Assembly (NCBI GenBank): GCA_022447665.1
Contig: JAKVAQ010000026.1
Coordinates: forward strand, 1-64,000
Reading direction: 5' to 3'
Source: Crocinitomicaceae bacterium
Lineage (GTDB): Bacteria > Bacteroidota > Bacteroidia > Flavobacteriales_D > Crocinitomicaceae
DNA: 64,000 nucleotides
A program made the position numbers and the translations under genes. Below the pieces are notes generated by a model, which saw nothing but the letters and a program-made list of their open reading frames with translations, searched no databases and had not been told where the DNA came from. Positions 1 through 64,000 of the stretch are shown here, piece by piece; the stretch's first letter is position 1; the number at the start of each line of letters is the position of its first letter.

Positions 1-1
1 A

Positions 2-109
2 AATAATATTTGTGATAATGTTCTGTTAATCAATAAAGGTGAGTTAACAATGGTAGGAGAAGGGAAGGATTATGCCAGTGAAATAACTTCAATTTTTGAA
101 TTAAATTAA
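2..109 (+). CDS. C-terminal end of an unidentified protein (partial, left edge)
   Basis: Only the last 35 codons are in the window; the frame enters at base 2 and stops with TAA at 107-109. The visible tail begins NNICDNVLLINKGEL. This resembles the segment after the H-loop of ABC transporter ATPases (CDRV-x-x-INKG), so an ABC ATPase is one possibility, but the fragment is too short to decide. The next gene starts 4 bases downstream on the same strand, so the two are probably co-transcribed. Confidence 0.5.
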   Translation, partial: NNICDNVLLINKGELTMVGEGKDYASEITSIFELN

Positions 110-113
110 GCGA

Positions 114-1034
114 ATGAAGTGGCAAACTAAGCTTAAATGGGAGCTTCCTCAAAAAGACGAAATCACTTATAAAAGTAAGTTGCTTTTTCTTGGTTCCTGC
201 TTTTCAGATAATTTAGGTAAGAATTTTCTTAACCATGGTTTTGACGCTGTTGTTAATCCATTCGGTGTACTTTTCAATCCAATATCTATTGCTAATGTAT
301 TGAATGTGGTGGATTTCCATTGGGATGAGAATCGAGTGGTGGAGCGAGACAGTAAGTTTGTTCATCTTGATGCACATTCAAAGGTAAACAGTAAATCGAA
401 GTCTGACTTACTCAAAGAATTATCAACCAATTCGAAGACTCTAGCAGAAGATTTGAACGGTGCGACTCATCTATTTATTACACTTGGTACTGCTTGGGTT
501 TATGAGAAGGAGAGGGGCGTAGTAGCGAATTGTCATAAACAAGATTCAAAACAATTTAGCAGGCGTTTATTGCGTATTGATGAGATGGAAAGAGCGTTGA
601 AAGCTGCTATAACTAATTTACTCGAGACCAATCAAGCTTTAAAGATCTATTTCACTGTGTCACCAATTAGGCATACGAAAGATGGTTTGGTAGATAATAA
701 TCGAAGCAAAGCAAGATTAATAGAAGTGGTTCATGCATTAGCGCAAGAAAACAATTCAATAAATTATTTGCCAGCATACGAATTGATGATGGATGAACTA
801 CGGGATTATCGTTTCTATGCCGAGGATTTAATTCATCCCAGTAAAGCAGCAGTAAATTATATTTTGGAGTATTTCCGTTCTCACTTTTTCTCTTCTAAAA
901 CAGCCGAGATCTATGTTAAGCATGAAAAATTACTAAAGCTTAAAGAGCATAAACAAATCAATACTGAGAACAGTGACCTCTCTTATAAAATGAAGGCCAT
1001 GGAGGAAGAGATAAAAAAGTTAAAATCCTTTTAG
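114..1034 (+). CDS. GSCFA domain protein
   Basis: The protein has 306 residues and no signal peptide. It carries the family signature GSCF at residues 27-30, directly after a hydrophobic strand, and an EDLIHPS motif with Asp238 and His241. That arrangement resembles the Ser...Asp-x-x-His layout of SGNH/GDSL hydrolases, so Ser28, Asp238 and His241 are plausible catalytic residues (inference). The last 40 residues are charged and helical, probably a short coiled coil. GSCFA proteins are widespread in Bacteroidota, but their substrate is not established to my knowledge. It starts 4 bases after the preceding partial gene. Its stop codon overlaps the stop of the convergent DUF4199 gene. Confidence 0.85.
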   Translation: MKWQTKLKWELPQKDEITYKSKLLFLGSCFSDNLGKNFLNHGFDAVVNPFGVLFNPISIANVLNVVDFHWDENRVVERDSKFVHLDAHSKVNSKSKSDLLKELSTNSKTLAEDLNGATHLFITLGTAWVYEKERGVVANCHKQDSKQFSRRLLRIDEMERALKAAITNLLETNQALKIYFTVSPIRHTKDGLVDNNRSKARLIEVVHALAQENNSINYLPAYELMMDELRDYRFYAEDLIHPSKAAVNYILEYFRSHFFSSKTAEIYVKHEKLLKLKEHKQINTENSDLSYKMKAMEEEIKKLKSF

Positions 1035-1585
1035 CGAAGTACAATTTTTCTTAGTACTAGGGTAACGAAAAAAGAATAGAAGAAGGAAAAGAAAACTAAT
1101 CCAGCTAGATGCATCATAGCTACAAAAGCAGAGGCTCCAAAGGTATTCGCTTTATCTTGAGCATTTTCTATATAATCATCGTAGCTTTTTCTTTTCCAGG
1201 TAGAATCCTCTGCTTGTAATTGTTCAAAAGTTTCCGTGTCAGGAACAGCAGCGATAGCTTTACTCATGGCATCTTCATATAAATAATCTCTAATTGAAGT
1301 ATCTATATATTCATGATAAGCATAAACAAAGAGTGCGATAAACACGGTATAGATAATGCCACTCTGCATTGCCGTTTTAAAGTCATCAAGACCTATTGTT
1401 TCTTGAAAACCATCCTTACGTCGCGACAAATATAAGCCCAAGGCAATGGCACACAGAAGGAAGAAAACGTTTGTAAAAATACCTACGGTGAATCCTTCTC
1501 TACTTATCCCCAACCCCAGCAAAGTTAAGGAGAAAAGCATCCACAAAACTGCAAATCCTATTCCTATTTTAATGCTGAGTTTCAT
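1031..1585 (-). CDS. DUF4199 family membrane protein
   Basis: This 184-residue protein has four predicted membrane segments, at about residues 7-27, 33-53, 74-91 and 151-180. An acidic, probably extracytoplasmic loop of about 55 residues lies between the third and fourth. Size, layout and the short basic C-terminus match the DUF4199 family, common in Bacteroidota and of unknown function. It lies 7 bases downstream of the desaturase gene on the same strand, so the two probably form an operon. Its stop codon overlaps that of the convergent GSCFA gene, leaving no room for a terminator between them. Confidence 0.75.
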   Translation of the reverse strand: MKLSIKIGIGFAVLWMLFSLTLLGLGISREGFTVGIFTNVFFLLCAIALGLYLSRRKDGFQETIGLDDFKTAMQSGIIYTVFIALFVYAYHEYIDTSIRDYLYEDAMSKAIAAVPDTETFEQLQAEDSTWKRKSYDDYIENAQDKANTFGASAFVAMMHLAGLVFFSFFYSFFVTLVLRKIVLR

Positions 1586-1592
1586 TCCTTAA

Positions 1593-2699
1593 CTAGGCTT
1601 TACCTAATTGTTTTAATTGCTTGCCGTGATTCACTAATGCCCCGAAGAATGTTTTTTCTGAATGATATGGTACTCCAAATTCTTCAGCAGTTTCCCTAAC
1701 AATCTTGGATAATTTACCATAGTGTACATGACAAATATTCGGGAACAAATGGTGCTCTACCTGATGATTGAGTCCTCCAATTAACCAAGTAAGAACTTTA
1801 TTGCGATTGGCAAAGTTCATTGTAGTTTGTAATTGGTGGATAGCCCAGTTCTGATCGATTTTCATATTCTCATCTTGCACAGGGTAATCTGTAGCAGTGA
1901 CTACGTGTGCAGGTTGGAAAATGATTGCTAGAATAAATCCTGCAACGTAATGAAGCAATAATAAAAAGATTAGACACCAGTACCAAGCTATAGGTAATAG
2001 AAGAATTGGAAGTACAACCATATATGCGTAGTAAACTACTTTGGTAATGATTAACTCAATCAATAGTTTATTGAACTGCTTGTTTTCAGTTTTTGTTAGG
2101 TCTAATTTTTTGTAGCGGTACAATTGCTCAAAATCTTTTGTAGTAATCCATGATAAAGACATGAATCCGTAAAGGAACCATGCATAGATGAATTGAAATC
2201 TTTGAATCGGTCTATGCTTGTCTTCTGGGTGAAATCTCAGAATCGCCAGAGGTGGAGAAACATCTTCATCGTGTCCGTGCACGTTTGTATATGAATGGTG
2301 TAGGATATTGTGTTGTATTTTCCAAGTGCTGGCAAATCCTCCAACCAAGTTTAATATTTTCCCTACAAATCGATTGACATTCTTATTCTTTGAATAGGCA
2401 CCGTGATTCGCGTCGTGCATGATTGATAATCCAATTCCTGAAAGGCCTAGTCCCATGATGGCGTAGCACATCATAATTAACCAGAAGTTCTCAATTACTC
2501 CTGTTATCATTAAGAAGTAAGGAACAAAATAAACAGATATCATGAATATAGTTTTTAGGACCATATTCACGTTTCCGTATTTGGATACATTATTCTTTTT
2601 GAAATATTCACGAACGCGCTTATTCAATGTAGCATGAAATTCAGCCCCAATTTTTCGTGAAAAAACAATAGGCTTAAGTGCGGTATCTTTTGTACTCAT
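1593..2699 (-). CDS. acyl-CoA / fatty-acid desaturase (membrane di-iron)
   Basis: The protein has 368 residues. All three histidine boxes of membrane di-iron desaturases are present: HDANH at 95-99, HNILHH at 130-135 and QVEHH at 313-317. The glutamine in the third box is typical of front-end (linoleoyl-CoA/delta-6-like) desaturases; no cytochrome b5 domain is fused, so an external electron donor is needed. Hydrophobic segments flank the boxes at about 48-68, 71-93, 175-187 and 217-262. The likely role is introducing double bonds into acyl chains to adjust membrane fluidity. A TAnnTTTG element lies 28 bases upstream of the ATG. The DUF4199 gene follows 7 bases after the stop. Confidence 0.9.
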   Translation of the reverse strand: MSTKDTALKPIVFSRKIGAEFHATLNKRVREYFKKNNVSKYGNVNMVLKTIFMISVYFVPYFLMITGVIENFWLIMMCYAIMGLGLSGIGLSIMHDANHGAYSKNKNVNRFVGKILNLVGGFASTWKIQHNILHHSYTNVHGHDEDVSPPLAILRFHPEDKHRPIQRFQFIYAWFLYGFMSLSWITTKDFEQLYRYKKLDLTKTENKQFNKLLIELIITKVVYYAYMVVLPILLLPIAWYWCLIFLLLLHYVAGFILAIIFQPAHVVTATDYPVQDENMKIDQNWAIHQLQTTMNFANRNKVLTWLIGGLNHQVEHHLFPNICHVHYGKLSKIVRETAEEFGVPYHSEKTFFGALVNHGKQLKQLGKA

Positions 2700-2727
2700 G
2701 TTTTAAGTTTTCTTGCGATAGGTTATG

Positions 2728-2735
2728 CAAAGTTA
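2728..2735 (-). promoter_or_regulatory. TAnnTTTG promoter element for the desaturase gene
   Basis: On the minus strand this reads TAACTTTG, an exact match to the Bacteroidota -7 consensus TAnnTTTG, 28 bases before the desaturase start. I found no clear -33 TTG at the usual spacing, so the call rests on the -7 box and its position. Confidence 0.45.
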
Positions 2736-2803
2736 AGACATTCTAGGCTGCCTTAACATTAAAATATTCCAAGTAATTAAGAATATATTGTTATTGTAAC
2801 AAC

Positions 2804-4774
2804 CTACTTTTTCTTTTGTTTCGCTCTTTCCTGCTGGAGTCGTTGAGCTTCTTCTAAACGCTGGGCAAACTTAGATTTCTTTTTTCCTGCTTTAGGATTA
2901 GCACGGTTTTCTTCAATTTTCGCCTTAATCTTTTCCTCGTCAATTATGAACCTTTTAATTGCCCACATAATAAGGATTGTCATCAGCGTAGAAATGAAGT
3001 AATAGTAACTTAATCCTGAAGAATAAGTGTTAAAGAAGAATATCATCAATACAGGGAAAATATACATGATCACTTTCATGTTTGGCATACCTTCCTGTGT
3101 TGGTTGCTGCATATTACTACTGTTGTAATGTGTATACAATAATGTAGTACCTGCCATTAATAAAGTAAATAAGCTGACGTGGTTACCATAGATTGTTGAT
3201 AGTACTGGTACATCAGCAGTCCATGAGAAAATTGCATCGAATGATGATAAGTCTTCTGCCCAAAGCATTCCTTGTTGTCTAAGCTCTAGTGAAGAAGGGA
3301 ATAATCGGAAAATAGCAAATAAAATAGGCATTTGAATAAGCATCGGAACGCAACCGGATAGTGGGCTAACACCAGTTTCTCTATAGAGAGACATGGTTGC
3401 TTGCTGCTTTTTCATGGCATCCTCCTTTTTAGGGAATTTCTTTGCCAATTTCTCAATCTCAGGCTTTAATACCTTCATCATTGCCGATGACTTATACATT
3501 TTATAGTTCACCGGACTTAGTAATAATTTTACAACAATCGTAAGCAATAGTATCGCCAATCCAGCCCCAATACCAAGACTTAAGAAGAAGTTAAAAAGCG
3601 GTCTAATAAACCAAACATTGATCCAACGGAATAAGCCCCAACCTAAGTCAACGATATCTTCAGAACCATTTTCGTACTTGGCAAGTACATCATAGTCATT
3701 AGGCCCAAAGTACCACTTTAAGTCTGTTGTGTTACCAATATTTGAAATGTCAAGATTTAATTCAGATTTATACTCTTTAACATAGTTTTCATCTTCTAAA
3801 TCGATTACTTCAACGTAAGCGTCGTTATCATTGCTAAATCCATCATCCTTCATGACAATGGCTGAAAAATAACTTTGTTTAAACGCTACCCAATCCGTGT
3901 TCTCTTCGAATTCCCACTCATCATCTCCCGCGATAGATAAATAGTCATAATCGTGTTCTCCATATTCAAAGAATGCTGTAGCTACACGTTTTTCGTTTGG
4001 TAAATATTTTTCAGTTGATAATAACTTTATGTTGGAATAGAAAATTAAGTTAGCTGCTTCTCCCTGATCAAATCCTTCAAAAGCAATGCTATAGTTTACG
4101 TGATATTCTCCAGGAGCTAATGAATAGGTGTATATGATTGACTTACCATTTACAGGATTCATCTTTAAAACTAGTGAGTTCTCATCACCAGAAACCTTTG
4201 TGAAAGGGAAATCACCCGAGTATTTTTCGCTATCTCCTTGTAAGAATTTTATTCCGTAGTTTGAATAGTTATCAAACAATTGAAGGGGAGCTTCTTTTTC
4301 ATTAACGTAATCATCATACGTTTTATAATTGTGCAGGTAAACAGCCGATACATCACCGCCTAAATTGGAGAAATCAACTTTAATCAAATCATTTTCTAAC
4401 GTATAAAGTTCTTCTTCAAGGCCTTCTGTAGGATTCTCCGCTATAACTTCTGGAGTTTCCGTATTGTTATTCACGATAATCAAAGTATCACCGCCGGTAA
4501 TCGTGTCGTTGAATAAAGCATATCCGTTAGAATCAATCACTTGCTTTCCAGTTAAAGAATCAATTACTGGTACAAGAGCAGAAGCAGGCACTTCATTCAT
4601 TTCAATTGTCGAATCATTCACAACAGTAGATTCAGAAGTGTTTTCAGCAACTACCTCTTTCTCTGTTTTCTTTTCGTCTTTCTTTGGTGGCTCGGCGTTT
4701 CCGGCATTCCAAATACTGAAAATCAATAAGATTCCTCCTATGATTAAAAGTCCGACAATTGAATTTCTATCCAT
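2804..4774 (-). CDS. yidC: membrane protein insertase YidC
   Basis: The protein has 656 residues. An N-terminal membrane anchor (about 5-24) is followed by an acidic low-complexity linker, then a large extracytoplasmic beta domain up to about residue 375. The C-terminal conserved insertase core with its remaining membrane helices follows; the SPVNYKMYKSSAMM segment after the second helix and a GCVPMLIQMP motif are characteristic. The tail is strongly basic and could contact ribosomes. YidC inserts and folds inner-membrane proteins, alone or with SecYEG. The gene follows pyrG on the same strand with about 100 bases between them and has its own candidate promoter at 4793-4800. Confidence 0.97.
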   Translation of the reverse strand: MDRNSIVGLLIIGGILLIFSIWNAGNAEPPKKDEKKTEKEVVAENTSESTVVNDSTIEMNEVPASALVPVIDSLTGKQVIDSNGYALFNDTITGGDTLIIVNNNTETPEVIAENPTEGLEEELYTLENDLIKVDFSNLGGDVSAVYLHNYKTYDDYVNEKEAPLQLFDNYSNYGIKFLQGDSEKYSGDFPFTKVSGDENSLVLKMNPVNGKSIIYTYSLAPGEYHVNYSIAFEGFDQGEAANLIFYSNIKLLSTEKYLPNEKRVATAFFEYGEHDYDYLSIAGDDEWEFEENTDWVAFKQSYFSAIVMKDDGFSNDNDAYVEVIDLEDENYVKEYKSELNLDISNIGNTTDLKWYFGPNDYDVLAKYENGSEDIVDLGWGLFRWINVWFIRPLFNFFLSLGIGAGLAILLLTIVVKLLLSPVNYKMYKSSAMMKVLKPEIEKLAKKFPKKEDAMKKQQATMSLYRETGVSPLSGCVPMLIQMPILFAIFRLFPSSLELRQQGMLWAEDLSSFDAIFSWTADVPVLSTIYGNHVSLFTLLMAGTTLLYTHYNSSNMQQPTQEGMPNMKVIMYIFPVLMIFFFNTYSSGLSYYYFISTLMTILIMWAIKRFIIDEEKIKAKIEENRANPKAGKKKSKFAQRLEEAQRLQQERAKQKKK

Positions 4775-4792
4775 GTGATTTTATTGAACTTG

Positions 4793-4800
4793 CAAAAATA
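4793..4800 (-). promoter_or_regulatory. TAnnTTTG promoter element for yidC
   Basis: The minus strand reads TATTTTTG, an exact match to the -7 consensus, 18 bases before the yidC ATG. No convincing TTG was found at the -33 position. Confidence 0.5.
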
Positions 4801-4873
4801 GCAATATAAATGTGAGCGCGATTAAATATTCATTGAGATTTCAACGAATAGAGGAATCCCTTAAATCAATGAT

Positions 4874-6493
<1,620 letters not shown>

Positions 6494-6503
6494 CTACGGG
6501 AAA

Positions 6504-6511
6504 CAAAGGTA
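6504..6511 (-). promoter_or_regulatory. TAnnTTTG promoter element for pyrG
   Basis: The minus strand reads TACCTTTG, an exact match to TAnnTTTG, 25 bases upstream of the pyrG ATG. Confidence 0.5.
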
Positions 6512-6605
6512 GTTCAAATTAATAGGTCAGTTGTCATTACTTACTAAGAATATTTACAACTTATTCACTATTCTCTGAAACGTGCTGATTTAGAATAGAA
6601 ATCGA

Positions 6606-6911
6606 TTATAAAATTTCTAAGTCATCGTTATCGTCGATAACATTTATATTTCCTTCTTTCGGTTGGCGATTTTTATCATTAACACCTTTTACAATGGCTA
6701 TTATTCCGGCTATGACAAGTATCAATGGATAAAAGTAAATCATGTCAATTGATAACCCGACGACAAACCAAATAATGCCTCCAATCAACAGGGCAACTCC
6801 ACCCCAAATTGTTTTGTTTATAAGTTTACTTTCATCATGAACGTCACGAATTTCGTTCGATTGATTACCGATTGGAGTGTCATCAAATTCTTTCTCGTCT
6901 GTATTGCTCAT
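6606..6911 (-). CDS. small two-helix membrane protein, unknown function
   Basis: This protein has 101 residues. A polar, acidic N-terminus of about 33 residues is followed by two adjacent hydrophobic helices (about 35-54 and 58-78) and an acidic tail ending DDLEIL. I recognise no family. It is the last of four closely spaced minus-strand genes (moxR, 66-codon gene, 150-codon gene, this one; gaps of 2-3 bases), so it is almost certainly co-translated with them. The same DDLEI ending occurs in the 66-residue protein encoded two genes upstream. Confidence 0.7.
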   Translation of the reverse strand: MSNTDEKEFDDTPIGNQSNEIRDVHDESKLINKTIWGGVALLIGGIIWFVVGLSIDMIYFYPLILVIAGIIAIVKGVNDKNRQPKEGNINVIDDNDDLEIL

Positions 6912-6914
6912 ATG

Positions 6915-7367
6915 CTAATAAATTTCTTCGTCTGAGTGAAATTCACCAGAGGGTCTGGTGTTGTTGATACCCCTTTTCTTGTCCTCATTTATTTTACCTA
7001 CAAAAGCTATAATTACAAAGATTTTACCCACAATTACTAAAAGTATTGAGATTAACATGATAAGTCCAATACTATTTCCAATTACTAATAATGGGTATCC
7101 AATAGCCATAAAAGCAATACCACTCTTAAGTGTTGATCGATGCGTACTATCTACAGAATCAAAAGAATCCCGATCTGAGTCATTCATATAAGCATCTACT
7201 CTTTGCGCACGTTTTATAGCCTTTTCATCAGCTGTGAAGTCATTACACTTCTCATCGAAATCAGCAGGCTCATTCGTAAGTAAGCATATAATGCCTTTCT
7301 TTTTATCAAATGAAGATTTGGCACATTGTTGACAAATGGCCACGTATTCTGAACGATGAAGTTTCAC
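6915..7367 (-). CDS. membrane protein with N-terminal four-cysteine motif
   Basis: This 150-residue protein starts with GTG. Its first 45 residues contain CQQC (12-15), a cysteine in GIICLLT (about 28) and one in EKCNDF (about 41). I recall this spacing as the N-terminus of many small Bacteroidota membrane proteins; it may form a metal site (inference). A charged linker follows, then two hydrophobic segments at about 81-122 and a polar acidic tail. No enzymatic domain is visible. The gene sits between two other small membrane-protein genes, with 2-3 bases on either side, downstream of moxR. Confidence 0.7.
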   Translation of the reverse strand: MKLHRSEYVAICQQCAKSSFDKKKGIICLLTNEPADFDEKCNDFTADEKAIKRAQRVDAYMNDSDRDSFDSVDSTHRSTLKSGIAFMAIGYPLLVIGNSIGLIMLISILLVIVGKIFVIIAFVGKINEDKKRGINNTRPSGEFHSDEEIY

Positions 7368-7369
7368 AA

Positions 7370-7570
7370 TTAGGTTATTTCTAAATCATCATCATTACCT
7401 AATTCTTTTTCTGAATTACTTTTACTAACGAGCATGATTACTCCAATAACTATAGATGTGAGTCCGGTGAAAATATAGAGGTAATTACCTCTATTGCTCA
7501 TTACTAGAGCAGAAAAGATTCCTGCAAATATTAAAATTATTTCAGCCGCAATTTTTATGTTTTTATCCAT
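7370..7570 (-). CDS. 66-residue two-helix membrane protein
   Basis: Nearly the whole protein is two hydrophobic helices (about 5-23 and 30-48) followed by a polar tail ending DDDLEIT. It starts with ATG 2 bases after the moxR stop and its stop is 2 bases before the next GTG start, a spacing that implies translational coupling. Tail and topology resemble the 101-residue protein at the end of the operon. The function is unknown. Confidence 0.65.
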   Translation of the reverse strand: MDKNIKIAAEIILIFAGIFSALVMSNRGNYLYIFTGLTSIVIGVIMLVSKSNSEKELGNDDDLEIT

Positions 7571-7572
7571 GC

Positions 7573-8541
7573 TTACGAGTTCATCAACTCAGATAAGATT
7601 TTTTCAATTGAATAACCTTCAGCCTCAGCGCGATAATTACGCACAATTCTATGTCTTAATATAGGGTTAACTACTGCTTTAACATCTTCAATGTCGGGAG
7701 AATACTTTCCGTTAATTGCTGCATGACATTTAGCGCCAATAATCAAATATTGAGATGCTCTTGGTCCAGCTCCCCAATCCAAGTATTTCTCGGTTAAAGG
7801 ATGAGTGTAATCTCCATTCTTTCTTGTCTTAGCAACAAGTTTAACCGCATATTCATATACCGCATCAGGAACAGGTATTCTTCGAATTAAGTCTTGGAAA
7901 TGAATGATTTCTTCTCCTGTTATAATAGAGTTTAAGTCAACCTTAACATTGCTGGTGGTGTTCTTAACAATATTTATTTCTTCTTCGTAATTCGGATAAT
8001 CCACCCAAATATTGAACATAAAACGGTCTAATTGAGCTTCTGGCAGGGGGTAGGTGCCTTCTTGTTCAATCGGGTTTTGTGTAGCCAACACAAAAAATGG
8101 TTTGTCCAATTCGTATTTATGTCCTGCAGCTGTTACCGTTTTTTCCTGCATAGCCTCTAAAAGAGCGGCCTGTGTTTTCGGCGGAGTACGGTTAATTTCA
8201 TCTGCCAAAACTATGTTTGCGAAAATCGGTCCCTTTACGAATTTAAAATTTCTGCTTTCGTCCAGAATTTCAGAACCTACAATGTCCGAAGGCATCAAAT
8301 CGGGTGTAAACTGAATACGTTTAAAAGAAAGACCTAGTGATTCGGAAATTGTTGAGATCAATAATGTTTTTGCTAATCCTGGAACCCCTACTAATAGAGA
8401 ATGTCCTTTACTAAAAATGGACATAAGAACAAGTTTTACAACTTCTTCTTGACCTACAATGACTTTATGAATCTCAGATTTTAATTCATTGTATTTTTTT
8501 ACAAGTAGATCTACGCTTTCCTTATCTGATAAATTTTGCAT
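7573..8541 (-). CDS. MoxR-family AAA+ ATPase
   Basis: I place the start at the ATG at 8541 (322 residues) rather than a TTG two codons upstream. Walker A is GVPGLAKT (about 52-59) and Walker B VLADEINR (about 111-118). The ATQNPIEQEGTYPLPEAQ segment with its sensor asparagine is typical of MoxR/RavA ATPases. These usually act as chaperones that mature or activate VWA- or DUF58-containing partners encoded next door. Here no such partner is visible: the gene is followed by three small membrane proteins and preceded, 37 bases away, by a rhomboid protease gene. Confidence 0.93.
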   Translation of the reverse strand: MQNLSDKESVDLLVKKYNELKSEIHKVIVGQEEVVKLVLMSIFSKGHSLLVGVPGLAKTLLISTISESLGLSFKRIQFTPDLMPSDIVGSEILDESRNFKFVKGPIFANIVLADEINRTPPKTQAALLEAMQEKTVTAAGHKYELDKPFFVLATQNPIEQEGTYPLPEAQLDRFMFNIWVDYPNYEEEINIVKNTTSNVKVDLNSIITGEEIIHFQDLIRRIPVPDAVYEYAVKLVAKTRKNGDYTHPLTEKYLDWGAGPRASQYLIIGAKCHAAINGKYSPDIEDVKAVVNPILRHRIVRNYRAEAEGYSIEKILSELMNS

Positions 8542-8578
8542 GCTCAATTTTCTTGAAGTTTAAAGTTACAATTATTGG

Positions 8579-9166
8579 TTAGGTTAGAGGGAGTTTGGTT
8601 GAATTATCTCCTTTCGTTTTACCTTGAGCATTGAAAACGAATCCAAAAACTGCTCCAACGATTCCTCCCATTATGTGACCAAAGTGAGAGATGTTATCAT
8701 CGTTAAAGCTTCCCATGATCTCTTTACCAATAAATATGATTACAATTAATATGAACGTTAAAGGGATTTCATTGTTCTTAAAATTGCCTAATGGTGTAAG
8801 CAGAATCAGCATAAATACTATTCCGCTAGCACCTAGAAGGGCATGATTAAAAAATATAACATGAATTAAGGCTGTGACTATTGCAGTTGCAAACATCATT
8901 AACGTTAGCTTTTTACCTCCATATCTTCCTTCGATAATTGGACCCAATAGTAGAATAAAGGATAAGTTTCCAATGAGATGATTCATATCCGCATGACCAA
9001 AAGTGTAGGATATTAATGAAAAATACCATCCAAAAGAGTCAGGGTACCAACCAGGGAATAAAGTGAATGAGGAGGTGAATAAATTAAGTACATTGCTCAA
9101 TAAATAGACAGCAACGCAAATAGAAGAAAATATTAATATTACAGGAGAGTTGAAAGTGATTTTCAT
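8579..9166 (-). CDS. rhomboid family intramembrane serine protease
   Basis: This 195-residue protein has six predicted membrane helices. The catalytic serine is Ser114 in GASG (112-115) and the catalytic histidine is His164 in HIMGGIVG. The HADMNHLIGN motif (His58, His63, Asn67) matches the H-x4-H-x3-N helix-2 signature that stabilises the oxyanion. It is short for the family and has no extra domain. Rhomboids cleave membrane proteins within or near their transmembrane segments; the substrate cannot be told here. It lies just upstream of moxR on the same strand and is probably in the same transcript. Confidence 0.92.
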   Translation of the reverse strand: MKITFNSPVILIFSSICVAVYLLSNVLNLFTSSFTLFPGWYPDSFGWYFSLISYTFGHADMNHLIGNLSFILLLGPIIEGRYGGKKLTLMMFATAIVTALIHVIFFNHALLGASGIVFMLILLTPLGNFKNNEIPLTFILIVIIFIGKEIMGSFNDDNISHFGHIMGGIVGAVFGFVFNAQGKTKGDNSTKLPLT

Positions 9167-9205
9167 AATGCAAGGTAATATTATAGCCTTAAGCTAGATT
9201 TGCTT

Positions 9206-9213
9206 TATTTTTG
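9206..9213 (+). promoter_or_regulatory. TAnnTTTG promoter element for the exported barrel gene
   Basis: TATTTTTG, an exact consensus match, ends 17 bases before the ATG at 9231. Confidence 0.5.
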
Positions 9214-9230
9214 CAGTAAAATACAATAAT

Positions 9231-9977
9231 ATGTCCAGAATAGTATTTGTGTTTCTTTCATTTTTTTTCGTTTCAACACTTGGGTTTTCCCAAATAATGA
9301 ATGAAGAAGGGGAGACCATTAAAAAGAAGAAAGAGAAAAAGATTAAGAAGCCTAAATGCGATACTTGTGACTTTTCTCTTTTCTATGTTGATTTTACAAG
9401 TCAAAGGAGTTTTAGGTCTTTCGAGGATAATTCTGTGTACAATTCTTATGCTGAATGGGAGCAACAAACACGGGATTTTAATTTTGGTGTAAGTGGAGGA
9501 TTAATGATGGATTTGGCTCCAAATATTCAATTAGATATTGGAGCTTCTTATTTTGGACACGGGGAAAACTATAAATACGAGGATCCAGATTCTCTTTATT
9601 CGTTTAGAAATCGTTACATGCAGTTGGCGATTCCTTTCCGTTTGAAATTTGTTTATGGAGAAGATTTCCAATTCTACGCTGGAATTGGAGGAATGCCTTC
9701 GAATATTTTGAGCATACGGTTTACTGAAGCCTATAGATTCCCAGGATCTACAGAAATAACTGAAGTAGAACCTGTAAAATTAAAGAATGACTTTAATTCA
9801 TTTAATTTTTATTTGTTAGGATCTGTTGGAATTAACTATTACCTGCGTTATATAGGGTTTCATTTAGGGTTTGATTATCGATACGGTTTAACCAATACCT
9901 ATGCAAATACTACAACGATGATCGATCATAAAATGAATGCTTTCGTGCTTAGCACGGGGTTGATTCTTAAGATATAA
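9231..9977 (+). CDS. exported outer-membrane beta-barrel-like protein
   Basis: This 248-residue protein has a signal peptide (about 1-20, ending TLGFSQ). A lysine-rich stretch and a CDTC pair (about 44-47) come next. The rest alternates aromatic and polar residues in strands such as LDIGASYFGHG and IGFHLGFDYRYG, ending in isoleucine, which fits an eight- to ten-stranded outer-membrane barrel. No enzymatic motif is visible. The gene is monocistronic with its own candidate promoter and overlaps the 3' end of the convergent nnr gene by 11 bases. The precise family is unknown. Confidence 0.7.
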   Translation: MSRIVFVFLSFFFVSTLGFSQIMNEEGETIKKKKEKKIKKPKCDTCDFSLFYVDFTSQRSFRSFEDNSVYNSYAEWEQQTRDFNFGVSGGLMMDLAPNIQLDIGASYFGHGENYKYEDPDSLYSFRNRYMQLAIPFRLKFVYGEDFQFYAGIGGMPSNILSIRFTEAYRFPGSTEITEVEPVKLKNDFNSFNFYLLGSVGINYYLRYIGFHLGFDYRYGLTNTYANTTTMIDHKMNAFVLSTGLILKI

Positions 9978-11406
9978 TTTGTCTTAGGGCTTCAGGAATT
10001 TTTTCCAAATAATCTGAGGGTAACATGCCGTTCACGCCATGTTTGGCGGCATACAAATCGGCGGCTAATCCATGGGCGTAAACACCTGCAAGAACGGCGT
10101 TAAAAGGTGAATTTCCTTGAGCTAGGAGACTTCCAATAATTCCACTTAAGACATCACCAGAGCCAGCAACCGCCATTCCCTTGTTTCCAGTAGGATTAAT
10201 GAATAGTTCACCTTCTGGTGTTGTTGCTTTGCTGTATTTGCCTTTTTGAACTACATATACCTGGTGTTTTATGCTAAAATTAATTTGAGCTTCAAGTAAA
10301 TCTTCATCATTAATATCATCAGATACCCTCAGGAGTCTTTTTAGCTCGGTTCTATGAGGTGTTAGGATGGTTTCCGATGGGATTTTGTCTAGAAGGTCTA
10401 TGTTTCCAGATATTATATTGATGGCGTCAGCATCAATAATTAAGGGTTTTTTGGATTCTAATGCCTTGATCAAATCCGCTTCAGCTCCTTCTTCAGTGCC
10501 TAGCCCCATTCCAATGCTAATTGCTGAAAAGACCTCAGGAAAATCATCTAGCACAATGGCTTCTGGACAATTATGAATGACTTGATTTTGAGTAAATTCA
10601 GAGCAAAGATTTAATACGTATCCACTACCAGTTCTAAAAGCTGCCTTTGTGGCGAGTACAGATGCACCAGCCATTTTCTTATGACCACCAATTACAAGTA
10701 GTTTTCCTTTTTCTCCTTTATGCGTAAAGTCAGATTTTTGGTTTAACTCAAATGAATTGGTTGTTATAAGGTGTGCCCACTCTTCTCCTTCAAATTCTTG
10801 CAGTAGTCCAATTGAAATTTCTCTAACCTTTCCAGTATAGGCCTCGTTTTCTCTAAAGTAAAAAGCTTTTTTGGATTGTTCGAAGGTAAATGTCTGGTTG
10901 GCATTCAGTATGATTGGATTTGTTTGTCTTATGAGATCAGGATTCAACCCTGAAGGAACATCTATTGAAACCACCTTATTATCCAATGAATTGAGGTGAG
11001 AAATTAGAGTATCGAATGGCGCTCTTGAGTCTCCTGTGAAACCAACACCAAAAAGCGCATCGATTACAAGTTCATATTTTCCAATTTGATCCAAATCACT
11101 AATAATTGCTACGTTACTCGGGAGTTTTTCGGCATTCGTTTTACAATCGATGCTCTTCGGTGATACAGGTGCGTAAATTCCAGATGAAATTCCTCGATCG
11201 CTTAGTAAACGCGCTATAACATATCCATCACCTCCGTTATTGCCAGGTCCGCATAAAACTATTGCAGATTTGAAATGATATGAACTTAGAATAGCCTTCG
11301 TAACTATATTCGCAGCTCTTTCCATTAATTCTAATGAAGTAATATCGTCATGATCAATAGTGAATTGATCCCATTTTTTTATTTCTTTGGCCTTATATAA
11401 CTTCAT
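9967..11406 (-). CDS. nnr: bifunctional NAD(P)H-hydrate epimerase / ADP-dependent dehydratase
   Basis: The protein has 479 residues. The N-terminal YjeF_N epimerase domain (about 1-210) shows CGPGNNGGDGYVIARLL (52-68), the nucleotide-binding signature. The C-terminal ribokinase-like dehydratase domain (about 220-479) has TPHRTELKRLL and AGSGDVLSGI, the anion-hole and catalytic aspartate region. Together the two halves repair hydrated NADH and NADPH (NADHX/NADPHX). The start overlaps the 3' end of coaE by 14 bases, so the two genes are translationally coupled; both concern nucleotide cofactors. Confidence 0.95.
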   Translation of the reverse strand: MKLYKAKEIKKWDQFTIDHDDITSLELMERAANIVTKAILSSYHFKSAIVLCGPGNNGGDGYVIARLLSDRGISSGIYAPVSPKSIDCKTNAEKLPSNVAIISDLDQIGKYELVIDALFGVGFTGDSRAPFDTLISHLNSLDNKVVSIDVPSGLNPDLIRQTNPIILNANQTFTFEQSKKAFYFRENEAYTGKVREISIGLLQEFEGEEWAHLITTNSFELNQKSDFTHKGEKGKLLVIGGHKKMAGASVLATKAAFRTGSGYVLNLCSEFTQNQVIHNCPEAIVLDDFPEVFSAISIGMGLGTEEGAEADLIKALESKKPLIIDADAINIISGNIDLLDKIPSETILTPHRTELKRLLRVSDDINDEDLLEAQINFSIKHQVYVVQKGKYSKATTPEGELFINPTGNKGMAVAGSGDVLSGIIGSLLAQGNSPFNAVLAGVYAHGLAADLYAAKHGVNGMLPSDYLEKIPEALRQIIS

Positions 11407-11992
11407 TAAAAAGTGCTTTAAACATTTTTTTGATTTGAGGAAGAATCATAGAGTTATCATCGTTTTCAATTACAAAATCTACAAAAGTGATTTTGTCAGA
11501 ATCGCTCATTTGTGATTGCATTCTTTTTGAGATCTCCTCTTCGCTCAACTTATCTCTTTTTTTTACTCTTGAAATTTTTGTTTCAAGAGAAGCGGTGACT
11601 AAAATAGTCTTATCTAAAAGTTTATATCCCTCAGTCTCGACTAAAATTGCCGCTTCTTGGAAGACATAGTTGGAGTCCTGTTTACTTGCCCATTCATCAA
11701 ACGCTGAGCGTACTTTGGGGTGTACAAGTGCGTTAAGTTTAGATAAAAGACCTGAATCGCTGAATGCAGCAGAAGCTATGTGTTTTCGATTAAGTTCATT
11801 ATTAAGATAAGCCTCATTCCCAAATAACTCTTTGATGGAATCAATTAATTCTGGATCAGTATTAATAAGCTTCTTTGCTTCAATATCAGAATAAAAAACG
11901 GGGTAACCCATAGCAGCCAGAACACGACAAACGTATGATTTGCCTGATCCAATACCACCGGTTACCCCGATTCTCTTAGGAAAATTATTCAC
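11393..11992 (-). CDS. coaE: dephospho-CoA kinase
   Basis: The 199-residue length is normal. The P-loop is GGIGSGKS (12-19). The HPKVRSAFDEW segment and the RVKKRDKLSEEEISKRMQSQ lid region are typical of CoaE. It phosphorylates the 3'-hydroxyl of dephospho-CoA in the last step of CoA synthesis. The start is GTG: no ATG precedes the P-loop in frame. It lies 21 bases downstream of siaC and overlaps nnr by 14 bases. Confidence 0.96.
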   Translation of the reverse strand: MNNFPKRIGVTGGIGSGKSYVCRVLAAMGYPVFYSDIEAKKLINTDPELIDSIKELFGNEAYLNNELNRKHIASAAFSDSGLLSKLNALVHPKVRSAFDEWASKQDSNYVFQEAAILVETEGYKLLDKTILVTASLETKISRVKKRDKLSEEEISKRMQSQMSDSDKITFVDFVIENDDNSMILPQIKKMFKALFNEVI

Positions 11993-12013
11993 GCTCTTGA
12001 TGCGCGGTGTAGA

Positions 12014-12397
12014 TTATATTTCTTCTACCTCGATCATTTTGAATGGAAGATCGATAATTGCCTGGTAATCTTCACCAGCTTCTTCCATATCTTCATCATC
12101 CTCCTCGAAATACCAATTTATTTTAACTTCAGTATTTCCAGAGTTAAGCTTCTCTAATTGCTTAAATAGATCAAGGATACATTTTGACGAAGAAGTATTG
12201 AAATACTCTAATTTAATATCCACAATAGTATTTGGCTGAGGCCCAGTTGCGTAAGCATCAATCCAATCATTAAGTGGCTTGTAAAATTCAATTGAGTTTT
12301 CAGGAATAGAACGCCCTTTTAACTCTAAAACACCATTCGCAGCGTCAAATTTTACTGTAGGTGTTTTTGCTGATCCGTCTAAGTTTAAGTTTTCCAT
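12014..12397 (-). CDS. siaC: SiaC-family regulatory phosphoprotein (DUF1987)
   Basis: This 127-residue protein matches the SiaC family in size and pattern: an N-terminal TPTVKFDAANGVLELKGRS strand pair, the YKPLNDWIDAY helix and YFNTSSSKCILDL. Thr68 of that last motif falls at the position described as the phosphorylated threonine of Pseudomonas aeruginosa SiaC. In that system SiaC is phosphorylated by SiaB and dephosphorylated by the PP2C phosphatase SiaA; unphosphorylated SiaC stimulates the diguanylate cyclase SiaD. Here siaB lies 4 bases upstream, but no siaA or siaD is adjacent. An acidic loop (EEDDEDMEEAGED, about 98-110) precedes the last strands. Confidence 0.88.
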   Translation of the reverse strand: MENLNLDGSAKTPTVKFDAANGVLELKGRSIPENSIEFYKPLNDWIDAYATGPQPNTIVDIKLEYFNTSSSKCILDLFKQLEKLNSGNTEVKINWYFEEDDEDMEEAGEDYQAIIDLPFKMIEVEEI

Positions 12398-12401
12398 AAT
12401 A

Positions 12402-12953
12402 TTAATTTGTTTCAGGGATACTAACAGCCAAACTAAAGAAGGTTGTAGTTTCCTTTACATCAAGAAAGTTATAATCTAATTTTTCTCCTGATTTTCGAGC
12501 AATATCGATCATACCGAGACCTGCAGTCCCTTTTTCTGACATTTGCCCCTCATTCAGGACTTTTTTGTAATACGTTTTTAATTCGTCCTTATTCATGGAA
12601 TTCACAAGATCCAATTTATCCTTTAAGGCAGAAACCTGATCGGACTCCATGTAATTTCCAGTTGTGATTAGGTAATGCGTTGGGGTTTTAGCAATCATAA
12701 GTAGAGCAGATCTTTCTTCTTTGCTAATGTTCTTAGTTGAATCCGAATCAATATGATGATAAAGATTTTGTAAACACTCAACTAAAATATTGAAAACCTT
12801 TTTTCGAGTTTTGGGCTTTTCGTCGATGTGCTCTAATTTCGACTCCATGATCTGCAAAATCGTAGTCAATAATTCAGAAGTCACCATACCCTTAAAGGAA
12901 AGTAGAACATTACGTTCCTCTAATTTTTTATATATGTCATATACCTGACTCAA
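12402..12953 (-). CDS. siaB: SiaB-family protein kinase
   Basis: This 183-residue protein has features of a GHKL-fold kinase: an N-box-like ECLQNLYHH helix (about 59-67) and a glycine-rich KGTAGLGMIDIARKSG segment near 141-156. This combination is typical of SiaB, which phosphorylates SiaC rather than a histidine-kinase partner. The frame begins with TTG at 12953; an in-frame stop a few codons upstream rules out an earlier ATG, and the next methionine (residue 23) would remove conserved sequence. It is the first gene of siaB-siaC-coaE-nnr. The siaC ATG is 4 bases beyond its stop. Confidence 0.85.
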   Translation of the reverse strand: MSQVYDIYKKLEERNVLLSFKGMVTSELLTTILQIMESKLEHIDEKPKTRKKVFNILVECLQNLYHHIDSDSTKNISKEERSALLMIAKTPTHYLITTGNYMESDQVSALKDKLDLVNSMNKDELKTYYKKVLNEGQMSEKGTAGLGMIDIARKSGEKLDYNFLDVKETTTFFSLAVSIPETN

Positions 12954-13042
12954 CGGACTTTTATATACTCACAAATATAGAACTAATAATTAAAAACCTT
13001 GAACTTTGAGAATTTAATTAAGCACTGCCTTAAAATCTGTAT

Positions 13043-13050
13043 TATTTTTG
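13043..13050 (+). promoter_or_regulatory. TAnnTTTG promoter element for the methyltransferase gene
   Basis: TATTTTTG, an exact consensus match, ends 13 bases before the ATG at 13064, in the gap that also separates this gene from the divergent siaB. Confidence 0.5.
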
Positions 13051-13063
13051 TAAAAAACATGCA

Positions 13064-13786
13064 ATGAGCTGGTATGAAAATTGGTTTGATTCTAAATACT
13101 ACCATATTCTCTACAAATCAAGAGATTATGAAGAGGCAAGTCGTTTTATATCGAATTTGAATGCCTATTTTGAGTTCAATGTTGAAGATCACGTGCTTGA
13201 TTTGGCTTGCGGAAAAGGGAGGCATTCAATTCAACTGAGCAAATTTAATTGTAAGGTTACGGGAATAGATTTATCACCTGCCAGCATTAAAATAGCGAAT
13301 GAATCTAGTAACGATCGTTTGTGGTTTAGGGTGGGGGACATGCGCGAAGATCTTGGAGGCCCTTATACCCATGTGCTGAATCTTTTTACAAGTTTTGGTT
13401 ATTTCAATAATACTGATGAAAATATAAGAGTATTTGAATCGGTTAAGAAAGCCTTGAAAAGTAACGGGATTTTCGTTATAGATTTTTTTAATGCTACCTG
13501 TGTAGAAGCATTAATATCGGATCCTATTCAAAAGGATATTGAGGGAATAAGATTTAATATCTCGAAGAGGGTCGAGAATGGTATCATCCATAAAAATATT
13601 TCTTTTGTTGACGATGGTCAGGAATACAATTTTGAAGAGCAAGTTCAACTTTTGAGGTTGGATGATTTTAGGAATTTTGCTAAGCTCACTGGTTTTGAAA
13701 TTGAAAATGTATGGGGAGACTACGATTTAAAAGACTTCAAGGAAACGTCCTCAGAACGATTAATTATGCAATTTAGATTAAGGTAA
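13064..13786 (+). CDS. class I SAM-dependent methyltransferase
   Basis: This 240-residue protein has motif I VLDLACGKGRHSIQL at about 44-58, followed by an acidic strand end VTGIDLSP (motif II) and a GDMRE motif near 90. Together they define the SAM site of a Rossmann-fold methyltransferase. No substrate domain can be recognised. Its TAA shares a base with the ATG of the ZIP transporter gene, so the two are translationally coupled. Whether metals and methylation are functionally linked is unknown. Confidence 0.85.
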   Translation: MSWYENWFDSKYYHILYKSRDYEEASRFISNLNAYFEFNVEDHVLDLACGKGRHSIQLSKFNCKVTGIDLSPASIKIANESSNDRLWFRVGDMREDLGGPYTHVLNLFTSFGYFNNTDENIRVFESVKKALKSNGIFVIDFFNATCVEALISDPIQKDIEGIRFNISKRVENGIIHKNISFVDDGQEYNFEEQVQLLRLDDFRNFAKLTGFEIENVWGDYDLKDFKETSSERLIMQFRLR

Positions 13787-14478
13787 TGGACATTTGGTTT
13801 CAAATAGTGATAATGTTCTTCTCCGTCATGATCGGAGGAGTGCTTGTTCAGTTAATGTTCAAAAAAAATAGCTTGAAGTTATTTTTATCTTTTTCGGGTG
13901 GATTTTTATTGACCATAATCTTCACGCATATTTTACCAGAAACCTACAGCGTGAATTTCGAAAAGTCCGGCTATTTCATTCTCATAGGTTTTCTTATTCA
14001 GCTATGCCTAGAGTATTTCTCAGGAGGAGCAGAACATGGACATATGCACAGTAAAAATTCAACTGGATTTCCGATAGCTATTTTTATCAGTTTGATGGTC
14101 CATTCTTTCTTGGAAGCTATTCCTTTGGTTCATGATGGTCATACACATATAGAAGACCTTTATTGGGGAGTGATCGTTCATAAATTACCTATTGCAGTGG
14201 TTCTAATGAGTATTTTTAGAAGTTCGAATTTACCCACGGTTACTTCATGGATATTTTTAACTGTATTTGCGCTTTCTGGACCAATAGGTATGTTTATGGG
14301 TGGGTTAATTGGAGAAGCGCAGGAAGCGTACTTGTCATATCTTCTCTTAATTGCTGTCGGTATGTTTTTACATATATCAACCACAATAATCTTTGAGTCA
14401 AGTGAAGGTCACAAATTGAACCTTTACAAGTTTTTGGCAATTTTGGGCGGATTTGGCATTGGAATGCTATTAAATTAA
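13786..14478 (+). CDS. ZIP family metal transporter
   Basis: The 230-residue protein has about eight membrane helices. The metal path is marked by HSFLEAIPL in helix 4 and HKLPIA in helix 5, the paired His/Glu motifs of ZIP proteins. A histidine-rich loop (GGAEHGHMHSK, then HDGHTH) could bind the metal before transport. ZIP carriers bring zinc, iron or other divalent ions into the cytoplasm; the specificity cannot be read from sequence. Its start overlaps the stop of the upstream methyltransferase by one base. Confidence 0.88.
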   Translation: MDIWFQIVIMFFSVMIGGVLVQLMFKKNSLKLFLSFSGGFLLTIIFTHILPETYSVNFEKSGYFILIGFLIQLCLEYFSGGAEHGHMHSKNSTGFPIAIFISLMVHSFLEAIPLVHDGHTHIEDLYWGVIVHKLPIAVVLMSIFRSSNLPTVTSWIFLTVFALSGPIGMFMGGLIGEAQEAYLSYLLLIAVGMFLHISTTIIFESSEGHKLNLYKFLAILGGFGIGMLLN

Positions 14479-14515
14479 TTTGGGCTTATTTCAGTCAATT
14501 TTGATCAAATCTGTT

Positions 14516-14523
14516 TAGTTTTG
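14516..14523 (+). promoter_or_regulatory. TAnnTTTG promoter element for the peroxiredoxin gene
   Basis: TAGTTTTG matches the consensus and ends 35 bases before the peroxiredoxin ATG. The run AACAAAAAATAAAATATA follows as leader. Confidence 0.45.
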
Positions 14524-14558
14524 ACTAACCAATAATCAATAACAAAAAATAAAATATA

Positions 14559-15191
14559 ATGGGAGTATTAGTAGGTAAAAAAGCACCTTCATTTCGGGCT
14601 GCAGCTATAGTTAATGGAGGTGAAATCGTAAATGATTTTTCTTTAGATCAGTATTTAGGAAAAAATGAAGTTGTTTTCTTTTTCTATCCAAAAGATTTCA
14701 CATTTGTTTGTCCAAGTGAATTACATGCTTTCCAAAACAATATTGAAGAGTTCGAAAAAAGAGGAGTTAAAGTTGTTGCATGTTCTACAGATACAGAAGA
14801 GTCGCACTGGGGATGGTTACAAATGAGTAAAGATCACGGCGGGATAAAAGGAATTCAGTACCCAATTGTTGCAGATACCAATAAGACTATCTCAGATTCT
14901 TATGGTGTTTTATTAGGAGAGTATGATTATGATGAAACGGGAGCTTTAATTGCTACAAATACAATGATTGCGTACAGAGGCTTGTTTTTGATTGATAAAG
15001 ATGGTATTGTAAGACATCAGCTTGTGAATGATTTACCATTAGGTAGAAATGTAGAAGAAGCAATTAGAATGGTAGATGCTCTTCAGTTCTTTGAAAAGAA
15101 CGGTGAAGTTTGTCCTGCGAACTGGAAGTCTGGCGAAGATGGAATGACTGCATCTTTTGATGGAGTAGCAGACTATTTATCAAAGCATTAA
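14559..15191 (+). CDS. 2-Cys peroxiredoxin (AhpC/Prx1 type)
   Basis: The 210-residue protein has the peroxidatic Cys51 in FTFVCPSELHAF and the resolving Cys185 in GEVCPANW, so it is a typical 2-Cys enzyme. Arg140 is the conserved arginine of the active-site region. It reduces hydrogen peroxide and organic peroxides in the cytoplasm using a thioredoxin- or AhpF-type donor; no donor gene is adjacent. The gene stands alone between its own promoter element and a strong terminator. Confidence 0.95.
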   Translation: MGVLVGKKAPSFRAAAIVNGGEIVNDFSLDQYLGKNEVVFFFYPKDFTFVCPSELHAFQNNIEEFEKRGVKVVACSTDTEESHWGWLQMSKDHGGIKGIQYPIVADTNKTISDSYGVLLGEYDYDETGALIATNTMIAYRGLFLIDKDGIVRHQLVNDLPLGRNVEEAIRMVDALQFFEKNGEVCPANWKSGEDGMTASFDGVADYLSKH

Positions 15192-15210
15192 GACTTGTTA
15201 AAAAAGTACT

Positions 15211-15249
15211 AAAAAAAAGTCGAGCAATCGTATGCTCGGCTTTTTTTTG
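15211..15249 (+). terminator. rho-independent terminator after the peroxiredoxin gene
   Basis: An 8-bp stem (GTCGAGCA with TGCTCGGC, one G-T wobble) encloses a 6-base ATCGTA loop and is followed by eight T. A run of A before the stem would make it work in both directions. Confidence 0.9.
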
Positions 15250-15311
15250 TTTCTTTAGCGAACTAAAAAATTAATACTCGCGTAATTAATAATTAACTAA
15301 AAACATTACTA

Positions 15312-16073
15312 ATGAAAAAATCAATTTTAATGCTTGCTTCAGCTGGATTAATGATCGCAGCGCCATCTTGTAAAAAAGGTGAAAATGATCCAGGATTAAG
15401 CTTGTCTTCAAGAAAGGCTAGAATTTCAAATAACTGGACAGTATCAGCAATATCATCGACTTACACTGAAACGGATGGAGATGGAGACTCTTGGTCTAAT
15501 ACCAGAACTTTTGATGGAACAACAAATACTCTTGTAAGTTCAAATACTTCTGGAGGAACTACTGTTTCAAATACATCTACAAGCACGTTTACTGACTACT
15601 CAGTTGTAATTAACAAGGACGGCACCTATACAATGACTCAAGCTTATACTTATTCTGATGATGATTCATTCGGCGGATTTACTACAACTACAGCTCATAC
15701 CGTAACAATTACTTCTTCAGGTTCATGGAGTTTTGTAGGAAAAGAAAAAGATTCTTACAAAAACAAAGAAAGAGTTATCCTTAACTCACTTTCATTCTCT
15801 TACACTGATGATGTAGTTTCAACTACTGTTGATGATAGTGATGGATCTACAGTTGGTACTCCAACTACTTCATCTACTACTAATTCAGATGTTGAGTCAC
15901 ATGGTCAAGATATTATGATTTTCGATATCGACATGCTGAAAGGAAAAGAAATGACTTGGATGCAGACTTTCGATGGTTCTGATTCTAACTCAAGCACTAC
16001 TGGATCTACTACTATTTCTAGCTCTAGTACAATCACTGGTTCAGAAACTTGGACTTTAGTTGAGCAAGGATAA
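15312..16073 (+). CDS. Ser/Thr-rich lipoprotein, unknown function
   Basis: This 253-residue protein has a lipoprotein signal peptide with the lipobox APSC and the acylated cysteine at position 20. The mature part is very rich in Ser, Thr, Asp and Gly, with many TTS/SST clusters. It has a regular alternation suggesting a beta-sheet fold, possibly lipocalin-like, with a recurring tryptophan in NNWTVSAI and SSGSWSFVG. No catalytic motif is seen. It is flanked by terminators on both sides, so it is a single-gene unit. The composition is unlike that of neighbouring proteins. Confidence 0.7.
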   Translation: MKKSILMLASAGLMIAAPSCKKGENDPGLSLSSRKARISNNWTVSAISSTYTETDGDGDSWSNTRTFDGTTNTLVSSNTSGGTTVSNTSTSTFTDYSVVINKDGTYTMTQAYTYSDDDSFGGFTTTTAHTVTITSSGSWSFVGKEKDSYKNKERVILNSLSFSYTDDVVSTTVDDSDGSTVGTPTTSSTTNSDVESHGQDIMIFDIDMLKGKEMTWMQTFDGSDSNSSTTGSTTISSSSTITGSETWTLVEQG

Positions 16074-16091
16074 GATATCCTGATAACATTG

Positions 16092-16125
16092 AAAAGTCCC
16101 GCCTGAAAAGGCGGGACTTTTTTTG
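16092..16125 (+). terminator. rho-independent terminator after the lipoprotein gene
   Basis: A perfect 11-bp stem (AAAGTCCCGCC with GGCGGGACTTT) encloses a TGAAAA loop and runs into a T tract. This is the strongest terminator in the window. Confidence 0.95.
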
Positions 16126-16218
16126 TGCTCATATTTTTAATATCTCGTTAAAAAGTCGAGAAGGAATCTTGCGAAAGGTCGACAAATAGGTCGTATTTTT
16201 ACTAGACTTTTAAAGACC

Positions 16219-19200
16219 ATGTTTTTAATATTCGATACAGAGACTACTGGACTTCCAAAAAACTGGAACGCACCAATATCAGACACTGATAACTGGCCAC
16301 GTTGTATCCAAATTGCATGGCAGCTTCACGATAAATTAGGTAATCTAATAGAACATAAAGATTACCTGATTAAACCAGAGGGTTTTAATATTCCATTTGA
16401 TGCAGAGAGAATTCATGGTATTTCAACCGAGTTAGCAACTGAACAAGGTGTTTCCCTTGCTGAGGCATTGGCTGAATTTAAGACGGCTTTAGATCGTTCA
16501 GAATTTATTGTAGGTCAAAATGTAGGTTTTGATGTTAATATTGTCGGGTGCGAGTTTTTTAGACTCGAAACAGAAAACCAACTTACAGAATTACCAGTAT
16601 TGGATACTTGTACTGAACGTTCTGCAGAGCTATGTAAAATACCTGGAGGTAGAGGAGGTAAGTTTAAACTGCCAACGCTTTCGGAGTTGCACGAGTTTTT
16701 ATTCCATGAGCCTTTCGCGGAAGCACATAATGCTACTGCCGATGTAGAAGCTACAACACGTTGTTTCTTTGAGTTGGTTCGTCAGAATCATTATTCAACG
16801 GAAGAGCTGAAAGAAGCTGAGGATTTCTTAAATAGGTTTAGAGAAGAGAATCCTGGTGTAATTGATCCTGTAGGTCTTACTCATCTTAATCTCAAGGAAG
16901 AAAGCGCTAAGGTTAAGGAAAAGTATGCGCCGGAGGAAGTTCAAATAGATAGTGGAGAACTAAAGAAGAATATTTCAGCATTAACTGATGTTCATTTTTC
17001 GCATCTGCATAATCATAGTCAATTCTCCATACTTCAGAGTACAATACAAATAAAGAACCTAGTAAATAAAGCGGCCGAATTCAACATGCCTGCTGTTGCG
17101 CTTACGGATTCAGGAAACATGATGGCTGCTTTCCATTTTGTTAGAGATGTACTCAATCATAACAAAGGGGTAGAAAAAGCAAATGCTGAGGCCATTGAAG
17201 CAGGTGATGAACCAACGCAAAAACCGATGGTGCCTATTGTTGGTTGTGAGGTGAATGTTTGTCGTGACCATACAAATAAATCCAATAAGGATAATGGCCA
17301 TAGAGTAGTGTTATTGGCGAAAAACAAGAATGGTTTCCACAGCCTTTCAAAAATATCATCAATCGCTTTTACAGAGGGATTCTATTATGTTCCTCGTGTA
17401 GACAAAGGAGTAATTGAAAAATATAAGGAGGATCTTATAGTGCTTACAGGAGCGCTTTCGGGAGAGATTCCAAGTCTACTGCTTAATGTTGGAGAGAAAC
17501 AAGCGGAAGAGGCGTTTCTCTGGTACAAGGAACAATTTGGAGAAGACTTTTATGTTGAGTTAGTTAGACATGGTTTAGAAGAAGAAAATCGAGTTAATGC
17601 TGACTTGATTAAACTTGCTAAAAAGCATGATACAAAGCTAATAGCAGCCAATGAAACCTATTATTTAAGTAAATCTGATGCTGAGGCGCACGATATCCTC
17701 TTATGTATTAAGGATGGGGAGTTGAAATCGACGCCTATTGGTCGTGGAAGAGGTTTTCGTTATGGTTTAGATCAGCAAGAATATTACTTCAAATCACAAG
17801 ATGAGATGAAGGAATTATTTGCAGATATTCCTGAAGCAATAACGAACATTCAAGAGGTCGTGAATAAATGCGAACCTTATGAGTTGGCTCGTGATATTTT
17901 ACTTCCAGCCTTTGACATACCAGAAGAGTATACAGATGAGAAGGACAATGAAGATGGGGGTAAAAGAGGCGAAAATAATTACTTGAGACACCTCACCTAT
18001 GAAGGTGCTAGAATGCGCTATGGTGAGATTACTCCCGAAATATCTGAACGTTTAGATTTTGAGTTAGAAACTATTGCAAACACAGGGTATCCAGGTTACT
18101 TCCTGATTGTATGGGACTTCTTAGTGGCGGCAAGAGAAATGGGTGTTTCGGTCGGGCCTGGAAGGGGGTCCGCTGCGGGATCAGTTGTTGCATACTGCTT
18201 AAAGATTACAAATATAGATCCGCTTAAGTACGATCTACTTTTTGAGAGATTCCTAAATCCTGAAAGGGTTTCCATGCCCGATATTGATATTGACTTTGAT
18301 GATGAAGGTCGTCAAAGTGTTATTGATTGGGTAATTGATAAATATGGTGCAAATCAAGTAGCTCAGATTATTACTTATGGAACGATGGCGGCAAAGTCGT
18401 CTATTCGCGATACCGCGAGAGTACTGGATTTACCATTGCACGAGGCCGATTATTTAGCCAAGCTAGTTCCCGATATTAAACTTAAAAAGCTATTTGGACT
18501 TGACGATATTGGACTTGCAGAGAAGCTCAAGGACAATCAAGACGATATAAATCGCGCGAATACGTTAAAAGAAATTGCAACGCAAAATAGTTTGCAAGGA
18601 AAAGTGGTTTCGCAAGCTGTGCAATTAGAAGGTTCAATGCGAAACACTGGTATTCATGCTTGTGGGGTAATTATAACCCCAGATGATATTACCAACTTCG
18701 TTCCAGTCGCTACAGCAAAGGATTCCGATATGTATTGCACCCAGTTTGATAACTCGGTGGCAGAAGATGCGGGACTTTTGAAAATGGATTTCTTGGGGTT
18801 AAAAACTCTAACTCTAATTAAGGATGCCGTAAAGATTGTCAAGGAACGTCATGGTGTTGAATTAGAACCAGATGATTTCCCGATAGATGATGAAAAGACT
18901 TACGAGTTGTTCCAACGAGGAGAGACGGTAGGTATATTCCAGTATGAATCTGCCGGAATGCAGAAGTACTTGAGAGAACTTAAACCAACAGTGTTTGCAG
19001 ATCTAATTGCGATGAATGCGCTGTATCGTCCAGGTCCCCTTGAATATATTCCATCATTTATTCGCAGAAAACACGGGATTGAGGAGATTGAATATGATCT
19101 GGAAGCGACCAAAGAATACCTAGAGGAAACTTACGGTATTACGGTCTACCAGGAGCAGGTAATGCTTTTGTCTCAGAGTCTTGCTGGGTTTAGTAAGGGT

Positions 19201-20589
19201 GAAGCCGATACCCTACGTAAAGCCATGGGTAAAAAGAAGTTTGACCTTCTTGCAAAAATGAAACCTCAGTTCTTAAATCAAGGGGCTGAAAGAGGTCATG
19301 ATGTAAAAAAACTAGAGAAAATCTGGGTTGACTGGGAAGCATTTGCTGCCTACGCATTTAACAAATCCCATTCTACATGTTATGCTTGGATTGCTTACCA
19401 AACAGCATATTTAAAAGCGCATTATCCTGCGGAATACATGGCGTCTGTGTTGAGTAATAACATGAACGATATTAAGTCCGTGACGTTCTTCATGGATGAA
19501 TGTAAACGTATGGGGGTTCCCGTACTTGGCCCTGATGTAAATGAATCGCAGTATAAGTTTACTGTGAACTCTGAGGGAGCGATTCGATTTGGTTTGGGCG
19601 CTATTAAAGGTGTAGGTTCTAAACCTGTAGATGCCATGCTCGAGGAGAGAAATGAAAATGGTCCTTTCTTAACTGTTTTTGATTTCACAGCACGTGTTGA
19701 TTCTAGAGTTTGTAATAAAAGAGTATTTGAAAGCTTGGTTTTAGCCGGTGGATTTGATTCCTTCTCCATAGGAAGGTCACAATATTTTGCTGAAGATAAT
19801 AATGGCCGCCTTTTCATGGAGAATGTGGTGAAGTTTGGAGCAAAAATGCAAGAAAGTAAAGACTCTTCGCAGGTTTCTATGTTTGGGGACTCTACCGAAA
19901 CAGAAATCCCTAAACCCCAACCACCGCGTGTTGATGAATGGCCAGCCATAGTTCAATTAAAAAAGGAGAAAGAGGTTGTAGGAGTCTATATATCCGGACA
20001 TCCTTTAGATGATTATTCTTTAGAGATAAAAAGTTTCTGTAAAGGTGATGTGGGAATGTTGAATAGAGTAGAAGAGTACCCACAGCAAGAATTGATGTTA
20101 GCGGGAATTATTTCAAATCCACAACACAGAACAACGAAGCACGGAAATCCCTTTGGTAATTTCGATATCGAAGACTATACGGATAGTAGTAGAGTATTTC
20201 TTTTTGGAGAGGATTACATGAGATTTAAACATCTCTTAAATGAAGGGACTTTTGTTTATATGTCGGGTAAAATTCAGACTAAAAAGTATGGCGATGGATG
20301 GGAGTTCAAGGTAAGCTCCATGGAGTTGTTGGCTGATGTTCGAGAAAAGAAAACCAGAGCTGTTGAGCTGTCCGTAGAATCCATTGATATTACAGATGAA
20401 AAGATTGATCAATTGTACAACTTGATTCTAGACAATACTGGAAATTGCCAATTAAAATTTATTGTAAAAGATCATAAGAACTCGACAGAACTTAAAATGC
20501 CATCACGGACATTCAAAGTTGCCGCGAATAAAGAGTTTATCAATTCGATTGAATCTCTGGAGGTGTTTGATTGTGAGCTAGTTTCTTAG
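16219..20589 (+). CDS. dnaE: DNA polymerase III alpha subunit with fused N-terminal proofreading exonuclease
   Basis: This 1456-residue protein is about 300 residues longer than a plain DnaE. Residues 1-190 form a DEDDh exonuclease with Asp6/Glu8 in FDTETTG, Asp105 and His170/Asp175. A PHP domain follows (about 258-500); several of its usual metal ligands are changed. The polymerase core carries the catalytic aspartates 690 and 692 in PDIDIDF and Asp857 in KMDFLGLKTLT. QVSMFG at 1218-1223 fits a sliding-clamp-binding motif, and an OB-fold region follows near 1290-1380. It is the replicative polymerase with proofreading in the same chain. Its last 50 bases overlap the convergent O-antigen ligase gene. 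Confidence 0.96.
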   Translation: MFLIFDTETTGLPKNWNAPISDTDNWPRCIQIAWQLHDKLGNLIEHKDYLIKPEGFNIPFDAERIHGISTELATEQGVSLAEALAEFKTALDRSEFIVGQNVGFDVNIVGCEFFRLETENQLTELPVLDTCTERSAELCKIPGGRGGKFKLPTLSELHEFLFHEPFAEAHNATADVEATTRCFFELVRQNHYSTEELKEAEDFLNRFREENPGVIDPVGLTHLNLKEESAKVKEKYAPEEVQIDSGELKKNISALTDVHFSHLHNHSQFSILQSTIQIKNLVNKAAEFNMPAVALTDSGNMMAAFHFVRDVLNHNKGVEKANAEAIEAGDEPTQKPMVPIVGCEVNVCRDHTNKSNKDNGHRVVLLAKNKNGFHSLSKISSIAFTEGFYYVPRVDKGVIEKYKEDLIVLTGALSGEIPSLLLNVGEKQAEEAFLWYKEQFGEDFYVELVRHGLEEENRVNADLIKLAKKHDTKLIAANETYYLSKSDAEAHDILLCIKDGELKSTPIGRGRGFRYGLDQQEYYFKSQDEMKELFADIPEAITNIQEVVNKCEPYELARDILLPAFDIPEEYTDEKDNEDGGKRGENNYLRHLTYEGARMRYGEITPEISERLDFELETIANTGYPGYFLIVWDFLVAAREMGVSVGPGRGSAAGSVVAYCLKITNIDPLKYDLLFERFLNPERVSMPDIDIDFDDEGRQSVIDWVIDKYGANQVAQIITYGTMAAKSSIRDTARVLDLPLHEADYLAKLVPDIKLKKLFGLDDIGLAEKLKDNQDDINRANTLKEIATQNSLQGKVVSQAVQLEGSMRNTGIHACGVIITPDDITNFVPVATAKDSDMYCTQFDNSVAEDAGLLKMDFLGLKTLTLIKDAVKIVKERHGVELEPDDFPIDDEKTYELFQRGETVGIFQYESAGMQKYLRELKPTVFADLIAMNALYRPGPLEYIPSFIRRKHGIEEIEYDLEATKEYLEETYGITVYQEQVMLLSQSLAGFSKGEADTLRKAMGKKKFDLLAKMKPQFLNQGAERGHDVKKLEKIWVDWEAFAAYAFNKSHSTCYAWIAYQTAYLKAHYPAEYMASVLSNNMNDIKSVTFFMDECKRMGVPVLGPDVNESQYKFTVNSEGAIRFGLGAIKGVGSKPVDAMLEERNENGPFLTVFDFTARVDSRVCNKRVFESLVLAGGFDSFSIGRSQYFAEDNNGRLFMENVVKFGAKMQESKDSSQVSMFGDSTETEIPKPQPPRVDEWPAIVQLKKEKEVVGVYISGHPLDDYSLEIKSFCKGDVGMLNRVEEYPQQELMLAGIISNPQHRTTKHGNPFGNFDIEDYTDSSRVFLFGEDYMRFKHLLNEGTFVYMSGKIQTKKYGDGWEFKVSSMELLADVREKKTRAVELSVESIDITDEKIDQLYNLILDNTGNCQLKFIVKDHKNSTELKMPSRTFKVAANKEFINSIESLEVFDCELVS

Positions 20590-22009
20590 CTTGTCTTTTA
20601 TACTTTAAATCGTACATCACTATAATCGCCGTGATTCCCCAAACCGGTATACTTGCTTTGTCTGTATCAAGATAATTGTTCAAGAAACCATGCATGAAGT
20701 ATGTGCTCAATCCTAAAATGAGAGTTAATAAGAGCGTCCTCATTTCTCCTTTTGGCATAACCAAGTAAGTTGTGATTCCCGAATAAAAGATCCATCCAAT
20801 TAATACAAACATCAAGAGCATTCCAGGTAGACCTTGTTCAGATAAAGGACCTAAATATTCAGAATGAGCGTTTCCTCTATTTCCTGAATGCGTGGAAATT
20901 ATAGTAAGGTTTTGAGAAAGTTGAAATGGGGCATAGACCATGGCATAAGTTCCTGGTCCCCATCCAAGAACAGGGCGTTCCTGCCATAACTGATATGCAC
21001 AAGACCATCGATTTAAACGTTCAAGGTTAGATGCATCGGTAGTGATATTGGCCATTGACTCTATTCGTTCATCTAAATTTTCAGTGGCATGTTCTGCATT
21101 TACCTTCTCTAGTCTATGTTCTATTTGAGTGATGGAGAAAGCAACGTAGATGAGTACAGCACTGCCCAGCATGGCCACATATCGAAACTTTATTTTAAAT
21201 CTGATAAGGAGATAAATTCCGAGAGCACCAACAAGACTTAACCAAGCAGCTCTAGTGTAAGACATAACAATAGCGAAACCAATTAATCCAATCAAAAACA
21301 ATATTGTAAGTCTTACAAGAGGACCATTTTTCTTATAAAATAGTAGGCCCAACAACGGAGGGAAAATTAAGGCTAAAATGGCGCCATAAGAAGTATGATC
21401 TTTAAAGAAAGGAAACATTACCCAATGTCCCGTTTCTTCATCAAACCCATAAGAGGCATGTTGAATTAATGTGTAAGCAGCAACAATGGCCATTCCAATA
21501 GTAAAAAGCCAAACGAATTGAACAATGTTTTTCTCTTTTTTAAAGAATTCAACCCCGTAGAAATATACCGGAACTACAAACCATAATCGAACTAAAAGAA
21601 ATTTAAATGAAACTAACGGTAACTCGCTAGTAATGGAGGTGAGAAGCAACCATACAAATTGCAGGATGAATATTATAGTGATTGGATGCTTTAAGAATTC
21701 CACATCAAACATATTCCTTTTCATTTGCTTAAGGCAGATGATACAAAGCATCCCGAACAATAAGGGTTCTGTAGGGATAAATAGACCTATGCTACCACCA
21801 ACAAATTCTTCAATATTAAAAGAAATAGGGGTGCAGAAAATGATGAATTTGAATAAAAGTTCAAAGTGATAAATCGCAACGTATATTGCAATTAACCCTA
21901 ATGGTAATAAACCAAAAAAGTATTCGTCCGAGAAAAGAAAATAGGAGTTTAGTAGCGCAAAAGAAATTGCGAATACGTAAAACCAAGAGTTATTTAAAAC
22001 TGCCTTCAA
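20540..22009 (-). CDS. O-antigen ligase / polymerase family membrane protein
   Basis: The 489-residue protein has about 11 hydrophobic helices and one large extracytoplasmic loop. The loop contains LGWGPGTYAMVYAPF and the NAHSEYLGPLSEQGLPG motif of the Wzy_C/O-antigen ligase family (histidine and glutamate near 376-379). Such proteins join or polymerise undecaprenyl-linked sugar chains at the outer face of the inner membrane; Wzy and WaaL cannot be separated from sequence alone. The start is TTG at 22009, directly after the stop of the chain-length gene, implying coupling. Its last 16 codons overlap the end of dnaE. Confidence 0.85.
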   Translation of the reverse strand: MKAVLNNSWFYVFAISFALLNSYFLFSDEYFFGLLPLGLIAIYVAIYHFELLFKFIIFCTPISFNIEEFVGGSIGLFIPTEPLLFGMLCIICLKQMKRNMFDVEFLKHPITIIFILQFVWLLLTSITSELPLVSFKFLLVRLWFVVPVYFYGVEFFKKEKNIVQFVWLFTIGMAIVAAYTLIQHASYGFDEETGHWVMFPFFKDHTSYGAILALIFPPLLGLLFYKKNGPLVRLTILFLIGLIGFAIVMSYTRAAWLSLVGALGIYLLIRFKIKFRYVAMLGSAVLIYVAFSITQIEHRLEKVNAEHATENLDERIESMANITTDASNLERLNRWSCAYQLWQERPVLGWGPGTYAMVYAPFQLSQNLTIISTHSGNRGNAHSEYLGPLSEQGLPGMLLMFVLIGWIFYSGITTYLVMPKGEMRTLLLTLILGLSTYFMHGFLNNYLDTDKASIPVWGITAIIVMYDLKYKRQAKKLAHNQTPPEIQSN

Positions 22010-22996
22010 TTATGAAGTCGCCTTTAGTTCTTTAAATTTTTCAATTCCAAGTAATAGGAATACAGCAAATGCAAATGCTCCGAACGTGGCAAAAATCACG
22101 ATGATAGCTCTTTTTGGTTTGGCTTTTTTGTCCGGGATCTCAGCCATTGAGTGGCGAATAGTTTGCTGAATGCTTGTTTTCGAATATTGAACCGCTTGAT
22201 CGTTAACATCGAGAATATTGGAGTATCTCAAACTAAAGAACTCGCTAAGGTTTGAATAGATATCATAGTCAGAGCCATACTTCTGAGTGGCATCAATTTT
22301 TCCTTTAATTTCTTGAGCAAGTTCTCTTTCTCCGGCCTTTAACGCTGTTAGATAATCGGTATACATATTGCCTCTTTCATCTTTACTCACTACACCAGAG
22401 TCACTTAAGGCTCTAAGCCGATCTGAATAATCTCCCATTTCATCTTTTATCAGGGCTACCTCGCCTTGAACTGCCCATTTTGGACCAATGGCTCTTTCTC
22501 GAATCATTCGATTCATTACTGTATCAACTAAGCGAACAATATCATTCGCCATATCAGTTGCGATGACCGGATCTTTATCAAAAACATCGATATTAATTGA
22601 GTTGTAACGTGTTCTTTCGAATTTCACATTCCCCTCGTAGACTTTTTGAAATTCAAATTTAGCATGTGCTTTATTCGTGTCAATTTCATAATGATCATAG
22701 AGGTCATACTTTAAGGTTAAGCTATCTCTAATTTCAGGAGAGATAAGTACTTGCAGCAAACGTTCAGCATCAGCTTCATCACCAAATTCAACTACTGAAT
22801 TTCTGCTGGAACTATTAAAATCAACCGAATTTGATTTAGTAGGGAACACAATCGCGGTTGCTTTAAAGTACGGAGTCATCATCAATGAAACTACGATGGA
22901 GATTACACAAGCTGATGCGGTAATGATAATAAGAGGCTTGCGCTTCTTCCACAAAAAGGCAATGATATCTCCTGAATTAAAATCTTTCTGATCCAT
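22010..22996 (-). CDS. Wzz-type polysaccharide chain-length regulator
   Basis: The 328-residue protein has the Wzz layout: a short cytoplasmic N-terminus, membrane helix 1 (about 21-41) followed by the conserved PYFKATAIVFPTKS strand, a long mostly helical extracytoplasmic region and membrane helix 2 near 298-318. The kinase domain of Wzc is absent. Wzz oligomers set the length of chains made by the Wzy polymerase, and the downstream gene encodes just such a polymerase or ligase. A TAnnTTTG element lies 17 bases upstream of its ATG. Confidence 0.88.
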   Translation of the reverse strand: MDQKDFNSGDIIAFLWKKRKPLIIITASACVISIVVSLMMTPYFKATAIVFPTKSNSVDFNSSSRNSVVEFGDEADAERLLQVLISPEIRDSLTLKYDLYDHYEIDTNKAHAKFEFQKVYEGNVKFERTRYNSINIDVFDKDPVIATDMANDIVRLVDTVMNRMIRERAIGPKWAVQGEVALIKDEMGDYSDRLRALSDSGVVSKDERGNMYTDYLTALKAGERELAQEIKGKIDATQKYGSDYDIYSNLSEFFSLRYSNILDVNDQAVQYSKTSIQQTIRHSMAEIPDKKAKPKRAIIVIFATFGAFAFAVFLLLGIEKFKELKATS

Positions 22997-23013
22997 TAAA
23001 TCGAATTTGAGGG

Positions 23014-23021
23014 CAAAAATA
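23014..23021 (-). promoter_or_regulatory. TAnnTTTG promoter element for the wzz-wzy pair
   Basis: The minus strand reads TATTTTTG, 17 bases before the wzz ATG. A TTG lies 26 bases further upstream, slightly beyond the usual spacing. Confidence 0.5.
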
Positions 23022-23130
23022 GCTTTTTCTGGCAGTTTAGGGTGCTACAATGGAAAGCGGTTTACCGAGTAACGGAATGATTTTTCATTTCGTATCTTTC
23101 GAGAAAGATTCTTTTAATTAATTCAATAAC

Positions 23131-23535
23131 ATGTCAACAGAAAATAAAGAAAAGTATAGTGCAATATCTCAGTTAATTGAAGTAGCGATGAGCGATGGGC
23201 ATTTGCATGAGGAGGAGATCAAGTTTATTCATGCAGTTGGAAAACAAATGGGTTTAGGCGATGATGAATTATTAAAGTTAATTAAAAGTCCTGCTCCATT
23301 TGAGCCCTTTGAAAGTGAGTTAGATAGAATAGTACAATTTCAGCGCATTTGTCTATTAATGCATGTTGATGGTAATTCTGAATCCAAGGAAATAAATACA
23401 GTTAAGAGTCTTGGTTTAAAATTAGGACTCAACCCAAAGGCAACCGGCGAAGTTTTGAGAAGGATGAATGAATATGAAAACAATGTAATCCCTCCTCAAG
23501 ATTTAATTAATATTTATTTAAAGTATAAAAATTAG
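23131..23535 (+). CDS. TerB-like helical protein
   Basis: This 134-residue protein is all helical. Repeated acidic motifs AMSDGHLHEEEIKFI (18-32) and MHVDGNSESKEI (about 77-88) are placed like the two metal-binding loops of TerB/TerB-like domains. There is no signal peptide or membrane helix. The family is named for tellurite resistance but mostly has no proven role; the neighbours give no clue and no other ter gene is present. It is transcribed alone, divergently from wzz. Confidence 0.65.
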   Translation: MSTENKEKYSAISQLIEVAMSDGHLHEEEIKFIHAVGKQMGLGDDELLKLIKSPAPFEPFESELDRIVQFQRICLLMHVDGNSESKEINTVKSLGLKLGLNPKATGEVLRRMNEYENNVIPPQDLINIYLKYKN

Positions 23536-23690
23536 AAAAAATCAAAAAATACCGTTTGGTATAAAATCGATAAAATACTCTCACTCATCTGTGTTTTTTC
23601 GTTTTTTATCTAAAAGTGTGTTAAAAATGTAATGCATTATGCAACATAACCACTCATAAGATGTTACATTAGCAGAGTATTTTAGAAATT

Positions 23691-23861
23691 ATGGCACGAA
23701 AAAAATCAGAGAAGCAACTTGAAAAAGTGCTCAACGAAATAAAAAACAACAAACCTAAGTTTAAACTTAAGTTAGATAATAGAACTACTATTACGTTAAA
23801 AACGAAAGAACAGCTTGAGAAGTGGATGGCTTTATATCCTAAGGCCGAATTGATTTCTTAA
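23691..23861 (+). CDS. 56-residue basic protein, unknown function
   Basis: A short open frame, MARKKSEKQLEKVLNEIKNN, continues with KPKFKLKLDNRTTITLKTKE and ends AELIS. The first half is a highly charged helix; the second half has alternating strand-like segments. Support for a real gene: ATG start, codon use like the neighbours, and a strong terminator 25 bases after the stop with no other gene to serve on this strand. I recognise no family. A cluster of inverted repeats lies just upstream (23626-23670). Confidence 0.6.
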   Translation: MARKKSEKQLEKVLNEIKNNKPKFKLKLDNRTTITLKTKEQLEKWMALYPKAELIS

Positions 23862-23885
23862 TTTCATAATTTATAATGGTTAGCT

Positions 23886-23920
23886 AAAAATCCTTTTCCC
23901 CCCGGAAAGGGATTTTTTTT
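23886..23920 (+). terminator. rho-independent terminator after the 56-codon gene
   Basis: A 13-bp stem (AAAATCCTTTTCC with GGAAAGGGATTTT, one wobble) with a CCCC loop is followed by a T run. The A run on the left lets it also terminate ruvX transcripts coming from the other side. Confidence 0.88.
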
Positions 23921-24329
23921 ATCCCATAGAATTTAAGTAATCACTTAAGATGATTGAGGCACTAATTTTATCTATTAGTCCTTTCTCTTGTTTCTTTTTC
24001 TTTTTGAGACCGCTCATTCCAATCGCAGCAGAAGCCATTTTTGAGGTGAATCTTTCATCTAATAGAACGACCTCTTTCTTAAACGTATTTTCAATTTTGG
24101 CCTTAAACTTTATAACATCAGCGGTGATGTGAGTGTCACTGCCGTCTAGTCTTCTCGGATATCCCAATATCACCTTTTCCACATCATGCGCCTCGAAGTA
24201 TTTAATGAGAAAAGAAAAAATCTCATTATTATTGATAGTTGTGAGAGGAGAAGCGATGATTTTAGCATCATCTGTTTCAGCGATACCAATGCGCTTTAAG
24301 CCAAAGTCAATACCAATTAATCTACCCAT
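23919..24329 (-). CDS. ruvX: Holliday junction resolvase-like protein RuvX/YqgF
   Basis: With the ATG at 24329 the protein has 136 residues and begins MGRLIGIDFGLKRIGIA, the RNase H-fold strand carrying the first catalytic aspartate. A TTG 15 codons upstream adds residues not typical of the family. Further signatures are VILGYPRRLDGS and LLDERFTSKMA (second acidic residue). The family is linked to pre-16S rRNA 5'-end processing and possibly recombination. The start overlaps the 3' end of the antiporter gene by 8 bases. Confidence 0.92.
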   Translation of the reverse strand: MGRLIGIDFGLKRIGIAETDDAKIIASPLTTINNNEIFSFLIKYFEAHDVEKVILGYPRRLDGSDTHITADVIKFKAKIENTFKKEVVLLDERFTSKMASAAIGMSGLKKKKKQEKGLIDKISASIILSDYLNSMG

Positions 24330-26304
24330 TATTATCTTCTGGAATTCTTTTCCCAAGGACTTCAACAATACCAATCAATGCTCCAATTCCGATAATAAAA
24401 CAAAGAATAGGGTTGAGGCCAAGAGCTGCTGGTATGGTTCCCAATACCACTGCAACAAAGCCCACGGTTAAGGCATAAGGAATTTGTGTACGAACATGGT
24501 CTATATGGTTACAACCGCTTGCTAAAGATGAAAGAATTGTTGTGTCGGATATAGGGGAGCAGTGATCACCAAGAACAGATCCGGCAAGGACAGCGCTTAC
24601 TACGTTATAGAAGATTCCCATTGAAGATACTTCATCGTATCCTGCTTGCGCACATATAGTCCAGGCCGCTGGCAATATAATAGGATATACAAGCGCCATA
24701 GTAGACCAAGACGACCCCGTTGAGAATGCAACAAATGCAGCCAAAACAAAGGTGATTCCTGGGATTAACCAAGGATAAATGTTACCAACCAAACTCGTAA
24801 TATAATCAGCCGTATGCATTTCTTCAGTAACTGAAGCAAGTGCCCAGGCTAAAATCAAAATTAGAATCGCAGGAACCATCGTTTTAAAACCGGTAATCAC
24901 AGTTTCTACTGAATCTCTAAGGTTCATGATTCGTTGACTGACGGTTAAAATAACTGCTGCTAACAACGCAGTTAATGAAGACCACAATAAGGCAATGTAT
25001 GAATCAGCAGCACCAATTAAGGTACCTAGCTTCCGCGTAAAGGTCTCAGGGTTACCTTCCATTATACCAATATTGCTCCATATGTTGGACCAGGTATTTA
25101 CTTTGGCATTAGAGTCAATGTCCGCAATAGTTCCGGCCAAGCTCTCAAAACCTGTATAAATCAATCCTATCAATGTTCCAAAAACAATAATTGCAACAGG
25201 GATAACCGCATTCATAGCTCTGTATTTGATTCCTTTAACGGGTTCAAGATCTTCTAATTCAGTGAGGTCTCCAGAATTTTCTTCGGGATTAATAATTCCT
25301 CCTTGTCGCGCTCTGGCCTCAGCTTTATACATCGGTCCATAATCCTTCTTTCTCCAAACGATATAAAAGATGAAAAACAAAGTTAGAATGGGGTAGAAGC
25401 TGTACATTAAACTATTTAGGAAAATCGAATAAACTCCTTCAGAGATTTGAGTTCCGTCAGCATTAATTTTATCAAGTCCGGTAGTAATGTAAACAAGCTC
25501 TGCTCCAATCCAGGTTGTGACAAATGCAATACTGGATACAGGAGCTGCAGTACTGTCTACAATATATGCTAACTTCTCTCTTGATATTTTTAATTTATCC
25601 GTCACCGCGCGCATGGTGTTTCCTACAACGAGGGTATTAGCGTAATCATCAAAGAAAATAGCAATTCCTAATCCCCAAGTCGCCAATTGACCATTTCTTA
25701 CATTATTGGCAAATTTGGCAATACTATTCACGATGCCTTTCATTCCCCCGTTTCGAGAAATTAATGCCACTATGCCTCCGATAACGATGGAGAATAGAAT
25801 TACGCTTAAATGCCCAGAATCATTCATTGCCTGAATAATATAGGTGTCAATTATTTTGAAGAACCCAGTAAATATACCTACAAACCCTTCCGCGTAAAAA
25901 CCTATTATAGCAGATCCAATAAAAATCCCTGAGACTAATGAGAAGATCACTTCTTTGAATACAAGGGCTAGTAATATGGCGATTAAAGGAGGTAATATAG
26001 AGGTCCATAGTGGAACAACACCTACTTTATCATAATTTACATCATACCCTTGAATTGATATCTCGCAATCCGAAGGCACAACCATTTCAAAACTTCCAGA
26101 ATTCCCTAAGGTGTTGATTTCTGTGGTGACTCCATTGATGACAAGTGTATCCGGAATATCAGAAAGAGAGTTTACTTGGATCTCAGACGGGATGTCGGTA
26201 AACAAGATCTCAGGCAGCTCCAACCGCAGTGTGTTCTCTGTCTGCGCATTCGAGGTCAAAAAACTCCCAAGTATTATTAAAAGAAATAGAAACGCCTTTT
26301 TCAT
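24322..26304 (-). CDS. NhaC-family Na+/H+ antiporter with exported N-terminal domain
   Basis: The 660-residue protein starts with a cleavable-looking signal peptide (1-20, ending TSNAQ), then about 75 residues of beta-rich sequence before the first transporter helix at about 98-118. The membrane part has roughly 11-12 helices with NhaC motifs such as FDDYANTLVVGNTMR and STGSSWSTMALVYPI near the carboxylate/hydroxyl ion site. It probably exchanges Na+ (or another cation or substrate) against protons at the inner membrane; some family members carry amino or organic acids. It is followed by ruvX with an 8-base overlap. Confidence 0.85.
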   Translation of the reverse strand: MKKAFLFLLIILGSFLTSNAQTENTLRLELPEILFTDIPSEIQVNSLSDIPDTLVINGVTTEINTLGNSGSFEMVVPSDCEISIQGYDVNYDKVGVVPLWTSILPPLIAILLALVFKEVIFSLVSGIFIGSAIIGFYAEGFVGIFTGFFKIIDTYIIQAMNDSGHLSVILFSIVIGGIVALISRNGGMKGIVNSIAKFANNVRNGQLATWGLGIAIFFDDYANTLVVGNTMRAVTDKLKISREKLAYIVDSTAAPVSSIAFVTTWIGAELVYITTGLDKINADGTQISEGVYSIFLNSLMYSFYPILTLFFIFYIVWRKKDYGPMYKAEARARQGGIINPEENSGDLTELEDLEPVKGIKYRAMNAVIPVAIIVFGTLIGLIYTGFESLAGTIADIDSNAKVNTWSNIWSNIGIMEGNPETFTRKLGTLIGAADSYIALLWSSLTALLAAVILTVSQRIMNLRDSVETVITGFKTMVPAILILILAWALASVTEEMHTADYITSLVGNIYPWLIPGITFVLAAFVAFSTGSSWSTMALVYPIILPAAWTICAQAGYDEVSSMGIFYNVVSAVLAGSVLGDHCSPISDTTILSSLASGCNHIDHVRTQIPYALTVGFVAVVLGTIPAALGLNPILCFIIGIGALIGIVEVLGKRIPEDNNG

Positions 26305-26311
26305 AGCGGGA

Positions 26312-26319
26312 CAAAAGTA
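26312..26319 (-). promoter_or_regulatory. TAnnTTTG promoter element for the antiporter gene
   Basis: The minus strand reads TACTTTTG, an exact consensus match, only 7 bases before the ATG; if used, the mRNA would have almost no leader. Confidence 0.4.
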
Positions 26320-26460
26320 TTTATTTTCCCTTAATTACCTTAATATTCCTTCAGTCCATCACGGATAAGTTCCGAAAAGACCATTTTAGCTACATTCAAT
26401 CACAATTAGGAAGACCGAATCAAGAATCATGATTAAATTAGCGGAAACCAAATTCCAGAT

Positions 26461-29400
26461 ATGATACGCAAGTCACTTAGTTTACTATTAATCGGATTTT
26501 CTGTAGTAGCTGTTGCTCAAAAGAAAAAGAAAGATGAACCAAAAAATGATTACTTTTTAAGTAGCTCTCAAGTTGGTGGTTTAAGTTTTAGATGTATTGG
26601 TCCTGCATTGACTTCTGGTCGTGTTGCTGATATTGCTGTGAACCCTAATAACTTTAGTGAGTATTACGTGGCTGTTGCTTCAGGAGGAGTTTGGAAGACA
26701 ACTAATCATGGTACTTCTTTCGAGCCAATTTTTGATGGGCAAAGCTCGTATTCAATTGGGTGTGTAACTATTGACCCAAATAATGATCAAACCATATGGG
26801 TAGGTACAGGCGAAAATAATAACCAACGTTCTGTTGCCTATGGAGACGGTGTGTATAAATCGACAAATGGTGGGGCTTCATGGAAAAACATGGGCTTAAA
26901 AGAGTCCGAGCATATTTCAAAGGTTATAGTAGATCCGAGGAATTCAGATGTAGTTTATGTTTGTGCTTATGGTCCATTATGGTCTGAAGGAGGTGAGCGC
27001 GGAGTTTATAAATCTGTTGATGGAGGAGAGAATTGGGAAAGAATTCATTATGTATCAGATAATACGGGTGCAGCGGATTTGATTATGGATCCTTCAAATC
27101 CAGACATTCTTTATGTAGCAATGCATCAGAGAAGAAGACACGTATTTACATATATAGGTGGTGGTGAAGAAAGTGGAGTCTTTAAAACTGAAGATGGTGG
27201 TAAAACTTGGTATGAAATTGAAAAAGGATTACCATCTGGAAAAATGGGTAGGGTAGGTCTTGCTGTTTCTCCGGCAGACCCTAATTATATGTACGCTATT
27301 GTTGAGGCCGAAGATGGAAGTGGAGGTTTTTACAGATCTATTAATAAAGGGGAAAACTGGACTAAACGCAGCGGTTATTCTACAAGTGGAAATTATTATC
27401 AAGAAATTATTTGCGATCCAGTAGACCGCGATAAAGTTTTCTCAATGAACACTTGGTTAAGACATACGGAAGATGGAGGTTTGAATTTTAAAAGCACTGG
27501 AGAATCTAAAAAACACGTTGATAACCACACAATTTGGATCAATCCAACAGATACAGATCATTGGATTGTAGGATGTGACGGTGGTATTTACGAAACTTAC
27601 AATCATGCAAAAGATTGGGATTATAAGCCAAATCTACCAATCACGCAATTTTATAAGGTAGCGGTGGATAATGATGTACCATTTTATAATGTTTATGGTG
27701 GTACGCAGGATAATAACTCACTTGGAGGGCCTTCAAGAACAATAAATAATGCGGGAATATTAAACTCGGATTGGTACATAACAAATGGAGGAGATGGATT
27801 TGAGTCACAAATAGACCCTAAAGATCCTAACATAGTTTATGCACAAGCGCAGTATGGATGGTTGGTTAGGTACGATAGACAAAGCGGTGAAAAGATTGGA
27901 ATTCAGCCCATGCCTAAAAAAGGTGAACCAGCTTATAGATGGAACTGGGATGCACCACTAGTTGTCTCTAATCATGAAGATGGAACTATATATTTCGCAG
28001 CGAACAAAGTATTTAAAAGTACTGATAGAGGAAATACATGGTCAGTTATTTCTGAAGACCTTTCGCGTCAGTTAGATCGAAATCAACTGAAGGTAATGGG
28101 ACAGATTCAACGTCCTGAGGTTGTGATGAAAAATAAGTCAACAACCATATTTGGAAATATTGTAGCCTTAGATGAATCTCCCAAAAAATCTGGACTCCTA
28201 TATGCAGGTACTGATGATGGTTTAGTTCATATTACTGAAAATGACGGTGGTTCATGGGTAAAAAAAGAAAGCTTTCCAGGCGTGCCTAGCATGACCTATG
28301 TGAATATGCTTCTTGCTTCACGTCATGATGAAAATCGAGTGTATGCCGCGTTTAACAATCATAAAAAAGGAGATTTTAAACCTTATTTATTGAGAAGTGA
28401 TGATAAAGGAAATACATGGACTTCGATTGCTGGAGACTTGCCTGAGAGAGGGTCGGTTTATGCTATAGCAGAAGATCATGAGCTTGAAAACTTACTTTTC
28501 GCTGGAACTGAGTTCGGCGTATTCTTCTCGATTAATGGAGGAGAGAATTGGATTCAACTGAAATCAGGACTACCTACAATTGCGATTAGAGATATTGCGA
28601 TTCAGAGAAGAGAGAACGATTTGGTTTTAGCAACTTTTGGTAGAGGATTTTATGTGTTAGATGATTATTCACCGTTGCGTCATATTACAGAAGAGGCTAT
28701 GAATCAGCCAGCAATGATCTTTCCAATTAAAGACGGATTGGAATACATTCAGTCAAATCCTCTTGGGCTAAGAGGGGTTGGTTCTCAAGGTGCAGGGTTT
28801 TACTCGGCAGAGAACCCAACATTCGGAGTTACCTTCACATATTTTATTAAGGATGGAATTACTTCACCTAAAGATGAGCGAATAGCTGATCAAAATCAAC
28901 GAATAGAAGATGGTTTGGATATCGAATACCCAAGCTATGAGGATTTTGTGGCAGAAGACAATTATGAAGACCCCTTCGTGCTTTTCGTTATTAAGGATGA
29001 GCTTGGTAATGAGGTTAGAAAAATTAAGGGAGGCCTAGCTACAGGTATTAATAGAGTAAGTTGGAATTTAAGATATCCAACCACAACACCATTAAGCTTA
29101 AGAGCAGGTGAGGTAGGGAGATATTCAAATGCTGATGAAGGACCGCTAGTATTACCTGGAAAATATACCGTAGAACTATACTTGAATAACAATGGTGCGT
29201 TTAGCCAACTTGTAACGGCTACTCCTTTCAATGTGAAAACATTAGAGAATTCAAGTCTCGCGCGTCAGTCAGAAGAGGTGCTTGCGTTTAAAACGAAGCT
29301 TTCTGAATTAAGAAGAAAAATGAGAGGTACTGGAAATGAAATTTCAGAATATTCAAATCGTTTGAAATATATAAGACAAGCAATTATCGCTTATCCAAAT

Positions 29401-29736
29401 ACTGAATTATCATGGATGTCAGATGTCCAGAAGCTGGAAGACCAAGTTCATGATGTTGAAATTATGATGTGGGGTGATTGGCATAAGTCTAGCAGAGATG
29501 TTGAAACCTTAGATGGTGCTGCAGGCAAATTGGAAACTATTGTTTACCAATGCTGGTATTCAACATCCAATATTACTTCTACTCAAAAAGAACAATACGA
29601 AATTGCTGATGATGAATATGTTCAAATTCGAAAGCTTGTTGATGATATTAAGGCCGGAGTAGTGGCTTTAGAAGCTAAATTGGACAGTAAAGGAGTTCCA
29701 TATACTCCAGGAAGACCTGATTGGAAAGAGGAGTAG
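26461..29736 (+). CDS. exported BNR/sortilin-like beta-propeller protein
   Basis: The 1091-residue protein has a signal peptide (about 1-19, ending VAVAQ). Residues 35-760 hold many Asp-box (BNR) repeats: SVDGGENW, TEDGGKTW, SINKGENW, STDRGNTW, SDDKGNTW and SINGGENW. These indicate one or two beta-propellers of the sortilin/VPS10 or glycosidase type. The C-terminal 300 residues include a strand-rich domain and a helical stretch near 950-1080. Such large proteins are often labelled glycosyl hydrolase in Bacteroidota, but I see no proof of catalysis. No T9SS sorting tail is present. The gene is monocistronic. Confidence 0.8.
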   Translation: MIRKSLSLLLIGFSVVAVAQKKKKDEPKNDYFLSSSQVGGLSFRCIGPALTSGRVADIAVNPNNFSEYYVAVASGGVWKTTNHGTSFEPIFDGQSSYSIGCVTIDPNNDQTIWVGTGENNNQRSVAYGDGVYKSTNGGASWKNMGLKESEHISKVIVDPRNSDVVYVCAYGPLWSEGGERGVYKSVDGGENWERIHYVSDNTGAADLIMDPSNPDILYVAMHQRRRHVFTYIGGGEESGVFKTEDGGKTWYEIEKGLPSGKMGRVGLAVSPADPNYMYAIVEAEDGSGGFYRSINKGENWTKRSGYSTSGNYYQEIICDPVDRDKVFSMNTWLRHTEDGGLNFKSTGESKKHVDNHTIWINPTDTDHWIVGCDGGIYETYNHAKDWDYKPNLPITQFYKVAVDNDVPFYNVYGGTQDNNSLGGPSRTINNAGILNSDWYITNGGDGFESQIDPKDPNIVYAQAQYGWLVRYDRQSGEKIGIQPMPKKGEPAYRWNWDAPLVVSNHEDGTIYFAANKVFKSTDRGNTWSVISEDLSRQLDRNQLKVMGQIQRPEVVMKNKSTTIFGNIVALDESPKKSGLLYAGTDDGLVHITENDGGSWVKKESFPGVPSMTYVNMLLASRHDENRVYAAFNNHKKGDFKPYLLRSDDKGNTWTSIAGDLPERGSVYAIAEDHELENLLFAGTEFGVFFSINGGENWIQLKSGLPTIAIRDIAIQRRENDLVLATFGRGFYVLDDYSPLRHITEEAMNQPAMIFPIKDGLEYIQSNPLGLRGVGSQGAGFYSAENPTFGVTFTYFIKDGITSPKDERIADQNQRIEDGLDIEYPSYEDFVAEDNYEDPFVLFVIKDELGNEVRKIKGGLATGINRVSWNLRYPTTTPLSLRAGEVGRYSNADEGPLVLPGKYTVELYLNNNGAFSQLVTATPFNVKTLENSSLARQSEEVLAFKTKLSELRRKMRGTGNEISEYSNRLKYIRQAIIAYPNTELSWMSDVQKLEDQVHDVEIMMWGDWHKSSRDVETLDGAAGKLETIVYQCWYSTSNITSTQKEQYEIADDEYVQIRKLVDDIKAGVVALEAKLDSKGVPYTPGRPDWKEE

Positions 29737-29875
29737 TAGACTGCTGTTTTTCAGTTTTTTTTAAGGGGTTTTGGTTAGTTGCTCGAATTTGAGTAATTAA
29801 CAAGTTTTCAACAATTTTTGTAACCCGAAATTGTGTTTGGCGTAATAATAATACACAACAACAAACACAAACAAA

Positions 29876-30853
29876 ATGAAACGAGCATTCCTAATTGCGG
29901 CGCTAGCAACTTCGGTTTACGGAAGCGCGGCTGAGAAGAAGATCACAACCTCAGAATATGTAGAATATTGGAAGATTACCGCGATTGAGCAAATGAATGA
30001 TCACGGTATTCCAGCGAGTATAACACTAGCCCAAGGTATCCTAGAGAGTGGGAATGGCAATTCACGTCTAGCAAAAGAAGCTAACAATCATTTTGGAATT
30101 AAATGCCATAGAGGATGGGATGGAGCTACTTTTATTCAAGATGATGATAAAAAGAATGAATGTTTTAGAAGTTATGATAATGCTTCTCAATCCTATGAAG
30201 ACCATTCACTTTTCTTAACCGGAAGAGAGCGCTACAGTGATTTGTTTGAATTAAAATTAACAGATTACAAAGGGTGGGCGAAAGGACTAAAATCGGCAGG
30301 CTATGCCACGAATCCTAAATATGCCGATTTATTGATTGATTTAATCGAGAAAAACGATCTCGCACAGTACGATTTAATGCCTTATTTACCTGCTCAGATC
30401 AAAGAGAGTGAGACATTGATGGCTTCGAATGGTGAAACGCCTGTTGCGACCTTAGATATTCAAAAAGGAACTTCTGTAACTGATAGTTATGAAGGGCTTC
30501 AACGCACTGATCATTTGGTTTTCGAACATAAAAATGATTTGAAATATATTATTGTTAAGCAGGGTGATACATTTTATCAAATTGCGAAAGAGTTTGACAT
30601 GGGATTATGGCAACTATACAAATACAATGACTTCGGGAAAAGAGACGTTTTGAAAGAGGGTGAATTTGTATACTTAGTTCCAAAGAGAAATAGAGCTAAG
30701 AAAGCCTATCCAAGAATTGAGACGTCAAAAGATATGACGTATAGAGATATTTCTCAGAACGAAGGAATTAAACTAAAGAAATTATTAAAGCTGAATGGGG
30801 AAACCAACCCAGACAAGGTATTGCCGAAAGGTACAAAGGTAATCCTCCGATAA
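29876..30853 (+). CDS. exported glucosaminidase with two LysM domains
   Basis: The 325-residue protein has a signal peptide (about 1-18). The glucosaminidase (FlgJ/LytG-like) domain spans about 27-170, with catalytic Glu57 in TLAQGILESGNGNS and the NNHFGIKCH motif. Two LysM modules follow, at about 222-268 (VKQGDTFYQIAKEF) and 284-325 (MTYRDISQNEGIKL), ending in VILR. LysM domains bind peptidoglycan, so the enzyme should cut glycan strands in the periplasm during growth or division. It is followed by a strong terminator. Confidence 0.93.
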   Translation: MKRAFLIAALATSVYGSAAEKKITTSEYVEYWKITAIEQMNDHGIPASITLAQGILESGNGNSRLAKEANNHFGIKCHRGWDGATFIQDDDKKNECFRSYDNASQSYEDHSLFLTGRERYSDLFELKLTDYKGWAKGLKSAGYATNPKYADLLIDLIEKNDLAQYDLMPYLPAQIKESETLMASNGETPVATLDIQKGTSVTDSYEGLQRTDHLVFEHKNDLKYIIVKQGDTFYQIAKEFDMGLWQLYKYNDFGKRDVLKEGEFVYLVPKRNRAKKAYPRIETSKDMTYRDISQNEGIKLKKLLKLNGETNPDKVLPKGTKVILR

Positions 30854-30908
30854 AAATCTTACGATTTATCGTGAATTAACGGGAGGATTTTTTGGTTTGT
30901 TGTTGTGA

Positions 30909-30934
30909 AAAGGGACGCTTAGGCGTCCCTTTTC
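30909..30934 (+). terminator. rho-independent terminator after the glucosaminidase gene
   Basis: AAAAGGGACGC pairs with GCGTCCCTTTT around a TTAG loop, an 11-bp perfect stem ending in four T. A smaller hairpin (ACGA-TTTA-TCGT) lies at about 30861-30872. The rest of the gap to 31110 holds no gene. Confidence 0.85.
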
Positions 30935-31110
30935 CTATTTAGGAATCCAATATTAATGAAGTTTTTTGTAAGGATCAAAATCCCTTAAATTCATTGGTTA
31001 TCAGCGGGGTTTTGCGTTGGTGTATTGGGTTGAGTCTACAATAATTCTTGTTCAACCAAACAATTAATACTTGAGATGCGTATTTTAGGTATACCAAAAA
31101 ACTCAGTACC

Positions 31111-32649
31111 GTGAAACCATCTGTTGAATTATTCAACTTAATTAAAACACTGACGAAGTCAGAAAAACGTTTTTTTAAGCTGAACTCTTCGTTACAATCT
31201 GGAGAAAAGAATTACCTCAAAATCTTCGATTACATTGAGCGTCAAGGAAAGTATAATGAGGAAGAATTGAAGGATTACTTCAAGGATGAAGTATTCATTA
31301 AACATCTTCCTTCTGAAAAAAATCATCTTTACAAGCTAATTCTAAAGTCTCTTCGAGCATATTACTCGGAGCAAAGTGTTAGTGCTATTCTCAAGCAAGA
31401 GATTAAAAATGTTGAGATTCTCTACAGAAAGGCCTTACACAAGGAGTGCGTTAAGTTCGTAAAACGGGCGAAACGGATGGCTAAAGAGTACGAGAAGTTC
31501 TATTATTGGTTTGAACTGATTAGTTGGGAGAAGAAGTTGCTCGAAGAAGCCTATGAAGAAGGTATCTTTAACCAAAATCTTGATAAACTTATCGAGGAAG
31601 AAACCTTGGTAATTGAGAAGCTGAGAAACTTAGCCGAATATCATATTCTCTATTCTAAGATAAACTACATTTTCAGAAGCGGTGGATTCACACGAAATGA
31701 GGGAGAAAGAAAAGTTGTGGATGAGATCGCAGATTATCACTTGATTAAGGGTAAGAATACGGCGATATCGAGTAGGGCAACCACAATTTGCTATTACATA
31801 AAAGGATTATGTGCCGCAAGTAAAAGAGATTACGAGGAGGCGCTGATAAACTTCCGAAAATCAAAAACCGTAATGGAGTCTAATGACAAGATTAAGAATG
31901 ATTTGGAGCAGCGCTACATCTCAACTCTTGGTTTTATGCTCCAGTGTTATATTGATAGTTACGACTTTGATCATGCGAAAATGATGATTGAAGAACTAAA
32001 TGGATTATCCAAAGGAAAATACTTTAATTCTATTGATTCCCAAGTACGCATTTTTACCGCCTCTTGTATTGGTGAACTCCAATTGTTCAATAGAATTGGT
32101 GAGTTTCAGAAGTCTTTGGAAACCTTTGGCCATATAGAACATCAGCTGGAAAGGTTTGATGATAAAATTACAAAAGAGAAGCACCTTCTTTTTACTTATA
32201 ATATGGCCTATACTTACTTTGGAATAGGGGAGTATAAAACTGCTCTAAAGTATATAAATATTGTGCTAAATGATAATGAGAAGAAACTAAGACAAGATAT
32301 TTACTCTTTTGCCAGAATTTTTAATCTTATTATTCATTACGAGCTTTCCAATACAGACTTTGTTGAGTATGATTTAAAATCTGCGGCAAGATACTTAAGC
32401 AAGTACGAGAAGGACTACAAAGTAGAAGAGCTTTTCATCACGTACTTTAAGCAACTTGCTAAATCGACTAAAGAATCTAAGAACAAAGAGATCTTAGGTG
32501 AGTTTTATAACGATTTGAACGCATTAATTGAGTCCAATGAGCGTGAGCACGTAATCCTTGAGTATTTTGATTTACTTGCCTGGATTGCCTCTAAAAATGA
32601 AGGGATCCCTTTTTCAGAGGCAGTTAAGAAACGGATTTCTCAGAATTAA
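31111..32649 (+). CDS. TPR-like helical protein of unknown function
   Basis: The 512-residue protein starts with GTG and has no signal peptide or membrane helix. It is helical throughout, with helix pairs of TPR-like spacing from about 200 to 400 (for example DYEEALINFRKSKTVM and EYKTALKYINIVLN). The N-terminal LIKTLTKSEKRFFKL motif (10-24) is one I associate with a conserved Bacteroidota family of about 500 residues without assigned function. A scaffold or protein-interaction role is plausible. The last 26 bases overlap the convergent ribBA gene. Confidence 0.65.
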   Translation: MKPSVELFNLIKTLTKSEKRFFKLNSSLQSGEKNYLKIFDYIERQGKYNEEELKDYFKDEVFIKHLPSEKNHLYKLILKSLRAYYSEQSVSAILKQEIKNVEILYRKALHKECVKFVKRAKRMAKEYEKFYYWFELISWEKKLLEEAYEEGIFNQNLDKLIEEETLVIEKLRNLAEYHILYSKINYIFRSGGFTRNEGERKVVDEIADYHLIKGKNTAISSRATTICYYIKGLCAASKRDYEEALINFRKSKTVMESNDKIKNDLEQRYISTLGFMLQCYIDSYDFDHAKMMIEELNGLSKGKYFNSIDSQVRIFTASCIGELQLFNRIGEFQKSLETFGHIEHQLERFDDKITKEKHLLFTYNMAYTYFGIGEYKTALKYINIVLNDNEKKLRQDIYSFARIFNLIIHYELSNTDFVEYDLKSAARYLSKYEKDYKVEELFITYFKQLAKSTKESKNKEILGEFYNDLNALIESNEREHVILEYFDLLAWIASKNEGIPFSEAVKKRISQN

Positions 32650-33745
32650 GGTAAGATGTAGTTCCTACTACATTTAAACCATAGGCCTGAGCAACGCTCT
32701 TATTTACGTTTGATGAGTTTGTAATTAGGTTGATGTTTTCAATTCCCAATTCGCGTATAATCTGGGCTCCAATACCGTAATCTTTAGTGTCTATAGGTTT
32801 TTTTACCGGTACACCATTGTATGACTTTAACTTTTCAATTAACCCAAGTTGTTTTTCTTCTTGTTGTACAAAAACGAGTGCCCCTTTACCTTCTTTTTCA
32901 ATTAACTGAAGTACTGCACTCAAGTTCGATTGCTTATCGGCACGAATAGCGTCCAACAGGTTATTCGAGAATGACGAAGACTCTACTCTAACAAGAACTG
33001 CATCTTCCTTGTTCCATTCACCTTTATAAAGAACAAGATGTGCTTCGTTATTACTTAGTTGCTGATAAGCTGCCATTTTAAAATCTCCCCAAATAGTTGA
33101 AAAGTCGGTCTCCATTACTTTTTCAATGAGTGATTCATTTTTCATGCGATAGGCAATCAAATCCGCAATAGAAATAATCTTAAGATCGAACTTCTTTGCA
33201 ATTTCTAAGAGCTGAGGAAGGCGCGCCATTGAGCCGTCTTCATTCATTATTTCTACGATTACTCCTGCTGGCTCAAAACCTGCCATTCTAGATAAGTCAA
33301 CGGCTGCTTCCGTATGTCCTGCTCTCCTTAGAACTCCTCCAGTTCGTGCGCGTAAAGGAAATATATGACCTGGTTTTCCTAGTTCTTCCTTTTTTGTGTT
33401 AGGGTCTATTAAGGCTAGTACAGTTTTAGAACGGTCACTGGCCGAGATTCCCGTTGTACAACCATGCCCAATTAGATCAATAGATACGGTAAAAGGAGTT
33501 TCGAAACTTGCACTATTTTCTTGGACCATCATTTCTAATCCGAGTCTATCACAATCTTCTTCTAACAAAGGTGCGCAGATAAGACCGCGTCCATGAGTCG
33601 CCATGAAATTAATTACCTCTGGTGTAGCATTTCTTGCAGCCGTTAAAAAATCTCCCTCGTTCTCTCTGTCTTCGTCATCTACTACGATAACAACTTTGCC
33701 GAGTTTAATGTCTTCTATGGCTTCCTCTATTGTGTTTAGTGTCAT
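32624..33745 (-). CDS. ribB: 3,4-dihydroxy-2-butanone-4-phosphate synthase with degenerate GTP cyclohydrolase II half
   Basis: I place the start at the ATG at 33745 (373 residues), because a TTG 8 codons upstream lies inside a promoter element. The N-terminal half is a complete DHBP synthase: DDEDRENEGD (about 23-32), HGRGLICAPL and HIFPLRARTGGVLRRAGHTEA. It makes the four-carbon precursor of riboflavin from ribulose 5-phosphate. The C-terminal half is GTP-cyclohydrolase-II-like, but where RibA has the zinc cysteines after VRVHSE it reads VRVESSSFSNNLLDAI with no cysteine. That half is probably inactive, and a separate ribA should exist elsewhere. It is often annotated ribBA. Confidence 0.88.
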   Translation of the reverse strand: MTLNTIEEAIEDIKLGKVVIVVDDEDRENEGDFLTAARNATPEVINFMATHGRGLICAPLLEEDCDRLGLEMMVQENSASFETPFTVSIDLIGHGCTTGISASDRSKTVLALIDPNTKKEELGKPGHIFPLRARTGGVLRRAGHTEAAVDLSRMAGFEPAGVIVEIMNEDGSMARLPQLLEIAKKFDLKIISIADLIAYRMKNESLIEKVMETDFSTIWGDFKMAAYQQLSNNEAHLVLYKGEWNKEDAVLVRVESSSFSNNLLDAIRADKQSNLSAVLQLIEKEGKGALVFVQQEEKQLGLIEKLKSYNGVPVKKPIDTKDYGIGAQIIRELGIENINLITNSSNVNKSVAQAYGLNVVGTTSYLNSEKSVS

Positions 33746-33766
33746 TGCTTTTTCTAAAATTGGATA

Positions 33767-33774
33767 CAAAATTA
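33767..33774 (-). promoter_or_regulatory. TAnnTTTG promoter element for ribB(A)
   Basis: The minus strand reads TAATTTTG, 21 bases upstream of the ATG at 33745. It covers the alternative TTG start, which argues for the shorter protein. Confidence 0.45.
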
Positions 33775-33799
33775 GTTATAATTATATTTTACTGTCTTA

Positions 33800-34951
33800 T
33801 TAACAAGTAAAGAGCTCACGAAGTTTTGAAACTGAATTGGCCCAACTAAAATTTTCTTGAACATAATTCTGTCCTGAAATGGAGATTTTCTTGTAAAGTT
33901 CCTGATCAGTCAATAGTTGATTTATGGCCGTTTTAAATTCGTCTTTACTATTTGCAATAAGAATATTTTCATTGGGTGTTGCTCCCAAGGCATTGTTTGC
34001 TAGTGTGGTTGTGATGCAGGGGAGTCCCATAGCCATTGCTTCAAGAAGTTTGTTTTGTAAACCGGTACCAATAAACAAAGGGGCCACGAAAATTTTTCCG
34101 GATCCATAAGAATCCCTTATATCATCTACCCACCCAGAAACGACTACATTCTTTCTCTCTAATTCTTTGATCTCTTTGCTCGGATTTGCACCAGAAAGTA
34201 GAAGCTTTGCACTGGTTAATTCAGGCAAAATATCGTTTACAATAAATTGAGCACATTCAATGTTTGGCGCATAATTCATGTTTCCAACAAAAACCAAATC
34301 ATATTCTTTTACACAATCATTTGGTTCGAAGAAAGATTCTGAAATTCCGTTTTCAATGATTGAGATTTCATTGTTTTTAGGGTGGGAGATTAATCCTCTG
34401 TCTTGTTTAGAAATGATGGTGTGATGATCAAAATAGTCGAAGATTCTATGCTCGTACCTTAATAAACGTTGTCCTTCTGATTTGAAAAATTGACGCCTAA
34501 GTCCGCCGGAAATCTTGAATCTTCTAATCATACCCTGTCCCAGAGCATCCATATAGTCAATGGTTTTGGGGATGTCATGAATGTTTTTAACGTATTCAGA
34601 AGTTCTAATTAACTGGGCATAGATATGATCTGGTTCAATTCTTCTGATTTCTTGTTCAACAAATTTCACCCATTTCTTAGAATAGAAATAGCCCACTTGA
34701 AATGGTTTGTCTGAAAAGAGATTAAGTCCAGCATTCCAGTATATTCCGAGTTTATTTAGGTTTAATATGTGTAATTCTCTACAGTATTCCTCAACAACTC
34801 TTTTGTCTGAAGCTTTTACTTCTTGATCAGTAAGGCAGAAGAGATAAATTTCATCATTTTTTGAAAGCTCTTTGATTTGATGAAACGCACGGAGTTTATC
34901 TCCTTTTTCAAGAGGGTAGGGGAATCTTGATAGAATTACAACTAGTTTCAT
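33800..34951 (-). CDS. GT4-type glycosyltransferase
   Basis: The 383-residue protein has a GT-B fold. An N-terminal glycine/basic acceptor loop (PYPLEKGDKLRAFHQI, 11-26) precedes the Rossmann-like donor half with FVGNMNYAPN (about 221-230). The donor-site motif is FIGTGLQNKLLEAMAMG, including the E-x7-E-like glutamate. It transfers a nucleotide-activated sugar, probably onto a lipid-linked glycan at the cytoplasmic face of the membrane. Its start overlaps the stop of the preceding glycosyltransferase gene by 4 bases, so the two are coupled and likely act in succession. Confidence 0.88.
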   Translation of the reverse strand: MKLVVILSRFPYPLEKGDKLRAFHQIKELSKNDEIYLFCLTDQEVKASDKRVVEEYCRELHILNLNKLGIYWNAGLNLFSDKPFQVGYFYSKKWVKFVEQEIRRIEPDHIYAQLIRTSEYVKNIHDIPKTIDYMDALGQGMIRRFKISGGLRRQFFKSEGQRLLRYEHRIFDYFDHHTIISKQDRGLISHPKNNEISIIENGISESFFEPNDCVKEYDLVFVGNMNYAPNIECAQFIVNDILPELTSAKLLLSGANPSKEIKELERKNVVVSGWVDDIRDSYGSGKIFVAPLFIGTGLQNKLLEAMAMGLPCITTTLANNALGATPNENILIANSKDEFKTAINQLLTDQELYKKISISGQNYVQENFSWANSVSKLRELFTC

Positions 34952-36144
34952 ACCTCCAATGATTTATAAAACTCTATCAGATCACTAATAACTTTTTTAG
35001 AATCGAAATGTTCTAGGGCAAGTGCTCTTCCTTTATCACCGATTTGCCAAACCTTGTCCTTGTTTTGAGAAAGTTCCGTTATGGCATGAGCAAACTCTTC
35101 TGGCGAATCCGCAATAATTAAATTTTCCCAGTTAGTAAAAGGAATCCCCTCAGCGCCGATACTTGTAGTTATTACAGCTTTTCCCATCGCCATAGCTTCA
35201 ATTATTTTAACACGAATCCCAGACCCTGAAATCAAAGGAACTATTAAAACATCGTTTTTTTCTATAAAATCTCTGGCCGACTTCACTTCACCAATTACCT
35301 GTAATTTCCCGTTACTAGCTTCAAGGAGCTCTTCTTGCATTCCTCTGCCTGCAATATTTAAACTAACATCAAGACTAGAAAGTAATGGCCAAATTTTATC
35401 GATTAAATAATTTACTGCTTCAATATTTGGAGTCCAGTTCATGGCTCCAAGATGAAAGAGCTTTAATTCATTATTGAGACTTTTATTACTTACCTCGGTT
35501 CCACTCAAGTCTGTGGAAAATGGAATGGTTTTAATCGGTGTTGATGTACCGAGCTGCCTAAAGGTTTTTTCGTCTTTACTGCTGATTGAAGCTATTCCAT
35601 CAACATCCTTGAGAATATTCACTTCATACTTCTTTAAGCGACTCGCCAAGTGTTTTAGGTATAGTTTTTTAGGTGAATGTCCGGCCGATTTTGCCATTCG
35701 CTCCCAAATTAAGTGCTCTAAATTATGACTACGTAAAATTATTTTAGCTTTAGACAACTTCCTTATTGTAGGTATATAAGGAGTCATAAATAGGCTCTCA
35801 AGATGAATAATGTCGTATGATTTATCGGTCAACCATCGAATAAGTTTAAAGTCAAAATCCGAGGAGAAAAATCGACTCACATTATAAGAGTCTGAGCTAA
35901 TCAATGCTGAAAAAGCGTCTACCAGGTTTACCTTAGTATCTACAAAAATATCCTGAACTTCAGTGTTTTGGAAAAGTTCAGAATCAAATTCTCTTTTGTG
36001 AAATGGGTGTTTCGCGGTAGAAATAGTTAATATATCCAGTTGACAACCTGCATTTATTAGCCCTTCGCTTATTTCATTCATGGCAATGCATCCGCCATCG
36101 ACAATGGGTCTGGGAGGTTTGTTGCAGAGCTGTAGTACACGCAT
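34948..36144 (-). CDS. GT4-type glycosyltransferase
   Basis: The 398-residue GT-B enzyme begins with VLQLCNKPPRPIVDGGCIAM, the acceptor-side loop. The donor half has HLGAMNWTPN and SGSGIRVKIIEAMAMGKAV. It resembles the following glycosyltransferase and probably arose by duplication (the shared NYAPN/NWTPN and EAMAMG motifs support this). Its start overlaps the LptF/G-type permease stop by one base and its stop overlaps the next start by 4 bases. The operon suggests sugar assembly on a lipid or lipopolysaccharide core. Confidence 0.88.
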   Translation of the reverse strand: MRVLQLCNKPPRPIVDGGCIAMNEISEGLINAGCQLDILTISTAKHPFHKREFDSELFQNTEVQDIFVDTKVNLVDAFSALISSDSYNVSRFFSSDFDFKLIRWLTDKSYDIIHLESLFMTPYIPTIRKLSKAKIILRSHNLEHLIWERMAKSAGHSPKKLYLKHLASRLKKYEVNILKDVDGIASISSKDEKTFRQLGTSTPIKTIPFSTDLSGTEVSNKSLNNELKLFHLGAMNWTPNIEAVNYLIDKIWPLLSSLDVSLNIAGRGMQEELLEASNGKLQVIGEVKSARDFIEKNDVLIVPLISGSGIRVKIIEAMAMGKAVITTSIGAEGIPFTNWENLIIADSPEEFAHAITELSQNKDKVWQIGDKGRALALEHFDSKKVISDLIEFYKSLEV

Positions 36145-37580
36145 TATTTACGTTTAAATTTTGAAACAATACGTTTGTATGCATCCAAGTCAAACAAGGC
36201 AGAGTCATTTGCTGCCTTATAGGTAAGAAATATTCCAAGCGGAGTTAGAAGCATAGTCGCCATCCACATACCTTTCCAAGGAACAATAAACGCTGATTCA
36301 ACCATGTTTTCTCCAGTAATGGTGAGTACGTAATAGAGAATAAAAAATAGGGTAGCAAATACTAAAGGTGTTCCTAAGCCACCTTTTTTTATGATAGCTC
36401 CCAATGGTGCACCTATAAAGAATAAGACTATTATTGCGAAGGATAAAGTAAACCTTTGGTGCCAGGTTTTTAGATAGTTTTTATAATTATTGTTGAACGC
36501 ATTAGTGTAAATAGTCTGTCCGTAAATGTAATCTTTAGAGCTTCTAATTTTGGATTGGGCAGAAACGTAAGCTGTTCTGAGTTCCATCTCCCGCATTTCT
36601 TCAATTTTCATAATTGTATCAACGGGTTCAAATTCTGATTCAATGCGTGTCGTGTCCCCAGCGTTATGGTCTATACTAAAGAAATCATTAAAAGTAAGGT
36701 GCTGCTCTTTAACTCCGTTCCTGAACTTTCCCATTAAGGTGTCTTCTACGCAATGCAACGAGTCGAGAGCCACGTCTAATTGTATAAAACTCATCATTTC
36801 ATAATCATGCCTGAATAATTCTTCGCTTTCTTCTTCAAAATCGAAACCACTCAAATCGAATTTTAGAATTACTTCATCAAAAAAGGCCTTGTTATAAGGT
36901 TGACGGTGGTTTCCAAATTTACCAGGTGCAAGAGGTTCGTACATCGATCCATCTATCAGTTTTAGAAAAAGAAAACGCTCGTTCTCGCTTTTAAGCATAA
37001 CACCTTCTTTTGCTTGAATCGTTTTGGCCCCGTGTATGGCATTGTCTTGGTAGATCAGTATTCCTTCCAGCTCCCCGGTATTATCATTCTTCTTTTCTAC
37101 GCGAATACTATAGTTTTCTATGTCCTTATAAAATATGCCTTCTGTTATTCCGAACGTTGGTTTTTTTTCGGTTACATTATATATTATGGTTCTGGACTTA
37201 AGGTTTGCTAGGGGTAAAATATAGTTTGTGAAATAAAAGGCTGATACACTTAATAAAATTACGAAAATTAGCATTGGACGCATTATACGAAAGAGCGATT
37301 GTCCAGAGCTCTTGAGGGCCGTAAGTTCATTATTCTCAGCAAGGTTCCCAAAGGTCATGATAGAAGAGAATAGAATTGCGATGGGTAATGCTAGTGGTAT
37401 AAGAGTTGCCGAAACGAAAAACAGCAATTCTAATAAGACGCTAAATTCTAGACCTTTCCCCATAAGGTCGTCAACATACTTCCATAGAAATTGCATGATC
37501 AAAAAGAACATAGCTATCCCAAAGGTGATGAAGAAAGGTCCTATAAAAGACCGTATTATGAAAAAATTAAGCTTTTTCAC
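36144..37580 (-). CDS. LptF/LptG family permease
   Basis: The 478-residue protein has three N-terminal helices (about 12-32, 50-75, 95-118), a periplasmic beta-jellyroll region and three C-terminal helices (about 375-395, 400-420, 430-455), the layout of LptF/LptG. It is longer than the usual 360 residues because of an insertion in the periplasmic part (about 240-350). LptF/G with LptB extract LPS from the inner membrane for transport. The start is GTG at 37580, with an in-frame stop upstream. It is followed without a gap by two glycosyltransferases. Confidence 0.88.
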   Translation of the reverse strand: MKKLNFFIIRSFIGPFFITFGIAMFFLIMQFLWKYVDDLMGKGLEFSVLLELLFFVSATLIPLALPIAILFSSIMTFGNLAENNELTALKSSGQSLFRIMRPMLIFVILLSVSAFYFTNYILPLANLKSRTIIYNVTEKKPTFGITEGIFYKDIENYSIRVEKKNDNTGELEGILIYQDNAIHGAKTIQAKEGVMLKSENERFLFLKLIDGSMYEPLAPGKFGNHRQPYNKAFFDEVILKFDLSGFDFEEESEELFRHDYEMMSFIQLDVALDSLHCVEDTLMGKFRNGVKEQHLTFNDFFSIDHNAGDTTRIESEFEPVDTIMKIEEMREMELRTAYVSAQSKIRSSKDYIYGQTIYTNAFNNNYKNYLKTWHQRFTLSFAIIVLFFIGAPLGAIIKKGGLGTPLVFATLFFILYYVLTITGENMVESAFIVPWKGMWMATMLLTPLGIFLTYKAANDSALFDLDAYKRIVSKFKRK

Positions 37581-37637
37581 AGGACTTTTAATGGGTAAAC
37601 GTTAAGGAATTAAATTTCGTCTTTGCTCCTAAAGAAA

Positions 37638-38027
37638 TTAAGAGCCAATCGTTTTCTTAAGCTTATCGATTTGATTTTGCCAGAGAAGTTGTGCTTCTTC
37701 AATTTCATCTTCTTCTGCGAAGTCGGTGATAATAAGGGCAACATCATTAGTTAATTCGTCAACACGAATAAAGATCTCAAAGTAAGTTTTCAACCCGTCT
37801 TCGATGTCTTCAACCCATTGATATTTAACACTTTGTCCTTTTTTCTTTGTGATCAATTTTGCATCTTCTGAGGCTCCATCCCAAAAGAATGTGAAAATAT
37901 CTCCTTTTATGTTGACGTCATCTGCAAACCACTCACTTAACCCACTCGGAGTACTAATCATACCATACAAAACAGAAGTAGAAGATTTAACTTCAATTTC
38001 CATTTCGAATTTCACTTTATCTGACAT
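37638..38027 (-). CDS. START-like domain protein
   Basis: The 129-residue protein has the SRPBCC/AHSA1-like pattern: an N-terminal strand with KFEMEIEVKSS, then the STPSGLSEWFADDV helix and loop, further strands and a long C-terminal helix (about 108-128). START-like proteins of this size are common in Bacteroidota. The fold binds hydrophobic ligands, but none is known for this family. It lies 57 bases upstream of the LptF/G gene on the same strand and may lead that operon. Confidence 0.75.
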   Translation of the reverse strand: MSDKVKFEMEIEVKSSTSVLYGMISTPSGLSEWFADDVNIKGDIFTFFWDGASEDAKLITKKKGQSVKYQWVEDIEDGLKTYFEIFIRVDELTNDVALIITDFAEEDEIEEAQLLWQNQIDKLKKTIGS

Positions 38028-38148
38028 TCTATCGTTTCAATTATTAAAACGGGAAATATAAGAAAAATTCGCTGGTGTTTAAGGTTAATTCTAGATTTAG
38101 TTAAGAACCTATCAAAAACAGATATAAATGGTCGATTTTAGTGATGAA

Positions 38149-39639
38149 TTAGTACGCCGATAGTTTATTCAATAGATTACTGCAATACTCTTTGATTTTG
38201 CTGGTCGAACAATTGTGGTTATTCCAAATCATAGCATACGCAATTTTCTTTCCTGATTTGCTGTCAATATAGCCCGCATAAGCCTTAATACGGGTCATAG
38301 TTCCACTTTTACCGTAAGCTCTTCCATATCCACTTCCTCCTTTGCACATACTGCTCATAGTGCCTCTTTTTCCGGCGAGCGCCATACTTTCCTTTAATCG
38401 GTTTCCAGCTTTTTTGCCATTTAGATAAGTTAACATCTTAACTAAAAACTCTGCTGATACAGCGTTAGATCTTGATAAGCCACTGCCGTCAGTTATATGT
38501 AAATCCATAGCACCTACCTTATTATTCCAGTAGTTTTTGCAAACCAACGCTCCATTGTAGGTACTTCCGTATCCTGATTTATTCACAGACAATTGACATA
38601 GCACATGTTCCGCATAAAGATTGAAGCTATTTCTATTCACAATGTTTATTATGGAACCAAGGTATGGGGAGTAATGTGTGTGAATTTCAGTGCGCGCTGG
38701 CTTAAAATAAGCTGGATTGGATGAAAGCTCTCTGTTCGTAATAGGCGCAAATACTACGTCAATTCCGCTTTCTTCCAAAGCATAATCCATTTCTAGCGCC
38801 ATTACGAGTTCTGGATCAGGAATACTTGCTTTTACCACAAAACTATCTCTTGCTTTTGGAATCGAACCTGCAACGAACCAACTATTAGAGTAAGGAGCAC
38901 CATATACATAAGCATTGTCTTTTTTTGAATCAGCAGCTTTGACATAGTTTCTAATTTCAATTGAGGGAACATAAGGGTCTGTACATACAATTTCAGTAGA
39001 GTCACCTGCATTTGGTCCGGTTTCGAATTGGAGTTTGAGCGTATTGTCAAAACAAGTTAATCCGTTTGGTCCAGCCCCATAATAGTTTCCCATGTCAGCC
39101 CAAACCCAACCGCTAGGAGCTCCATAATATCTGTAAATACTTCCATCGGCAACAACTCGTCCGTTGATTTTTTCTATGCCCATAGCTTTAATCGTATCGG
39201 CCCATTCGTATAGAAAATCTCGTTCATGTCCTTTCTTATTAAAGAACTTAGAGCCCAAGGTCGGATCACCTCCTCCTATGATATGAAGGTCGCCATTTAA
39301 TACACAGTTTAATGTATCGATTTCACCAGTGTACATGATTCTTGTTTTGTATCTATATCCTGAACCCAATATTTGTAGAGCTGTGGCAGTAGTTACGAGC
39401 TTCATAACGGAGGCGCATGGTAAGCTCATTTTCGAGTTGTAGTCTGCAATAATCTCCCCAGTAGACATATCCTTTGCATAAAAGCTAAATGCAGCATTTT
39501 TCAAATACTTATAGGTCATAAGTTTCTCTGCGTATACCTGTACGTATGTTTGCGGTTTAACCGGTTCTGTGTTTTCTTGTGCGAATCCAGTGAATGTCAA
39601 TAGAAACAAACTAAGGAATATGAATCTGATTTTTAGCAT
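38149..39639 (-). CDS. dacB: D-alanyl-D-alanine carboxypeptidase/endopeptidase (PBP4 type)
   Basis: The 496-residue protein has a signal peptide (about 1-20). The penicillin-binding motifs are Ser77-x-x-Lys80 in ASVMK, SGLSRSN (SxN, near 385) and GKSGT near 437. The long insertion between the first two motifs is the PBP4 signature. It trims peptide stems and cuts cross-links in periplasmic peptidoglycan. A TTG-free gap of about 45 bases separates it from the divergent polysaccharide operon. Confidence 0.93.
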   Translation of the reverse strand: MLKIRFIFLSLFLLTFTGFAQENTEPVKPQTYVQVYAEKLMTYKYLKNAAFSFYAKDMSTGEIIADYNSKMSLPCASVMKLVTTATALQILGSGYRYKTRIMYTGEIDTLNCVLNGDLHIIGGGDPTLGSKFFNKKGHERDFLYEWADTIKAMGIEKINGRVVADGSIYRYYGAPSGWVWADMGNYYGAGPNGLTCFDNTLKLQFETGPNAGDSTEIVCTDPYVPSIEIRNYVKAADSKKDNAYVYGAPYSNSWFVAGSIPKARDSFVVKASIPDPELVMALEMDYALEESGIDVVFAPITNRELSSNPAYFKPARTEIHTHYSPYLGSIINIVNRNSFNLYAEHVLCQLSVNKSGYGSTYNGALVCKNYWNNKVGAMDLHITDGSGLSRSNAVSAEFLVKMLTYLNGKKAGNRLKESMALAGKRGTMSSMCKGGSGYGRAYGKSGTMTRIKAYAGYIDSKSGKKIAYAMIWNNHNCSTSKIKEYCSNLLNKLSAY

Positions 39640-39657
39640 TTAATTACTTATTACCAA

Positions 39658-39665
39658 TATATTTG
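39658..39665 (+). promoter_or_regulatory. TAnnTTTG promoter element for the polysaccharide operon
   Basis: TATATTTG, an exact match, ends 19 bases before the asnB GTG start. It would drive asnB and the genes behind it. Confidence 0.5.
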
Positions 39666-39684
39666 CGAATTTAAGATTTCTTGC

Positions 39685-41556
39685 GTGTGCGGCATAGTAG
39701 GTATAAGATCAAAGAATAAACATGGTTTCGTTAATTTCGACAACCTTGATTTAGCCGTTAACTCCTTGATCCATAGGGGGCCAGATAATCAGAGTGGCAA
39801 ACAATATACCAATGTAGCACTCGGCCATACTAGGCTTGCTGTCATAGACACCGATGATGCTGCTAATCAGCCATTTGAAGACGATCGGTATTCCTTAGTT
39901 TTTAATGGTGAGGTCTACAATTTCAAGGACATTCGTCGATCAATGCTAGAGAAAGGAACCGTATTTCTTACTAAGTCGGATACTGAAGTTCTTTTTAAGT
40001 TACTTATTGAGAAGAGAGAGAAAGCACTTGATGATATCAATGGTTGTTTCGCTTTTGCTTTTTACGATAGGTTAGACGACTATCTTTTGATAGCGAGAGA
40101 TAGGTTAGGGATTAAGCCTTTATTTATCTACGAAGATGAAAATCAAATGATTTTTTCATCTGAGCTAAAATCACTTCTTCAACTTGAAATTGATAGAAGC
40201 TTGAATCTTGACGGTTTAGCCAATTATTTTAGGCTGACATATTTTAATGAAGACAGAACACTTTTTAAGCACATAAAGAAGCTTTTGCCTGGTTGTTTTT
40301 ACGAGTTTGTAGGAGAAAAAGTACCTCGTTTAAAGCAGTATTACGATTTAGTTCCTGATCAGAAATTTGAAGGTAATTATGAGTATGCGAAATTCGAATT
40401 AAGGAACCGTTTAAATAATAGTATAAAACGACGTTTAGTGTCAGATGTGCCCTTAGGTACCTTTTTAAGTGGAGGTATTGATTCTACTATTGTTTCGGCA
40501 TTGGCTAAATATCAAAAACACGATTTAAAAACGTTTTCTATAGGTTTTGAGCATGAGTATTTTGATGAGACCAAATACGCGCGAATAGCTGCCGAACGTA
40601 TTGGTTCTAACCATGAAGAGATCATGCTCGGTAAGAAGGAGTTTAGAGAAAATTTTGAAGAGTTTTTGGATGCCTTAGATGAGCCATTTGGTGACTCTTC
40701 TTCTTTTGCGATGTATCTGCTCGCCAAATACGCAAAAAGGCAAGTTAGTGTCTGTTTAAGTGGTGATGGGGCAGACGAATTATTCGGAGGGTATCGAAAG
40801 CATTATGCTGATCACTATATACGAACAGCTAATAAAGGAAAGAGGAGACTAATTGGGCTCATTGGTGCCACTGCAGGATTGGTTCCAACTTCCCGATCAA
40901 ACTCCATTGGAGACAAAAGTCGAAAAATTCAAAAGTTAAAGAAAGGTATGGAAATGACTCATGACAGGCGTTATTATGAGTGGTGCACCTTTATTTCCGA
41001 AAAAGATAAAAAAGGACTACTTTCTTTTGATAGCCGAGAAGGGTATGATGATTTTTTTGATACAAGTACTATTGTCACGTTTGATGACTTTAATGATGTT
41101 CTTTTTAGCGATCAAAAGATGCTCCTTCCAAACGACATGCTAAAAAAAGTAGATCTAATGAGTATGGCCTCTGCATTAGAAGTACGAACACCTTTTTTAG
41201 ATCATTTGGTTGTTGACTTTGTGAACACGTTGCCATCAGAATTCAAGGTAAATGAGTTAGGCGGTAAAAGAATTCTCAAAGATACATTCAGAAATGAACT
41301 CCCGGACGAAATCGTTAATCGACCTAAATCAGGTTTTGAAATTCCAATTGAAGAATGGCTGGGAGATATATTGGAAGATCTATTTAATGAAGAAATGTTT
41401 TCAGAGTCTTTTATAAAAAAACAAGGTCTGTTCCAGTGGAATACCATTCAAAAACTAAAAGAGGTTAATCTGGCGAAGGGCGGTGGTGACAAGATATATT
41501 TGATCTGGAGTCTTATTGTTTTCCAATATTGGTATAAAAATAACCTCGCAGAATGA
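39685..41556 (+). CDS. asnB: asparagine synthase (glutamine-hydrolysing) family protein
   Basis: The 623-residue protein starts with GTG followed by TGC. This fixes the start, because Cys2 (MCGIVGI) is the amidotransferase nucleophile once the methionine is removed. The glutaminase domain runs to about 190. The synthetase domain has the PP-loop SGGIDSTIVSAL near 262 and SGDGADELFGGYRKH near 362. It makes asparagine from aspartate and glutamine. AsnB homologues inside polysaccharide operons may instead amidate sugar acids (inference). It overlaps the next gene by 4 bases (ATGA). Confidence 0.93.
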   Translation: MCGIVGIRSKNKHGFVNFDNLDLAVNSLIHRGPDNQSGKQYTNVALGHTRLAVIDTDDAANQPFEDDRYSLVFNGEVYNFKDIRRSMLEKGTVFLTKSDTEVLFKLLIEKREKALDDINGCFAFAFYDRLDDYLLIARDRLGIKPLFIYEDENQMIFSSELKSLLQLEIDRSLNLDGLANYFRLTYFNEDRTLFKHIKKLLPGCFYEFVGEKVPRLKQYYDLVPDQKFEGNYEYAKFELRNRLNNSIKRRLVSDVPLGTFLSGGIDSTIVSALAKYQKHDLKTFSIGFEHEYFDETKYARIAAERIGSNHEEIMLGKKEFRENFEEFLDALDEPFGDSSSFAMYLLAKYAKRQVSVCLSGDGADELFGGYRKHYADHYIRTANKGKRRLIGLIGATAGLVPTSRSNSIGDKSRKIQKLKKGMEMTHDRRYYEWCTFISEKDKKGLLSFDSREGYDDFFDTSTIVTFDDFNDVLFSDQKMLLPNDMLKKVDLMSMASALEVRTPFLDHLVVDFVNTLPSEFKVNELGGKRILKDTFRNELPDEIVNRPKSGFEIPIEEWLGDILEDLFNEEMFSESFIKKQGLFQWNTIQKLKEVNLAKGGGDKIYLIWSLIVFQYWYKNNLAE

Positions 41557-42728
41557 TCAGAGTCTTGAGAATAATAAACCGCTTCAATTTAGGCGGTCCA
41601 GTATATAACGCTTCTTATTTATCTGCTGGATTAGGCGAAGGATTTGAAACGCTATTAATCGGAGGGAAACATGAAGAAAATGAGGGGGACGCTCGATATA
41701 TTCCAGAAGGGCTTGGATTAAAACCTGTTATTGTTGAAGGAATGCAAAGAGAGGTAAGTTTTGCCAATGATAGAAAGGCCTTAAGAGAAATAAGGGCTAT
41801 TATTCGTGAATTTAATCCGCATATTGTTCATACGCATGCTTCGAAAGCTGGAGCGTTGGGGAGAAGAGCTGCTTTAAAAGAAAATGTTCCGGTTATTGTT
41901 CATACTTTTCATGGACATGTGTTTCATGGGTATTTTGGTAAAGCAAAGACATCTCTCTACAAAACGATTGAAAGGAAGCTTGCCAAAAAAACATCTAAGA
42001 TTATCGCAATTTCTAATGAACAGAAAAAACAGCTTTCTGAAATTCATCAGATCGCTCCAGCTGAGAAGTTCGAAGTAATACCTTTAGGCTTTGATTTGGC
42101 AAGATTCCACGAAAACTCAATTTCAGGCAGAAGCGCGATGCTTGAACGTTTTAATCTCCCCAAGGATAAAATTATAATTGGGATTATAGGCCGCTTGGTT
42201 CCAATTAAGAATCATCAACTACTGTTTGAAGCTCTGCAAACAATCAAAGATAAAGTTGCCGAGGATATTGTTTTGTGCATAGTCGGAGATGGTGAAAAAA
42301 GAACCGAGTTAGAACATGCCTCGGAAACATTTATGAACACAAGTGTAAAGGTCAAATTTCTTGGTTGGCAAAAGGATATTGAAAATATACTTCCTGGTTT
42401 GGATATAGTCGCCCTGACATCATTGAATGAAGGAACCCCAGTAAGTTTGATAGAAGCGCAAGCTTCTGGCACACCAGTAATTTCAACAAACGTTGGAGGA
42501 GTAGTGGACGTTATAGACGATGGCAAAACTGGATTTGTCGTGGATTCTTTTAACCCAATAGATTTTGGAGAGAAGTTGCTTGAATTGATTAATTCGAAAG
42601 AAAAGCGTGAAAAAATGACACAAAACGGCTGGAGCTTCGTAAAAGACAAATTCAGTAAGGAGAGACTATGTTCTGATGTCAAGGAACTATATATCAAATT
42701 GCTGGAAGAAAAAGGCATAAAGAAATGA
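41553..42728 (+). CDS. GT4-type glycosyltransferase
   Basis: The 391-residue GT-B enzyme has an N-terminal RIINRFNLGGPVYNA acceptor loop and the donor motif SLNEGTPVSLIEAQASGTPV. HTHASKAGALGRRAALKENV is typical of exopolysaccharide glycosyltransferases of the GT4 family. It probably adds a sugar to the undecaprenyl-linked repeat unit. It is coupled on both sides by 4-base ATGA overlaps with asnB and the wza-like gene. Confidence 0.9.
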   Translation: MIRVLRIINRFNLGGPVYNASYLSAGLGEGFETLLIGGKHEENEGDARYIPEGLGLKPVIVEGMQREVSFANDRKALREIRAIIREFNPHIVHTHASKAGALGRRAALKENVPVIVHTFHGHVFHGYFGKAKTSLYKTIERKLAKKTSKIIAISNEQKKQLSEIHQIAPAEKFEVIPLGFDLARFHENSISGRSAMLERFNLPKDKIIIGIIGRLVPIKNHQLLFEALQTIKDKVAEDIVLCIVGDGEKRTELEHASETFMNTSVKVKFLGWQKDIENILPGLDIVALTSLNEGTPVSLIEAQASGTPVISTNVGGVVDVIDDGKTGFVVDSFNPIDFGEKLLELINSKEKREKMTQNGWSFVKDKFSKERLCSDVKELYIKLLEEKGIKK

Positions 42729-43510
42729 AGAAGATACTGTTTAAGTTGCTGATATTTATTGTTTTACTTGGTGGTTTATCGGCATGTGGTGTAAATAGCA
42801 ACATAATGCTTAAAACTCCAAAGGACTTTGAATTCGCTGATATTGACAGCTTGAATCAAACAAAATTTGAATATAAAATTGACGTGAACGATATTATTCA
42901 GATGAGATTCTTCACTAATAACGGTTTGCAGGTGCTTAATATTGCCACTGAAAATCAACCCGGACAGGCACAGTTGTTCAATCCTAACAACCTTATTTCA
43001 TACGTAATACAAAATGATTCTTTAGTTGTTCTTCCAATAATTGGTGAAACAAATATTGTGGGAATGACAATCAGGGAGGCTGAGGAATTTATTGCGGAGA
43101 AGTATGAAGACTATTATGTAGATCCTTTCGTTCAAATATCTGTTACGAATAGAAGAGTAATTGTTTTTCCAGGAAATGGTAGTGACGCACGTGTACTTTA
43201 TTTATCGAATAACAACGTAACCTTAATTGAAGCAATTGCACTGGCAGGAGGAATAGCAGAGAGGGGTAGGGCTTCGAGAGTCAAATTGCTAAGAAAAACA
43301 GATAAAGGTAAACGTGAAATATATAAAATTGACCTATCTAAGGTGGATGATCAGTTTCAATATACGGATATTTTTGTCCAGGCAAATGACATCATTTATG
43401 TTGAACCAGTTCCAGAACTTGGGAGAGAAATTTTAAGGGAAGTAACACCAATAATCTCGCTTATTTCGAGTGCGGCAATTGTTATTTCAGTCATAAATGC
43501 ACTTCAGTAG
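42725..43510 (+). CDS. polysaccharide export lipoprotein (Wza family)
   Basis: The 261-residue protein has a lipoprotein signal with lipobox LSAC and acylated Cys21. The polysaccharide-export domain (about 50-135, with YKIDVNDIIQMRF) is followed by an SLBB domain (about 145-225, with FPGNGSDARVL). The C-terminus is a hydrophobic helix (about 236-260) like the one that forms the outer-membrane helical pore of Wza. It exports the polysaccharide together with the Wzc-like protein encoded next. Confidence 0.92.
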   Translation: MKKILFKLLIFIVLLGGLSACGVNSNIMLKTPKDFEFADIDSLNQTKFEYKIDVNDIIQMRFFTNNGLQVLNIATENQPGQAQLFNPNNLISYVIQNDSLVVLPIIGETNIVGMTIREAEEFIAEKYEDYYVDPFVQISVTNRRVIVFPGNGSDARVLYLSNNNVTLIEAIALAGGIAERGRASRVKLLRKTDKGKREIYKIDLSKVDDQFQYTDIFVQANDIIYVEPVPELGREILREVTPIISLISSAAIVISVINALQ

Positions 43511-43512
43511 AC

Positions 43513-45885
43513 TTGACAGACAAACCTAAAATATCACGTAACTCTAGATTCAATACTGAATTTGATTCGGCAGTATTGTGGAGTGTTCTAAAAAGGCAAT
43601 GGTTTATTATTCCTATCCTTCTGATGACAGGAATCGTAGCAGGTTTCTTGTATCTAAGATACACTAAACCAAAATACGAGTCTTCTGCTGTAATTCAGCG
43701 TAGTTCTCAAGATGAGGGAAAAAGGATATTGGACATTGAAAATTTTCAAAACGAGAATAATCTTTCCGAGGATATAGAACTTCTTAAATCCGAGTTTTTA
43801 CTTGAAAAGGCGCTTCGAAATCTGAATCTAGAGATTTCATATTATTCTGAAGGAGAGATTTTAACAGAGGAAAAGTACCTCTTTTCATCTTACCATGTTA
43901 CTCTGCGAACGTTAAAAGATTCATCTTTAATTGGGCAAAGAATTAATCTCTTGAATGAAGGAGGAAATTTATCTTTTAGTTTTTTCAAGAATGGGAATGA
44001 GGTAAAACTTCCTGTTGTTCCGAATGAGGCAATTAATAACGAATTTTTCGATCTCAGTCTTAAGATTAGTAAAGAAGATGTTTTTCAGAAATCATCAACC
44101 GAAAATGAACTTTATTTTGTTTTTAATGACTACAAACAGTTAACTGCAAAAATGCATCCTGCTCTCAGTGTTTATGCCTTAAATCCTGAAGCGAGAACGA
44201 TTAAAATTTCCTATCAAAGTAATAATCGACTTCTTGCAGCTGATGTGGTTTCTTCAGTAATCAATACTTTCTTTGAATATGACTTAGAAAAGAAAAGTAA
44301 AAGTTCCGCAAGCATATTAGCATTTATTGATACACAACTGGATACTGTTTTCCTGCAGTTGAAAGAGTCTGAAAACCAAATTCAAGAATTCAAAGACAGC
44401 AGCAAGGTATCGGATCCTACCATGTTTACACAACGTATTTTGACCCAAGTGAGTGATTTAAATAAAGAACTCATGACGGTAAATTTAGACTTTGAATTGC
44501 TTAAGGATATTGAGAATTCTGTGGAGTTAAGTGATCGAATAGAAATATACAATCTGATTCCAGCGATTGCGGGTACTGATTTTGAAAATCTACTTTCAAA
44601 TGAATTGACAGAACTTCATGCCTTAATAGAACAAAGGGAAGATATTTCGTATAGCTTCACTAAAGCCAGTGATGAATATGTTCGGGTTGAGAGAAAAATT
44701 GAATCTCAAGCACAAAATATTCGACGAACGATAGATTCTTTCAAAAAGCAAATTCAATTTAGAAAAAGAAATCTTGAGGATAGAATTTATTCGCTTGAAT
44801 CACAGCTTTATGGAGTTCCTGCCAAAGAAATGGAGCTTTCTAGGTTAAACCGAATGTTTAATCTAAATGAAAAGTATTACACACTTCTAATAGAAAAGAA
44901 AACGCAGTATGCTATTTCAAAGGCCGGTTATACAATGGATAATATGATTCTTCAACCACCAAGCCAAGCTTCATTAATCTCTCCACAAAAACGTTTCGTG
45001 TATTTGGCTCTTATATTTTTGTCGCTACTCATAAGCCTCATTTATATTTTAATAAAGTATATAACGTTTAATGAATTCCATTCTGAACTAGATTTTAAAG
45101 GACTTTTATCTGAAAATGCAAATTTTTTAGGTTCACTGCCTAAAATTAAGACCAACGAATCGATGTCAACTCTTGTTGTTGGAAGTGATCCAAAATCATT
45201 AGTAGCAGAGAGTTTAAGACATATTCGTTCAAACTTGCAATTTGTTATGCGAAACAAGGAGAATAATCTTATCGCAGTAACAAGTTCTGTTTCAGGGGAA
45301 GGTAAAACTTTTGTCGCTTTAAATCTTGCCGGTATAATCGCGTTTTCCGGTAAAAAAGTAGTAGTCTTAGATCTTGATTTACGTAAGCCCAAAATTCACT
45401 TAGGTTTAAAGACCCAGAATGAAAAGGGTATGAGTAATATCCTTGCTGGACAAATTCCTTGGAAGGAATGTGTTCAGAAAACAGAAATAGATGGGTTTGA
45501 TTATATAACTGCAGGACCTATACCACCGAACCCAGCAGAACTAATACTAGCGAAAGAGTTTGATGACTTATTGGAAATGCTGAGAGAGGAATATGATACC
45601 ATAATAATCGATAATCCACCGGTAGGTATTGTTTCTGATGGTCTTTCCATTATTAGTAAGGCGGACTGTCCTATATATATATTCAGAGCAAATTATTCTA
45701 AAAGATTTTTCACTCAGCGAATAGGCGAGTTAATGGAGAATCAAAATTTAAAAAGTATAAATGTTGTCCTTAATGGCGTTAGCTATGGACGAGGGAAGTA
45801 TGGCTACGGCTACGGCTATGGTTATGGCCAATACTATGGAGAAGAAGAGAAAAAATCACGATTAAGACTTTTCAAACGAAAATGA
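43513..45885 (+). CDS. Wzc-type chain-length regulator and tyrosine autokinase
   Basis: The 790-residue protein starts with TTG two bases after the wza stop; no in-frame ATG lies nearby. It has membrane helices at about 32-50 and 498-518 around an extracytoplasmic coiled-coil Wzz domain. The cytoplasmic BY-kinase has Walker A VSGEGKT, Walker A' VVVLDLDLRKP and Walker B TIIIDNPPVG. The C-terminus is a tyrosine cluster, YGYGYGYGYGQYYG, the usual autophosphorylation tail, followed by a basic end. Phosphorylation controls polymerisation and export of capsule or EPS. It overlaps rfbC by 4 bases. Confidence 0.94.
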   Translation: MTDKPKISRNSRFNTEFDSAVLWSVLKRQWFIIPILLMTGIVAGFLYLRYTKPKYESSAVIQRSSQDEGKRILDIENFQNENNLSEDIELLKSEFLLEKALRNLNLEISYYSEGEILTEEKYLFSSYHVTLRTLKDSSLIGQRINLLNEGGNLSFSFFKNGNEVKLPVVPNEAINNEFFDLSLKISKEDVFQKSSTENELYFVFNDYKQLTAKMHPALSVYALNPEARTIKISYQSNNRLLAADVVSSVINTFFEYDLEKKSKSSASILAFIDTQLDTVFLQLKESENQIQEFKDSSKVSDPTMFTQRILTQVSDLNKELMTVNLDFELLKDIENSVELSDRIEIYNLIPAIAGTDFENLLSNELTELHALIEQREDISYSFTKASDEYVRVERKIESQAQNIRRTIDSFKKQIQFRKRNLEDRIYSLESQLYGVPAKEMELSRLNRMFNLNEKYYTLLIEKKTQYAISKAGYTMDNMILQPPSQASLISPQKRFVYLALIFLSLLISLIYILIKYITFNEFHSELDFKGLLSENANFLGSLPKIKTNESMSTLVVGSDPKSLVAESLRHIRSNLQFVMRNKENNLIAVTSSVSGEGKTFVALNLAGIIAFSGKKVVVLDLDLRKPKIHLGLKTQNEKGMSNILAGQIPWKECVQKTEIDGFDYITAGPIPPNPAELILAKEFDDLLEMLREEYDTIIIDNPPVGIVSDGLSIISKADCPIYIFRANYSKRFFTQRIGELMENQNLKSINVVLNGVSYGRGKYGYGYGYGYGQYYGEEEKKSRLRLFKRK

Positions 45886-46430
45886 AAAATGTAACTTTTT
45901 ATGATATTGAAGGACTCTTTAGTTTTGAGAACAATGTTTTTGGAGATGATAGGGGCTACTTCTTTGAAAGCTATAACAAGCGACTTTTTGATGAGTATGC
46001 TGGTCAGAACGTAGAATTTGTTCAAGACAATATTTCAAAGTCTTCAAAAGGAGTTTTAAGAGGTTTGCATTTTCAAGCTCCTCCATTTGCTCAAGCGAAA
46101 CTCGTGCGTGTAATTAAAGGGAGAGCACTAGATGTAGCAGTGGATATCAGAAAAGACTCACCAACCTATGGACAGCACATTGCTATTGAACTAACAGAGG
46201 ATAACTTTCTTAATTTTTTTGTTCCAAGAGGCTTTGCCCATGGTTTTGTCGCATTAGAGAACAATACAGTGTTTTCATATAAGTGTGATAATTTTTACAA
46301 TTCAGAAAGTGAGGATGGGATTCTTTGGAATGATGAATCTCTTTCAATTCAATGGGGAGTTAATGCTCCAATTATTTCAGCAAAAGATCAAGTAGCGAAG
46401 AAGTTTAGCCTATTTACTTCCCCGTTCTAG
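45882..46430 (+). CDS. rfbC: dTDP-4-dehydrorhamnose 3,5-epimerase
   Basis: The 182-residue length is normal. The cupin fold has the catalytic His63 in LRGLHFQ and the conserved tyrosines 133 and 139 in FSYKCDNFYN. The FFESYNKRLF and VPRGFAHGFVAL motifs are standard. It epimerises C3 and C5 of dTDP-4-keto-6-deoxyglucose on the way to dTDP-L-rhamnose. The rfbA, rfbB and rfbD genes are not in this window. It starts inside the last codons of the wzc-like gene (ATGA overlap). Confidence 0.95.
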   Translation: MKNVTFYDIEGLFSFENNVFGDDRGYFFESYNKRLFDEYAGQNVEFVQDNISKSSKGVLRGLHFQAPPFAQAKLVRVIKGRALDVAVDIRKDSPTYGQHIAIELTEDNFLNFFVPRGFAHGFVALENNTVFSYKCDNFYNSESEDGILWNDESLSIQWGVNAPIISAKDQVAKKFSLFTSPF

Positions 46431-46433
46431 TCA

Positions 46434-47537
46434 ATGAAAGAAACACTTATTTCCATATTAAACATTTTGGGTTTTTTATCAGGTTCTTTCGTGTTGAGCA
46501 TGGTAATAAATGCATTTTTTTTGAAATTTGCGAGGTCTTTAGGGATCAGAAATAAGAATCATTTAGACATTCGCTGGTCGAGCGTTTCGAAGCCTTCTTT
46601 GGGAGGTATTAGCTTCTATATCTCCTTTTTAATTGGCTTTATTTTTTACGCCATTATATTCGGTGAATCGGATGTGTTTCAAAACAAGGCCTTACTTGGT
46701 TTCTTTTTCTCCGTAACCCTCGCATTTTTTATGGGGCTGAGCGATGATGCCTATGATACACGACCATTAATAAAACTTACTGTACAAATTGCTTGTGGAG
46801 TTATATTAGTTCTAACAGGTAACGGTATTGAGCTTTTTTCAATTGATTGGCTGGATATTACACTCACTATTTTATGGGTAGTGGGGATGATGAATAGTAT
46901 AAACATGCTTGATAATATGGATGGCATTACTTCTCTGACTTCAGTGTTTATTATTCTAACCATTCTTGGGATATCAATTCCTTTTTCAATGACCGATAAT
47001 GTTTACCTCTTTCTAATGATCACAATTCTTGGGTGTTTGGGTGGTTTTTTATTTTTTAATTGGAATCCATCGAAAATGTTTATGGGCGATACTGGGTCAC
47101 AATTCCTTGGCGTTTTCTTGGCGTTTTTAGGAATTAAATTCCTTTGGAATGCAAATCTTCATTTAGGTGAAGTAGTGATTTTTAAAAACTTAACATTGGT
47201 CATGGTAACATTTATAGTACCATTAACGGATACTATTTTTGTCACAATAAACCGAATAAGTAAAGGGCAATCTCCTATGATTGGGGGTAAAGACCATACT
47301 ACTCATACATTATCTTACCAAGGATTAAGAGATAGACAAATAGGATATGTATTTTTATTCATGGCTCTAGCTTCCGCACTCATGGCGCAAATGATGGCAA
47401 AGTATCTCCCTCCAGAATCCTTAATGCTAACGCTTTTTTGGCTTTATTTCATTGTTAAACTAGTATTCTTCTTTCGTTTAAAGAAAACATTACAAGAGAA
47501 AGATAATTCTGAGGCAAAAAAGGAGTTAAATGATTAA
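46434..47537 (+). CDS. MraY/WecA-type undecaprenyl-phosphate sugar-1-phosphate transferase
   Basis: The 367-residue protein has about 10-11 membrane helices. The catalytic cytoplasmic loops are SDDAYDTRPLIK (aspartate pair), NMLDNMDGITSL and NWNPSKMFMGDTGSQFLG, matching the WecA/TagO/WbpL branch rather than MraY. It would start the repeat unit by moving a HexNAc-1-phosphate onto undecaprenyl phosphate. The gene is 3 bases behind rfbC. It is the likely initiating transferase of the glycan exported by the Wza/Wzc pair. Confidence 0.9.
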   Translation: MKETLISILNILGFLSGSFVLSMVINAFFLKFARSLGIRNKNHLDIRWSSVSKPSLGGISFYISFLIGFIFYAIIFGESDVFQNKALLGFFFSVTLAFFMGLSDDAYDTRPLIKLTVQIACGVILVLTGNGIELFSIDWLDITLTILWVVGMMNSINMLDNMDGITSLTSVFIILTILGISIPFSMTDNVYLFLMITILGCLGGFLFFNWNPSKMFMGDTGSQFLGVFLAFLGIKFLWNANLHLGEVVIFKNLTLVMVTFIVPLTDTIFVTINRISKGQSPMIGGKDHTTHTLSYQGLRDRQIGYVFLFMALASALMAQMMAKYLPPESLMLTLFWLYFIVKLVFFFRLKKTLQEKDNSEAKKELND

Positions 47538-47554
47538 TTTTGACTTGCTACATT

Positions 47555-50371
47555 ATGAGCAAGTCAAAAACTAAAAATCAAGAATTCATAGAAATCTACG
47601 GAGCTAAGGAACATAACCTTAAAAACGTGGATTTAAAGATCCCGAGAAATAAATTAGTTGTGTTCACTGGTTTGAGCGGTAGTGGTAAGTCCTCATTGGC
47701 TTTTGATACCATTTTTGCTGAAGGTCAAAGAAGGTATCTTGAAACTTTTTCAGCATACGCAAGACAGTTTATTGGAGGACTTGAAAGACCAGATGTTGAT
47801 GAGATTTTGGGCCTGAGTCCGGTGATTTCCATCGAACAGAAAACAGTGAATAGAAGTCCTAGGTCTACCGTAGGAACGGTTACTGAGATTTATGACTTTA
47901 TGAGGCTTCTATATGCGAGAGTGGCCGATGCATACTCCTACAACACGGGAGAAAAAATGGTGAAGTATAATGAGCAGCAAATTACCGAGCTTATACTCGA
48001 AAAGTTTGATGCCAAAAAAATAATGATTCTCGCACCCAAGGTTAAAGGTCGAAAAGGACATTATAGGGAACTCTTCGAATCAATATCAAAACTTGGCTTT
48101 ACTAAGGTGTATGTTGATAACGAGGTTCTTGAAATTAAAAAGGGGCTAAAACTAGATCGCTATAAAATTCATGATATAGATATTGTTGTAGATAGAATTG
48201 TACCTTCAGCAGATGGTAGAACGAGATTAGCAGAAGCAATTAAGAGTGCCCTTAAATACGGGCAAAACGTTGTAAGAGTCTTGGATGTGGAAACCAATAC
48301 TGTTATGCCATTCAGCCGCTTTTTAATGTGTCCTACAACGGGGATTTCCTACCCAGAGCCAGAACCTAATCTTTTTTCTTTCAATTCTCCTTACGGTGCA
48401 TGTCCTACCTGCAGTGGTTTAGGAACTGTTGCTGAAATTGATTTGAAAAAAGTTATACCAGACCCAAACAAATCAATAAAAGATGGTGGCTTTGAACCTT
48501 TAGGTAAGTTAAAGAATAACTGGATTGGAAATAAAATAGAGGAAATTCTGAATGCTTTCGGTTATAAACTAACGACCAAAATAAAGGATATCGATGATGC
48601 GGTTATCAGTAAATTGCTGAATGGATTTGAAGAAGTAATTCAGATAGAGGACAAGAATAAAAACTATTACTTTGATGGTTTGTCAAGCTATATTGTTCGT
48701 CAATTTCAGGACCAATCGTCCCCCGCAGCCAAACGTTGGGCCGAGAGTTTTATGAATAAGGTTACCTGTCCTGAATGTAACGGTACTCGACTAAAAAAGG
48801 ATTCTCAAAACTTTAAGATAGCAGGAAAAAGTATCGGTGATTTAGCGCACTTGAGTTTAGGAGAGGTTAATGAATGGTTTCAATCATTAGATAAAGAGCT
48901 TACGGAAAAACAATTAAAAATTGGACGCGAGGTTTTAAAGGAAATTCGTAGCAGACTTCAGTTTTTAATGGATGTTGGACTGCATTATTTAACTCTAAAT
49001 CGATCTGCAGCAACCTTATCGGGTGGTGAAGCACAGCGTATTCGTTTAGCGACACAAATTGGTTCAGAATTAGTTAATGTGCTTTATATATTAGATGAAC
49101 CCAGTATTGGTCTTCACCAAAGAGATAATGAACGGCTAATTAATTCTCTTAAAAGACTAAGAGACGGCGGTAACTCGGTGATTGTAGTTGAGCATGATAA
49201 AGAAATGATGGAAGAATCCGATTTCATTGTTGATATTGGTCCAGGAGCAGGAGTTTTTGGAGGGAACATTGAATTCGCCTCAGATTTTAAGGAATTAACT
49301 GCCGGAAATAGTACAACTGCGAAATACCTAAAAGGTGAACTAAAAATAGATATACCCAAGAAACGTCGTACAGGCAGCAAGAAATATTTAGAGCTAAAGG
49401 GAGCTTCAGGAAATAACCTAAAGAACACTGATCTTAAAATTCCTCTAGGGACATTAACCTGCGTTACAGGAGTATCTGGAAGTGGTAAGTCAAGTTTGGT
49501 GAATCACACGTTGTATCCAATCTTGAATCAACATATTTATAAGGGTGTCAAGAAACCTCTTCCATATAAGTCAATCAAAGGTTTGGAGCATGTTGATAAG
49601 GTAATTGCTATAGACCAATCACCAATAGGTAGAACACCACGATCTAATCCTGCAACTTATACTGGTCTATTTTCAGAGGTGCGTACATTATTCACAAATA
49701 CTACTGAAGCAAAAATTAGGGGATATAAACCAGGACGATTCAGCTTTAATGTTAAGGGAGGGAGGTGCGAAACATGCAAAGGAGCTGGAGTTCGAGTGGT
49801 TGAAATGAATTTCTTGCCTGATGTACATGTGGAATGTGAAGATTGTCAAGGGAAACGATACAATAGAGAAACTCTAGAAGTTAGGTATAAGAGCAAGAAT
49901 ATTAATGATGTCCTTGAAATGACTATCGAGGACGCAGTTAAATTTTTTGAGCCTATTCCAAAAATTCATGCTAAACTAGAAACCTTAATGTCCGTTGGCT
50001 TAGGCTATATTAAACTCGGACAACCTTCAACAACTCTTTCTGGTGGTGAAGCGCAAAGAATAAAATTAGCAACTGAATTGTCTAAGAGAAGTACAGGTAG
50101 CACTTTTTATATTTTAGACGAACCCTCTACAGGATTGCATTTTGAAGATATTAGAATGCTGTTGGATGTTTTGCAGCGCTTAGTGGATGGAGGCAATACT
50201 GTACTCGTAATTGAACATAACTTAGACATTGTTAAGGTTGCAGATTATATTGTGGATATTGGACCGGATGGAGGCAAAAATGGAGGAGAAGTTGTTGGCT
50301 TTGGGACTCCTGAGAATTTCGTTAAGAAGTATAAGACTGAAACGAGCAGGTACCTTGAAAAAGAACTCTAA
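47555..50371 (+). CDS. uvrA: excinuclease ABC subunit A
   Basis: I use the ATG at 47555 (938 residues), not a TTG five codons upstream. There are two ABC ATPase units: Walker A GLSGSGKSS and GVSGSGKSS; signatures LSGGEAQRIRLA and LSGGEAQRIKLA. Zinc modules include CPTCSGLG with CPECNGTR, and CETCKGAG with CEDCQGKR. It finds bulky DNA lesions with UvrB in nucleotide excision repair. It lies 17 bases after the WecA-like gene, so it can be read from the polysaccharide operon; no terminator separates them. Confidence 0.97.
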   Translation: MSKSKTKNQEFIEIYGAKEHNLKNVDLKIPRNKLVVFTGLSGSGKSSLAFDTIFAEGQRRYLETFSAYARQFIGGLERPDVDEILGLSPVISIEQKTVNRSPRSTVGTVTEIYDFMRLLYARVADAYSYNTGEKMVKYNEQQITELILEKFDAKKIMILAPKVKGRKGHYRELFESISKLGFTKVYVDNEVLEIKKGLKLDRYKIHDIDIVVDRIVPSADGRTRLAEAIKSALKYGQNVVRVLDVETNTVMPFSRFLMCPTTGISYPEPEPNLFSFNSPYGACPTCSGLGTVAEIDLKKVIPDPNKSIKDGGFEPLGKLKNNWIGNKIEEILNAFGYKLTTKIKDIDDAVISKLLNGFEEVIQIEDKNKNYYFDGLSSYIVRQFQDQSSPAAKRWAESFMNKVTCPECNGTRLKKDSQNFKIAGKSIGDLAHLSLGEVNEWFQSLDKELTEKQLKIGREVLKEIRSRLQFLMDVGLHYLTLNRSAATLSGGEAQRIRLATQIGSELVNVLYILDEPSIGLHQRDNERLINSLKRLRDGGNSVIVVEHDKEMMEESDFIVDIGPGAGVFGGNIEFASDFKELTAGNSTTAKYLKGELKIDIPKKRRTGSKKYLELKGASGNNLKNTDLKIPLGTLTCVTGVSGSGKSSLVNHTLYPILNQHIYKGVKKPLPYKSIKGLEHVDKVIAIDQSPIGRTPRSNPATYTGLFSEVRTLFTNTTEAKIRGYKPGRFSFNVKGGRCETCKGAGVRVVEMNFLPDVHVECEDCQGKRYNRETLEVRYKSKNINDVLEMTIEDAVKFFEPIPKIHAKLETLMSVGLGYIKLGQPSTTLSGGEAQRIKLATELSKRSTGSTFYILDEPSTGLHFEDIRMLLDVLQRLVDGGNTVLVIEHNLDIVKVADYIVDIGPDGGKNGGEVVGFGTPENFVKKYKTETSRYLEKEL

Positions 50372-50419
50372 AACTATTTTGGTATAATATTCGTACAACC
50401 TTCCCTAAGATCACTTGTA

Positions 50420-51106
50420 ATGAGGTTATTGTCAGTTATATTCTTTTTGTCGTTTGCTCTGAGTTCATTAGGGCAGAAGTATAGATTGATTGATTCAAAT
50501 AAAGAATTTGTCAAAATCCGTAAAACCTCTCAATTCATTCCTCTGCATGAAGACTATGAAATTTCTGAGAGAAATTATATAGCAACTTATAAGGTTACTT
50601 TTGACTCTGTTATAAATAAATCCATACTGGGAATCTTTCATGAATTAAGAGAAAAATGTCAACGCTTTGGAGGCAATTCATTCCGAGTTGTAGGTTCTGA
50701 TATTTACAAAAAAGGTAAGGATAAGTTTATTGAGGTTAAGTTTTATTTTTTAGAATTGGAGAACTTTAATAAAAATGAAAAGCTCTACTATTCTACAGAG
50801 GTTTACCTAATGGGATACTTAGGTCATCATCAAAATATTCATGGGTATAAAGTGAGGTACAATGATGAAGAGTTTATTTTACAAGAACTTCGCTATAAAA
50901 AATTTGAGCCGGAAGAAGGAGAGAGTGTTATTATAAAGCTCGGCCGAGGAATGAGGGGAACAGAATATACATTTACAGCAAAGTCAGGTGTTTTACCACG
51001 TTACTTCTATTTTGAGATGGTTACGGGTTCTTTCTACAACAGTCTTATCGCTGAATACGATCATAACTTCGGTGAATTCCTAAAGTCGATACTTAATCCT
51101 GAGTAA
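50420..51106 (+). CDS. exported protein of unknown function
   Basis: The 228-residue protein has a signal peptide (about 1-18, ending SSLGQ). The mature part is rich in charged residues and mixed helix/strand, with no cysteine pair of note and no recognisable catalytic motif. A strand-helix block near 60-105 (VINKSILGIFHELREKC) may be the core. It sits 48 bases after uvrA and its expression may depend on that operon. I could not place it in a family. Confidence 0.6.
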   Translation: MRLLSVIFFLSFALSSLGQKYRLIDSNKEFVKIRKTSQFIPLHEDYEISERNYIATYKVTFDSVINKSILGIFHELREKCQRFGGNSFRVVGSDIYKKGKDKFIEVKFYFLELENFNKNEKLYYSTEVYLMGYLGHHQNIHGYKVRYNDEEFILQELRYKKFEPEEGESVIIKLGRGMRGTEYTFTAKSGVLPRYFYFEMVTGSFYNSLIAEYDHNFGEFLKSILNPE

Positions 51107-51207
51107 TCGTTCAATATTTCTTCTGTAAAATAACAATCTGTTAAAAAAAAATCTACTGTATTGGTAGATCATTTCAAACCTCTTATATTCGCCCTAAAAT
51201 ACTGAGT

Positions 51208-53169
51208 ATGCGAAATATTTTACTTCTATCTTTTTTATGGGCTACTTATTTACTTGCCCAAGGCCCAGCATATGATTGGACAGTGCAATTAACCGCAGTT
51301 GCCAATACATCACCTTTTTCAATTACCCTTGATTTTCATACGACTGAAACAGCTGGTACTGACTACCATATATTTAGAAAAGAAAAAGGAGCAAACGGTT
51401 GGGGTACAGCTATTGCAATACTGCCTACCACCGCATCAACGTATGATGACCCTACCGTTACGGAAGGTACTTCTTATGAGTATTTTGTACAAAGAAGGAC
51501 AGGAGGAACGATTCATTCTTGGGGATATATTGCAACAAGTATTATGGGAGAACTACCTGCCAATAGAGGTAATATTCTAGTCTTGGTTGACTCAACGCAC
51601 ATTGTTGATTTAGAGGGTAAACTCGATACCTTAGAGCAAGACTTGTACAATGACGGATGGATGCCAAATATCGTAGGAGTTGGAGCAACGGCTACTGTTC
51701 CCGATGTAAAAGGAATTGTTCAAATAGAAAATGCAAGCGTACCGAATTTACAAGCCCTTTACATCATTGGACATGTGGCAGTTCCATATTCTGGAAACTT
51801 GTATCCAGATGCACATACAGACCATGAAGGGGCTTGGCCTGCCGACGTTTATTATGGAGATATGGATGGGCTATGGTCTGATTTTTCTGTAGACAATACG
51901 GTGGCATCCGATTCGAGAAACCACAATGTTCCTGGTGATGGTAAGTTTGACCAATCCAAAGTTCCAGGTGCGATCGAGTTGCAAGTTTGTCGGGTTGATT
52001 TTCATGATCTTCCAGCATATTCAGAATCTGAATTAGATTTATTGAAGGCGTATTTAGATCGCGCTCATGAGTTTAAAATTGGGGAGTATGTACCAGAAGA
52101 AAGAGCACTTTTTGATCAAGGAAGTTTTTCTGGAATGGCAGAGGGCTTCGCACAAAATGCCCTGAGAAATTTCGTGCCTATGTTTGATACTACTAATATA
52201 GATGAGATTGATTACTTCACAAACTTAACATCCGAGAGCTACTTATGGTCGTACGGTTGTGGACCAGGGTCGCATACTTCTGCAGGTAGCTTAGACGGAG
52301 GAACTAGTTTAACTTCGGCTGAATTGGCTGGAACGCCAATGCAAACTACATTTACTATGTTGTTTGGTTCTTATTTTGGTGATTGGGATAGATCCAATAA
52401 TTTGTTGAGAGCAGTTTTAGCAAACGGTAAAACACTTTCTATTTCGTGGGCTGGCAGACCAAACTGGCATTACCACACCATGGCAATGGGAGATAATATT
52501 GGATTGGCTGCTAGAATGTCGATGGATGAGCTCGGGGATTATATATCACTCACGCTTGCCGGTGGTTTTGTTACCGGAGAAGGTGTTCATGTAGCCCAGC
52601 TTGGAGATCCTAGCTTAAGAATGTATTACATTCAGCCTCCTTCAGATCTTACGGTAACAAACGTATCAAATATAGCCGAATTAACATGGACTGCGAGTGC
52701 CGACGGAACAATAGATGGCTACAACGTATACCGAAGAACTTCTTCTACGTTGTGGGAAAAAGTAAACACTTCATTAATAGTAGGAACAAGCTATTCCGAT
52801 GCAACAATCGCAACTGCTGGAGATAATGAGTTTATGGTGAAGGCCGTTAAGCTTAAAACGAATGCGAGTGGTACATTTTTCAACGAAAGTTTAGGAACTA
52901 CAGGTACCGCTTTGTTTACAGTGAGTGACCAGATTCAGAAAGAAATCGAGATCGCAATTTTTCCTAATCCTACAAGTGATTTCGTACAAATAGAAGTGGA
53001 AGGTTTAGAACTAGTTAGAGTATTCTCTTTAAATGGGGTACTAGTAAGCGCACACCAAGTCGCAGGTAATACTTACAAATTGGATTTCTCTGGACTGAGC
53101 AGCGGTGTTTATGTTGTTGAAGTGAATACAGCTTTTGGAACTGTTCAACGCAAAATCTCAAAACTCTAA
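51208..53169 (+). CDS. type IX secretion substrate with C25-like middle domain
   Basis: The 653-residue protein has a signal peptide (1-18). A fibronectin III-like domain lies at about 24-110. The middle region (about 125-470) has LYIIGHVAVPYSG, WPADVYYGDMDG and CRVDFHDLPAYSESELDLLK, which resemble gingipain-type C25 peptidases. The usual catalytic His and Cys positions look altered (YGCGPGSH and LFGSYFGDW). A second FN3-like domain follows at about 475-560. The C-terminus, from FPNPT at 585-589 to RKISKL, is a type A T9SS sorting domain. The protein should be secreted across the outer membrane and anchored or released there. Confidence 0.8.
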   Translation: MRNILLLSFLWATYLLAQGPAYDWTVQLTAVANTSPFSITLDFHTTETAGTDYHIFRKEKGANGWGTAIAILPTTASTYDDPTVTEGTSYEYFVQRRTGGTIHSWGYIATSIMGELPANRGNILVLVDSTHIVDLEGKLDTLEQDLYNDGWMPNIVGVGATATVPDVKGIVQIENASVPNLQALYIIGHVAVPYSGNLYPDAHTDHEGAWPADVYYGDMDGLWSDFSVDNTVASDSRNHNVPGDGKFDQSKVPGAIELQVCRVDFHDLPAYSESELDLLKAYLDRAHEFKIGEYVPEERALFDQGSFSGMAEGFAQNALRNFVPMFDTTNIDEIDYFTNLTSESYLWSYGCGPGSHTSAGSLDGGTSLTSAELAGTPMQTTFTMLFGSYFGDWDRSNNLLRAVLANGKTLSISWAGRPNWHYHTMAMGDNIGLAARMSMDELGDYISLTLAGGFVTGEGVHVAQLGDPSLRMYYIQPPSDLTVTNVSNIAELTWTASADGTIDGYNVYRRTSSTLWEKVNTSLIVGTSYSDATIATAGDNEFMVKAVKLKTNASGTFFNESLGTTGTALFTVSDQIQKEIEIAIFPNPTSDFVQIEVEGLELVRVFSLNGVLVSAHQVAGNTYKLDFSGLSSGVYVVEVNTAFGTVQRKISKL

Positions 53170-53240
53170 AAAGTTGAGGTGTTCGAAGAACTAACTTAAG
53201 ACTGCCAAGAAAATCATTGTTTTTGAGTGTAAGTTAATTG

Positions 53241-53248
53241 TATATTTG
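53241..53248 (+). promoter_or_regulatory. TAnnTTTG promoter with -33 TTG for the 255-codon gene
   Basis: TATATTTG ends 8 bases before the ATG at 53257. A TTG at 53217-53219 is 21 bases upstream of it, within the usual 17-23 range. Confidence 0.55.
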
Positions 53249-53256
53249 CCGCGAAA

Positions 53257-54024
53257 ATGAAAAAGTTAGCCTTAGTATTCGCCTTGTTATTAGTCTTTAA
53301 CGCGGTTTCTGCGCAAGAAAAGAGTCGACTTATTGGTCATTGGAAGGGAATTCAAATGTTTCAAGATGAATCATCATATGATGGGGAAACAATCTATCTT
53401 CCAAATTCAGACTATATGGTTATTGATGCCAATACCGTTCATGTTTATTTCTATCCTTACTATAAAAGTGATGCGTTTGAAATGTTCGTAAAGGATGATG
53501 AAATTCGGTACAAGATTAATGGGAAAAGAATAGAAAGTAAATTCGAATTTAGATCTGATACTCTTGTACTAACAATGAATTTTATCAATAAGAAATTTAT
53601 TAAAATGTACGAGCCTGCTAGTTTGGATTCTGAGGTTCTAGCTGAATTGGATGAGTTTGGGTTTAATCCTAGTAGTTTAATGAATGAATACGAACTTGAT
53701 ACTTTTCATGATGATTATAAAATTGGTTTTAAGGATTATGATGAGTTAAATTTTGACCTTATTTATAACATTCAATTCCTAAATGATAAAGAAGTCAAAA
53801 TCAATAAAGGAAAAGCTGTTTCATTTTCACGCGGTTACCATACTATTAGATTCATTTATGAAAATCAACCACATCAATTCATGATTGCGCATGCAGAGGG
53901 TACACAACGATTGGCGATTATTCCTACAAGCGATTGTAGGTGCGATTCATTAGTGGTTCCTTACATTGCTTCGAGCTGGGGAGATAGGATTAGAAAGTCT
54001 ATTATTGATTACGAAAATTACTAG
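53257..54024 (+). CDS. exported protein, possibly lipocalin-like
   Basis: The 255-residue protein has a signal peptide (1-19, ending VSAQ). It continues with RLIGHWKGIQMF, a G-x-W strand typical of lipocalin-like domains, and a run of alternating strands to about 120. The second half (about 140-250) holds another strand-rich region with CRCDS near the end. No enzyme motif is seen, so the function is unknown. The end overlaps the convergent acyltransferase gene by 23 bases. Confidence 0.6.
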   Translation: MKKLALVFALLLVFNAVSAQEKSRLIGHWKGIQMFQDESSYDGETIYLPNSDYMVIDANTVHVYFYPYYKSDAFEMFVKDDEIRYKINGKRIESKFEFRSDTLVLTMNFINKKFIKMYEPASLDSEVLAELDEFGFNPSSLMNEYELDTFHDDYKIGFKDYDELNFDLIYNIQFLNDKEVKINKGKAVSFSRGYHTIRFIYENQPHQFMIAHAEGTQRLAIIPTSDCRCDSLVVPYIASSWGDRIRKSIIDYENY

Positions 54025-55333
54025 TTAGAATCTTTTCTTGAAAGTATAAAAGGCGCTCGAACAAGTCTTTTAAACGAGTATCATATTCGGCCTTTACTCT
54101 AGATTCACCCTTTAATTTTCTCGTACTACCATTAACTTCCATGAGTTTGCCAATCAGGTTGGAGTAGAGTAATGCATAGATTCCAAAGGAGTAAGCGACG
54201 AATGGAATAAATAAAGCCCAAAAACTTATTAAGGTAAATCCAAGTGCCAATGCCATTATTAAGTACCAGAATGTGAAGATTAACATGCCAGCGGCTAACG
54301 AAACAGCCCCAAAAAATGTCTCGCTTAGTTTAAGTTTATTGTTTAATACGCCAACCAATTTATAAGGAATCCAATTCGTGAGAAGTCCAATGAGGAAAAG
54401 AGGAGCACCGAAAATTGCTATAAACCAAGTTTTAAAAGTGTTTATTTTCTTGTGCAACGCTTCAGCTTTTAAAGAAATTCCTTCACGATTCATAAACCTA
54501 TAGAACTCTTTTGTTTTCTCCTTTAAGGCAATCGTTTTTTCTTCTTCTTTATCAATAAACTCATTCAAAAAAGAGTTGAGTCTTTTTAGAATTAAAAAAT
54601 TATCCTCCTCGTTGTGTGGTGATGTTGACTTGAAGTGCCTAAGTAATTCTGAAACTTGTTTAATGAACTCAGAATTTTCAATTTCTTCAATATGAAGTAC
54701 CGAACCTTCAAGTTTTTCTCTTATCTCGACCATTAAAGCTCTGATTTGATCAGTTTCTTCATCATGTTTATTGATCACGCTCTTTACGGAGATGGGTTCC
54801 GAAACATTGATTAATAGGTTGGATCTAAACTTATGTGGGTTGGAGTAGTTAAGGCCTATTGATAAGATTTTAAGGTCTAGTTCATTGCTAGAGGCTTTTT
54901 CTGCACCAATTGCTATTCGGGCTACACCTGTTTTTAAGGGATGCAGATGGTCAGAAGTGACACTTACTCCTTCAGGAAAGATAAGTAGTGATTTTCCACT
55001 GCCTAAATGCTTATAGCAATAGTCAAACATGTTTTTATTCTTATGACTATCCTTAGGTTTTGTTGAAGGACGATAAACGGGTATCATATGAAAGAAGCGC
55101 TGAAAAAACATTTTCTGGAATCCTTTTCCCATGTATTCGGCAGCAGCAATGAAAAAGAGTTTGAATCTAAGGATTACCGCGAGTATTATGGGGTCCATAA
55201 ATGTGCTGGGATGATTAGCAACAACTATGACAGGCTCCTTTTGAGTAAGGTTTTCTTTACCAGTGATTTCAAGATTTTTGAAATAAGAAAATACGGTAAC
55301 GCGACTTAATATTTTGAGTAAACTATAAAGCAA
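54002..55333 (-). CDS. PlsC-type 1-acylglycerol-3-phosphate acyltransferase family protein
   Basis: The 443-residue protein has the acyltransferase motif NHPSTFMD (His41 and Asp47, the H-x5-D-like catalytic pair of this family) and the acceptor-binding LIFPEGVS near 115-122. The C-terminal half has helical charged sequence, then membrane helices at about 300-320 and 345-400, so the protein is longer than plain PlsC. It acylates a lysophospholipid or related acceptor. The start is TTG at 55333, 5 bases behind the stop of the giant GAF-phosphatase gene, so the two are co-transcribed. Confidence 0.82.
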   Translation of the reverse strand: MLYSLLKILSRVTVFSYFKNLEITGKENLTQKEPVIVVANHPSTFMDPIILAVILRFKLFFIAAAEYMGKGFQKMFFQRFFHMIPVYRPSTKPKDSHKNKNMFDYCYKHLGSGKSLLIFPEGVSVTSDHLHPLKTGVARIAIGAEKASSNELDLKILSIGLNYSNPHKFRSNLLINVSEPISVKSVINKHDEETDQIRALMVEIREKLEGSVLHIEEIENSEFIKQVSELLRHFKSTSPHNEEDNFLILKRLNSFLNEFIDKEEEKTIALKEKTKEFYRFMNREGISLKAEALHKKINTFKTWFIAIFGAPLFLIGLLTNWIPYKLVGVLNNKLKLSETFFGAVSLAAGMLIFTFWYLIMALALGFTLISFWALFIPFVAYSFGIYALLYSNLIGKLMEVNGSTRKLKGESRVKAEYDTRLKDLFERLLYFQEKILTSNFRNQ

Positions 55334-55338
55334 AAAGA

Positions 55339-58300
55339 CTATACTTTAACTCCAAGGATACAAACGTCATCTATTTGCTCAAGATCTCCTTGCCAAGCCA
55401 TAATTCTATCATTAAGAATCTTGTGCTGATCCTCCATTTTTTGTTGATGAATGTCAACTAATATTTCTTTAAACGCCTTGTACTTCAGTTTTTTACCTCT
55501 AGGCCCTCCAAATTGATCAGCATAACCATCAGAGAACAAGTAAATCGTATCTCCTTCATCCAATTGAATTTCATGGTTGGTGTATGCATATGACTGTTTT
55601 CCTAAATCAGCTCCAATAGCTACTTTATCTCCTTTGATCTCTGTTAACTCAGAGTTCTTGATAAGATAAATCGGGTTATTCGCGCCTGCAAATTCCAACT
55701 TATTGGAGTCCACATCCAGACAACAGATTGTTAAATCCATCCCGTCTCTAATCGTATGGTCTTCGGTAACCCCACTTTTTAATGTGTTGTGAAGAATTTT
55801 ATTAAGATTGTTTAGTATGTCAGCAGGTTTAATAATCCCTAGCTCATTTACAATTTGATTAAGGCTATTATGACCAATTAAACTTAAGAATGCTCCTGGT
55901 ACACCATGGCCAGTACAATCTACCACGGCAAAAAGAACCTTGTTCCCTACGCGCTCTAACCAATAAAAATCACCACTTACGATATCTTTAGGTTTGAATA
56001 GAACAAAAGCTTCGTTTAAATAACTTTCGACCAACCTATAGTCAGGTAAAGTTGCGTCCTGAATACGTTTAGCGTAACGAATACTATCCGTTAAATGCTT
56101 ATTTGTTTCTTCTATTATCTCTTTCTGCTCCAGAATTTCTAGCGTTCTCTCTTTTACCTTCTCTTCGAGGCTTTCATAGAGAACGGCATTATCAATAGCA
56201 GTGGCGATCGTTGTTGCCAATGATCTAAGTATGTTTAGATGATAATCTGTATAAGCGTTTGTTTTGTAGCTCTGTACTGTTAAAACTCCAATTACTTTTT
56301 CTTTTGCATTCAGCGGAAAGTAAACAATTGAGTTGGTCTCTTCTCCTTCTGTCACTTCAACATCCTGATCTAAGAAGTTTCCAAATTCCTTATTGTAATC
56401 ATGAATTATGATTTCTTTGTTTTGGTTGAAACAATTAGATGCAAGAAAATCCCCGTCTAATTTAAACTCTAAATTTTCTATTTCTCTTCCTTTCTCAATA
56501 AATCCAGGGAATATTAGCTTTTCATTGACCTTGTCATGGATTCCTATCCCAAAACATGTCGCATCCAATAAGGAGTTAATATTGTTGTACGCACTACTAA
56601 TAATTGTCTCTACTTCGAGTGATTCAACAACATCTCTTGAAATTTGACTAATCAGTTTGGTGTCATCATGGGCCTTTTCAATCTCCGCAGTACGTTTTTT
56701 AACCCTGTTCTCCATGTCCTGGTATAAACTAGCGTTTTCTAAAGCACTCGCAATGTAAACAGACATTGACTTAAGTATCGCCACATGGTTAGTAGAGTAG
56801 GAGTGAGTTTTAAAACTCTGAACCGTAATTACACCTATTCTGTTTCCTTTAGAAATGAGAGGAAGATAAATCATTGATTCAGGTTCTTCTCCTTCATTTG
56901 CCTCGTAATCTTGTTCAATATATTGCTGATGCTCTTTATTCCAGTCATTAATGATTATTTCCTTTGCGTCCCTGAAACAAAGCGCTGCAATCACATCGTC
57001 ATCCAAATTATAGCTGAAGTCATCAAATTTTTTCCCCCTTTCAATCAGTCCAGCAAAATGCAAGTCATTTTCTTTTTCTCTATATAATCCAATACCAAAT
57101 ACCGAAGCGTCCATCAGATTATTTACGTTCGTATAAACTTTGGAGATAATCTCCTTAGAAGATAAAACCGACGTGATTTCATTACCAATTTGACTTAACA
57201 ACTTGGTACTTTTAAAAGCTTTTTCAACTTCTTCTTTCTGCTTAACTACTTCTTGCGTTCTTTCTTTTACTTTCTCTTCTAGGCTTTCGTATAGCGTAGC
57301 ATTGTCAATAGCAGTAGCTATGGTCGTTGCTAAATTTCGAAGTAAGCTGCTTTGATATTCTGTGTATGCTTCTTTTTTGAAACTTTGAACCGTAATAAAA
57401 CCAATAGTTTTTTCACTAGTAATAAGCGGTAAATAGATAATCGACGTGGTGTCCTTTCCTTGAACCGGCGGAACCATGTCTTTTATGTATTTATGGTACT
57501 CGTTAAATAAGTCCTTTATGAATATCTCACGACTTTCTTGAAAACAAATAGTGGCCATGCGCTGAGGACCGTCTAATGGTACATAAACGTTTTCAAGCTG
57601 TATACCTTTCTCAATGAAACCAGGAATAAATAACCGATTACCTTCCTCTTCATAAATACCAATACCAAAGCAGGTTGCGTCTAGAATATCTTTAATCCCC
57701 TCATATACTTTTGAAATAATTGAGTCCACTTCAAGCGATTCTGCAATACTCTTCGATAATTGACTTAGGAGTTTGGTGTCTGAATATGTTTTTTGTATTT
57801 CAGCTGTCCTCTCAATTACACGCTTCTCCATGTTTTCATAGAGATTAGCATTTTCTAGTGCACTCGCAACGTATAATGAAAGCGTTCGAAGAATATTTAG
57901 TTCGTATTCGCCATAACTGTTTTCCTCAAAGCTTTGAACAGACATTACACCTATGGCCTGATCTTTTGAAATAAGAGGTAAATAAATCATTGAAACAGGA
58001 CGTTCTCCTTCCTGAATCTTATAATTTTTATCTGCAACATAATCGATATACTCGACATCCCAATTATTAATTACAAATTCATTATGTTCTTTGAAACATT
58101 TAGTTGCAATCCTTACATCATCTAGACTATAATCAAATTCATTTAATTTCTCTCCCTTTTCAATAGCGCCAGAGAATCGAAGTGTATTGGTTTCCTCCTT
58201 ATACATACCAATACCAAAAATTGAAGCATCCATAATGTCATTGATACTTTGGTATGCGTCAGAGATGATATCGGCTGAATTTAGTTTTGAGCTAATTTCC

Positions 58301-61300
58301 TTTCCGATGGCGCTAATTAATCTAGTGTTTTCGGCTGTCTTTTCAATTTGTTCCTTTTGCTTTACTACCTCGGAAGTTCTTTCTTTTACTTTCTCTTCAA
58401 GGTTTTCATAAAGCGTCGCATTTTCAATGGCAGAAGCAATTGTTGCTGCTAAACCTCTAAGAATATCCAAATGATACTCATTAAAGGCATTTGTTTTAAA
58501 ACTTTGAACCGTTAAAAGTCCAACAATCTTTTCTTTAGAAAATAAGGGAATGTATACAATTGAGGTCGAATCTTGACCCGCCACCGGAGCTTGTAATCCT
58601 GCGATATAGTCTTTATATTCTTTACTATAATCACTAATATTTATTTCTTTTTGATTCAAGAAACACCAAGAAGCTAGTCGTTGATCATCTAGAGAATAGT
58701 AGAAATCATCCATTTTAATACCATTCTCAATAAAACCTGGCATTCGTATACTGTTTTTATCAGCATCAAATATTCCGATTCCAAAACATGCTGCATCCAT
58801 TAAGTTGTTTACATTTTCATAAACACTTGATATAATGGATTCAATAGTAATCGATTTAGAAATGTCGGAATTAATTTGTGCAACGAGCTTGGTGTTCTGG
58901 TACGATTCTTCTATCTGTTCCTTCTGCTTGACTACCTCATCTGTTCGCCTCTTAACGATTTCCTCCATGTTCTCATATAGAGAGGCATTGTCTAAAGCTA
59001 TACCTGCATAGACTCCAATGGAACGAAGCATATCGACTTGATAGTCCTGATAGGAATCTTTTTCAAAGCTTTGTACCGTTATTGCACCAATTAGTTTTTC
59101 TTTAAATCTAATCGGTAAGTATATTAATGAGGTTACAGATTTTCCTACCTGAGGTTCTACATAGACATCAATATACTTGCTGTATTCATTGTCGAAATCA
59201 TTAATTACGATTTCTAATTCTTGGTTAAAGCAAACGCAGGCAAGCCTATTGTTGTCTTCTAGTTCATAAGTGGAAGCCTTTAATCGCTCGCCACTTTCGA
59301 TATAGCCCGGAAATACAATCGTATTAGAATTCTCATGAAAAATACCAATACCAAAACCTTCAGCATCCATTAACTTATTAATGTTGCTATACGCCGTTTC
59401 GATGATATTTTCTACAGAAAGTTGAGAAGTTATATTTTTGCCAACTTCGGATAAGAGTTTTGCATTCTCATAAGACCTGGAAATTTGCTCAGTTCTTTCC
59501 TTTACCTGATCTTCCATTTGCTCATAACGACGCGCGTTTAATAATGCAATAGTCGTGTACTGAGCAAGGGTCTTAACAATCGATAAGTGATATTGGGTAT
59601 AAGCTTGTTTATCAAAACACTGAATACTGATACAGCCTAGAACTTCTTTACCATCCCTTAGAGGGTAAAAGATTAATGAGTAAGGAAAGTCACCATCCAC
59701 AACCATTATCTCATCTACATACTTCTTGTAATCATTTTCATGATCCGTTATAAATATTTCCTTATTCTTTGTGATACACCACACAGAATAATTGTTCATA
59801 TTGGACATCGGGACAGTGATTCCTTCTAATCGATTCCCTTTCTCGTATTCATATTTATAATCTACTGTTTCGTTTTCTTTGTTCAACAATCTAACACCGA
59901 ATATGGTGGCATCCATTAACTGATTAACATTCTCATATAGCGTTTCAAAAACATCTTCAAAATTTAGAGTAGAAATTAACTCCTGACCAATTTTAGTTAA
60001 TAATTCTGAGTTATCGTAAGATGTTTTTAACTCTTCTGTTCTTGCCTTGACCCTGTTCTCCATGTTTCCGTAGAGGAAGGCATTGTCAAGAGCAATTGAA
60101 AGGTAGGATGCGAATGTGGTAAGCAAGTTGAAATGATGGTCACTAAAAGCATTTTTATGCTCATTCTGAACCAAAAGAACCCCGATTACTTCTTCTTTAA
60201 CCTTAAGTGGAATAAGGATGACAGATTCAGCTTGATCATTAATCACCTCTTCTTGACCAGGTAAATATTTGCTTATCTCTTGTGAGTAATCGTTGATGTG
60301 AATCGGAGTATCCTTCTTGACAGCATAAACTGGCAGATGTTTGCCGGCGTCATTCAGGGAATATTTAAAGAACTTATCTCTAGCTCCTCTATCTATGGCC
60401 AACGGAACGTTTAGTTCATTCTTCTCATAATTACAAACCCCGACAAAAATTCCCTGGGCTTGCATCAGACCATTAATGCGTTCATAAATAATGTTGAAGA
60501 TGGATTCTAAGTCTAGTGTCGATGTTATTTCATTACCGATTGAACTTAAGATCTTGACATCATCAAAAGCTTTTTTTAGATTCTCATTTTTATTGAGAAG
60601 TAATTCTTTTTCTTCTTGTACCTGCTCTAACTTACTTCTAAGTTTGAAATCTTTTATTTTTTTCGATTGAGTTTCGGCATTGTAAAGCTCTTTATGCTTG
60701 TAATAAGACTTTAAATGAGTTAAATGCTTCTTGATTGATTCGTCTTCATCATAAAGTTTAGAAAACCCTAAATGAGCACGATAAAGAAGTTCATTTGAAT
60801 TTAATTCTTCTCCAATTTCAATAACTTGATTTAAAACTTCTATTGCTCTAGTTTTATGCTGGGCATCAACAAGCGTCTCACCAATTCTTAGTTTTGCAAA
60901 GCCAATTCCAAGTTGAAAATTTGAGGCCTTCTTTAATTCAAGTGCTTTTTCAAAATGTTCTAGAGCTTTATCGAACTCGTTCAGCCTTTTATAAATTTTT
61001 CCAACGGCTTCATGACAAAAAATAAGAACTTGTTGTGAGCCGAGTTCATTGGAAACTTCTAAGCTCTTTCTTTTGTTCTCTAATGCGGATTCCAAGTTAT
61101 TCAAACCTAAATGCGCTTCGCCCAGACCGTCATATACCCGAGCCATGATCTGTTTGTCACCTGCTTTAATTGCATGAAGCTCAGCTTTTTTTAGCACTTC
61201 AAGTGCCTCATCATATTTTTTAGATGAGTAGAAGCCTGTACCAATGCCATTGTATGCCGCCGCAATACCACGCTCATCATTTAACTGTTCAAATATCTGA

Positions 61301-61650
61301 AGACTTTTCCGAGCATAGGTGCGCTGCTTATCATAGTCAGCTAAGAAGAAAAATATAAGAGACAAGGTATACTGGACTTCCGCTTCCTTTTCTAACTGAT
61401 TTGTTTTGCGCAGTTGATCTACTGAAAGGAAACAATACTCTAACGCTTTTTCATAATCAGAAATCCAAGCATATGAAGTACCTATAATTCCGTTCGACCA
61501 AGCAATTCCTTCGTCGTATCCACTTTCTTCTGAAAGGGTAAGATTAACTAGTGCAGTTTCTAGGGACTGCTGTGGATCTACACGTACATTCTTCCACGCA
61601 TTATCATTGGAAGAATCAATTTTTAGAATTAATGTATTGACCGTAGACAA
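55339..61650 (-). CDS. giant TPR / eight-GAF / SpoIIE-type phosphatase
   Basis: The 2103-residue soluble protein starts with TTG; no methionine codon lies near the start. Residues 20-330 hold about six TPR units. A coiled coil leads into eight GAF domains centred near residues 440, 625, 805, 995, 1185, 1365, 1555 and 1740, each followed by a heptad-like linker with KERT. The C-terminus (about 1850-2103) is a SpoIIE/PP2C phosphatase with metal aspartates 1894 (SGDFYW), 1911 (VVDCTGHG), 2041 (SDGYADQ) and 2095 (IDDVCIL). GAF domains probably sense small ligands or redox state and control dephosphorylation of a Ser/Thr phosphoprotein. The plsC-like gene follows. Confidence 0.93.
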   Translation of the reverse strand: MSTVNTLILKIDSSNDNAWKNVRVDPQQSLETALVNLTLSEESGYDEGIAWSNGIIGTSYAWISDYEKALEYCFLSVDQLRKTNQLEKEAEVQYTLSLIFFFLADYDKQRTYARKSLQIFEQLNDERGIAAAYNGIGTGFYSSKKYDEALEVLKKAELHAIKAGDKQIMARVYDGLGEAHLGLNNLESALENKRKSLEVSNELGSQQVLIFCHEAVGKIYKRLNEFDKALEHFEKALELKKASNFQLGIGFAKLRIGETLVDAQHKTRAIEVLNQVIEIGEELNSNELLYRAHLGFSKLYDEDESIKKHLTHLKSYYKHKELYNAETQSKKIKDFKLRSKLEQVQEEKELLLNKNENLKKAFDDVKILSSIGNEITSTLDLESIFNIIYERINGLMQAQGIFVGVCNYEKNELNVPLAIDRGARDKFFKYSLNDAGKHLPVYAVKKDTPIHINDYSQEISKYLPGQEEVINDQAESVILIPLKVKEEVIGVLLVQNEHKNAFSDHHFNLLTTFASYLSIALDNAFLYGNMENRVKARTEELKTSYDNSELLTKIGQELISTLNFEDVFETLYENVNQLMDATIFGVRLLNKENETVDYKYEYEKGNRLEGITVPMSNMNNYSVWCITKNKEIFITDHENDYKKYVDEIMVVDGDFPYSLIFYPLRDGKEVLGCISIQCFDKQAYTQYHLSIVKTLAQYTTIALLNARRYEQMEDQVKERTEQISRSYENAKLLSEVGKNITSQLSVENIIETAYSNINKLMDAEGFGIGIFHENSNTIVFPGYIESGERLKASTYELEDNNRLACVCFNQELEIVINDFDNEYSKYIDVYVEPQVGKSVTSLIYLPIRFKEKLIGAITVQSFEKDSYQDYQVDMLRSIGVYAGIALDNASLYENMEEIVKRRTDEVVKQKEQIEESYQNTKLVAQINSDISKSITIESIISSVYENVNNLMDAACFGIGIFDADKNSIRMPGFIENGIKMDDFYYSLDDQRLASWCFLNQKEINISDYSKEYKDYIAGLQAPVAGQDSTSIVYIPLFSKEKIVGLLTVQSFKTNAFNEYHLDILRGLAATIASAIENATLYENLEEKVKERTSEVVKQKEQIEKTAENTRLISAIGKEISSKLNSADIISDAYQSINDIMDASIFGIGMYKEETNTLRFSGAIEKGEKLNEFDYSLDDVRIATKCFKEHNEFVINNWDVEYIDYVADKNYKIQEGERPVSMIYLPLISKDQAIGVMSVQSFEENSYGEYELNILRTLSLYVASALENANLYENMEKRVIERTAEIQKTYSDTKLLSQLSKSIAESLEVDSIISKVYEGIKDILDATCFGIGIYEEEGNRLFIPGFIEKGIQLENVYVPLDGPQRMATICFQESREIFIKDLFNEYHKYIKDMVPPVQGKDTTSIIYLPLITSEKTIGFITVQSFKKEAYTEYQSSLLRNLATTIATAIDNATLYESLEEKVKERTQEVVKQKEEVEKAFKSTKLLSQIGNEITSVLSSKEIISKVYTNVNNLMDASVFGIGLYREKENDLHFAGLIERGKKFDDFSYNLDDDVIAALCFRDAKEIIINDWNKEHQQYIEQDYEANEGEEPESMIYLPLISKGNRIGVITVQSFKTHSYSTNHVAILKSMSVYIASALENASLYQDMENRVKKRTAEIEKAHDDTKLISQISRDVVESLEVETIISSAYNNINSLLDATCFGIGIHDKVNEKLIFPGFIEKGREIENLEFKLDGDFLASNCFNQNKEIIIHDYNKEFGNFLDQDVEVTEGEETNSIVYFPLNAKEKVIGVLTVQSYKTNAYTDYHLNILRSLATTIATAIDNAVLYESLEEKVKERTLEILEQKEIIEETNKHLTDSIRYAKRIQDATLPDYRLVESYLNEAFVLFKPKDIVSGDFYWLERVGNKVLFAVVDCTGHGVPGAFLSLIGHNSLNQIVNELGIIKPADILNNLNKILHNTLKSGVTEDHTIRDGMDLTICCLDVDSNKLEFAGANNPIYLIKNSELTEIKGDKVAIGADLGKQSYAYTNHEIQLDEGDTIYLFSDGYADQFGGPRGKKLKYKAFKEILVDIHQQKMEDQHKILNDRIMAWQGDLEQIDDVCILGVKV

Positions 61651-61857
61651 TCTTATAGGTTTTAAACTCCTAAAGATAGTAATTCTTTCTGTTGTTAATG
61701 TTAAGAAGTATATATATCAAATAATCAATCTATTAAATGGGTTTAAGTGAGGTTTCTAATTTGATTTGGCATAAAATTTGAGTTTATACTCCTTGCAAAT
61801 TAGAACCTTTTGAAAGTGGTCTCGTAATACTTTGGAGGTTTTAGAAATTTAAACGTG

Positions 61858-62046
61858 ATGAACGAAGAATTTATACAAAGAACGATTTTACGAACAGCAA
61901 AACAACGATTAGCTGAGCATAAAAACTTGGGACATAAGTCAAGTCTTAGTATTTATGAGGTGGCTGAATTACAAGATATAGTGGCCGGTATTGTCACAAG
62001 AAAAGAGAATGTAAACAAAGAGACTAACTTCTTTAGTCTTAATTAG
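61858..62046 (+). CDS. 62-residue hypothetical protein
   Basis: I choose the ATG at 61858; a GTG directly before it is the alternative. The short protein is basic and helical (RTILRTAKQRLAEHKNLG) with no membrane segment. A GGAGG lies about 19 bases upstream, further than usual. A good terminator follows 24 bases after the stop, which supports a real transcript. It is divergent from the giant GAF-phosphatase gene. The function is unknown. Confidence 0.5.
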   Translation: MNEEFIQRTILRTAKQRLAEHKNLGHKSSLSIYEVAELQDIVAGIVTRKENVNKETNFFSLN

Positions 62047-62070
62047 TTTAACGTTTATTTGGTTAGAATT

Positions 62071-62095
62071 AAGGAGCTTTCGAGCTCCTTTTTTT
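62071..62095 (+). terminator. bidirectional rho-independent terminator between the 62-codon gene and mnmA
   Basis: AAGGAGCT pairs with AGCTCCTT around a TTCG tetraloop, an 8-bp perfect stem followed by T. It overlaps the mnmA stop and can serve both converging genes. Confidence 0.9.
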
Positions 62096-63275
62096 ATGAA
62101 TGAATAACTCCTGAACCAATAAGCTCTCCGTCTTTAGAATACCAAGCTATGAATTGCCCTGGAGCAATCCCCTTCATCATTTTTTCAAAAATGAAATATA
62201 ACCCTTCTTCGTGCATGTGCATTTCAACTTTTGTCAAAGGTTGACGATATCTTACCCTTGCTATATATTGATCCGTCTCTTCCTTCTCCTTTAAGGCTAA
62301 GTCCTCTCTTATCCAATGAATGGCGTCCTTTTTTACAAAAACAACTTTTCTGTTTAAGCCTTTGTGTGATTCGCCTTCGCCAACGAAAACAGTATTCGAC
62401 GCTGTGTCTGTATCAATTACAAATAAAGGTTCTTTAAAACCACCAACACCTAATCCTTTGCGTTGACCAATAGTAAAGTAATGAGCCCCATTATGCTCAC
62501 CAACCACTTCACCTGAAGTTTCAGAAAACTCAAAAGGTTCTGCTAGTTTTAGGTAATTCTTGGCGTTAATATTTTCTTGGTACTTCGAGAACTGAGCATC
62601 ATTATTATCGACATTCACAATTTTACCTTTTTTGGGTTTTAATTGTTGTTGTAAAAACACTGGTAACTTAACTTTTCCAACAAAACAAAGCCCTTGACTG
62701 TCTTTCTTTTCAGCTGTTACAAACCCATATTGCTTGGCGATTTCACGAACTTCTGATTTTTGATACTTCCCAATTGGAAAAAGGGACTTTGCAAGCTGTT
62801 CTTGGGTTAATTGACACAAGAAATAACTTTGATCTTTATTAGGGTCAGCACCAGCAAGAAGATGATGGATTCCGTCTTCAGAAGTGTATCTTTGGCAGTA
62901 GTGGCCTGTTGCTATATAATCTGCTCCTAGTTTTTTTGCAGCTTCTAGAAAAACGTCAAACTTAATTTCTCGGTTGCAAAGAACATCAGGATTAGGCGTT
63001 CTACCTTGCTCGTACTCAGAAAACATGTAATTAACTATGCGCTCCCTATATTCGGCGCTCAAATCAAGTACCTGGAAAGGAATTCCAAGCTTTTCGGCCA
63101 CAAGCAGAGCATCCTGACTATCATCAATCCAAGGACACTCGTCAGAAATGGTCACGGATTCATCGTGCCAATTCTTCATGAAAATTCCAATAACATTGTA
63201 TCCTTCCTCCACTAATAGGTGAGCGGCTACACTGGAATCAACTCCTCCTGATAAACCAACGACTACTGTTTTCAT
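62094..63275 (-). CDS. mnmA: tRNA-specific 2-thiouridylase
   Basis: The 393-residue protein has the PP-loop GLSGGVDSS (7-15) and the catalytic cysteines Cys100 ([11 protein letters not shown]) and Cys197 (GLCFVG), equivalent to the pair of E. coli MnmA. The [13 protein letters not shown] motif marks the central domain. It thiolates U34 of tRNA-Lys, Glu and Gln. A TAATTTTG promoter-like element lies 4 bases upstream of the ATG, which would imply a nearly leaderless mRNA. Confidence 0.96.
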
Positions 63276-63360
63276 GATGCAAAATTACTACAAATGTTGC
63301 TTTCTTACTCTTAACAAAGCTTAACTTCGCTTTTGGATTAATTTTTGTTACTTCGTAAGA

Positions 63361-64000
63361 GTGCACAGAATTTTTTTTATCATATTTCTCTATTCGAGTA
63401 TTGGTTTAAGTCAATCTCCCAACTATAACGACTCTTTGGTTACAATCAACGGTACTGTTTTAGATACTACCGCGTCCATCAGTTTTTTTGATATGGTTGT
63501 TATTGACAAAACAACAGGTAAAGGTATTTTCGGCGACTATTCTGGCAAATTCACGATTCAGGTGAAAAAAGGAGATTTGGTGGGGGTATCGGTAGTTGGT
63601 TATGAAGGTCAGACCTTTACCTATAAAGACAGTTCCTATAAACCAGTATATAACATTACATTATACCTTCAAACACGTATGGTAGTGGGAAATGAGGTCG
63701 TAGTAAAACCATTAAAGACGCTCGAGCAACTCAAGGAAGAACGCGAAAATATAGTTAAGCGTGAAGTCCCAACAATATCTGGTGTTTCAGCTTTGCAGAG
63801 TCCAATCACGGCATTATACATGGCCTTTTCTAAACGTGAAAAGACGAAGAGAATGGTTGCGGAACTTGAATACAAAGAGGATCAAGACAAGGTTGTGAAG
63901 GAAATTTTAAGAGTATACGTGAACGCTGATATCATTGATCTTGACTCAGATGAATATGAAGAATTTATAACATTCTTGAACTTGAATCCGGAGTTTCTGA
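63361..64000 (+). CDS. exported CarboxypepD-regulatory-like protein (partial, right edge)
   Basis: A frame open to the right edge starts with GTG at 63361 and gives 213 residues in the window. It has a signal peptide (MHRIFFIIFLYSSIGLSQ), then a beta-sandwich carboxypeptidase-regulatory-like domain (about 28-105, with VTINGTVLDTT and VVGYEGQTF). A mostly helical charged region contains ISGVSALQSPITALYMAFSK. I recall this domain order from a conserved family of about 250 residues in Bacteroidota, without known function. It is divergent from mnmA across 85 bases. Confidence 0.75.
   Translation, partial: MHRIFFIIFLYSSIGLSQSPNYNDSLVTINGTVLDTTASISFFDMVVIDKTTGKGIFGDYSGKFTIQVKKGDLVGVSVVGYEGQTFTYKDSSYKPVYNITLYLQTRMVVGNEVVVKPLKTLEQLKEERENIVKREVPTISGVSALQSPITALYMAFSKREKTKRMVAELEYKEDQDKVVKEILRVYVNADIIDLDSDEYEEFITFLNLNPEFL

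Follow-up and report, generated by a model that had tools for sequence, protein, structure and literature searches.

Comparison with described phosphatases and sensor arrays

SiaA, the phosphatase of the Pseudomonas aeruginosa SiaABCD pathway, is described in the available text of two reports as having two membrane-spanning regions and a HAMP domain (PMC7647112, PMC8457831), and the phosphatase domain, SiaA-PP2C, as dimeric and active on SiaC that carries a phosphate at T68 (PMC7647112, available text). The chain studied here, encoded in a window that is the whole 64 000-nucleotide stretch of DNA analysed, resembles SiaA in that its PPM domain is 34% identical over the aligned part and homologues of both SiaB and SiaC are encoded in the same window; it differs in carrying TPRs and eight GAF domains, without a HAMP domain or an apparent membrane span. 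Coiled-coil linkers are reported to dimerise and activate PPM phosphatases, and the tandem-GAF phosphatase RsbZ of Clostridioides difficile has been modelled in this way, but RsbZ serves the general stress response and has tandem GAF domains only, the available text naming no TPR (PMC12143880). Many GAF domains in a single chain, as in the window chain, are also described for PtxD of Nostoc punctiforme, a seven-GAF cyanobacteriochrome, although this protein is a bilin-binding phototaxis receptor and not a phosphatase (PMC5812497). Lastly, linker lengths in the PadC phytochrome-diguanylate cyclases are given, in the part of the report consulted, as divisible by seven in 54% of cases and at −4 in 38% (PMC9587094).

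Architecture of the eight-GAF chain

The gene is a single open frame on the reverse strand (55339–61650, −) of 2103 codons with a putative TTG start, and the Pfam matches run, from the N- to the C-terminus, through TPRs, eight GAF domains and a SpoIIE/PPM phosphatase. The initial annotation had read the frame in just this way, with the aspartates of the phosphatase intact and six GAF folds set as the minimum that a domain search should find, and Pfam and a 35-sequence alignment of relatives agree with it: GAF_2 (E 1.8e-102), GAF_3 and GAF each match eight stretches of the 2103-residue chain. Every GAF is also recovered, at E 1e-64 or better, by a profile of the eight units, as it must be by construction. 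The TPR cap (60661–61650, −; approximately residues 1–330), delimited by Pfam and AlphaFold, contains three TPR_12 stretches and is modelled as 15 helices followed by a 72-residue helix (306–377) that runs into GAF1. GAF1, GAF2, GAF7 and GAF8 were modelled with AlphaFold, and these four folds match solved GAF structures. The absence of a membrane segment, also claimed initially, is borne out by a highest 19-residue mean hydropathy of 1.69, at residues 476–494 within GAF1.

An assembly artefact is unlikely, because exact DNA repeats within the gene reach 23 bases at most, the GAF units of the chain are 26–55% identical as protein, and homologues with six GAF domains, found in five other genomes, share the upstream neighbour mnmA. 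No phage match was found that would point to a mobile origin; 198 plasmid records matched, all less than 60% identical and none covering 80% in one place. Downstream, an acyltransferase gene (PF01553; 54002–55333, −) follows on the same strand after a gap of 5 bases, and within the flanks fetched 2 of the 15 six-GAF chains (G008 and G020) have a homologue of it immediately after the phosphatase.

The phosphatase domain and the SiaB–SiaC genes

The phosphatase (55342–56085, −; residues 1856–2103) matches SpoIIE (PF07228) at residues 1903–2103 with E 1.5e-22 and 80.9 bits against a cut-off of 25, covering profile positions 3–191 of 192. Six aspartates (D1894, D1911, D1969, D1972, D2041 and D2095) are present and invariant in the 35-sequence alignment, and from the SpoIIE/PPM family we take them to be metal ligands; together with the Pfam match, they identify the domain as a predicted SpoIIE/PPM (PP2C-type) phosphatase. 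The closest solved structure is SiaA-PP2C (6k4e), both by sequence (E 3.9e-42, the next structure having 0.0018), with an alignment that is free of gaps through the linker into the phosphatase, and by fold (Z 34.1 over 243 residues at 1.6 Å, against Z 24.0). HAMP is absent from the Pfam list of the chain and, since siaB and siaC are not adjacent to the gene, we file the protein as SiaA-like in its domain and not as a SiaA orthologue.

The window does contain a SiaB–SiaC pair, 42 kb from the GAF phosphatase gene, which the initial annotation had not included. It consists of a SiaC-family phosphoprotein (12014–12397, −), a candidate substrate in which T68 aligns with T68 of P. aeruginosa SiaC, and a DUF6272 protein (12402–12953, −), a homologue of the SiaB chain of 6kko and a candidate opposing kinase. 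A phmmer search with these two proteins found no SiaC or SiaB homologue beside a TPR-GAF-family phosphatase in the fetched loci, whose flanks span a few kb. The genome as a whole has eight SiaC-type matches and six DUF6272 domains in four frames, and a SpoIIE gene adjoins a SiaB–SiaC pair at C1:193901–195836; however, up to 44 SpoIIE matches stand against the eight SiaC matches, which we counted against assigning a SiaC partner to any one phosphatase.

GAF domains change in pairs

The odd-numbered units of the chain, all on the reverse strand, are GAF1 (type A; 60079–60567; residues 362–524), GAF3 (type B; 58981–59472; residues 727–890), GAF5 (type C; 57844–58332; residues 1107–1269) and GAF7 (type C; 56728–57216; residues 1479–1641), the last having GAF5 as its nearest unit at 55% identity over the unit. 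The even-numbered units, on the same strand, are GAF2 (type X; 59530–60018; residues 545–707) and three of type Y, namely GAF4 (58414–58902; residues 917–1079), GAF6 (57295–57786; residues 1289–1452) and GAF8 (56185–56670; residues 1661–1822), where GAF8 is nearest to GAF6, at 52% over the unit. On the GAF tree, a single FastTree tree with many weak branches, odd- and even-position GAFs form separate lineages, with three changes against a shuffled mean of 52.7. When each GAF was instead assigned to its nearest window exemplar, the rule was less strict, being kept by 139 of 148, and position 2 was of type X in all 37 chains with more than one GAF (n > 1). The order of types varies among relatives (AX|BY|CY, AX|CX|BY and AX|BX|CY).

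We surveyed 51 GAF-bearing chains, the named relatives being Crocinitomicaceae and other Flavobacteriales/Bacteroidetes MAGs, and counted the 42, from 40 genomes, that had both TPR and SpoIIE. Among these complete chains the number of GAF domains, n, was six in 15, two in 13, four in eight and one in five, and reached its maximum of eight in the window chain only, in keeping with the earlier view that so many GAF domains are rare; values of three, five or seven occurred in none of the 42. Nine chains were left out. G033a is truncated by the end of its contig, and G033c, which starts at such an end, has linkers of 33 and 19 and lacks SpoIIE. TPRs are missing from G033b (four GAFs; linkers of 26, 19 and 26), from G025 (linker of 26) and from G234 and G277, which have three GAFs joined by linkers of 19 and 1 and a further segment ahead of SpoIIE; these two show odd n, but do not belong to the TPR family. 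G219, G230 and G271 lack both TPR and SpoIIE, have a linker of 26 and each contain a third stretch that matches GAF weakly. Another subfamily contributed five two-GAF paralogues, with a linker of 26 and a spacing of 25 to SpoIIE, which were not entered in the survey, and two chains were retained despite flaws, G057 with an in-frame stop in the TPR region and G265 with a frame that ends inside SpoIIE.

By parsimony, n switches at least eight times among chains with n > 1. By these counts a pair of unlike GAFs, and not the single GAF, is the unit of change. G095, the sister chain with two GAFs, sits on a 7.2-kb contig from which the neighbours seen in the window are missing, so that a comparison of eight GAFs with two may set paralogues side by side; the comparison of eight with six is between genes that share a neighbour.

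The architecture is not unique, as versions with fewer GAFs recur in other genomes, but our literature search, whose coverage lay largely outside subscription papers, showed no characterised member and listed no publication that deals with a TPR-GAF-SpoIIE chain or with eight GAF domains.

Linkers and the putative coiled-coil spine

In the 42 complete chains, GAF–GAF linkers are exactly 19 or 26 residues long, one heptad apart, at 117 of 119 junctions. A check based on anchor positions gave 55 (39 junctions) or 62 (59 junctions) in 98 of the 101 that were measurable, the others being 58, 44 and 37. The spacing from the TPRs to GAF1 is 31 in 35 chains, 38 in five, 24 in one and 30 in one, and that from the last GAF to SpoIIE is 32 in 36 chains, 25 in one and 21 in five. 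Hydrophobic residues occupy linker positions 2, 9, 16 and 23 in all 71 long linkers, and arginine is found at position 12 in 116 of 117 linkers, long and short together; T13 and K20, however, are polar at what would be d positions in the assumed register, which we counted against the spine. In the AlphaFold models, which are monomers with low pTM (0.42 and 0.51), helices of 57 residues join the modelled GAFs, with helices at 161–217 and 343–380 in one model and at 306–377 and 504–560 in the other. The heptad-spaced lengths thus support, at the level of sequence and model, a continuous in-register coiled coil through the GAF array, in agreement with the coiled-coil stalk first suggested; the 'spring' proposed with it needs refining, because the unit that changes is a pair of unlike GAFs.

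One chain, G430, breaks both rules, with linkers of 8 and 1 and an even-type GAF at position 3. The n = 1 subfamily has an odd n and a SpoIIE spacing of 21, which is no heptad step from 32; the difference of −11 equals −4 modulo 7 and so recalls the PadC linkers, although PadC proteins join a phytochrome sensor to a diguanylate cyclase and their linker rule, as far as the consulted part of the report gives it, is far looser than 117 of 119 (PMC9587094). The two regularities, pairwise GAF change and heptad-stepped linkers, came to light in the present analysis.

Candidate GAF ligands

The best Foldseek matches to GAF pairs of the window chain are the tandem GAF structures of PDE5, PDE2, PDE6 and CyaB1, but these proteins carry one GAF pair only, and superposition on 3mf0 over both GAFs is loose (Z 22.6, rmsd 10.6, 325 residues). 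A regular-expression search found the NKFDE-type motif, which we take to mark cyclic-nucleotide GAFs, in none of the 161 GAFs of the TPR-GAF family, and this speaks against a cyclic-nucleotide ligand. We nevertheless retain cAMP as a candidate, because the profile finds its best match among solved GAFs in the cAMP-bound GAF of Lcd1 (5w10; E 3.4e-14; Z 18.6). A cysteine is kept at one column in 140 of the 161 GAFs, at a position that is presumably not that of bilin attachment; GAF1, of type A, lacks it, and none of nine type A copies examined has it.

Proposed mechanism and alternatives

On balance, we think that the protein is probably a soluble sensor phosphatase, a parallel homodimeric rod that acts on a SiaC-type protein. 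The TPR cap would bind a protein or peptide partner, and the GAF pairs would line an unbroken coiled-coil spine. Binding of ligand or partner would alter how stable this spine is, or its register, and the shift would control whether the C-terminal PPM phosphatases pair and become active. An active phosphatase would then strip phosphate from a SiaC-type protein phosphorylated by a SiaB-type kinase, and the SiaC so freed may bind its target.

An RsbU-type phosphatase, with a classical STAS anti-anti-sigma factor as its substrate and release of a sigma factor as its output, would equally belong to the SpoIIE family, and the genome has five STAS matches, two of them in short frames (143 and 122 residues), and one strong HATPase_c_2 match in a 133-residue frame. 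We consider this output unlikely, however, since among solved structures SiaA is far nearer, on the E values and Z scores given above, than RssB, the RsbU domain of Rv1364c or SpoIIE, and the short frames hold eight SiaC matches against two of STAS.

Two other accounts concern the array itself. It might serve mainly as a ruler or scaffold that sets the distance between TPRs and phosphatase, most GAFs no longer binding anything; n does range from two to eight between the same kinds of ends, and the type A copies without the conserved cysteine indicate that some GAFs are divergent. GAF cores nevertheless stay at 161–167 residues, with conserved positions common to the odd and even classes, and separate odd and even lineages demand more than length, so this account seems improbable to us. 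Somewhat less doubtful, though still not one that we favour, is a neutral ratchet in which recombination at linkers duplicates or loses whole pairs, selection only purges out-of-phase products and n has no function. The longest exact DNA repeat sits in two linkers, n has changed repeatedly and relatives arrange their GAF types in different orders, all as expected of such a process; but free recombination at linkers should also yield odd n, seen in none of the 37 chains with n > 1, and n is clustered on the tree (nine changes against a shuffled mean of 22.3), although shared descent alone can produce this. As for the sensor phosphatase that we prefer, we tentatively extend it to a modular rod in which a pair of unlike GAFs is the unit on an unbroken, phase-locked coiled coil, so that lineages may add, lose or exchange pairs and inputs evolve by twos without breaking transmission; the window chain, with four pairs the longest found, would feed a SiaC partner switch.

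The family offers natural chains of two, four, six and eight GAF domains that share their ends and have linkers exactly one heptad apart in length, so that the part played by the pair, and the passage of a signal over distance, are directly testable, and it thereby addresses the open question of how a signal travels along long chains of sensor domains. For the organism, SiaABC-type switches would be a likely output of the many phosphatases that this one genome encodes, a set that seems not to have been characterised, with 44 SpoIIE and eight SiaC matches.

Domain architecture and distribution of the eight-GAF phosphatase

The gene at 55339-61650 on the reverse strand is one open frame of 2103 codons, and the Pfam search agreed with the initial annotation, which had claimed TPRs, eight GAF domains and a SpoIIE phosphatase in this single frame; each of three GAF models gave eight GAF stretches, between the TPRs and one SpoIIE phosphatase. 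From GAF2 onward, the unit starts are spaced 182-190 residues apart. The length is unlikely to be an assembly effect, because the longest exact repeat within the gene is only 23 bases and because homologues sharing the upstream neighbour mnmA in five other genomes (G004, G056, G040, G069 and G008) have six GAFs each. Elsewhere in the window, the protein encoded at 51208-53169 (forward strand) carries a Por_Secre_tail sorting domain, a type IX secretion signal.

Relatives were sought with the TPR-GAF1 part in 200 genomes of the family and with an alignment of that part in 399 genomes of the order, 395 of the class and 395 of the phylum, these sets overlapping. Matches at E ≤ 1e-80 occurred in at least 18 of the 395 class genomes and at least one of the 395 phylum genomes, both figures including the window's own genome. 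The six named close-relative loci, all from metagenome-assembled genomes, are titled Crocinitomix sp., Crocinitomicaceae bacterium, Flavobacteriales (two), Bacteroidia and Bacteroidetes. We counted 24 of the 25 long order-search matches, one chain from the family search (G199) and all 17 others from the class search; G033:C69, cut by a contig end, was left out. Among the matches listed, this gave 42 complete TPR-(GAF)n-SpoIIE chains from 40 genomes, with n = 6 in 15, n = 2 in 13, n = 4 in eight and n = 1 in five, the window chain alone having n = 8. One four-GAF relative (G057, locus L058) carries an in-frame TAA within its TPR region.

GAF domains seem to change in pairs

None of the 42 complete chains among the matches listed had three, five or seven GAFs, and a tree built from the TPR and phosphatase regions requires nine changes of n (eight without the n = 1 subfamily). 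On the tree of all 161 GAFs, position parity changes three times, whereas 500 within-protein shuffles averaged 52.7 changes and never gave fewer than 40. When GAFs were typed by their nearest window exemplar (A, B and C at odd positions, X and Y at even), the odd/even rule held for 139/148, and in each of the 37 chains with more than one GAF the second was of type X. A cysteine at alignment column 81 is kept in 140 of the 161 GAFs and absent from all nine type A first GAFs examined.

By the same typing, the pair order is AX-BY-CY-CY in the window, AX-BY-CY in the neighbour-sharing relative G004, AX-CX-BY in G020 and AX-BX-CY in G069; these differing orders, with only even n above 1, indicate that pairs seem to have been gained, lost and exchanged. 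The window's additional two GAFs amount to one more CY pair, the closest units within the protein being GAF5-GAF7 (55% identity) and GAF6-GAF8 (52%).

Linker lengths and a probable coiled-coil spine

The 119 GAF-GAF linkers are 26 residues long in 71 cases and 19 in 46; the two exceptions, of 8 and 1 residues, both belong to G430, a relative that also departs from the odd/even rule, and being 11 and 18 short of 19 they too roughly keep helix phase. As a control, GAF cores are found at each length from 161 to 167 residues, and on the GAF tree core length changes at least 28 times, compared with at least eight for the linker before and at least 13 for the linker after. An anchor-based distance, measured from more than the profile ends, took one of two values, seven residues apart, at 98 of 101 measurable junctions. 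All 71 long linkers are hydrophobic at positions 2, 9, 16 and 23, and arginine stands at position 12 in 116/117 linkers. AlphaFold models, monomeric and with pTM of 0.42 and 0.51, join GAF1-GAF2 and GAF7-GAF8 by 57-residue helices and the TPRs to GAF1 by one of 72 residues.

The phosphatase and its candidate substrate

By both sequence and fold, the best solved-structure match of the phosphatase is Pseudomonas aeruginosa SiaA. SiaA and SiaB are described as a phosphatase/kinase couple acting on T68 of SiaC (PMC7647112), and unphosphorylated SiaC as binding the stalk helices of the diguanylate cyclase SiaD and activating it (PMC8457831). Adjacent SiaC and SiaB-type (DUF6272) genes lie, by homology, at 12014-12953 on the reverse strand of the window; the best-matching counterpart named for the DUF6272 product is 6kko chain A (E 1.4e-17), an entry in which SiaC is chain C, despite DUF6272 being labelled a family of unknown function in the Pfam copy used. 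The window's own genome (4.06 Mb) has eight SiaC matches, with T or S at the phosphosite in seven and isoleucine in the eighth, DUF6272 in four frames, 44 SpoIIE matches (a few partial), five STAS matches, of which only two are in short frames, and twelve HATPase_c_2 matches, one strong in a short frame. It thus has many sensor phosphatases and few substrates (44 SpoIIE against eight SiaC and two short-frame STAS). One SpoIIE gene adjoins a SiaB-SiaC pair. The SiaA match, the SiaC and SiaB-type genes in the window, the genome counts and this adjoining gene together lead us to favour SiaC as the putative substrate. In the fetched loci, TPR-GAF phosphatases had neither a SiaC nor a SiaB gene next to them. 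At L120:6761-10073, a two-DUF6272 frame, a gene for SiaC and a SpoIIE gene in convergent orientation are neighbours, and the same genome has SpoIIE phosphatases fused with a solute-binding domain (L119:3819-5639) and with a Y_Y_Y domain (L114:8175-11426).

Relation to known systems

Multi-GAF chains (PtxD, with seven GAFs), tandem-GAF PPM phosphatases (PMC12143880) and heptad-stepped linkers (PadC) are already known. Apparently new, so far as our literature searches show, most subscription papers being outside their reach, are a phosphatase with eight GAFs, the rule of pairs and a linker rule kept almost strictly across the family. In the model of PMC12143880, coiled-coil linkers pair PPM domains and turn them on. 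For the window chain, the present results establish anatomy and evolution, and its dimerisation, ligand binding and substrate are inferred. In its most likely mode of action, GAF pairs ranged along a rod with a phase-locked spine would each be able to influence the PPM switch.
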